The notes under the pieces: generated by a model
The model's database searches: none
What the model was told of the DNA's origin: nothing
The model's input: the letters and a program-made list of their open reading frames with translations, nothing else
Source of the DNA: an uncultured Mycolicibacterium sp.
Lineage (GTDB): Bacteria > Actinomycetota > Actinomycetes > Mycobacteriales > Mycobacteriaceae
NCBI GenBank assembly: GCA_945957405.1
Contig: CAMFLL010000021.1
Span: forward strand, 1 to 39,912
Direction: 5' to 3'
Length of the DNA: 39,912 nt
Shown here: positions 1 to 39,912 of the stretch, in pieces
Numbering within the stretch: the stretch's first letter is position 1
Layout of the letters: every line of letters begins with the position of its first letter
Program-made: the position numbers and the translations under genes

Positions 1-285
1 GCGGCGACGTTGTCGTTGCGTGCGTCGGACGGATTCCGCAAGAAGATCTGGCTCATCCCGGTCATCGTCGGCTATCTGGCGTCGTTCGCGCTGTTGTCGC
101 TGACGCTGTCGCTGGGCATGCCGGTCGGCATCGCCTACGGCGTGTGGTCGGCGTGCGGCGTCGCGCTGGTGGCGCTGATCGCGCGGTTCGTCTTCGCCGA
201 ACCCCTGACGTGGATGATGGTGGGCGGTATCGGGTTGATCATCGCCGGCGTGCTGTCCATCGAATTCCTGGGCACGCCGCACTGA
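1..285 (+). CDS. SMR-family (EmrE-like) multidrug efflux transporter, 5' truncated by window edge
   Basis: Frame open from base 1; hydrophobic helices with 'GMPVGIAYGVWSACGVALVALIARFVFAEPLTWMMVGGIGLIIAGV' typical of SMR proteins. Confidence 0.85.
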   Translation, partial: AATLSLRASDGFRKKIWLIPVIVGYLASFALLSLTLSLGMPVGIAYGVWSACGVALVALIARFVFAEPLTWMMVGGIGLIIAGVLSIEFLGTPH

Positions 286-379
286 TCATCGGTACGAATG
301 CGGGCGTCCACCGCGCGTCGATCGTGCACCATGAGAGCCGATCTGATCGAAACGAGGGAAGCGGCAGGAGGGGCACACC

Positions 380-1636
380 ATGAATGCAATCCTCGATCTG
401 TTCCCGCCGGGGGCGGTTCTGGACGACGACGGCACACTGAAGGTCGGTGGCTGTCGCCTCGACGATCTCGCCGAGGAATTCGGGACGCCGGCGCTGATCG
501 TCGACGAGGACGTGCTGCGCGCGCGGGCACGTGAATATCTGTCGGCGTTCCGCAGCCGATGGCCCCGCGTCGACGTGGCCTTCGCATCGAAATCCTTCCC
601 GTGCACCGCTATTCAACGGGTGATGGTCGAGGAGGGCCTGCACCTCGACGTCGCGGGCGGCGGCGAGATCATCACGGCGCTGGCCGCCGGAGCCGATCCC
701 GCCCGGCTGGTCCTGCACGGTAACGCCAAATCCGACGAAGAGATCGATCTGGCCGTCCGCAACGGCCTCGGTCTGGTCGTCGTCGACAACTTCGACGACA
801 TCGACCGTCTCGAACGCCTCGTGCCGCCCGGCCAGGTGCAACCGTGCCTGGTCCGGGTGATCCCCGGCGTCGAGGCCGACACCCATGCGGCCGTCGCCAC
901 CGGACACGCCGGATCGAAGTTCGGCCTGCTGCCCGACGACGCGCGCAAGGCGATCGCCCGTATCGAGGGCAGCCCCGTGCTGCGCTGCGACGGGTTGCAC
1001 ACCCATGTCGGCAGCCAGCTCCTGCACGTCGATCAGCTCGCCGCCGCGGTCGCGCCGCTGGCCGAACTCGGCACCTTCGAGGTCTACGATCTCGGCGGCG
1101 GTCTCGGGGTGCGGTACACCTACGACGAGCAGGCGCCCGACTTGGCCGAGTACGCCGACGCGATGATCGGTCAGGCCACCGCCCTGTTGCCTTCGGGCAG
1201 CCGGTTGATCGTCGAACCCGGCCGCAGCATGGTGGCGGCATCGGCGTGCACGGTCTATCGCGTGACGACCGTCAAACGCGGTGAGATCACCCACGTCGCG
1301 GTAGACGGCGGGATGGGCGACAACCTAGAGGTGGCGCTCTACGACCAGCGGTTCGAGGCCACCATCATCAACCGCGTGGGCGGTGGCGAGACCGTGACGG
1401 TGGTCGGGCGGCACTGCGAATCGGGCGACCAGCTCATCGACGGTGTGCCGCTACAGGATCCGGCCGTCGGGGACCTTCTCGCCGTCCCGGTCACCGGCGC
1501 CTACTGCTACACCATGTCGAACCAGTACAACGGTGCGCGCCGCATACCCGTGGTGTTCGTGTCCGGCGGCACGGCGCGCCTGGTCGTACGCCGTGACACC
1601 TGGGACGATCTGCTCGCGCGCGACGTGCCGGCGTGA
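380..1636 (+). CDS. lysA: PLP-dependent diaminopimelate decarboxylase-like protein (fold-type III)
   Basis: 'FASKSFPC', 'HGNAKSDEEI', 'HTHVGSQ', 'DLGGGLGVRY', 'EPGRSMV' motifs of the LysA family. Confidence 0.8.
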   Translation: MNAILDLFPPGAVLDDDGTLKVGGCRLDDLAEEFGTPALIVDEDVLRARAREYLSAFRSRWPRVDVAFASKSFPCTAIQRVMVEEGLHLDVAGGGEIITALAAGADPARLVLHGNAKSDEEIDLAVRNGLGLVVVDNFDDIDRLERLVPPGQVQPCLVRVIPGVEADTHAAVATGHAGSKFGLLPDDARKAIARIEGSPVLRCDGLHTHVGSQLLHVDQLAAAVAPLAELGTFEVYDLGGGLGVRYTYDEQAPDLAEYADAMIGQATALLPSGSRLIVEPGRSMVAASACTVYRVTTVKRGEITHVAVDGGMGDNLEVALYDQRFEATIINRVGGGETVTVVGRHCESGDQLIDGVPLQDPAVGDLLAVPVTGAYCYTMSNQYNGARRIPVVFVSGGTARLVVRRDTWDDLLARDVPA

Positions 1637-1655
1637 ATCGAGCAGTATTGCACCC

Positions 1656-3800
1656 ATGACCGATGTCGATGCCGGACTGCTCGACCTTGCCAAACGCTTC
1701 GGCGTGGCCGCCGAGTACGACGACTGGACAGGCCGACGCGCGGCCGTGCCGGAGACGACGCTGATCGACGTGCTGGCCGCGCTGGGTGTGGCCGCGTCGA
1801 CGCCCGAGGAACGCGCGGCGGCGGTGGTCGCCCATGACCGGGAGTACTGGTCGAGGGCGCTACCGCCGACCATCGTCGGCCGCAGCGGCACCGAGACCAC
1901 CTTCTGGGTGCACGTCGAGCACGGCAGCCCCGCGCACGTGTGGATGCGCCTCGAGGACGGCGCCGTCCGATCCGGCGTCCGGCAGCTCGACAATTTCACT
2001 CCCCCATACGATCTCGACGGTCGATTGATCGGCGAAGCCACGTTCGCGGTGCCCGCCGACCTGCCGGTGGGATATCACCGGCTCTATGTGCGGTCCGGTT
2101 CGGACGAGACCAGTACCGCGCTCATCGTGACGCCGGCCTGGCTGGGTCTGCCACCGCGGATGGGCAACCGACGCGCCTGGGGTCTGGCCACCCAGCTCTA
2201 CAGTGTCCGGTCGAAACGGTCATGGGGGGTGGGTGACCTGACCGACCTCACCGACCTGGCGGTGTGGTCGGCCGTGCGGCACGGCGCCGACTACGTCCTG
2301 GTCAATCCGCTGCATGCCGCGGCACCCACTCGGCCCATGGAACCGTCGCCCTACCTGCCGACGTCACGCCGGTTCGTCAACCCGATCTACCTCCGCATCG
2401 AGGCCATTCCCGAGTACGCCGACCTCCGCAAGCGCAGTCGCGTCCGCCGGCTGCGCGACGATGTGCGGCAGCGCGCTCGCCGGCTCGACGGCATCGACCG
2501 CGACCATTCCTGGGCCGCCAAACGCAAGGCACTTGCGCTGGTGCACAAGGTCAACCGGTCAGCGGGTCGCGACCTGGCCTATACGGCCTTCCGCGAGCGG
2601 GAAGGATCCGCGCTCGACGACTTCGCGACGTGGTGCGCGCTCGCCGACCGCCACGGGGCCGACTGGCACGAGTGGCCGGCCGAACTACGGCACCCACGCG
2701 CACCGGAGGTCGCCGCGTTCGTTGCGAAGCACGGCGCCGCCGTCGATTTCCACCGCTGGCTGCAATGGCTGCTCGACGAGCAGCTGGCGGAGGCGCAGTC
2801 CGCGGCCGTCCGGGCCGGCATGTCCCTCGGCATCATGGGTGACCTGGCCGTGGGTGTCCACCCCAACGGCGCCGACGCGTGGGCCATGCAGGACGTACTG
2901 GCCCTCGGCGTCACCGCGGGCGCCCCGCCCGACGAGTACAACCAGCTGGGCCAGGACTGGTCGCAGCCGCCGTGGCGGCCCGACGAACTGGCGGCCCAGG
3001 AGTACCTGCCGTTCCGCGCCCTGATCCAGAACATGCTGCGCCACACCGGTGGAGTTCGCATCGATCACATCATCGGGCTGTTTCGGCTGTGGTGGATCCC
3101 CAAGGGTGCCGGTCCGCGGGCGGGCACCTATGTCCGGTACGACCACGAGGCGATGATCGGCATCGTCGCACTCGAGGCGCAACGCGCAGACGCGGTGGTG
3201 GTCGGTGAGGACCTCGGCACCGTGGAGCCCTGGGTGCGCGACTACCTGCGATCCCGCGGTGTGCTGGGCACGTCGATCCTGTGGTTCGAGGCTGACCAGC
3301 AGGGCGGCGGCGGGCCGCTACCGGCCGAGCGCTGGCGCGAATACTGCCTGTCGTCGGTCACCACCCACGACCTGCCCCCGACGGCGGGGTACCTGGCCGG
3401 TGATCACGTGCGGCTGCGGGATTCGCTGGGGCTGCTGACCCGCCTGGTCGCCGAGGAGCTGGCCGAGGACCGGCGCGAACAACACGCCTGGCTGGCCGAG
3501 TTGCAGCGAGCCGGCCTGCTGCCCGCCGACCTGACCGATGCCGGCGCGGACACCGAGGCCGTGATCACCGCGCTGTACCGTTATCTGGGCCGCACGCCGT
3601 CGCGGTTACTGGCCCTGGCACTGCCCGACGCGATCGGTGACCGGCGCGCCCAGAATCAGCCCGGAACCACCGACGAATACCCGAACTGGCGTGTCCCCCT
3701 TGCCGATCCGAATGGGCATGCAGTGACCCTGGAACAGGTCTTCGCCGACCCCCGCGCCGCGGCCCTGTGCGACGTCATGCGCGGCATCACGACAGGCTGA
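1656..3800 (+). CDS. malQ: 4-alpha-glucanotransferase
   Basis: GH77 motifs 'VNPLHAAAPTRPMEPSPYLPTSRRFVNPIYLRIE', 'RIDHIIGLFRLWWIPKG', 'VVGEDLGTVEPWVRDYL'; start at ATG 1656 inside the larger ORF. Confidence 0.93.
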   Translation: MTDVDAGLLDLAKRFGVAAEYDDWTGRRAAVPETTLIDVLAALGVAASTPEERAAAVVAHDREYWSRALPPTIVGRSGTETTFWVHVEHGSPAHVWMRLEDGAVRSGVRQLDNFTPPYDLDGRLIGEATFAVPADLPVGYHRLYVRSGSDETSTALIVTPAWLGLPPRMGNRRAWGLATQLYSVRSKRSWGVGDLTDLTDLAVWSAVRHGADYVLVNPLHAAAPTRPMEPSPYLPTSRRFVNPIYLRIEAIPEYADLRKRSRVRRLRDDVRQRARRLDGIDRDHSWAAKRKALALVHKVNRSAGRDLAYTAFREREGSALDDFATWCALADRHGADWHEWPAELRHPRAPEVAAFVAKHGAAVDFHRWLQWLLDEQLAEAQSAAVRAGMSLGIMGDLAVGVHPNGADAWAMQDVLALGVTAGAPPDEYNQLGQDWSQPPWRPDELAAQEYLPFRALIQNMLRHTGGVRIDHIIGLFRLWWIPKGAGPRAGTYVRYDHEAMIGIVALEAQRADAVVVGEDLGTVEPWVRDYLRSRGVLGTSILWFEADQQGGGGPLPAERWREYCLSSVTTHDLPPTAGYLAGDHVRLRDSLGLLTRLVAEELAEDRREQHAWLAELQRAGLLPADLTDAGADTEAVITALYRYLGRTPSRLLALALPDAIGDRRAQNQPGTTDEYPNWRVPLADPNGHAVTLEQVFADPRAAALCDVMRGITTG

Positions 3801-3818
3801 GCGCGGTCAGCCTGTCGT
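3789..3818 (+). terminator. GC-rich hairpin overlapping the malQ stop codon
   Basis: Inverted repeat ACGACAGGCTGA-GCGCGG-TCAGCCTGTCGT (12-bp perfect stem, 6-nt loop); no T-tract. Confidence 0.6.
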
Positions 3819-3842
3819 CGGTGATCGGACGGCACTTGTAGG

Positions 3843-5339
3843 ATGCCCGTCATGCCGTTGGCAGACGGTGCCGAATTCGCCGGCTACACGATCATCCGCC
3901 TCCTGGGTGCCGGGGGTATGGGTGAGGTTTATCTGGCGCAACACCCGAGGTTGCCGCGTACCGACGCCCTGAAGATCCTCAACGCCTCGGTGACGGCCGA
4001 CCACGAATATCGGGCGCGGTTCGACCGTGAAGCCGACATGGTCGCATCGCTGTGGCACCCACACATCGTGGGCGTGCACGACCGCGGCGAGTACGACGGC
4101 AAGCTCTGGATCTCCATGGACTACGTCGACGGCACCGACGCCGCCGACATGCTGCGGGCCAGTCCGCGCGGCCTGCCGCCCGACGACGTCGTCGCCATCG
4201 TGTCCGCGGTCGCCTCCGCGCTCGACTACGCCCATGACCGGCACCTACTGCACCGCGACGTGAAACCCGCCAACATCCTGGTGGCGCGGCCGGGTACCGC
4301 GGATCAACGAATACTGCTGGCAGATTTCGGGATAGCGCGCCGGGATGACGACAGCAAGGGTCTGACCGCCACCAACATGACGGTCGGCACGGTCGCCTAC
4401 GCCGCACCCGAACAGCTGATGGGCTCGGCCATGGACGGGCGCGCCGACCAGTACGCCCTGGCCGCGACCGCGTTCCACCTGCTGACCGGCGCCCCACCCT
4501 TCCAGCACTCCAACCCGGCGGTGGTGATCAGCCAGCACCTGACCGCCGCGCCGCCGAAGCTCAGCCGCCGCCGCCCGGAACTCGCCCATCTGGATTCCGC
4601 CCTGTCCAAGGCGCTGTCGAAGGATCCCGCCGACCGCTACACCCGGTGCGTCGATTTCGCCCGCGCGCTGACCCACCAGATCTCGCACGGCGCGTCGGCC
4701 ACCGACCTGACCGATCCGGTCGGCGCCACCCAACTGGCGCAAGCGGCCCGGGACACGCACTCGCACCGGGCCGAGGCGCCCAGGGCCAAGCCGTCCTGGC
4801 TGCGTCCCGCGATCGTGGTCCCGGTGGTGCTGGCGGTGCTGTTGGTCGCGGCCATTGCCTTCGCCGTCGGCCAGTTCGCCGGCGACAAAGAGGCCGGCAA
4901 AGCCGCGCCGGCCACCACCAGGACCACTACCGCCACGACGACGGCGCCACCCGCCCCGCCACCGCCACCGCCGAGCCCGTCGACCTCGACCGACGTGGTG
5001 ACCGAAACCGAGACCGAATCCGCCACGGCCACCGACGCCACCACCACGGAGTCCACCCAGGCACCAGCCCCCGCCGCGGTGGTCGGCGCCAGTTGCTCCT
5101 CCCCCGGCTCCACCAGCGTCACCGCGGACGGTGCCACCACCTACTGCTCGAATCTGCAGTACACCGACCGCTACCTGTGGTCGTTGAACGACGGTGAGAT
5201 CCCCAACCCGGTCGTGACGTCCTCACCGGTGGCCCCGCCGCCTTACGAGACCGAGTCGCCGGTCCGCATCTGCATGGCGCAGACCGGTCACAGCAGGCTG
5301 CGGTGCGCAGAAGAAATTCTGCGTGGGAACGCTCAGTAA
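3843..5339 (+). CDS. Transmembrane serine/threonine protein kinase (PknF/PknE-like) with extracellular C-terminal domain
   Basis: '[13 protein letters not shown]', '[12 protein letters not shown]', 'DFGIAR', 'APEQLMG'; TM '[21 protein letters not shown]' followed by Thr/Pro-rich linker and Cys-containing tail. Confidence 0.95.
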
Positions 5340-5468
5340 TAACCCCAGGAAGAACACCCTTTTCGGGTGTCGGTGAAACGTTCTGGCCCGCGGTGACGAT
5401 GAATCAGAAGTTTCACAGGTGTCCCAACTGCGATATCTTCCAACCGCAGAACCAGACGGAGGTCGTGC

Positions 5469-5888
5469 GTGAAGAAGCTTGCTCTGTGCGCCGGGGGAAT
5501 CGGCGCTGCGGTCGCGATGGCCGTGATCGGTGCCGCCCAGGCCAGCGCGAATGCGCCCGACGTCACCGGTGAGGCATACGGCAAAGCGGTGGCGATCCTG
5601 AAGAGCCAGGGCTACAAGCCCGTCTTCGGCGGATCCATCGGCAGTGATCTGCCACAGTCCCAGTGCGTCGTCAACGACCAGTCGTCGATGACCAACGGCA
5701 CTCAGCGGTTGCGCCTCGACTGCAACCTGGCACCCGGCCAGGAGAAGCCCGGCGCCCCCAACACCCACTCGTTGGTGGCCCCCGGCGGTGCAGCGCTGCC
5801 CGATGGCCAGGGTCAGACGGACGGCAACGCCCCACGTCCGACACCGGGTGCGGGCACCGTGACGGTCATCCCGACGCCTGTCGGCTGA
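5469..5888 (+). CDS. Secreted PASTA-like small protein
   Basis: Signal peptide 'MKKLALCAGGIGAAVAMAVIGAAQASA' then 'APDVTGEAYGKAVAILKSQGYKPVFGGSIGSDLPQSQCVV', PASTA-like. Confidence 0.75.
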   Translation: MKKLALCAGGIGAAVAMAVIGAAQASANAPDVTGEAYGKAVAILKSQGYKPVFGGSIGSDLPQSQCVVNDQSSMTNGTQRLRLDCNLAPGQEKPGAPNTHSLVAPGGAALPDGQGQTDGNAPRPTPGAGTVTVIPTPVG

Positions 5889-6004
5889 CCGACGCCGCTC
5901 ACCGCGCGATCCCTGTCCCCGGGTCACGCGCCCACTCGACCTAGAGTGGGCGTACGGCCGGAGTGACACCGCCGGCCCGTGACAGCGGGAAGGGGAGGCG
6001 AGCG

Positions 6005-6838
6005 ATGGCGCGGCCCAGCCCGTCCCGGCGTTTCGACCCCCTGCGTCCGCTCGATGTGCTCTCGGCGTTGTGGTGGTCGGCGGCGTCCATCCCGCCGATG
6101 TCCACGGGCGCCGCGGCCGCCTACCGATCGCTGTTCACCACGGTGCGCCGCCTGGTCGTCGGACGGCGCGTCACGGTCCGACTCGAGCGCGGTGATCTGC
6201 AGATGACCGTCACCGAATTCTCCTCCCGGCTCGACCCGCGCGGATTGGCGGTGGGTCAACTCGATGACGTCCGCATCACCGCGAACGACATCACTTGGGA
6301 GACGAACGTTTTCGACCATGCGACGGCACGACTGCGGAATGTCCACATTCGCCCGGGCGCTCCCCCGGTCGTCGTCGCCGCGCCCGTCGAGCTGACCCTC
6401 GACATCCCCGCGGACACCCTGGACGAACTGTTTCTCGTCGCCACGCCCCGGTTCGTCGGCGAGGTCGGCGACGACGGCGCCGCACGCGTCTACTGGGGCC
6501 GCCGGCCCGGGTGGGGACATGTCGAGGTCGACGCCGACCTCGACGGGTCGGTGCTATTGCTCAAACCCCGCGCGTTCAGCGTCGGCGGCCGCCGTTGGCG
6601 TCTGCCGGTGCGCACACCGGCTCATCGAGTGACGCTGCCCGAACTGCCCCATGGTCTGCAGTTGACGGGCGTCCGTTTCGAACCCGGGCTGCTGCGCCTG
6701 CACGGCACGCTGCCCGAGTGGCACCTCGAGATCTCACGACGGCGACTCGAGGTGCTCCTGTACCAGCTGAGCACTCAGGGCTTGCTGACCCTGGCCCGCT
6801 CCGCGACGGGCCAGACCAAGGGTCAGCGCGGGACGTAG
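6005..6838 (+). CDS. DUF2993/LmeA-like lipid-binding family protein
   Basis: 'VTVRLERGDLQMTVTEFSSRLDPRGLAVGQLDDVRITANDITWE' resembles the DUF2993 family; RBS GGAGG upstream of ATG 6005. Confidence 0.65.
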   Translation: MARPSPSRRFDPLRPLDVLSALWWSAASIPPMSTGAAAAYRSLFTTVRRLVVGRRVTVRLERGDLQMTVTEFSSRLDPRGLAVGQLDDVRITANDITWETNVFDHATARLRNVHIRPGAPPVVVAAPVELTLDIPADTLDELFLVATPRFVGEVGDDGAARVYWGRRPGWGHVEVDADLDGSVLLLKPRAFSVGGRRWRLPVRTPAHRVTLPELPHGLQLTGVRFEPGLLRLHGTLPEWHLEISRRRLEVLLYQLSTQGLLTLARSATGQTKGQRGT

Positions 6839-7671
6839 TCGAAGGTGTCCGGATTCGGCCCGGTACGCCCCTTTTCGCCCTTGTCCAGTGCGCTGATGTC
6901 GGCCATGTCCTGGGCCTCGAGATTGAAATCGAACAATTCGAAATTCTCCCGCATGCGCCCGGGCGTCACCGACTTCGGGAACACGATGTCCCCGCGTTGG
7001 ATGTGCCAGCGCAGCACCACCTGGGCGGGCGTCTTACCGACGGCCGAGGCGATCCTGGTGATCACCGGGTCATCGAGGACGGCGCCCTGCGCGATGGGCG
7101 ACCAGGCCTCGGTGGCGATGCCGTGGCTCTGGCCGTAGGACCGGACGTCCTCGTTGGTGAGGTACGGGTGAACCTCGATCTGATTCACTGCCGGGACGGT
7201 CTTCGACCCCGCGGCCAGCTTGTCCAGGTGCGCCGGTTGGAAGTTGGACACACCGATGCTGCGGGCCCGGCCGTCTGCGGCGAACTCCTCGAGGACGTTC
7301 CACGTCGACACGAAATCACCGTCATACAACGTGGGCAAAGGCCAGTGGATCAGGAACAGGTCGACGTAGTCGGACCCCAGGGCCTTCAGTGTGCCGTCGA
7401 ACGCCCGGCGGGCGTCATCGGGCTTGTGGAACCCGTTGTTGAGCTTGCTCGTGATGAACACCGCATCGCGGTCCAGGCCGGCGTCGCGGATGCCCTGCCC
7501 CACCCCTTTCTCGTTGCCATACATCTCGGCGGTGTCGATATGGCGGTATCCGATCTCGAACGCCTCACGGACGGCGGCCGCGGTGTCCTCCGGCGGGACC
7601 TGATAGACCCCGAAGCCGAGCTGCGGAATGGACGCGCCGTCGTTCAGGGTGACGCCGGGAACCGTGCTCAT
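6823..7671 (-). CDS. Aldo/keto reductase (2,5-diketo-D-gluconate reductase type)
   Basis: 'IPQLGFGVYQVP', 'GYRHIDTAEMYGNEKGVG', 'DLFLIHWPLP', 'ARSIGVSNFQPAHLDKL', 'IPKSV'-like 'FPKSVTPGRMREN'. Confidence 0.95.
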   Translation of the reverse strand: MSTVPGVTLNDGASIPQLGFGVYQVPPEDTAAAVREAFEIGYRHIDTAEMYGNEKGVGQGIRDAGLDRDAVFITSKLNNGFHKPDDARRAFDGTLKALGSDYVDLFLIHWPLPTLYDGDFVSTWNVLEEFAADGRARSIGVSNFQPAHLDKLAAGSKTVPAVNQIEVHPYLTNEDVRSYGQSHGIATEAWSPIAQGAVLDDPVITRIASAVGKTPAQVVLRWHIQRGDIVFPKSVTPGRMRENFELFDFNLEAQDMADISALDKGEKGRTGPNPDTFDYVPR

Positions 7672-7874
7672 CGTGTGACCTCCATCGTCGTGTCGTCTCT
7701 GTGGTTCAGTACCCCCTGAGTCCCCGACGCTACGCGGGAATACTCCGGTCCGCTTCGGCGGTTACATCCCGCGACGGTGTCGGACCTGCCCCGGGCCCCA
7801 TCCACATCCGTCGCATCCCGGAGAGATCCGCGAGCGACCACTTGCCGAGAGGAGCAACCGACACCGTCCCCCAT

Positions 7875-8069
7875 TCAACTGAAGTGGTGCCGGATACCGG
7901 CCAGCATCGTGGCGTGCGCCGCAGCCGCCTGACGGACGATGTTGTCTAGGTCGACATAGAACGCCCGCACAACGCCCGGCGGCGCTGGCACCATCTCGGT
8001 GACTGTTCGATCGGCCGCGCCGATCGGCACGTGCATGGCATCCCGGTCAGGCCAGAATTCTTCTCGCAC
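7875..8069 (-). CDS. Possible small protein (64 aa), GTG start overlapping the end of the upstream cyclase gene
   Basis: ORF overlaps 8047-8069; GC-rich third positions; no recognised homology. Confidence 0.3.
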   Translation of the reverse strand: MREEFWPDRDAMHVPIGAADRTVTEMVPAPPGVVRAFYVDLDNIVRQAAAAHATMLAGIRHHFS

Positions 8070-11000
8070 GGATCAATTCGACCAAAGCACAATCGGCAGG
8101 CGCTCGCCCGACCACATCGGCCAGGACTGAGGCCGCACCGGCGCCGCGGTCGTCGACGTCGTCGATCGCGGCTCGCAGTTCGAAGAGCCACGCACCCTGT
8201 GCGCGCGCGAGATCGCGGGCCGCGGCCAGGTCTGCGGTTCTGACGTCCGGTTCGAGCCGGGTCGCCGCGCGCACCCGGAGCAGTTCCGCGTCATAGAAGT
8301 GCACCCCGGACTCTTCGGCGAACCCCAGCGCCCCGTCGATCCGGGTGCGAGCTTGGTCGAGTGCGCCGGAACCGACCAGCAGTTGACCCAGAATGCACCA
8401 GTAGAACGGCCGGAAGGTGACGGCGCCGACGTCTTGCCAGATCCCGACGATCTGTGTCAGGCCCTCGATCAGCCCTGGTAGTGCAGTCGCATCTCCCCTG
8501 CCCGCGGTGACCAGTGCGAGGCCGTCCACCATGTGCTGCTCGGTCGCGCAGAGCAGCTGCCAGAACAGGTCATCGAGGCCGTTTTTCTCGCACTCGGCCG
8601 CCATGCGCCCGATCAGATCCCGTGCGCGGTCGAATTGCCGGGCCTCGGTGCGCACCCAGATCTCCATGTCGATCGCGTACAGGAGGTTGTACGGCCCCTG
8701 CGGATATCCGAGCCTCCCGGCGCGCTGCGTTGCCTGGGCCAGCTGTTCTTCTGCCGTGGCGAGGTGCCCGGCCAGCAGGCGGCTGTAAGCGAGGTGCTCG
8801 TGCGCCAGGGCCACCGGGTCGTGGGTGACGAACCACAAGGCCTGCGCGCGACGCTCGTAGTCATCGCTCCGTAGCTCCGTCGCTTGAACGAAAAGTTGGC
8901 GCGCGGTGTCGAATTCGCCCCCCAACCACGCAATGATGCCCGACGACGCTGCCATCACAGGTCGAAACCACTGCCGACCCAGCGTGGCGCCCTCCGTCAC
9001 GGCGGCGGCAATCTGACCCGCGCGGTGCAGGTCGCCACGCCACACGTAGTAGGCCCCGACGGCCAGCAGCGTCGCGAACACCTGATCCTCGCTGAGGTCG
9101 GTCCCCGCCAGCTGCAGGCAGCGCTCGAAATCGGAAACAGCGACGGCGCTCTGGGCTCCTTCAGCGATGGCGGTCAGGAACCCGCGCTCGAGCCGTGGCC
9201 CGATTTCCTGCCGATCCCGATCGCGGCTGGGCGGGGACAATTCGAGCTGTGCCAACGCGTTGGTGAGGTATGCACGGGACTCCGCGAGCGCGCCACGGTG
9301 CCGTGCGGTGTGGGATGCCCGGCAGTAGGCAGCCGCCGCCTCGGCCGGTCGCCCAGCGTGCCCGTAATGTGCGGCGACCAGGGGCCAGTCGGGGTCGCCG
9401 GTGGTGTCCTGGATCAGCCGATCGGCGACCTTCGCGTGCAGCGCCTGCCGGACACTGGGCGGCGCAAGTTCTTCGGCGAGCTCGCGGAGCAGTTCGTGGC
9501 GGAACTGCCATTCGTCGTTCTCGAGCGGTTCGAAGACACGGGCGTTGCCGAGTTCGTCCATCACCGCGTCGACCGATTCGATGCGCAGATCGACCACGGC
9601 GGTCAACAGCAGCCGATCGAACCGGCGTCCGATGACTGCGGCGGCTTCGACCACCGGCACCGCATTGTCGGCGGACCGGAGACGTGCAAGCAATGGCTCG
9701 TAGAGGGAATCCGGAACGCGGCGGCCGTCGTCGGTGGCCATCCGGATGCCGGCCACGACCTGCTCAATGTGAAACGGCACGCCGTCACATCGCCGCCGGA
9801 CCTCCGACCGTTCGGACGGGCTCAACGTGGCGTCGATGGACAGCATGAGTTCGTCGGCTTCCGCGTCGGTGATCGGCGCCAGGTCGTGCACCGCCAGCGG
9901 CCATCCGGGCGGTGGCCACCCACCGTCGCGTCCGGTGAACACAATCAGCAGAGCCGACTGGTCCGCTTTCAAGATCGAGCCGAGCAGGTCGACTGAAGAG
10001 CTGTCGAACCAATGCAGATCTTCGGCGACCAACAATGCCGGACCCGCTCCGCATCGTGCGGACAGGTAGGCCTGGATGGTCGAGGCGATCAGTTCCTCGA
10101 GCTTCTTCCCTTGGGCACGCACCGGTTCGTAACCGTGCTCGGGACCGATCGCCAGAACCGGCGCGAGCACCGGCACCATTTTTGCGGAATCCAGCCCCAG
10201 CGTTGATAATTCGACCTCGAGCAGACGTAACCGTTGATCCGGTGGCGTGTGTCGGTCAATACCGCAATGTTGTTCGAGCAGCCTGCGCACCGGGTGCAGC
10301 CCCACATCACAGTGGTTGCTCGAGCCATACAGGTGCACCACTCGGCCGCCGCACCGTTCGACGAGGTCGGCGGCGTCTGCGGCAAGTCGGCTCTTGCCGA
10401 TGCCCGGTTCACCCCGGAAAGCCAGCGCCACCGTGGAGCCGTACTCGCGTACCGCGTCCCAGCATCTCCGGATCGCGGCGCGTTCCGGCATGCGGCCGAC
10501 GAGCATTCCGTAGGAGGGATCCGAACGGGTCGCGAGTTGCTCGATCACACGGTAGTGCGTTATCAGTCCCTTGACACCTTTGACCGGCGCGGCCGCGCAG
10601 CTCTCGAGTTCAAAGTGCTTACGGATCAACGCCTCGACGGGTGCAGACACCACCACGGCACCCGGCGGTGCCAGCCCAGACACGCGGGCCGTGAGATTGG
10701 CCGCGAGCCCGTAGACATCCTCCTCGCCGGTGTCGAGATAGGTCAGGCCTCGATGGACGCCGACACGAACATCGATGTCGATCCCGAACCGCCGCCGTGC
10801 CTGCGCGCTGATCTCGGCTACGCGGGCCACGATCTCCACAGCCGCGCGCACAGCGCGGAGCACGTCGTCCTCGTGGGCCACAGGATGCCCGAACACTGCC
10901 AGCATCCCGTCACCGGCCACTCGCCCGATGTGGCCCTCGTGCCTGGTCACGGTCTGACGCACCTGCTCGCGATACCGCCCCACGACGGAGCGATAGGTTT

Positions 11001-11325
11001 CGAGCTCCACCCGGGTCGACAGCGCGGTCGAGTCGACAAGGTCAGCGAACAGCAGGGTGAGCCGCCTGATCTCCCCGACATCACCGGGCGCCGCGAGCAG
11101 ATCCTCGGCGTCGGTGTTGTCGTGGTCAGCGGCAAGCACCTGACCGGCGAGTGCGGTGGCGACGAGGCGGTCACCTCGGTTGATCGCCGCCACGGCGCCG
11201 TCGATCAACGCGTCAATCTCAGAGCGTCGCTCGGGCGTGTTTTCGTCGCGACCGACGATGCCGGACCAACCGTCCACCACGTCAGTAGTTTCGCACTCTG
11301 CTGACCGCGTCCGCAGGCCACTCAT
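8047..11325 (-). CDS. Class III adenylate/guanylate cyclase with AAA ATPase and TPR-like region (large transcriptional-regulator-type protein)
   Basis: 'RRLTLLFADLVDSTALS' and 'RVAGDGMLAVFG' (both metal-binding Asp), 'VGVHRGLTYL', Walker A 'FRGEPGIGKSRLA'; ORF open to GTG 11367, likely start ATG 11325 or GTG 11328. Confidence 0.88.
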   Translation of the reverse strand: MSGLRTRSAECETTDVVDGWSGIVGRDENTPERRSEIDALIDGAVAAINRGDRLVATALAGQVLAADHDNTDAEDLLAAPGDVGEIRRLTLLFADLVDSTALSTRVELETYRSVVGRYREQVRQTVTRHEGHIGRVAGDGMLAVFGHPVAHEDDVLRAVRAAVEIVARVAEISAQARRRFGIDIDVRVGVHRGLTYLDTGEEDVYGLAANLTARVSGLAPPGAVVVSAPVEALIRKHFELESCAAAPVKGVKGLITHYRVIEQLATRSDPSYGMLVGRMPERAAIRRCWDAVREYGSTVALAFRGEPGIGKSRLAADAADLVERCGGRVVHLYGSSNHCDVGLHPVRRLLEQHCGIDRHTPPDQRLRLLEVELSTLGLDSAKMVPVLAPVLAIGPEHGYEPVRAQGKKLEELIASTIQAYLSARCGAGPALLVAEDLHWFDSSSVDLLGSILKADQSALLIVFTGRDGGWPPPGWPLAVHDLAPITDAEADELMLSIDATLSPSERSEVRRRCDGVPFHIEQVVAGIRMATDDGRRVPDSLYEPLLARLRSADNAVPVVEAAAVIGRRFDRLLLTAVVDLRIESVDAVMDELGNARVFEPLENDEWQFRHELLRELAEELAPPSVRQALHAKVADRLIQDTTGDPDWPLVAAHYGHAGRPAEAAAAYCRASHTARHRGALAESRAYLTNALAQLELSPPSRDRDRQEIGPRLERGFLTAIAEGAQSAVAVSDFERCLQLAGTDLSEDQVFATLLAVGAYYVWRGDLHRAGQIAAAVTEGATLGRQWFRPVMAASSGIIAWLGGEFDTARQLFVQATELRSDDYERRAQALWFVTHDPVALAHEHLAYSRLLAGHLATAEEQLAQATQRAGRLGYPQGPYNLLYAIDMEIWVRTEARQFDRARDLIGRMAAECEKNGLDDLFWQLLCATEQHMVDGLALVTAGRGDATALPGLIEGLTQIVGIWQDVGAVTFRPFYWCILGQLLVGSGALDQARTRIDGALGFAEESGVHFYDAELLRVRAATRLEPDVRTADLAAARDLARAQGAWLFELRAAIDDVDDRGAGAASVLADVVGRAPADCALVELIRARRILA

Positions 11326-11342
11326 CACTCTGATCCCGACGT

Positions 11343-11441
11343 TGCAACAGCCGCAAAAATGTAGCACTGCAACAGTAAAGTTACGGTATGCTCACCTGGA
11401 TCTTTGAAGTTGTAGCAATGGTGTAGCAGGAGGATGCAGCA
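11343..11441. promoter_or_regulatory. Array of six TGYARCA half-sites in a divergent promoter
   Basis: TGCAACA 11343-49, TGTAGCA 11360-66, TGCAACA 11368-74, TGTAGCA 11411-17, TGTAGCA 11422-28, TGCAGCA 11435-41. Confidence 0.5.
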
Positions 11442-11444
11442 ATC

Positions 11445-12545
11445 ATGGATGCGGCGGTCACCGGAGAACCAGGTTCTGCAGCCCCGACTTCGTCGACCGC
11501 CCCCCGGCTCATCATCCGCTGCGGCGACGTGAGCCAGACCGTCGATCCGGCACAGGGTGAGGTCACCATCGGCCGCGATCCGACGTCCACCGTCCGGTTC
11601 GACTACGCCTGGATGTCGCGCACCCATGTACGCCTGCGCGCCGAAGGGTCGACCTGGGTGGCCACCGACGACAGCCGCAACGGCATGTACATCGACGGCG
11701 CCCGCCATGAGTCCCTGGCGATCACCGACGGGATGACGATCCGACTCGGCGACGCCGAGGGTTTCCCGGTCGAATTCTTCCTGGGCGGCAGCTCGCCATC
11801 CGGAGACCAGGATCTCGACACCGATGCCGAAACCGACGAAGGCGATGTCGATCCCGATATCGCGCGCGCCGGGGCCGCGGTCGCCGCGCGCCGGCGTGAC
11901 CTCGAATTGACCCAGCGTGGCCTGGCCCGGGACAAGATCATCAACGCGGGTGCCCTCATCGCGTTCGAGAAGGGCCGCAGCTGGCCACACGAAAGCACCC
12001 GCACCAAACTCGAAGAGATCCTGCAATGGCCGTCGGGCGCCATCGCGGGAATTCGGCAAGGCGCCCCGTCGCCGGATGACGAGACGACACAGGTCATTTC
12101 GACGTCGGTGGCCTCACCGCTGATCGCTCAGACCATCCAGCTGGCACTCAAGAGCGTCGACACCGCGCTGGGGGCGCTGCCGCCCACCGACACCCCGGAA
12201 TTTCGCACCGCCGCCACCGCGATCCTCGCAGATCTGCGAAACCTGCAGGCCGTCGCGGGCGACGCGGCGCGAAACGCCCCCGGAGCCCCGGCGTTGGTGA
12301 TCGCGCTGGGCGCGGTGCGCCGCCGCCACGACGATTTGATGTCGAAGGTGGCCGCTGCACCCGGCGCCACCGCGGGACAGCGGCTGTTCGCCGCGCGCCG
12401 ACGCGTCAACCTCACCGCCGAGGATGCGGCACTGGCCGCCGGTCTGCCCACCGGATTGATCGAGGCTGCCGAATCAGGCCAGCCGATCCCCCCACACGCC
12501 GAGGCCGCCATCGCGGCACTGGTGACCGAACTCGAAAGCGCCTGA
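11445..12545 (+). CDS. FHA-domain protein with helix-turn-helix-like segments (putative regulator)
   Basis: FHA signature 'VTIGRDPTSTVRFDYAWMSRTHVRLRAEGSTWVATDDSRNGMYIDG'; XRE-like 'VAARRRDLELTQRGLARDKIINAGALIAFEKGRSWP' and 'RLFAARRRVNLTAEDAALAAGLPTGLIEAAESGQ'. Confidence 0.8.
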   Translation: MDAAVTGEPGSAAPTSSTAPRLIIRCGDVSQTVDPAQGEVTIGRDPTSTVRFDYAWMSRTHVRLRAEGSTWVATDDSRNGMYIDGARHESLAITDGMTIRLGDAEGFPVEFFLGGSSPSGDQDLDTDAETDEGDVDPDIARAGAAVAARRRDLELTQRGLARDKIINAGALIAFEKGRSWPHESTRTKLEEILQWPSGAIAGIRQGAPSPDDETTQVISTSVASPLIAQTIQLALKSVDTALGALPPTDTPEFRTAATAILADLRNLQAVAGDAARNAPGAPALVIALGAVRRRHDDLMSKVAAAPGATAGQRLFAARRRVNLTAEDAALAAGLPTGLIEAAESGQPIPPHAEAAIAALVTELESA

Positions 12546-12547
12546 TC

Positions 12548-13609
12548 GTGGGCGGCGTCGCCGAACTCGTCCCGGTGCTGCCCGCCCACCGTTTCGACGA
12601 AGTGGCACTGTCGCGGTATCTGCGGCAGCATCTCGACGGTTTCGACGGCAACATCGAGATCCGTCAGTTCCAGGGCGGTCAGAGCAATCCCACTTACCAT
12701 CTCGAGACGTCGGCCGGCGAGTTCGTCCTGCGCAAGAAACCGCCGGGCAAGCTACTCCCCCGCGCCCACGCCGTCGATCGCGAATACCGGATCATCACCG
12801 CACTCGCCGACACCGACGTCCCCGTCCCGGTCACCCGCCTGATGTGCGATGACGAAAATGTGATCGGCACACCATTTTTCGTGATGGACCACGTGCCAGG
12901 CCGCATCTACCCGGACCGGGTGCTCCGCGACGGCACACCGGCCGAACGCGCCGCTGTCTACGACGACCTCGCCCGCGTCCTGGCAGCACTGCACCGGGTG
13001 GACTGGAAGGCCGTCGGCCTCGAGGGTTTCGGCAAACCGGACGGCTATGTGGCCCGGCAGGTCTCACTGTGGACCAAGCAGTGGGAGGCCGCCCGCAGCG
13101 AGGACATGCCCGAGATGGACCTGCTCGCCGCGTGGCTGCCGCAGCATCTGCCGCCCGATGACGAACCCGCCTGCATCGCGCACGGCGACTACCGGTTGGG
13201 CAACGTACTGCTGCACCCGACCGAACCTCGTGTGGTCGCCGTGCTGGATTGGGAACTGGCCACCATCGGCCACCCGCTGGCCGACCTGGCGTACACCTGC
13301 CTGACGTACTACTTCCCCTCCGGGCCAACGGGTTCGGAAGGCGTCGCCGGTGAGAGCCTGGCCGGAACCGGGATCCCGGACCAGACCGCGTTCGTCGACG
13401 CCTACTGCAGCTATGTCGGGCGCGATGTACCCGAATCGCTCGACGTGTACGTGGTGTTCTCCATGTTTCGGCTGGCCTCCATCGCGGCCGGGGTGTGGCG
13501 GCGTGGGTTGGACGGTAACGCCGCCGATGCGCGCGCGGTCTCGGACATGTTCCGCACGCGCTACCGCCAGATCGCCGAAGGCGCCTGGGCGCTGGCCGGT
13601 AACCTCTGA
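12548..13609 (+). CDS. Phosphotransferase family protein (APH/ACAD10-type)
   Basis: 'GGQSNPTYHLET', 'FVLRKKPPGKLLPRAHAVDREYRI', 'CIAHGDYRLGNVLLHP', 'AVLDWELATIGHPLADLAY'. Confidence 0.9.
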   Translation: MGGVAELVPVLPAHRFDEVALSRYLRQHLDGFDGNIEIRQFQGGQSNPTYHLETSAGEFVLRKKPPGKLLPRAHAVDREYRIITALADTDVPVPVTRLMCDDENVIGTPFFVMDHVPGRIYPDRVLRDGTPAERAAVYDDLARVLAALHRVDWKAVGLEGFGKPDGYVARQVSLWTKQWEAARSEDMPEMDLLAAWLPQHLPPDDEPACIAHGDYRLGNVLLHPTEPRVVAVLDWELATIGHPLADLAYTCLTYYFPSGPTGSEGVAGESLAGTGIPDQTAFVDAYCSYVGRDVPESLDVYVVFSMFRLASIAAGVWRRGLDGNAADARAVSDMFRTRYRQIAEGAWALAGNL

Positions 13610-13639
13610 TCTGTCGGCGTCCCGGAATACGGTGACACC

Positions 13640-14239
13640 GTGCCATTGCAGAACCGCGTCACCCCCACGGGCGCCATCATCGCCACCGCCGCGCGCGGCA
13701 CCATGATGGGCAACCGCGGCCGGCTGCACAACGCGGACAAGCAGATCGTCCGGCAAGCCAGAGGCACGTTGTGGATCATCTGCCTTCTCGAGTTCCGCGG
13801 CCGCGGCCGCGAGGTGATGCACCCGCGCAGCTACACCGAATTGTTCTTCCTCGACGAGGCCGTGGCGCTGGCCGCCGGACACCGACCGTGCGGTGAGTGC
13901 CGTCGCACGGCCTACCGGAGCTATCTCGACGCGGTCAACGCCACCGGCAATGCCCATGCCGAGGGTGCCCGCGAACTCGATCGACTACTGCACGCGTCAC
14001 GCACGGCCCCGCCGGTCACCACCGCGGTCGCGAACTTACCCGACGGTGCCTTCATCACCATGGGCGACAACGATTTCCGGCTGCTGTGGCGGGGCGCCCT
14101 GCACCGCTGGACGCCGGCCGGCTACGTCGACGCCATCTCAGCCGCCGGCGTCGATCACGCCCGCGTCCTCACACCGGCGGTGTCGGTGGATGCACTCCGG
14201 CGGGGGTATGCGGTCGACGTGCATGTCACGGCGCGGTAG
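13640..14239 (+). CDS. Conserved hypothetical protein
   Basis: ORF with GTG start, 'FLDEAVALAAGHRPCGECRRTAYRSYLDAVN' motif; no overlapping better ORF. Confidence 0.7.
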   Translation: MPLQNRVTPTGAIIATAARGTMMGNRGRLHNADKQIVRQARGTLWIICLLEFRGRGREVMHPRSYTELFFLDEAVALAAGHRPCGECRRTAYRSYLDAVNATGNAHAEGARELDRLLHASRTAPPVTTAVANLPDGAFITMGDNDFRLLWRGALHRWTPAGYVDAISAAGVDHARVLTPAVSVDALRRGYAVDVHVTAR

Positions 14240-14292
14240 CGCGCACCGGGTGACTGCGTCGTGGATCCGCCACCTGAACAAGCTCTGCGCTA

Positions 14293-14838
14293 TCAGGAGA
14301 TATTGGACTGCATCCGAACGGTACGCATAATGGCGTCGGCAGTGCGATACGCGCGGGTGTCGAGGTGAACGGGGTTGATCTGAAGTCCCGCCGTCAGGCG
14401 CAGCACCATCACGGCGACCGCGACGCTGGTTCGGCCCGGAACGATCAACAGATTCGCGCGGTAGCCCTCTCCGCACGCCGAGATCACCCGCAGGCGGGTG
14501 GCTTCCCATCCCAAGAGATTGAAGTCCGGTGGGTTCTGGGTCATCGTCCAATTGAGCTTGATGTCGGTGACCGCACCGAGGTGCACCGCCAGAACCGACA
14601 CCAGGCCCGGGAGCTCCCTGGCGATCTGCGTTGTGCGCGGCCACCATGCGCCATCCACGACGTTTCCGAGTGTCGGCGCCAAAGTGAGTCTGGTTCTGCC
14701 GGTGTCATCGGGATTGACCGCCACGCTGTTGACTGCCACAACATCAGAGGCTTGCGAAGTAACCATCGGTACAGAGCTTTCCGCTTGGGATGCATCTGCC
14801 CACGGCTGTGAACGGACGATAAACCACAACAGGTCCAT
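14293..14838 (-). CDS. DUF5994 family protein
   Basis: 'RTRLTLAPTLGNVVDGAWWPRTTQIARELPGLVSVL' typical of actinobacterial DUF5994 proteins. Confidence 0.75.
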   Translation of the reverse strand: MDLLWFIVRSQPWADASQAESSVPMVTSQASDVVAVNSVAVNPDDTGRTRLTLAPTLGNVVDGAWWPRTTQIARELPGLVSVLAVHLGAVTDIKLNWTMTQNPPDFNLLGWEATRLRVISACGEGYRANLLIVPGRTSVAVAVMVLRLTAGLQINPVHLDTRAYRTADAIMRTVRMQSNIS

Positions 14839-14914
14839 CGGTGAACCGCTGTGCCTTCGACACTACGCCATCACCACGGCCCGATCTCCACCGGATCACT
14901 CCACCGGCATTCGG

Positions 14915-15112
14915 TCAGTGCCAGAATCTCGGTTTCCTCGACCGTTTTTCGTCGCCTGACACGTCGGTCCACTCGCTCGACGCGTAGCTGTGCGGTGTCT
15001 TGGCGCCAGTTCGGACCACATCCAGCGTGCCATCGTTGTGCTTGACGAACGCATCGCCGAATCGCATGTATCGATCGATTTCGCCATCGGCGCGGGTGAC
15101 AGAGACAGTCAT
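14915..15112 (-). CDS. Small hypothetical protein (65 aa)
   Basis: 'MTVSVTRADGEIDRYMRFGDAFVKHNDGTLDVVRTGAKTPHSYASSEWTDVSGDEKRSRKPRFWH'; internal ATG 15112 of the longer ORF, same strand as the DUF5994 gene. Confidence 0.55.
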   Translation of the reverse strand: MTVSVTRADGEIDRYMRFGDAFVKHNDGTLDVVRTGAKTPHSYASSEWTDVSGDEKRSRKPRFWH

Positions 15113-15393
15113 GGTGAACCTCCGGGCCGGCAGAGCCGGATTCAGTCGCGGAAAATGGCGACCCGCCCCGAGGCCATCGAGTTCCTTGGTGAGCGAACAC
15201 TGCTGGAACGTGCTCGACCAGATCCACCGTACTCCGTCCGCGTGTGCCACCCTCGACCATCTCTTCATTGTCGGTGATCGTCTATGCCACAACGGTTTCC
15301 GGATCACCTCGGACAGGTGACAGTTGGAGCGCCTGCAACGGCGTACAGTCACGGTACCGGGACCACCGCAGGCCCCCCAACGGAAGGGCCACC

Positions 15394-15525
15394 ATGTCTG
15401 ACAAGTCACCCCGACAATCCATGACCAAGAAATCCGGCAAATCCCTCAAGGAGAAGCGGGCCGACAAACGGGCCAAGTCGGACCAGCCTGCACCACTCGA
15501 CAGCGCGAAGCCGCGGCGAGGCTAG
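15394..15525 (+). CDS. Small basic Lys-rich protein (43 aa)
   Basis: 'MSDKSPRQSMTKKSGKSLKEKRADKRAKSDQPAPLDSAKPRRG', GGAAGGG upstream of ATG 15394. Confidence 0.6.
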   Translation: MSDKSPRQSMTKKSGKSLKEKRADKRAKSDQPAPLDSAKPRRG

Positions 15526-15568
15526 CCGCTTCGCCTGCGTCGCAACGAGATCCGACCTGAGCGGTCAG

Positions 15569-17920
15569 TCACCTGCCGAACCCGGCGTCACGCAGCGCCT
15601 GCGCCATTGAGCCCGACGCGGGCGTGGCGCCCGCATTCCGGTCACGATTCTGAGTGCGCTGCTGACCACGCCCCTTGTCTCCACCGCGCCCGGACTTCGG
15701 TTTGGCCTCGTCGCGTTTCCCTTTCGCGGCCTTGGGGGTGTCGGTGAGGCGCATCGTCAGGCCGATCCGCTGACGTTCGACATCGACGTCGAGCACTTTG
15801 ACCCGCACCACCTGACCCGAGCGCACGATCTCATGAGGGTCCGAGACAAACCGGTCGGACATCGCCGAGACGTGCACCAGACCGTCCTGGTGCACGCCGA
15901 CGTCGACGAATGCGCCGAACGCGGCCACATTGGTCACCACACCCTCCAGGACCATCCCCGGTTTGAGGTCGGCGACCTTCTCCACGCCGGCAGCGAACGT
16001 CGCGGTGGAGAACGCCGGTCGCGGGTCACGCCCGGGCTTCTCCAGTTCGGCCAGGATGTCGGTGACCGTGGGGATGCCGAACCGGTCGTCGGCGAAGTCC
16101 GCCGGCCGCAGGGACCGCAGCGACCGCTCGTCGCCGATCAGCTCCGCCAACTTCACACCGGCGCGGTCGAGGATGCGCCGCACCACCGGGTAGGCCTCAG
16201 GATGCACCCCCGAGGCATCAAGCGGATCGTCGCCGCCGCTGATCCGCAGGAAGCCGGCGCACTGCTCGAACGCCTTGGGCCCGAGTCGCGGTACGGCCAG
16301 CAGCGCCTTGCGGTTGCGGAACGGTCCGGCGTTGTCCCGATGGGAGACAATCGCTTCCGCCAACGAATCCGATACGCCCGATACCCGCGCCAGTAGAGGC
16401 ACGGATGCCGTGTTGAGGTCGACGCCCACCGCGTTCACCGCATCCTCGACCACCGCATCGAGGCTGCGGGCCAGGGTGCCCGGGGTCACGTCGTGCTGAT
16501 ACTGGCCGACACCGATCGACTTCGGCTCGATCTTCACCAGTTCTGCCAGCGGGTCCTGCAGCCGCCGCGCGATGGACACCGCGCCGCGGAGGGTGACGTC
16601 CAGGTCGGGCAGCTCATGGGCGGCGTAGGCGGACGCGGAGTACACCGATGCGCCGGCCTCACTGACCATCGCCTTCACCGGCGCCGCCGCGCCCGCTGCC
16701 GTGATGTCGGCGATCAGTTCGGCCGCCAGCGCGTCGGTCTCGCGCGAGGCCGTGCCGTTGCCGACCGCGATCAACTGCACACCGTGACGGGCGACGAGGG
16801 CGGCCAACGTCGCTTTGGCCGCATCCCACTGGCGCTGCGGCTGGTGCGGGAAGATGGCGCAGGTGTCGACCACCTTGCCGGTGCCGTCGACGACCGCGAC
16901 CTTGACCCCGGTGCGGAAACCCGGATCCAGGCCAAGTGTGGTGCGCGTGCCCGCCGGTGCGGCGAGCAGCAGATCCTTGAGGTTCTTGGCGAACACCGCC
17001 ACCGCGTCCTGCTCGGCGCGCTGCCGGAGCCGCAGCCGCGCGTCGACGGTGGCCGACACGACCAGCCGCGTCCGCCACGCCCACCGCACCGTGCCGGCCA
17101 GCCACGACGTCGCCGCACCGGGTGCGCTGACGTTCACGCCCAGCGCGCCCGCCACCATCGCCTGGTACACCTCGTCCTCGCCACCGTCGAAGCTGAGGGC
17201 CAGGACCTGCTCTTTCTCACCGCGGAGGACCGCCAGCACACGATGCGAAGGCATGTTCTTCAGCGGTTCGGCGAAGTCGAAATAATCACGGAACTTCTGG
17301 GCCGCAGCGCTTTTCGCCACTTCTTCAGATGGGGCCGAGGTGCGCACCGACCCCTCGGCCCAGAACCGCTCACGAACGGCACCCACCAGTTCGGCGTTCT
17401 CCGCCGCGCGTTCGACCAGGATGTGCCGAGCGCCCTCGAGTGCGGCGGCGGCATCGGGAAACACCTCACCGAGGAACCCGCCTGCGGCGTCCTCGGGGAT
17501 CAGGGTGGGGTCGGCAAGCAGTCGATCGGCCAGCTCCTCCAGGCCTGCTTCGCGCGCGATCTGCGCCTTGGTACGGCGCTTCGGCTTGTAGGGCAGGTAG
17601 ATGTCCTCGACCCTGGCCTTGGTGTCGGCAGCGACCAGTGCGGCATGCAACTCATCGGTGAGCTTGCCCTGCTCCTCGATCGAGGCCAGCACCGCGTTGC
17701 GGCGTTCGTCGAGTTCCTGCAGGTAGCGCAGCCGTTCCTCCAGCAGGCGCAGCTGCCCGTCGTCGAGGCTGCCGGTCACTTCCTTGCGGTACCGGGCGAT
17801 GAACGGGACCGTCGCCCCCTCCCCGAGCAGGCGGACGGTGGCGGCGACCTGGCTTTCGGCCACCTCCAGTTCCTGGGCGAGGCGCGTGGTTATCGGCTTG
17901 ACACTCGGGCGTGCTGTCAC
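15569..17920 (-). CDS. tex: Tex-family RNA-binding protein with S1 domain
   Basis: 'VPFIARYRKEVTGSLDDGQLRLLEERL', 'TLGLDPGFRTGVKVAVVD', C-terminal S1 'GMVLEGVVTNVAAFGAFVDVGVHQDGLVHVSAMSDRFV'. Confidence 0.97.
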   Translation of the reverse strand: MTARPSVKPITTRLAQELEVAESQVAATVRLLGEGATVPFIARYRKEVTGSLDDGQLRLLEERLRYLQELDERRNAVLASIEEQGKLTDELHAALVAADTKARVEDIYLPYKPKRRTKAQIAREAGLEELADRLLADPTLIPEDAAGGFLGEVFPDAAAALEGARHILVERAAENAELVGAVRERFWAEGSVRTSAPSEEVAKSAAAQKFRDYFDFAEPLKNMPSHRVLAVLRGEKEQVLALSFDGGEDEVYQAMVAGALGVNVSAPGAATSWLAGTVRWAWRTRLVVSATVDARLRLRQRAEQDAVAVFAKNLKDLLLAAPAGTRTTLGLDPGFRTGVKVAVVDGTGKVVDTCAIFPHQPQRQWDAAKATLAALVARHGVQLIAVGNGTASRETDALAAELIADITAAGAAAPVKAMVSEAGASVYSASAYAAHELPDLDVTLRGAVSIARRLQDPLAELVKIEPKSIGVGQYQHDVTPGTLARSLDAVVEDAVNAVGVDLNTASVPLLARVSGVSDSLAEAIVSHRDNAGPFRNRKALLAVPRLGPKAFEQCAGFLRISGGDDPLDASGVHPEAYPVVRRILDRAGVKLAELIGDERSLRSLRPADFADDRFGIPTVTDILAELEKPGRDPRPAFSTATFAAGVEKVADLKPGMVLEGVVTNVAAFGAFVDVGVHQDGLVHVSAMSDRFVSDPHEIVRSGQVVRVKVLDVDVERQRIGLTMRLTDTPKAAKGKRDEAKPKSGRGGDKGRGQQRTQNRDRNAGATPASGSMAQALRDAGFGR

Positions 17921-18022
17921 GCGCGGAACCCTACCGAAAGCTTCCGACGGACGGCCGCAAGCCAGGCGACCAGGTGGCGCTCTACGCTGAACACCGCAGC
18001 CACCACCTGGAGGTAATCGTCA

Positions 18023-18643
18023 ATGACCGTCGCCCGACGTGAACGTGCCGCATTGATCGCCACCATGCGCGGGGCCAGTCCCGACGCGCCGACGCTGTGC
18101 GAAGGCTGGCAGGCCCGCGATCTGGCGGCCCACCTGTATGTCCGGGAGCATCGCCTCGACGCCTCTCCGGGTATCGCCGTACCGGCGTTCGCCTCGTACA
18201 CCGAGAAGGTGCAGAACCACGCCGCCCAATCGATCGGCTACGAAGAGCTGCTCGACAAGATCGCGGCCGGGCCGCCGCTCTACTCACCGTTCAAGCTGCT
18301 CGACCCGGTGGCCAATGTCGGTGAGATGTTCATCCACCACGAAGACATGCGGCGGGCGCAACCTGATTGGGCACCACGGGTTCTCGACGCAGACCTCGAG
18401 AAGTCGCTGGCCCGGACGCTGTCCCTGATGGCCCGCCTGACGCTCAGCAAGGTGCCCGCCCGCGTGACGCTGCAGACCCCCGACGGCCATGCCGTCCTGA
18501 CGGCCGGCAAGGGCGGCCCGGTCGTGGTGACCGGCAGCCCGTCCGAACTGCTCCTGTTCGCCACCGGCCGCACCGCTCAGGTGGAGTACGACGGTGATGC
18601 GGCGACCATCGCGGCGCTCAAGGATGCCCCGAAGGGGCTGTGA
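18023..18643 (+). CDS. TIGR03085-type (MDMPI/DinB-like) metal-binding protein
   Basis: 'TLCEGWQARDLAAHLYVREHRLDASPGI', 'GEMFIHHEDMRRAQPDW'. Confidence 0.85.
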   Translation: MTVARRERAALIATMRGASPDAPTLCEGWQARDLAAHLYVREHRLDASPGIAVPAFASYTEKVQNHAAQSIGYEELLDKIAAGPPLYSPFKLLDPVANVGEMFIHHEDMRRAQPDWAPRVLDADLEKSLARTLSLMARLTLSKVPARVTLQTPDGHAVLTAGKGGPVVVTGSPSELLLFATGRTAQVEYDGDAATIAALKDAPKGL

Positions 18644-19207
18644 TCAGGTGGGCAGCGTCTCAGTGGGATCGCTGTACTGCGGATAGCGGGAGCGGTAACC
18701 GCGGGCCCGGGCCAGCGGCGCCAGCGCCGCGAACAGACCGCGGGCCGCGACACCGGCAACCCCCGGGAATCCGATGCCGTCCCGGAAATCGTGCGCGATG
18801 ATCACGGTCTGCAGGAGGCTGGGCATCTGCGTCCTGGTGTTCACCTTGCCGTCGCGCGCGAGTCCGAACCACGTCTCGAAGAACGTCGCCATCTGATACG
18901 CCGGACACAGGTCGACGACGACGGTCGCGGGTTCGTCGAACGGGTTTCCCCACACGTGTCCGGCGCCGCGCGGCACCACCACGATCTCGCCGACATCGAG
19001 CGACCGAAGCCGCCCTGACTCGTTGATCTGCACCCGCCCGGCCGTCACCTCGAAGCGTTCCTCCGAGCGCGGATGCGTGTGAGGACGCGGCAGGAAGCCG
19101 CCGGGCGCCATCTCGATGCGCAGCTTCAACATGTCGTCGCGCACGTCCAGGAACGTGACCCGCTCTCCGGTCAGCGGATGCGCGATGGTCTTGCCGATCT
19201 CAGCCAT
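18644..19207 (-). CDS. Cupin-domain protein
   Basis: 'GGFLPRPHTHPRSEERFEVTAGRVQI' and 'VPRGAGHVWGNPFDEPATVVVDLCP'; start ATG 19207. Confidence 0.85.
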   Translation of the reverse strand: MAEIGKTIAHPLTGERVTFLDVRDDMLKLRIEMAPGGFLPRPHTHPRSEERFEVTAGRVQINESGRLRSLDVGEIVVVPRGAGHVWGNPFDEPATVVVDLCPAYQMATFFETWFGLARDGKVNTRTQMPSLLQTVIIAHDFRDGIGFPGVAGVAARGLFAALAPLARARGYRSRYPQYSDPTETLPT

Positions 19208-19226
19208 GTGTCCCCCCGGTCGCTGA

Positions 19227-20555
19227 TCAGCCGAGTATGGCAGCGCGCGCTGTCTGCCGTGCGGTGATCGCACCGGCGCACACCCGCGCGGCCACGACGC
19301 CGACGAGGAAGCACACCAGCGATGTCCAGCCCGCGGTGCCGCTGAGGCCGTTCTTGGCCATGAGCACCAGGGCGACGCCCGCGACGCAGATCAGAAACCC
19401 GGCGACGGTGGCGGCGACACCGGAGGCCCGCACAGGTGCGTCCCAGTACGGCAGCGGGCGGTGCTCCAAAGGTGAGAGCAGCCGGAACAGCAGGGCCATC
19501 ACGACGCTGAACACCAGCGCGCGCAACAGCATCGCACCCCAAAATTCCTGCGCTGCAACATCATACGCATCCATACCGAACGCGTGCAGCGTGAATGCCG
19601 CGATGGCGATGGCTGGGATGTGCCACAGGTAGAGGGTCATCGCGCCACCGTTGCCCACTGCGACCAGGCGCCACACCCGCGGCCGCGCCGCCCACGTGTT
19701 GACTGCACCGGCTGCGGCGACGAAGACGCATAACATCCAGATGCACTGCAACGCCAGGAGCAGCGTCGGCGGTGAGACGTTCGAGGTGCCCTCAGTCCCC
19801 GTGACCACAAGCGACACCTGATAGACGCCGGCGGCCGCCAGCAACACCTGCGCCCCGAATGCCGCGGCGGCGACACCCAACGCGGTACGTCGACCGATCA
19901 GGCGGCGAGCGTAACCCACCCCGATCACCACGGGGATCAGCCAGACGAAGACGAAGTTGGCGGCGCCGGCTTCGGGCGCGCCGACGGCGAACCGGATCGC
20001 ATCCATGGCGGCCGTCGCGGCCACCAGGGATCCGACGATGGCGGTGACGGCGCGGCCGCTGCCCATCCGGGCCAACGCCGGGACGACGGCGAGTACCACC
20101 AGATAGACGCCGAGGAACCACAACAGCGCCACGCATTCACGACCGAGCCGGTCAGCGGATTCGGCACCGAGCACCACCCGGACGACGCCGAGGCCGACAA
20201 CCCAGGCGGCGAGATACCAGAACACCGGGCGGCACAGGCGCTGCGCGCGGGTGAACAACCATGTGCCCCAGGACCGGTCGGCATGCCATCCGTACGCCCC
20301 CGCAGCCCCGCCGGCCAGGAAGAACAGGGGCATGATCTGCACCACCCAGGTCACCGGAGTGATGGCCGGCAGCGCACCGAGCAGGTTGCCGATCCGGAGT
20401 CCGCCGGAGTCGATGGTGGCCAGCAGGAGTGCGCAGTGCCCGAACATCACCACCACCAGGGCGGCAAGGCGCGCGACATCGATGGCACGGTCGCGGTCGG
20501 TCGCGCGTTTGGTGGACACGACGCGTGTTTCGGACATGGGGCTGGTGAGTTCCAT
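19227..20555 (-). CDS. Acyltransferase-3 family integral membrane protein
   Basis: 'RDRAIDVARLAALVVVMFGH', about 10 hydrophobic segments, 'MTLYLWHIPAIAI'. Confidence 0.85.
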   Translation of the reverse strand: MELTSPMSETRVVSTKRATDRDRAIDVARLAALVVVMFGHCALLLATIDSGGLRIGNLLGALPAITPVTWVVQIMPLFFLAGGAAGAYGWHADRSWGTWLFTRAQRLCRPVFWYLAAWVVGLGVVRVVLGAESADRLGRECVALLWFLGVYLVVLAVVPALARMGSGRAVTAIVGSLVAATAAMDAIRFAVGAPEAGAANFVFVWLIPVVIGVGYARRLIGRRTALGVAAAAFGAQVLLAAAGVYQVSLVVTGTEGTSNVSPPTLLLALQCIWMLCVFVAAAGAVNTWAARPRVWRLVAVGNGGAMTLYLWHIPAIAIAAFTLHAFGMDAYDVAAQEFWGAMLLRALVFSVVMALLFRLLSPLEHRPLPYWDAPVRASGVAATVAGFLICVAGVALVLMAKNGLSGTAGWTSLVCFLVGVVAARVCAGAITARQTARAAILG

Positions 20556-20619
20556 GCCCCCAGAGTCGCGGCCGGCTGCCGTCATCGGCAGAGTAGGACT
20601 ACCCGGATCAGCGGGCCGG

Positions 20620-22869
20620 TCAGCCGCGCGCGGCCTCCAACGTGTCGTTGAACGTCTTGCTCGGCCGCATCACCTCGGACGTCTTCTCCGGGTCCGGGTA
20701 GTAGTAGCCGCCGATGTCGGCCGGCTTGCCCTGAACGGCCGCAAGCTCGGTGACGATGGTGTCCTCGTTCTCGGCCAGCGTCTTGGCCAGCGGCGCGAAG
20801 TGTTCGGCGAGCTCTTTGTCCTCGGTCTGCGCGGCCAGCTTCTGCGCCCAGTACAGCGCCAGGTAGTACTGGCTGCCGCGGTTGTCGAGTTCACCGGTCT
20901 TGCGTGACGGGCTCTTGTCGTTCTCCAGCAGTTCGCCGATCGCGGCGTCCAACGTGGTGGCCAGGACCTTGGCCTTCGCATTGTCGAGTTTGTTGCCCAT
21001 GTCCTCGAAGCTGGCGCCAAGGGCGAGGAACTCGCCGAGCGAATCCCAGCGCAGGTGGTTCTCCTCGACCAGCTGCTTGACATGCTTGGGTGCTGAACCG
21101 CCTGCACCCGTTTCGTACATCCCGCCACCGGCCATGAGCGGCACCACGGACAGCATCTTGGCGCTGGTGCCCAGTTCCAGGATGGGGAACAGGTCGGTGA
21201 GGTAGTCACGCAGGATGTTGCCGGTGGCGGCGATGGTGTCTTGTCCTCGGATCACGCGCTCCAACGTGTAGCGCATGGCCCACACCTGCGGCATCACCTG
21301 GATCTCCAAGCCCTCGGTGTCGAGGTCCTTCAGGTACTTCTTCACCTTTTCGCGCAGTTCCGCCTCGTGCGGTCGCTCGGTGTCCAGCCAGAACACCACG
21401 GTCATGCCGGAGTCCCGGGCGCGGGACACGGCAAGCTTGACCCAGTCCCGGATCGCGGCGTCCGTGACGACCGGCATCCGCCAGATGTCACCGGCCTCGA
21501 CATCCCAGCTGAGCAGGACTTCACCCGAGTCGAGGTCGACGATGTTGGCGGCACCGTCCTCAGGGATCTCGAAAGTCTTGTCGTGCGATCCGTACTCCTC
21601 GGCCTTCTGCGCCATGAGGCCGACGTTGGGGACGGTGCCCATGGTGGTCGGGTCGAACTGCCCGTGCGTCTTACAGAAGTTGATGACTTCCTGGTAGATG
21701 CGCGAGAACGTCGACTCCGGGTTGACGGCCTTGGTGTCCTTGGTGCGGCCGTCGGCGCCGTACATCTTGCCGCCGAGGCGGATCATCGCCGGCATCGAGG
21801 CGTCGACGATGACGTCGCTGGGCGAATGGAAATTCGTGATACCCCGCGCAGAGTCGACCATGGCCAACTCCGGACGGTGCTCATGCACGGCGTGGATGTC
21901 GTTGATGATCTCTTCACGCTGCGATGCCGGTAGCGACTCGATCTTGTCGTACAGGTCGACCATGCCGTTGTTGACGTTGACGCCCAGCTCGTCGAGCACC
22001 TTCTGATGCTTGGCGAACGCGTCCTTGTAGAAGACCTTGATGCAATGGCCGAACACGATGGGGTGACTGACCTTCATCATGGTGGCCTTGACGTGCAGGG
22101 AGAACATCACCCCGGTCTTGTAGGCATCCTCGATCTCGGCTTCGTAGAAGTCGCACAGCGCCTTCTTGCTCATGAACATGCTGTCGATGACGTCGCCCTT
22201 TTGCAGTGCCACCTCGGGCTTGAGCACGATGGTCTCACTCGTGCCATCTTGGCGTCGTGTCTCGAGCACCATCTTGACGTTGCGGTCCTTGTCCAGGGTC
22301 ATCGACTTCTCGCCGTGGTAGAAGTCGCCGTCTTTCATGGTCGCGACGTGCGTACGCGACGCCTGTGACCACGCACCCATGCTGTGCGGGTGGTTCTTCG
22401 CGTACTCCTTGACCGCCTTGGGCGCCCGCCGATCCGAGTTTCCTTCGCGCAGTACGGGGTTCACCGCACTACCGAGGATGGTCGAGTAGCGCCGCTTGAT
22501 CTCTTTTTCCTCGTCGGTCTTCGGATCACCCGGATAGTCGGGCAGGTCGTAACCCTTGTCCTTGAGCTCCTTGATGGCGGCCACGAGTTGGGGTACCGAC
22601 GCGCTGATGTTCGGCAGCTTGATGATGTTGGTGTCGGGCAGATGCGTGAGCTCACCCAGTTCACCCAGGTTGTCGGGGACGCGCTGCTCCTCGGTGAGGC
22701 GATCGGAGAACTCCGCGAGGATGCGCGCCGCGACCGAGATGTCGCTGGCCCTGACGTCGATGCCGGCCGCTTCCGCGAACGTCTGGATCACGGGAAGAAA
22801 GGCGTAGGTCGCCAGCAGCGGAGCCTCGTCGGTCAGCGTGTAGATGATGGTCGGCTGCTCGGCGCTCAT
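20620..22869 (-). CDS. icd2: NADP-dependent monomeric isocitrate dehydrogenase
   Basis: '[33 protein letters not shown]', '[29 protein letters not shown]', 'SNSDRRAP'-type '[16 protein letters not shown]'. Confidence 0.97.
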
Positions 22870-23062
22870 GTCTCTCCCGGCTTCGGTATCGGTCAGGGCT
22901 GGTGCGGCGGGTACAAGTATCGTGCCCGGCGCGGTCTCACGCGCGGCTGCCCCACGGTCGGCCGCACATCACGAACTTACCGCCGAACTGGTCGCCCAGG
23001 TGAGGTTGGGGTCCTCCGTCCCGGGCGAACATGTGGGCGCATTTGTCTAGGTGGAATACCGT

Positions 23063-23275
23063 TTACTCGACGCCGATGGCCACTTCCGTCGACTTGATGA
23101 ACACCGTCGCGGCCTTGCCCTCTTCGAGACCGAGGTCCTCTGCGGCGTCCTTGGTGATCGACGCAGTCACGACCTGGTCGCCACCGTCGAGCCGCACTTT
23201 GACCGTTGCCATCACGGCGCCCAGCGTGACCTCGGTGATGGTGCCGGCGAGCTGATTGCGGGTGGAAAGACGCAT
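23063..23275 (-). CDS. Molybdopterin-binding TOBE-domain protein (Mop-like)
   Basis: 'MRLSTRNQLAGTITEVTLGAVMATVKVRLDGGDQVVTASITKDAAEDLGLEEGKAATVFIKSTEVAIGVE'. Confidence 0.93.
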   Translation of the reverse strand: MRLSTRNQLAGTITEVTLGAVMATVKVRLDGGDQVVTASITKDAAEDLGLEEGKAATVFIKSTEVAIGVE

Positions 23276-23386
23276 CGTTGTCCTCTGTTCGGGTAGGGGT
23301 TACCGCTCTGACGGTACTGACCGTAGTTGCCGAACCGCTCTCCGGAGATATCGTTCGGGAGATCCGATCCGCAGAGGAGACAACCC

Positions 23387-23920
23387 ATGGGCACTGCCGC
23401 AGTCGTGACGGCCCGCCTGGCCGTGGTGGCGGTGGCCGCCGGCCTGATCGCCGGGGCAGCGCCGGCTCGCGCTGATGATCCGCCTTCCTTCGCCGCCGGC
23501 CAGCTGACTGTCTCGGGTGATGTCGCGAACCCGTCGACGGTGACCCTCGACCAATTGCGGCAGTACCCGGTGCGCGACCAGACCGTGACGTTCGAATCAG
23601 GTTCGGGCACACAGCATCACACCTCCCCGGGCGCAGGGCTGGCCGACGTGATCGTCCCCGCTGCCCCGAATGTCGATGCCGCTGCCAAGCATCCGATGCT
23701 TCCGGTGGCCATCCTGGCCACCGGAAGCGACGGCTACGCCGCAGTGCTGGCATGGGGCGAGGTCGGTCCCGAACTCACGGCGACCCCGCCCGTCGTGGCC
23801 TACAGCGAAGACGGCCAAGCCCTGCCACAACCACGGCTCGTCGTACCTGCAGATCGTGACGGAGGCCGGTACGTGGCGAATCTGGTCGATCTTCGTGTGG
23901 TCAACCCCGCCCTGGGGTGA
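23387..23920 (+). CDS. Secreted sulfite-oxidase/molybdopterin-oxidoreductase-like protein
   Basis: Signal peptide ending 'APARA|DD', then 'LTVSGDVANPSTVTLDQLRQYPVRDQTVTF', 'ILATGSDGYAAVLAWGEV'; RBS AGGAGA upstream of ATG 23387. Confidence 0.75.
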   Translation: MGTAAVVTARLAVVAVAAGLIAGAAPARADDPPSFAAGQLTVSGDVANPSTVTLDQLRQYPVRDQTVTFESGSGTQHHTSPGAGLADVIVPAAPNVDAAAKHPMLPVAILATGSDGYAAVLAWGEVGPELTATPPVVAYSEDGQALPQPRLVVPADRDGGRYVANLVDLRVVNPALG

Positions 23921-23929
23921 GCACCGCCA

Positions 23930-26611
<2,682 letters not shown>

Positions 26612-26687
26612 CCCGCATGAACCCGCCGTTGCTGTGGCAAATCCGGTCAAACGGTTGCCATTCGGCTATGGTTCCGCTGTGCCTGAG

Positions 26688-27575
26688 ATGAATCGTCGCA
26701 ATGTGATGTTCATGATGGGGCTGGGGGCCGCCACTGCTGCATTGCCTGTTGCCACCGCCCACGCCGAGCCGAACATCGGCGACAGCCCGCCGGCGCCCGC
26801 TCCGGGCCCGGCGGCGCCACCCGGGGCGCCGGCGCCGGCCGCCGCAGACCCCGGACCTGTGTTTCTCTTCCAGGATGAATTCAACGGTCCGGCCGGTGCA
26901 CCGCCGGATCCGGCGTGGTGGTTCATGGTGCCGGCCCGCGAGACCATCAAGAACCCGGTCGAGTGGGATCAACCCTTCAACATGGGGCGCTACGTCACCG
27001 ACCAGGAGCATATTTTCCAGGACGGCAAAGGCAACCTCGTCATCCGCGCCACCCGCGGACCCGGCACCACGATCCAGGAAAAATACGCGAGTGGCAAAGT
27101 TGTGGGGCTGTGGCGCGGCGGTATGGGCACCACCTGGGAGGCCCGCGTCAAGCTCAACTGCCTCACCGATGGCGCATGGCCAGCATTCTGGCTGCTCAAC
27201 GATGATCCGGTGCGGGGCGGCGAAGTCGACCTCGTGGAGTGGTACGGCAACCGCGACTGGCCGTCGGGCACCACGGTGCACGCAAAGCTGGACGGCACGT
27301 CCTTCGCGACGGACTCGCACCCCATCGACAGCGCCTGGCACACCTGGCGCATGACCTGGCTGCCTTCCGGTCTGTACTTCTGGAAGGACTACGCGCCCGG
27401 GATGGAGCCGTTCTTCACCGTCCCCGCCAATTCCCTCGAGGAATGGCCGTTCAACGACCCCGGGTACACGATGGTCGCAGTCTTCAACATCGCGGTCGGC
27501 GGATCGGGCGGGCGCGAGCCCGCCGGCGGTTCGTACCCGGCCGAGATGCTGATCGACTGGATTCGCGTCTTCTGA
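26688..27575 (+). CDS. Secreted glycoside hydrolase family 16 protein, probable Tat substrate
   Basis: 'MNRRNVMFMMGLGAATAALPVATAHA' signal, Pro/Ala linker, 'DEFNG', 'GGEVDLVEWYGNR' (GH16 ExDxxE-type motif). Confidence 0.9.
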   Translation: MNRRNVMFMMGLGAATAALPVATAHAEPNIGDSPPAPAPGPAAPPGAPAPAAADPGPVFLFQDEFNGPAGAPPDPAWWFMVPARETIKNPVEWDQPFNMGRYVTDQEHIFQDGKGNLVIRATRGPGTTIQEKYASGKVVGLWRGGMGTTWEARVKLNCLTDGAWPAFWLLNDDPVRGGEVDLVEWYGNRDWPSGTTVHAKLDGTSFATDSHPIDSAWHTWRMTWLPSGLYFWKDYAPGMEPFFTVPANSLEEWPFNDPGYTMVAVFNIAVGGSGGREPAGGSYPAEMLIDWIRVF

Positions 27576-27621
27576 CTGACCGGTTCAGATGCGTTGACGC
27601 GCTGCCTGATTCGGAGCCGAG

Positions 27622-29004
27622 CTAGCCGCTGTGAGCCTGGATGCTCTGCTCGTAGTGGAAGACGTCGCCGGGGTCGTACTCGGCTTTGACCCGACGCAGT
27701 CGGTCGATGTTGGACTCCCAGTACGCGGCCTCCCAGTTGTCCATGCCGAGGTTGGGTACGTTGACGTAGGCACCGTTCACATACGGGCTCAGCGCCTGAC
27801 CGAACTCCGCGATCCAGGACTGGCACTGCGCCGTCAACGGGTCAGCCGCGGCAGGTACGCCACCGCGGACACCCCAACCGGCGCCGGGCTCGGCGTAATA
27901 GAGGGCGTTGCGGTGGGCGAAGGCCGACCCGCCGGACGGCTCACTGGTCGTCACGGCGCCGCCGAAGGCGTTGGTGAAGTAGTTGCAATGGTCGGTCGGC
28001 GCACCGGCCATGAATGATCCGATCAGCCCGATCGCCTCATCAGGGAAGGGCTCATAGATGAACTGCGACAGGAACTTCCAGTTCGCCGCCTCATCGGCAG
28101 GCGGGACCTGCAACGCCGCATAGGTGTCTGCCCAGCACTGGTCCTGGACGGTGATGTCGGGCGTGCCCCCGCCAAGGATCGGGGCCAGCATGTCCAGCGC
28201 TTCGGTCTGAGGGCCGCCCATGAGCACCGCGAAGAGCACGATCTCGTCGCGCCGGATCTCGAGTTGGGTCGTCAGGCGCGTGTCGGCGTGCGGGGCCGTG
28301 GCTTGCCAAGTCTGGAAAATCCGATGAAGTTCGGTCAGCCCTCGCCACGTCGCGACGACACAGACAGCCTGCGTCAGTGGGTGGACGCGGTACGTGAGTG
28401 AGGTGACGATCCCGAAATTTCCGTTACCCGCACCTCGCAGCGCCCACAGCAGGTCCTGGTGGTTCTCTTCGTCCGCGGTGATCAGCGCGGCCCCGCCGCC
28501 CGCCGTCGCGATGACGATGTCGGCGGCAGCCAGACAGTCGGACGCCAACCCGAAACCGCGTGTCAGTAAACCCAATCCGCCGCCGAGCGTGGCACCGACC
28601 AGGCCGACCGTTCCCTCGATCCCGGTTGGCGCCGCGACGCCTGCCGCGCCCAGCGCGTCTACCGCCTCGAGTTGAGTGAGCCCAGCGCCAACGGTCGCGG
28701 TACCCGTTGTCACGTCAACGTTGGCCGACTTCATCCGGCTCACATCGATGACCAGCCCGTCGTCAACGGCGGACCAACCCTCGAGACAATGCCCGCCGCT
28801 GCGAACGCGCACCGGGACATCATCGTGCTGCGCCCACCTCAACGCGTTCACCACATCGTCGGCCTCAGCGCAGTACACGATGGCGGCGGGATTGTGGGCA
28901 AACAGCCGGTTGAAGCCGAGTCGTGCCATCGCATAGCCCGGATCACCAGACCGCACAACCTCTCCCGTGAGTCTCGTGGTCGACGATTCAGTGCTTGAAG
29001 ACAT
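27622..29004 (-). CDS. FAD-binding oxidoreductase (BBE/VAO-type)
   Basis: 'VRSGGHCLEGWSAVDDGLVIDVSRM', 'LGGGLGLLTRGFGLASD', BBE C-terminus 'NWEAAYWESNIDRLRRVKAEYDPGDVFHYEQSI'. Confidence 0.93.
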   Translation of the reverse strand: MSSSTESSTTRLTGEVVRSGDPGYAMARLGFNRLFAHNPAAIVYCAEADDVVNALRWAQHDDVPVRVRSGGHCLEGWSAVDDGLVIDVSRMKSANVDVTTGTATVGAGLTQLEAVDALGAAGVAAPTGIEGTVGLVGATLGGGLGLLTRGFGLASDCLAAADIVIATAGGGAALITADEENHQDLLWALRGAGNGNFGIVTSLTYRVHPLTQAVCVVATWRGLTELHRIFQTWQATAPHADTRLTTQLEIRRDEIVLFAVLMGGPQTEALDMLAPILGGGTPDITVQDQCWADTYAALQVPPADEAANWKFLSQFIYEPFPDEAIGLIGSFMAGAPTDHCNYFTNAFGGAVTTSEPSGGSAFAHRNALYYAEPGAGWGVRGGVPAAADPLTAQCQSWIAEFGQALSPYVNGAYVNVPNLGMDNWEAAYWESNIDRLRRVKAEYDPGDVFHYEQSIQAHSG

Positions 29005-30454
29005 TGAGCTCCCCCGGTTCGGTCTGCAGGACGTCGCGGTTGAACGTCCAGAGCTTCAGGAAATACAGCCCGCCCAAGAGGAACAACCCGCCGACGAGCG
29101 CGGTAGGCACCCGGGCCGACGAAGGCGTCATGATCACGAACACTGCTGTGACTGACCACACGAGCGCCGAGATCGCGACCGGCATCTCGAACCGCCCGAG
29201 GTCGAACGCGCCGTCGACGCGATCCAATCGCTTACGCACCGACAGGTAGAGGATGATGGTCGCGCCGTAGAGAATTGGACCAAGGATCGTCCCGGTGGTG
29301 ATCAGTTCGAGCAGTGCGTCACCCGGCATCAGCAGCATCAACACGATGCCGACCGTGACGATCAGGATGGTGGCCGGGATGGGAGTTTGCGTGCGGGCGT
29401 CGACGCGCCGCATCAGCCGGTGCGCCGGAAAGCGGGAGTCACGCGCCATCGCATAGACGATCCGAGATCCTGTCGTCATGGTCACCACGCCGGCCCCGAA
29501 GAACGCGAACATGATGGCGACCAGCAGGACGCTCTCCACTACGGGACCGAGTTGGTCGCGCATGATCAACACAACCGGTGAGTCACTGGCACTGATCCGC
29601 GCCATGTCGTCGATCGCGACGGTCAGCGCGATCAGGAACACCAGTCCCAGCACTGAGGCCGCGACAACCGAACCCACCACCGCGCGCGGGACGCTGCGGT
29701 ACGGATCCTTGGCCTCCTCGGCGAGGTTCGCCGCAGCGTCGAAACCCACCAGGGTGGTCATGCCCATCACCGTGGCGAGCATCAACCCGCCGCCGAGCGC
29801 GAAATAGTTGGGAGCGCTTTCGGCGATTCCGCGGGAGAAGAGGTTGTCCACCGATCCCTTGCCGGAGATCGCCACCGCCACGAACAGCGCCAGGGTCAGC
29901 ACGACCACCAGCGCCAGTTCCAACCCGACAGCGCCGGAGTTGATCAGCGCCACCAGGTGGGTGGACGCGACGGCGATCGCCGCCTGGATGATCATGAGCA
30001 CGACCGTGATCAGCCGCGCCGTGCCCTCGTTCTCGGCCATGCCGAACAACGGCATGAAGGCCTCGCTGGCAAGCGCATTGTCGATCGCCACCACGCCCGT
30101 CGCGAGAATGCAGAAGTTGAACCAGCCGAACCACCAGCCGACCTTCGGGTTGGCCAGCCGCGAACCCCACTGGTAGGACGAACCGCTGAGCGGGATGCGG
30201 GCGGCGAATTGGGCGATCACCAATGCCACCAGCGTCTGCCCGACGGCCACGATGACCCACAGCCAGATTCCGACGGGGCCCGCGTTCTGCAGGACGTCGT
30301 CGTAGGTGCCGAAGACCCCGACCGCCACGGAGATGAAGGCGAAAGAGATCGCGAACACCTGAAACGAGCCGAGCGTGCGTTTGAGCTCCGGCTCGTACCC
30401 GCAGTCCTCGCAGAAATCGTCGGCAACCTGCACCTTGGGTGTGACGTCGGTCAT
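28988..30454 (-). CDS. APC-superfamily amino acid/amine permease
   Basis: 12-TM-like; 'LKRTLGSFQVFAISFAFISVAVGVFGTYDDVLQNAGPVGIWLW', 'MGMTTLVGFDAAANLAEEAKDPYRSVPRAVVGSV'. Confidence 0.93.
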   Translation of the reverse strand: MTDVTPKVQVADDFCEDCGYEPELKRTLGSFQVFAISFAFISVAVGVFGTYDDVLQNAGPVGIWLWVIVAVGQTLVALVIAQFAARIPLSGSSYQWGSRLANPKVGWWFGWFNFCILATGVVAIDNALASEAFMPLFGMAENEGTARLITVVLMIIQAAIAVASTHLVALINSGAVGLELALVVVLTLALFVAVAISGKGSVDNLFSRGIAESAPNYFALGGGLMLATVMGMTTLVGFDAAANLAEEAKDPYRSVPRAVVGSVVAASVLGLVFLIALTVAIDDMARISASDSPVVLIMRDQLGPVVESVLLVAIMFAFFGAGVVTMTTGSRIVYAMARDSRFPAHRLMRRVDARTQTPIPATILIVTVGIVLMLLMPGDALLELITTGTILGPILYGATIILYLSVRKRLDRVDGAFDLGRFEMPVAISALVWSVTAVFVIMTPSSARVPTALVGGLFLLGGLYFLKLWTFNRDVLQTEPGELNVFKH

Positions 30455-30560
30455 TCCGGCCCCCTCGCGATCCGATTTCTCCGGGCGTCGACCCGTCTGA
30501 TCTGCGCTTTCTCCGCCATTTTGACGGATCGGAAGATTGTTTGCTGGAGATTGGCAGAAC

Positions 30561-30597
30561 TTCGCAGCGAACTTTTTTGCTGACGCTACGCAGCGTC
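30561..30597. promoter_or_regulatory. Two adjacent palindromes upstream of the permease gene
   Basis: TTCGC-A-GCGAA (30561-30571) and GACGCT-ACGC-AGCGTC (30582-30597). Confidence 0.35.
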
Positions 30598-30642
30598 GCC
30601 GACGTGGTCCGCCACGCGTGGAGAACGAATACCGTTGCAGGG

Positions 30643-30657
30643 CCTCGTTTTACGAGG
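30643..30657 (-). terminator. Hairpin just downstream of the SPFH-like gene
   Basis: CCTCGT-TTT-ACGAGG perfect 6-bp stem about 15 nt past the stop codon; no strong U-tract. Confidence 0.35.
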
Positions 30658-30671
30658 TGTCGGCAGCGCGG

Positions 30672-31610
30672 TCAGCCGGCCTGAGGCACCACGTACGTCG
30701 GTTGGTAGGGGTTCTGACCGTTCTCGATGGCCTTGGCCTTGAGATAGTCCTCAGCACTCGGATAGCCGGCGATCTCCGCCTGTTTCTGCAGCGCCAGCTG
30801 ACGAGCCAGCTCGGTCTGGGCCTGCGCGGCCGCCTGTTCGGCTTCCGCCTTGGCGCGCGCCGCGTTGGCGTCGGCGACGCCCTTGGCCTCGGCGGCACGT
30901 GCGTCGGCGATCGCCTTCTGCTCGGCGATGATGGCCTGCTTCAGGCCTTCGTCCAACGGATCCGGCTTCATCACCGTCACCTGGAAATTGGTGAAGAACT
31001 CGCGGCCGTCGGTGCGGGACTTCGATGCGCCCGGTAGCGCCTCGCGCAGCGCATTCTGGAATTCGATCCGGACGCGTTCGTCATTCCAGATCTCACGCCA
31101 GGTGTATTTCTGCGCGACACTGATCAGCACCTGTTCGGCCGGCTGGCCGACGACGTAACGCAGCAGGTTCACCCATCCCGTGGTGACCAGGCCGCTGTCA
31201 TCAAGCCACCCTTGGTATTTGGTCCCGAAGTCGCGATGGAAGTCCATCAGCATCGCGCAGTCGGTGGTGAGGTCGAATGTGATCACCACGGGCACACGGA
31301 GTTCGGCAGGCGCCGTCGCGTTGGACACCACGGTGGTAGCCTCCGCCTCCGCGTCGGGTCCGCCGGTCGCATCCCAGCTGATCTGTCGCGACGGGTACCG
31401 GAATGCCTTGAACCCGCCCGGCGGATTGAACACCGACGTCTCGGGTTCGATGCACCCCGCAACCTTGGGGTCGGTGGGGATCATGAGGTAGTCGTCGACC
31501 TTGACCGCGGTCTGCCCCGGACCCACCTGCGTGGCGCAACTCGACAGGACGATGCCCGCAGTGATCAGGACGACGAGCCCGACAGCCGTGACGACAACCT
31601 TGCGCTTCAT
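30672..31610 (-). CDS. SPFH/band-7-like lipoprotein
   Basis: Lipobox 'AGIVLSSC', 'VGPGQTAVKVDDY', coiled-coil 'EQKAIADARAAEAKGVADANAARAKAEAEQAAAQAQTELARQLALQKQAEI'. Confidence 0.8.
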   Translation of the reverse strand: MKRKVVVTAVGLVVLITAGIVLSSCATQVGPGQTAVKVDDYLMIPTDPKVAGCIEPETSVFNPPGGFKAFRYPSRQISWDATGGPDAEAEATTVVSNATAPAELRVPVVITFDLTTDCAMLMDFHRDFGTKYQGWLDDSGLVTTGWVNLLRYVVGQPAEQVLISVAQKYTWREIWNDERVRIEFQNALREALPGASKSRTDGREFFTNFQVTVMKPDPLDEGLKQAIIAEQKAIADARAAEAKGVADANAARAKAEAEQAAAQAQTELARQLALQKQAEIAGYPSAEDYLKAKAIENGQNPYQPTYVVPQAG

Positions 31611-31713
31611 GGCACCCCCCGTTTGCTCAGCAGCATAAGGTGCGCGCCGACCGGCGGGGTGGCCTCGAGCCGAATCGTCTCAACTCGGGTCAGCGGGGCG
31701 GTGACGTTTCGGT

Positions 31714-32103
31714 CTACTCGCCGTCGGAGAGATCGTCGAGGCGCTGGTTCACCCGAGCGAGCGCCTCGTCGAAGACCTCCAGCTTTTCGCCGCGTTTCTC
31801 ATTGGCGGGCTGGGCGGCACCGCGGGCACCTTCGGCCTCGACCCGGGCCGCACCCTGGCGCCGCAACAGACTGAAATTCTTTTCGCGCGCCTGCCGAAGG
31901 CGGTTCTGCAGCTCCCTGACCGACTTTGTATCCATGCGCTCCAGAGCCTCGGGATGACTCTCGGCGATCAACGAGCTTTCCTGCGGCGTCAGGTTCACAT
32001 GGTGGTTGCTCACCAGAGATTCATATCCTGCGTCGGACAGCCGGGTGCGGTGAATCGCCGGATGGCGGGCCGAACCGTCACGAGCGGGCCACGCAGAGTT
32101 CAC
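31714..32103 (-). CDS. Hypothetical coiled-coil protein
   Basis: ORF with 'KSVRELQNRLRQAREKNFSLLRRQGAARVEAEG'; N-terminus uncertain (possible GTG start at 'VSNHHVNLTPQE'). Confidence 0.55.
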   Translation of the reverse strand: MNSAWPARDGSARHPAIHRTRLSDAGYESLVSNHHVNLTPQESSLIAESHPEALERMDTKSVRELQNRLRQAREKNFSLLRRQGAARVEAEGARGAAQPANEKRGEKLEVFDEALARVNQRLDDLSDGE

Positions 32104-32120
32104 CCGGCTAGTTCACTCGG

Positions 32121-33068
32121 CTATGGGACGACGATGGTCTCCCCGCCGCTGGCGGCGATATTCGAAAAGCCGTCGCCGGTCACGCTGATGCTGTTGTCGT
32201 CTCCGCTCGCACCGATGACAGAGTTGCTGTCGCCTTTGACGGTCACGGTGTTGTCGTCGCCGAAGTCGGTTCCGATGGTGTAGTTGTTGTCGCCGTCGAC
32301 GGTGATGGTGTTGCCCGATCCGTGACCAGCCACGATGTTGGTGTTGTTGTCACCCCTGACGGTGACGGTGTTGTTGTCGCCGGTGTTGAAATCGGCTGTG
32401 CCGATGTAGGCGTCGCTGTTGGTGCCGACCGCCTTGGCTGTGTTGTGGTTGCCGGACTGAGCGTTCGCCGTCGAGTAGTCGCACACTGCGCGACGAGGGC
32501 AGTCGGTTCGGGCGACGGCCTTGTTGTCGTCGCCGAATCCAGCGCCGGCCTTCGCCTGGTTGGAGGCCTTGGCAAGATTGCGATTTCCCGCACCTGCGGT
32601 GCCCGCGAAGCTGTTGTCGGTCGCAATGGCCTTGTTGCGTGTTCCGCCATCGACTGAGGCGGTGCTGTTGTTGATCGCGACGGCCTTGTTCCTGGTCCCC
32701 CCGGCAATGGATGCGGCGCTGTTGTTGACCGCCACCGCCACACCCTGGTTGCCCGATACCGTCGCGGTGCCGTTGATCGCGACCGCGACACTGCGACTGC
32801 CCTTCGTGGTGGTGGCCGTGCTGCCACCGGCGCCGATCGAACGACCGTTGACGGAAACCGCCACGCCGCCTCCCAGACCATGTGTGTCGGAATCGGCGGT
32901 GTCGGCGGAGGCATTGGGGGCACCGACACCCAACGCCACCAACGGCGCCCCGGCAGTCAGGCCCAGGAACAGCACGGCTCGTGCGATTGGCGCCGGTTTC
33001 GCGGGGCGCCGGCGATGCGCACCACCGCGCCGTGCAACCGCATCACCGTTGACTATTCCCTTGGACAT
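32121..33068 (-). CDS. Secreted Asn/Asp/Gly-rich repeat protein, predicted beta-solenoid
   Basis: Signal peptide, repeated 'GGTRNKAVAINNSTASVDGGTRNKAIA' and 'GDDNTVTVKGD' units; AGAAGGGG RBS before ATG 33068. Confidence 0.8.
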   Translation of the reverse strand: MSKGIVNGDAVARRGGAHRRRPAKPAPIARAVLFLGLTAGAPLVALGVGAPNASADTADSDTHGLGGGVAVSVNGRSIGAGGSTATTTKGSRSVAVAINGTATVSGNQGVAVAVNNSAASIAGGTRNKAVAINNSTASVDGGTRNKAIATDNSFAGTAGAGNRNLAKASNQAKAGAGFGDDNKAVARTDCPRRAVCDYSTANAQSGNHNTAKAVGTNSDAYIGTADFNTGDNNTVTVRGDNNTNIVAGHGSGNTITVDGDNNYTIGTDFGDDNTVTVKGDSNSVIGASGDDNSISVTGDGFSNIAASGGETIVVP

Positions 33069-33176
33069 ATGCACCCCTTCTCGTCACCGCCGTCGACAAG
33101 CACGATCCTCGAACGTGCGTCAGCGTGCGTCCTCAGTGGTGGGCTACTGCACTTCCCCGACCCTGCCCGCCACCGT

Positions 33177-34679
33177 TCAGGCCACATCAAGGCCAGGTGT
33201 GTGAACTCGTTCCGCCAGCCACGGCAGCGCATTGGCAAACGCCTTCGCGGCGAACTGCCACGTGTGATACCCGGGGTAGACCCGGAGAGAGCAGCCGATG
33301 TCGACCGCGAGCGCGGCCGCGCAGAGATCGGGAAGGGCGCCCTTCTCACGATATTCGTCTTCGTCGTCATGACCACCGAAACCGACCGGCGCCTGGTGTT
33401 GGTCGGGTCGGTCTGGCAGATCCTTCTGCTTGTCGTCGGCCGGTTCCTGCGAATCGTCGAAGTATCCCGCCACGCCGACGTACCGGCCGTGCTCGGTCAT
33501 GACGGTACGAGGGTCGAACGCAGCCCATGCCGTAGCGCTGCCGCCGTAGAGCCGACGGATGGTCTGCTCCTCATCGCCCGAGTTCGGGCCGCGGTCACCA
33601 CCGATATCGTCGAACGAGGTGAACATATCGGGATGCATCACAGTCAGATCGATGGCACACGTGCCACCCATCGACCATCCCACCACACCCCATTGCGCCG
33701 GCGCCGACGACGTGGAGAAATGCGAGATGACATAGGGCCGAACGTCTTTCGTCAGGTGGTCGGCTGCGTTGCCGCGCGGGCCGTTCACACACTCGGTGTC
33801 GTTGTTGAAGCTGCCACTGGAGTCGACGAACACGAACACCGGTGCCGCTCCCCCGTGTGCTCTCGCGAAGTCGTCGATGGTGTCGACGGCGTTGCCGGCA
33901 CGCATCCAGTTGGTCGGGTTGGCGAACTCGCCGGCGATCATCATGATGACGGGCAACCTCGCCGGGGTGGCGCCGGCGAACCAGATCGGTGGCAGATACA
34001 CGTACTCGCGCCGATGCCGGAAACCGCTTGCCTGCGATGGTATGTCGACCGGGACCAGTTTGCCGGTGTCCGGTTCGCTGCCGCAGAGCGCGGGCAGTGC
34101 GGCCTCGTCGGTCTGGTCCGGCAGGGGTCCAGAGGTGATATCACCCCACGCTCGCTGCACCGTGGGGTAGTAGCCCACCCACCCGTTGAGCACCAGCAGC
34201 GCGCACACTAACGACAGTGGGACGGCCAGGACGGACAGCCCGCGGCGCCACCAGCGCGCTCGCCGAAACCCGACCACGGCCAACGGAACCGACGCGGCGA
34301 AGATCGCGGTCCAGATCCACAACCTCAGTGGCGCCGGATCCCCGGCCAGACCTTCCGAGTTCACGTAGGCACGGGCGAGCAGGGCGACGACGAACCCCAC
34401 CGCCGCGCACCCGGGCAACCACAGCAATCGCCACGCCCGGGTGCGCCAGCCGATCGCGGCGACCAGGACGATCACCGTCGCCACCTCGACAGCGATTGGG
34501 AGCCAACCTCCGAGCAGCGAGACTCCGTGGCCGAATCTGGTGAAATCGGGGTCGGGCAGCGGAGGCATCGGCGTAGGTGTGGGAACCGGCGGCACGGTCG
34601 GTGAAACGGACGGCGGCACATCGCCAGTCTGCGTGCAGTTGCTGGGAACTCGCTGTCCTGAACGGGACGAGGCTCGCAC
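33177..34679 (-). CDS. Membrane-anchored alpha/beta-hydrolase esterase, antigen-85/mycolyltransferase-like
   Basis: Several N-terminal TM helices, then 'REYVYLPP', 'VFVFVDSSGSFNNDTECVNG', 'QWGVVGWSMGGTCAIDLTVMHPDMF' (GxSxG); N-terminal start uncertain. Confidence 0.85.
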   Translation of the reverse strand: MRASSRSGQRVPSNCTQTGDVPPSVSPTVPPVPTPTPMPPLPDPDFTRFGHGVSLLGGWLPIAVEVATVIVLVAAIGWRTRAWRLLWLPGCAAVGFVVALLARAYVNSEGLAGDPAPLRLWIWTAIFAASVPLAVVGFRRARWWRRGLSVLAVPLSLVCALLVLNGWVGYYPTVQRAWGDITSGPLPDQTDEAALPALCGSEPDTGKLVPVDIPSQASGFRHRREYVYLPPIWFAGATPARLPVIMMIAGEFANPTNWMRAGNAVDTIDDFARAHGGAAPVFVFVDSSGSFNNDTECVNGPRGNAADHLTKDVRPYVISHFSTSSAPAQWGVVGWSMGGTCAIDLTVMHPDMFTSFDDIGGDRGPNSGDEEQTIRRLYGGSATAWAAFDPRTVMTEHGRYVGVAGYFDDSQEPADDKQKDLPDRPDQHQAPVGFGGHDDEDEYREKGALPDLCAAALAVDIGCSLRVYPGYHTWQFAAKAFANALPWLAERVHTPGLDVA

Positions 34680-34801
34680 AGCATTGTGCCTTCGAATGGC
34701 CGGATCGAGAAAACGCGAACCGGCAGTTTGACAGCCACCGCGTGGGTAGTTTTTGACGGGACGGACATTTCCGTTTCCACAGATCCGGGCGGGAGGCCAA
34801 T

Positions 34802-35710
34802 ATGAGAGAGCACATCGACGTCACAGCCGTGCTGCAGGCGGGCGTGAATGGACGGCGCCTGGGCAGGTTGATGGGCGGTGCGATTCTTTCTGGTGCGATG
34901 GCCGTCGAGGTGTTGGCGCCGGCCGGAGTAGCCCATGCCAGCTGTGTCTCGTTCAGCGGACTCAACAGCGGCGGTGACTGCACCAGCACGATCGGACCCA
35001 ACGTTGCCGTGGCGATCGGCCCTGGCGCCACGGCCACCGCGGTGAACGGCTTTTTCGGCACTGCAATTGCGGTGGGCAACGGTGCCGCGGCGACTCAGAC
35101 CGGAGGCCTGTTCGGAACCGCGATCGCGGTCGGTGGCGACGCCAATGCGGCTGCCACTGCGCCGAAGTCGTCCACCGTCTTACCCGTAGCCGTTGCGGCC
35201 CGCGGCGCCCAGTCCGAGTCAGAGGGCAATCTCGATATCGCCGCGGCCACAGGTCCCGATGCCGTCGCCATTGCGCGTGGCGTCCTCAACGGCGCCGCCG
35301 CGGTGCGTCCCGGCGCGAGCACAGTGGCGCAAGGACATCTCAACGGCGCCGTGGCCGTGGGTACCGATGCCATTTCGCAGAGCCTGGGCAACGTGAACAC
35401 CGCAATCGCCGGACGTAGGGAAGCGACAGTCCAGAGCGCCGGATCGGGCAACGTCGCGTTGGCCCTCGGCAAGCCTGGGACAAACGCGAAGTTCGGCCCT
35501 CAGCCCACCCGAGCGTTCGCCGTGGGCACCTTCAACAGGGCGGTTGCCATCGGCAACGGCAATGAAGCAGATGTGCTTGGTGCGGCGCCCAGCCCGAAGG
35601 CACGAAACAGTACGGCCGCCGTTGTGGGCAGGGGTAGCACCGTGCAGGTGACGGGAAACAATCGCGTCGGTGCCGCGTTCGGCCGCAACAAAACCGTCGA
35701 GAAGAGTTGA
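34802..35710 (+). CDS. Secreted Ala/Gly-rich repeat protein with YadA-head-like AIAxG repeats
   Basis: Signal peptide ending 'VAHAS'; 'NVAVAIGPGATATAVNGFFGTAIAVGNGAAATQTGGLFGTAIAVGGDANA'; GGGAGG before ATG. Confidence 0.8.
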   Translation: MREHIDVTAVLQAGVNGRRLGRLMGGAILSGAMAVEVLAPAGVAHASCVSFSGLNSGGDCTSTIGPNVAVAIGPGATATAVNGFFGTAIAVGNGAAATQTGGLFGTAIAVGGDANAAATAPKSSTVLPVAVAARGAQSESEGNLDIAAATGPDAVAIARGVLNGAAAVRPGASTVAQGHLNGAVAVGTDAISQSLGNVNTAIAGRREATVQSAGSGNVALALGKPGTNAKFGPQPTRAFAVGTFNRAVAIGNGNEADVLGAAPSPKARNSTAAVVGRGSTVQVTGNNRVGAAFGRNKTVEKS

Positions 35711-35905
35711 GCGCCTCCGCGCAGCAAACACCGAAAGGGCAGTCGTGACAAGGGGTTAACCACCACGACGTGGTATTCGCTCAGCACGCCGCCGCGACCG
35801 TGCCGGCACCCCGACGGCGGTATGCTGTCCGGCTACACCAGAACGTCGCCGACTGGCGTCGACCGCAATCGCTAAGCTTGACTGTGTTCTTATCGCTCTT
35901 GCCGC

Positions 35906-35933
35906 CCATCTGTGGCTGCTACCGCTACGAATA
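35906..35933 (+). promoter_or_regulatory. SigK-like promoter of dipZ
   Basis: CCATCT (35906-35911)-N16-CGAATA (35928-35933); ATG begins 7 nt after the -10, compatible with a leaderless transcript. Confidence 0.5.
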
Positions 35934-35939
35934 GGCGAC

Positions 35940-37697
35940 ATGTACACGCTGGCCCTGATCGGTTTCCTCGGTGGACTGATAACCGGCATCTCCCCCTGCA
36001 TCCTTCCCGTGATCCCGGTGATCTTCTTCTCGGGCGCACAGCGTGGCGACACGGTCCAACCCGCCGCAGCAGACGAACGGGACGGCGGCGTCGCGACCAC
36101 GGTGCGCACGAAGCGGGCACTGACCGAGACATTGCGCCCATACCGGGTGATCGCCGGCCTGGTGCTGAGTTTCAGCGTGGTCACCCTCGCCGGATCCGCG
36201 GTGTTGACACTGCTGCATCTTCCACAGGATGCGATCCGGTGGATCGGCATCGCGGCGTTGAGCGTGATCGGGATCGGCCTGATCTTCCCCCGGATCGAGG
36301 GATTGCTGGAGCGACCGTTTTCGCGGATCCCCCAGTGGAATGTCGGTGAGGGACGCAGCGGGTTCGGCCTGGGTCTCGCACTGGGTCTGCTGTTCGTCCC
36401 GTGCGCCGGACCGGTGCTCGCGGCAATCGTGCTGGCCGGGGCCACCGGCTCGGTCGGTATCCCCACCATCGTCTTGACCGTGTCGTTCGCGATCGGCACC
36501 GCCATCCCGCTGTTGGTCTTCGCGCTCGCCGGCCAACGGGTTTCCGAGCGGGTCGGAGCCTTCCGCCGCCGGCAGCGTCACATTCGGATCGCGGGTGGCG
36601 TCGTGATGCTCGCCTTCGCTGTGGCGATCGCCTTGAACGTGCCCGCCACGCTTCAGCGGATCATCCCTGATTACACCGGTGCGCTCCAGGACAAGGTGAG
36701 CGGCTCCGATGAGATCGCCACGCAACTCGACCTCGGCGGGATCGTCAACGATCAGAACAGGGCGCTGTCGAATTGCACCAACGGCGCAGCCAAGCTCGAA
36801 AGTTGCGGCACAGCACCGGATATAACGGGCATAGCGGGATGGTTCAATACACCGGGTAACACCCCGCTCGACCTCAAGAGCCTACGCGGCAAAGTAGTGC
36901 TGATCGATTTCTGGGCGTACTCCTGCATCAACTGCCAACGCGCAATCCCCCACGTCACCGACTGGTACGCAAAGTACAAAGACGCGGGCCTCGAAGTGGT
37001 CGGTGTACACAGTCCGGAGTACGCGTTCGAAAAGGTCCCGGCCAATGTCGTCAGCGGTGCCGCTGATCTGGGTATCACCTACCCGGTCGCCCTCGACAAC
37101 CGCCTCTCGACATGGACCAATTACCGAAACCGCTACTGGCCCGCCGAATACCTGATCGACGCGAGCGGAACGGTCCGCCACATCAAATTCGGCGAAGGCG
37201 ACTACAACGTCACCGAGAACCTGATCCGGCAGCTCCTCACCGAAGCCGATCCGGGCATCACACTCCCGCCGCCCAGCGACGCCCCCGACACCACTCCGCG
37301 GACCAACCTGACACCCGAGACATACTTCTCGGTGGGCAAGTCCACCAACTACGGCGGCAGCGGCGCCTACCAGGCCGGCGAGGCCAGCTTCGACTACCCG
37401 GCCACTCTCGCCGACGATACATTCGCGCTGCGTGGAGCGTGGCTGCTGGATTATCAGGGCGCCACGGCGGGCGCCGACACATCCACCATCGAACTCAACT
37501 ACCACGCCAAGAATGTGTACCTGGTGGTCGGCGGCGAGGGCACCGCGACGGTCATTCGGGGTGATCAGGCGCACGCCATTCCGATCAGCGGACCGCCGAC
37601 GTCGCACCAGATCGTCGCCGGCGACCTGGCCGCCCGCGGCAACCTCGAAGTGCGACTCAGCCAGGGCCTGCAGGCATATTCGTTCACCTATGGCTGA
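35940..37697 (+). CDS. dipZ: DipZ: CcdA-like thiol transporter fused to a TlpA-like thioredoxin domain and C-terminal extracellular domain
   Basis: '[22 protein letters not shown]' CcdA motif; '[17 protein letters not shown]' CxxC thioredoxin motif; C-terminal beta-rich domain. Confidence 0.95.
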
Positions 37698-37726
37698 GAT
37701 CATCGAGCATGGATGCCCAAGCGGCC

Positions 37727-37754
37727 CCATCCACGCTGAGCTCGGTTCCGAATG
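37727..37754 (+). promoter_or_regulatory. SigK-like promoter of the fasciclin lipoprotein gene
   Basis: CCATCC (37727-37732)-N16-CGAATG (37749-37754). Confidence 0.6.
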
Positions 37755-37812
37755 GCAAGTACCACAACGATTGCGACGGCAGCGGCCGGTCACAGCAAAG
37801 GAGTCCTGTTCC

Positions 37813-38517
37813 ATGATGGTTGCCAGCAAGACAGGTACCGCGATCACCGCAGCTGGATTGGCGCTCATCGTCTTGTCAGGGTGCTCGAGCGGCGACGACA
37901 ACGCATCGTCGGGCTCGTCAGCCGCTCCGGCGATGACCGGCCCCGCCATGACCGGCCCCGCCATGACGGGGCCCGCGATGACCGGGCCGGCCATGACTGG
38001 CCCGTCAGCCGCAGACGCGACCGCTGACCTGGTGGGCCCGGGGTGCGCGGCCTATGAACAGCAGAATCCGACCGGCCCTGGCTCCGTGACCGGGATGGCA
38101 CAGGACCCGGTTGCCACTGCGGCGTCCCACAACCCCGCCCTCACCACCTTGAACTCGGCAATCTCGGGCCAGCTGAATCCCGGTGTGAATCTGGTCGACA
38201 CCCTCAACGGAGGCGACTTCACGGTCATTGCACCGACCGATGATGCGTTCGCCAAGCTCGATGCGGCCACGCTGGAAAAGCTGAAGACCGATGCGCCACT
38301 TTTGAAGAGCATCCTCACCTTCCATGTGATTGCCGGCCAACGGAGCCCACTTCAGGTCGCCGGAACCCATAAGACGCTCGAGGGTGCCGACGTCACCGTC
38401 GCCGGTGCCGGCGACGCCCTGACATTCGACGGATCCGGCCTGGTGTGCGGCGGGGTGCACACCGCCAACGCCACGGTTTACCTGGTCGATACCGTGATGA
38501 TGCCGCCGGCCGAGTAG
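37813..38517 (+). CDS. Fasciclin-domain lipoprotein, MPT83/MPT70-like
   Basis: Lipobox 'IVLSGC'; fasciclin '[48 protein letters not shown]'; AAAGGAG upstream. Confidence 0.95.
37927..38001 (+). repeat. Five tandem 15-bp units encoding (PAMTG)5
   Basis: ccggcgatgaccggc / cccgccatgaccggc / cccgccatgacgggg / cccgcgatgaccggg / ccggccatgactggc. Confidence 0.97.
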
Positions 38518-39069
38518 GACACCTCCGCCGGGCGCCTGGGCGACCCGGAAGCTGAGAGCGACGCCGTTCATGCAGTAGCGCAGCCCCGTCGGTTTGGGAC
38601 CGTCGTCGAAGACGTGGCCGAGATGGCTGCCGCACCGGCTGCACAACACCTCGGTGCGCGCCATGCCCAGTGTGTCGTCCTCGCGTTCGATGACAGCGTT
38701 GTCGAGCGCCTGGAAGAAACTCGGCCAACCGGTGCCGCTGTCGAACTTGGTCGTCGACGAGAAGAGGTCGAGTGAGCAACCAGCACAACTGAATACACCA
38801 GAGCGGTGCTCGTCGTCGAGCGGGCTGCTGAACGGCTCCTCGGTGCCCGCGGCGCGGAGAATGTTGTACTGCTCCGGGGTGAGCTGTCTGCGCCACTCCG
38901 CGTCGGTATGGGCGATTTGGAAGTGCTCGGTGGACGCATTGGGCGGGGTGGCGCCCGCGAGGCTGTGCAGCACACTGCATCCCGTTGTGAGTCCGAGTAA
39001 GGACACGCCGAGCAGCACATCTCGTCGGGTCAGAGCCCGCCGTGGCGCCGGCGGAGTCCGGACGGTCAT
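38005..39069 (-). CDS. msrB: Exported (Tat/lipoprotein-type) peptide-methionine (R)-S-oxide reductase; MsrB domain about 38530-39069, with an antisense read-through C-terminal extension to 38005
   Basis: '[22 protein letters not shown]' Tat plus lipobox; 'SCAGC', '[12 protein letters not shown]', '[32 protein letters not shown]'; no in-frame stop until 38005. Confidence 0.85.
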
Positions 39070-39118
39070 GAATCGACTCTACGTCCACCAGATCGACGCA
39101 GCCGGCTATCGGTATTAC

Positions 39119-39145
39119 CCATCCATGACGACTACGCGCCGAACA
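39119..39145 (+). promoter_or_regulatory. Weaker SigK-like promoter upstream of msrA
   Basis: CCATCC (39119-39124)-N15-CGAACA (39140-39145); spacer one shorter and -10 diverged. Confidence 0.3.
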
Positions 39146-39179
39146 CAGTCATGGCCGCGATGAGAGGACAATCAGCGCT

Positions 39180-39911
39180 ATGCCACGTCGTAGGTGGGTA
39201 AGCATCGCGGTCGGTCTCGCCCTGGTTGTCGCCGCCGGAGCGGTGTTCCTTCAAGAGCAACCAGGCGTGCAGGCGCGCAGTGTGACAGCGGGATCGGTTG
39301 CGGTCCCGGCACCCGATGTGGACGAGCCCGTACCGAACGGCGACACGAGCGAAACAGCGATCCTGGCCGGCGGCTGCTTCTGGGGCGTCCAGGGTGTCTT
39401 CGAGCACGTCAAAGGGGTGACCGAGGCGCTGTCCGGGTATACCGGTGGCGGCCGCCAGACCGCGAACTACGAGGATGTCAGCTCCGGCGATACCGGGCAC
39501 GCGGAATCGGTACGCATCACCTACAACCCGACTCAGGTCACGTACGGCCAACTGTTGCGGATCTACTTCTCGGTGGTCACCGATCCCACCCAGCTCAACC
39601 GTCAGGGTCCCGACGAAGGCACTCAATACCGATCCGCGATCTTCGCGCAGGATGACACCCAGAAGCGGGTTGCGCAGTCCTACATCGACCAGTTGGGCCG
39701 GGCAGCTGTCTTTTCCGGCCCGATCGTCACCACCGTGTCACCGAAGGCAGCGTTCTTTCCCGCGGAGCGACACCACCAGGACTTCCTGAACTCGAATCCG
39801 ACCTATCCGTACATCGCCATCAACGACATGCCCAAGGTCGACGGGCTCAAGCAGCTCTTCCCGGAGCTTTACCGCGACCAGCCGGTGCTGGTGCTCGCTG
39901 ACAGTCGATGA
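39180..39911 (+). CDS. msrA: Secreted/membrane-anchored peptide-methionine (S)-S-oxide reductase
   Basis: N-terminal signal anchor 'RRRWVSIAVGLALVVAAGAVFL'; 'AILAGGCFWGVQGVFEHVKGV', 'GYTGGG', 'YEDVSSGDTGHAESV', 'ERHHQDF'. Confidence 0.95.
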   Translation: MPRRRWVSIAVGLALVVAAGAVFLQEQPGVQARSVTAGSVAVPAPDVDEPVPNGDTSETAILAGGCFWGVQGVFEHVKGVTEALSGYTGGGRQTANYEDVSSGDTGHAESVRITYNPTQVTYGQLLRIYFSVVTDPTQLNRQGPDEGTQYRSAIFAQDDTQKRVAQSYIDQLGRAAVFSGPIVTTVSPKAAFFPAERHHQDFLNSNPTYPYIAINDMPKVDGLKQLFPELYRDQPVLVLADSR

Positions 39912-39912
39912 C

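Follow-up and report, generated by a model that had tools for sequence, protein, structure and literature searches.

In the mycobacterial locus described here, a SigK-type dipZ-fas unit is joined to an exported one-cysteine msrB/msrA pair, and we consider it somewhat probable that DipZ is the protein that feeds these Msr enzymes. Such an extracytoplasmic pathway is best read, as far as its sequence tells, as a variant of the CcdA-Etrx-MsrAB kind, joined in this case to the SigK dipZ-fas locus. Systems that repair oxidised methionine outside the membrane are known from Gram-negatives and streptococci, and this one would show how mycobacteria and related bacteria carry out such repair. The MPT83/MPT70 antigens and DipZ have been familiar for a long time, yet the physiological role of DipZ is still under discussion; an exported one-cysteine Msr would offer it a concrete, testable partner, and the literature searched yielded no mention of dipZ and msrA together in one paper.

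The window, meaning the whole stretch of DNA that was analysed, is the entire 39,912-base contig C21 of a draft genome (627 contigs, 89.9% complete) assigned to an uncultured Mycolicibacterium. The following features were recognised, promoters being scored with a PWM trained on the fas promoters of other genomes:

35906-35932, plus strand: SigK-type promoter of dipZ, CCATCT-N15-ACGAAT (PWM 19.0, second best of the window)
35940-37697, plus strand: dipZ, 585 aa, with DsbD_TM, AhpC-TSA/Redoxin and Thioredoxin_10 domains by Pfam; its CcdA/DsbD_TM channel covers aa 4-231 (DsbD_TM E 3.8e-18)
36924-36935, plus strand: codons of the CINC motif in the TlpA-like thioredoxin domain of DipZ (Pfam)
37311-37694, plus strand: Thioredoxin_10/CBM-like C-terminal domain of DipZ (Pfam)
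37727-37753, plus strand: SigK-type promoter of fas, CCATCC-N15-CCGAAT (exact match; PWM 23.1, best of the window)
37813-38517, plus strand: fas, gene of an MPT83/MPT70-like fasciclin lipoprotein (PF02469 E 1.2e-22)
37930-38004, plus strand: five AMTGP repeats in fas, seen in the sequence
38005-38544, minus strand: continuation of the msrB frame past the enzyme part, overlapping fas in antisense at 38005-38517 (whole ORF 38005-39069)
38545-39069, minus strand: enzyme part of msrB (PF01641, SelR, E 8e-48; TIGR00357)
39115-39130, plus strand: conserved element TTACC-N6-TGACG between the divergent msrB and msrA, from an alignment of upstream regions
39119-39144, plus strand: doubtful SigK-like site before msrA, CCATCC-N14-CCGAAC (PWM 17.1, third best of the window)
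39180-39911, plus strand: msrA (PF01625, PMSR, E 3.6e-55), with an N-terminal signal peptide or anchor

The four adjacent envelope-protein genes claimed in the initial annotation are real, Pfam domains confirming each of them in the order dipZ(+), fas(+), msrB(-), msrA(+). They do not make up one unit, since msrB lies on the minus strand, running towards fas and away from msrA, and this difference in strand rules out a single four-gene operon. The frame of msrB lacks the stop found in its relatives and continues for about 180 codons into fas, down to 38005, whereas these relatives end within a few residues of ALxFR. Together with the fragmentation of the draft and the position of msrA at the contig end, this loss of the stop exactly at the fas-msrB junction could indicate an assembly chimera, in which case the arrangement of the window would not exist. 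We regard this as highly improbable, because a genome of nine contigs and 100% completeness (G1109, locus L292) also has dipZ followed by convergent msrB and msrA, and because dipZ-msr linkage is present in other well-assembled genomes such as G1038, which is a single contig. Nor is msrA a contig-end stub, its frame being complete to 39911.

The elements of an outward electron route are encoded beside the Msr genes: a membrane channel of CcdA type, present as the DsbD_TM domain of DipZ, and what appears to be a thioredoxin-fold donor domain of extracytoplasmic type, present in the same protein with CINC as its CxxC motif, just as the initial annotation had described. Known structures cover the DipZ ectodomain, MPT70 and MsrA. 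In a PDB search the window DipZ matches the ectodomain structures 2hyx/5cyy at E ~1e-163, and its CINC-bearing domain matches ResA and other thioredoxin-family structures. Known donors of extracytoplasmic Msr are among these matches: the Trx domain of MsrAB from Neisseria (2h30, 2fy6, 2jzr) and probably pneumococcal Etrx proteins, to which 2yp6/4hqz seem to belong.

Both reductases carry the export signals that had been proposed for them, a Tat motif (LTRRDVLLG) with a lipobox (LTTGC) in MsrB and a signal peptide or anchor in MsrA. Inspection of relatives extends these features, for the RR motif occurs in all 20 distinct exported MsrB examined and the lipobox in all but one, while nearly all exported MsrA have a hydrophobic N-terminus. 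The window MsrB is of the zinc type, with its catalytic Cys in RYCMN and without a resolving Cys (SGTGWPSF). In the window MsrA the sole Cys of the protein is that of GCFWG, and the resolving Cys that follows the catalytic one by 141 residues in the cytosolic mycobacterial type is absent, which rules out two-cysteine Msr chemistry for this exported enzyme. The same holds more widely: at all 32 distinct loci examined the enzyme domain of the exported MsrA contains one Cys, against a 2-Cys pair in 26 of 27 cytosolic MsrA, and the exported proteins form a separate group in the MsrA tree. The exported Msr enzymes are thus a distinct one-cysteine set; as the exported MsrA have one Cys where their cytosolic relatives have two, an external thiol donor would be needed.

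Is DipZ this donor? The proposal of the initial annotation depends on recurrent linkage of dipZ with exported msr genes, and our neighbourhood survey found it: exported msrA, mostly with msrB, adjoins dipZ in eight actinobacterial genomes (the window, L103, L107, L288, L292, L294, L298/L313 and L302), a count that understates linkage beyond 1.5 kb in the genomes of 20 exported-msrA loci. These loci show at least six different gene orders. On the MsrA tree the dipZ linkage needs five changes, three of them forced by strong branches, and on the DipZ tree the msr linkage needs five changes, all five forced, so that dipZ and exported msr would have been joined separately in about five lineages. 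L107 and its sister L167 share a modA-like gene and msrA, but only in L107 does dipZ lie between the two. Five linkages among the 18 other genomes of the genus that have both genes would arise by chance with a probability of ~1e-10. Orthologues of dipZ are present in 140 of 298 genomes of the genus and are commoner where an exported MsrA is found (19/27 vs 121/271; p 0.009 before any correction for kinship). The pairing recurs also in Patescibacteria, where L073 has the order dipZ-msrB-msrA-msrB downstream of an exported thioredoxin and further cases are found in L074, L075, L264 and L248; some Msr proteins of these patescibacterial operons look cytosolic. Export signals, DsbD_TM channel and recurrent linkage together bear out the proposal of an extracytoplasmic-type Msr pair beside a predicted outward electron channel.

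This linkage is a minority state among mycobacterial dipZ loci. No exported msr lies beside dipZ in 36 named actinobacterial loci (flanks up to 10 kb, kansasii-group mycobacteria included), nor in 40 further loci of a class survey, a few of which are duplicates or cut by contig ends, and a general dipZ-msr linkage in mycobacteria is thereby ruled out. The association of fas with dipZ is far commoner and likewise reaches Patescibacteria, which suggests that the main partner of DipZ may be the fasciclin protein, in whose disulfide formation a role for DipZ has been proposed (PMC9861118). Moreover, 8 of the 27 genomes with exported MsrA lack a dipZ orthologue; this excludes a strict dependence of exported Msr on dipZ and implies that another donor must exist, so that DipZ is a plausible Msr electron donor but not an obligate one. 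From these facts one could argue that DipZ serves fasciclin disulfides or general envelope thiol chemistry while some other exported donor recycles the Msr enzymes, their adjacency reflecting a shared use under envelope stress. Such a role would agree with the proposals that DipZ acts on the disulfides of MPT83/MPT70 (PMC9861118) or is the partner of the oxidising Mt-DsbE/DsbF (PMC3853704). We judge it possible but on balance unlikely, because dipZ and exported msr were united on about five separate branches and because four genomes (G042, G1038, G1018 and G1094) each have one dipZ beside msr and another elsewhere. The separate formation of the pairing suggests instead that DipZ feeds electrons to extracytoplasmic protein repair.

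Under the favoured reading, in which the SigK-controlled dipZ-fas unit and the divergent msrB/msrA pair would constitute a composite envelope-redox locus, electrons would most likely pass from cytosolic thioredoxin to the CcdA channel of DipZ and thence to its external TlpA-like CINC domain. This domain would then reduce the sulfenic acid formed on MsrA or MsrB, the former repairing the S-sulfoxide and the latter the R-sulfoxide of methionine in envelope proteins.

The initial annotation had further proposed the four genes as a candidate SigK-controlled module, and this part stands only for dipZ and fas. The genome encodes SigK on contig C140 (NF007228 295 bits vs a cut-off of 226) with RskA (RskA_C E 5.9e-25), and the sigK-rskA locus carries its own SigK-type site. 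The -10 of the dipZ promoter ends 7 nt before the ATG, and its mRNA is therefore probably leaderless; most fas-linked dipZ loci have a SigK-type site at the same place and the same 7-nt distance. Apart from the dipZ, fas and msrA sites, the best PWM score in the window is 7.0. By sequence, SigK control can thus be assigned to dipZ and fas, whereas for msrA it is doubtful. The motif made it look strong at msrA: the only two strict matches in the window lie at fas and msrA (0.12 expected), and among 24 strict matches in the whole genome only these two are intergenic and correctly oriented, according to a rough gene call. With L313, where msrA lies behind a SigK-promoted fas-dipZ, and with the sigK-rskA locus, this might suggest a single SigK regulon module of four genes, with msrA read from a SigK promoter of its own and msrB controlled along with it. 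That extension we rate as rather improbable. No SigK-type promoter precedes msrB (best PWM score -2.7), and the msrA site has a spacing of 14, against 15 in all 31 strict fas promoter matches. Its -35 half falls within TTACC-N6-TGACG, an element found with at most one mismatch, in either orientation, in 19 of 32 exported msrA upstream regions vs 1% of shuffles, and the exported msr pairs sharing it have no SigK -10. A scan of the upstream regions of the other exported msrA genes found no SigK site, and this, with the alignment of relatives' upstream regions, led us to downgrade the msrA promoter. Finally, the upstream DNA is readable at six further dipZ loci linked to msr; none of them has a SigK site at dipZ, and only L313 among them has one at the linked fas.

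Among known systems, CcdA, a TlpA-like thioredoxin and extracytoplasmic MsrA/MsrB activities are co-encoded in Streptococcus pneumoniae, where the Etrx proteins feed SpMsrAB2 via CcdA (PMC3914529), and also in S. gordonii (SdbB/Sgo_1177-CcdA-MsrAB) and Fusobacterium (Trx/CcdA-MsrAB), as described in PMC7034828 and PMC9239216. Our locus resembles the pneumococcal one in encoding channel, TlpA-like external thioredoxin, MsrA and MsrB together, but here channel and thioredoxin belong to one protein, which ends in a CBM-like tail. MsrA and MsrB are encoded as separate enzymes with a single cysteine each, the latter a predicted Tat lipoprotein, gene orientation is mixed and a fasciclin lipoprotein gene lies nearby. 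Neisseria PilB/MsrAB, which is fed by DsbD, has a TlpA-like donor domain related to that of DipZ, but it is a three-domain fusion (TlpA-like + MsrA + MsrB) with a different sigma factor and no DipZ. The ECF sigma factor controlling its gene is sigma-E (PMC2893595). With the mpt83-dipZ-mpt70 locus in the SigK regulon of M. tuberculosis and its relatives the window shares a dipZ with a SigK-type promoter, a SigK-promoted MPT83-like lipoprotein and sigK-rskA, but dipZ is not flanked by same-strand MPT83- and MPT70-type genes; there is one fas, downstream of dipZ, with a Met-repeat linker and the exported msrB/msrA adjoining. Protein MetO is reduced outside the cytoplasm by MsrPQ as well, a system whose molybdoenzyme receives electrons of the respiratory chain through a haem protein; none of the four genes here is of this kind.

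The fasciclin protein itself agrees with its description as an MPT83-like lipoprotein with Met repeats, having an LSGC lipobox (Cys at aa 24) before its five AMTGP repeats and matching the MPT70 structure 1nyo at E 4.9e-65. Linkers rich in Met are characteristic of MPT83/MPT70-like lipoproteins, and the one encoded here might be a natural substrate or sacrificial target of the Msr pair. A wider notion, which we hold to be quite improbable, is that the SigK-dipZ-MPT83/MPT70 locus is at root a defence against methionine oxidation, with Met-rich fasciclin lipoproteins acting at the surface as oxidant sinks or sensors regenerated by DipZ electrons, directly or via the exported one-cysteine Msr. 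The gene upstream in L073, at first taken for that of a Met-rich protein, proved to encode an anchored thioredoxin whose linker is rich in Met. A second MPT70-like gene is present in the genome of the window, on contig C541.

Pfam, NCBIfam and PDB comparisons confirm the identities of all four genes at the right end of the window, which are arranged as follows.

35940-37697, + strand: dipZ
37813-38517, + strand: fas, encoding an MPT83/MPT70-like fasciclin lipoprotein
38005-38544, - strand: run-on of the msrB frame, its usual stop missing; about 180 codons, antisense to most of fas
start at 39069, - strand: msrB
39180-39911, + strand: msrA

The initial annotation had described four adjacent genes, which holds, while leaving unstated that msrB occupies the opposite strand, convergent with fas and divergent from msrA. 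MsrB relatives terminate a few residues from the ALxFR motif, where the msrB of the window has no stop; the run-on may be the scar of a rearrangement uniting the two gene pairs, or an error of the draft (the source genome is a 7.8 Mb draft in 627 contigs, one of which, of 39,912 bases, is the entire window). Two secreted-looking proteins with Ala/Asn/Gly-rich repeats (AVAVNN.., AIAVGNG..), to which Pfam and NCBIfam gave no match, are encoded at 32121-33074 (-) and 34802-35710 (+), the latter immediately upstream of dipZ.

How unusual is the association of dipZ with exported msr genes? It is rare, since no msr lies in the examined flanks (up to 10 kb) of 36 dipZ loci from named GTDB Actinomycetota, including kansasii-group mycobacteria (fasciclin genes are usually present in these flanks), nor near any of 40 dipZ loci fetched from a class-wide sample, in which 45 of 395 genomes have the DipZ-type C-terminal domain; yet it is recurrent. 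The family search found the exported MsrA group in 6 of 201 genomes, with dipZ next door in three (the window, G001 and G042), and in the genus search 27 of 298 genomes carry it, all scoring at least 219 bits while no other hit exceeded 134; five of them besides the window have dipZ within 1.5 kb of the gene. Gene orders at individual loci are given below, with '<' marking a gene on the opposite strand.

L288: <msrB msrA dipZ
L292: dipZ <msrB msrA
L294: msrA dipZ
L313: fas dipZ msrA
L302: msrA-dipZ, msrB divergent
L107: dipZ <msrA msrB
L103: <dipZ msrB msrA

The linkage on which the initial annotation had built recurs above chance, the probability of five linkages in 18 genomes being about 1e-10 (assuming a 10 kb target and a 6.2-Mb genome). 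The linked state takes five changes (gains or losses) on the MsrA tree, where strong branches force three, and five on the DipZ tree, where all are forced; despite the limited detail of these trees, built by a quick method from fragmentary rows, the linkage is polyphyletic. The sister loci L107 and L167 differ in the presence and absence, respectively, of dipZ at an otherwise common site.

Across the genus, dipZ is found in 19 of the 27 genomes with exported MsrA versus 121 of the 271 without it (p 0.009, kinship ignored); in the other eight of the 27 a dipZ orthologue is absent, which means that donors other than DipZ must be possible. In four genomes dipZ is duplicated, with one copy of each pair next to msr: G042 (contigs C1 and C23), G1038 (C1), G1018 (C17 and C72) and G1094 (C34 and C191). 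In G042 the other copy adjoins a fasciclin gene. The DipZ-type domain occurs in 44 of 287 patescibacterial genomes, and msr directly adjoins dipZ in 2 of 40 fetched loci (L264 and L248), as well as in L073, L074 and L075. The row at L073 (7547-11319) opens with a thioredoxin that is anchored in the membrane and has a Met-rich linker; DipZ, MsrB and MsrA follow, and then another MsrB, which carries a signal anchor. L074 and L264 have parts of this operon. Some patescibacterial Msr proteins look cytosolic, which renders the parallel with the window imperfect. Fasciclin-domain genes also adjoin dipZ in the patescibacterial loci L252, L253 and L270, so that the dipZ-fasciclin association extends beyond Actinomycetota.

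The exported enzymes have distinctive cysteines. In exported MsrA the catalytic cysteine is the sole cysteine of the enzyme domain (32 distinct loci, the window's included), and nearly all sequences have an N-terminal hydrophobic stretch; cytosolic MsrA of the same family has the classical pair 141 residues apart in 26 of 27 cases and four cysteines in the remaining one. Every exported MsrB compared (20 distinct loci) carries a twin-arginine motif, followed in all but one by a lipobox cysteine, and its cysteines are four for zinc and one catalytic. Exported MsrB reads SGTGWPSF against SHCGWPSF in cytosolic zinc-type MsrB (two relatives), a substitution that alone is not unique to export, since the cytosolic MsrB of the same genome, an enzyme without the zinc cysteines, reads SGSGWPSF. 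From established Msr chemistry, a one-cysteine Msr would form a sulfenic acid needing direct reduction by an external thiol. The DipZ ectodomain has a CINC motif, and its solved relatives beyond DipZ include ResA, the thioredoxin domain of Neisseria MsrAB (2h30, 2fy6, 2jzr), and 2yp6 and 4hqz, which we take to be pneumococcal Etrx proteins.

Electrons would most likely pass from cytosolic thioredoxin to the CcdA part of DipZ, from there to its CINC domain, then to the sulfenic acid of MsrA or MsrB, and finally to methionine sulfoxide of envelope proteins. The outermost steps of this chain follow from known families; those between them are suggested by the recurrence of the linkage, by the chemistry of one-cysteine enzymes and by the relatives of the donor domain. 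The CcdA-Etrx-MsrAB pathway would share this working principle (PMC3914529, from which the role of Etrx is taken; PMC7034828; PMC9239216), whereas the window has channel and donor fused, separate one-cysteine enzymes and a fasciclin partner; we claim kinship only as a likeness in working. The functional idea has more in its favour than its author could know, and the DipZ-Msr system merits a biochemical test.

In the fasciclin lipoprotein of the window, five AMTGP repeats (37930-38004) separate the lipid anchor from the domain. Over the 35 residues that follow the lipid cysteine, fasciclin lipoproteins of dipZ loci (n=15) have 1.87 methionines versus 0.45 in other lipoproteins of the same loci (n=33; p 2.8e-5), an enrichment that fits, without demonstrating, the idea that these proteins are repaired by Msr or absorb oxidants. 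Met-rich low-complexity linkers, with up to 9 Met in 52 residues, occur in the dipZ-adjacent fasciclin lipoproteins of L206, L097, L059, L198, L045 and the window. The second fasciclin gene of the genome, MPT70-like, lies at a contig edge (L185, G000:C541); the opposite end of C541 encodes MCIRDR, resembling sequencing-adapter residue.

SigK control had been proposed for the whole module. A matrix compiled from 26 distinct promoter sites (CCATCC-N15-CCGAAT) that precede fasciclin genes elsewhere, outside this genome, was scanned over both strands of the window and gave three sites, the next best score being 7.0.

35906-35932: SigK-type site before dipZ, score 19.0
37727: SigK-type site before fas, score 23.1
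39119: SigK-like site before msrA, score 17.1
39115-39130: conserved element TTACC-N6-TGACG, between the divergent exported msrB and msrA

By sequence, SigK control holds for dipZ and fas only, which have the first two sites. SigK and RskA are encoded on contig C140 of the same genome. A site scoring 24.8 precedes an amine-oxidase gene upstream in the sigK-rskA cluster of C140. In M. tuberculosis, mpt83, mpt70 and dipZ each have their own SigK promoter (PMC9861118). The -10 of the dipZ site ends 7 nt ahead of the ATG at 35940, a gap that predicts a leaderless mRNA; the distance is kept in most fasciclin-linked dipZ loci, and leaderless dipZ mRNA is predicted in many Actinomycetota. The dipZ of Mycolicibacterium komossense (L035), 81% identical to the window's, keeps the SigK site and has neither fasciclin nor msr neighbour in the flanks examined.

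For the msr genes the proposal fares less well. The matrix scan found no SigK site before msrB, and the site before msrA has a spacing of 14, against 15 in all strict fas sites, with its CCATCC inside TTACC-N6-TGACG. In relatives sharing this element the SigK -10 does not follow, and a scan of other exported msrA genes found no SigK site. In the six other msr-linked dipZ loci with readable upstream DNA, dipZ itself lacks a SigK site; a linked fas has one in L313 alone. The evidence at msrA is therefore weaker than first appeared and, from the spacing, the overlap and the absence of SigK sites at msrB and other exported msrA genes, the exported pair seems to be under its own regulation. With at most one mismatch, in either orientation, TTACC-N6-TGACG occurs upstream of exported msrA at 19 of 32 loci versus 1% of shuffled regions, and may act as an operator for the exported Msr genes. 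Loci that have it upstream of msrA include L107, L167, L278, L281-L286 and L296, and it occurs in two genera.
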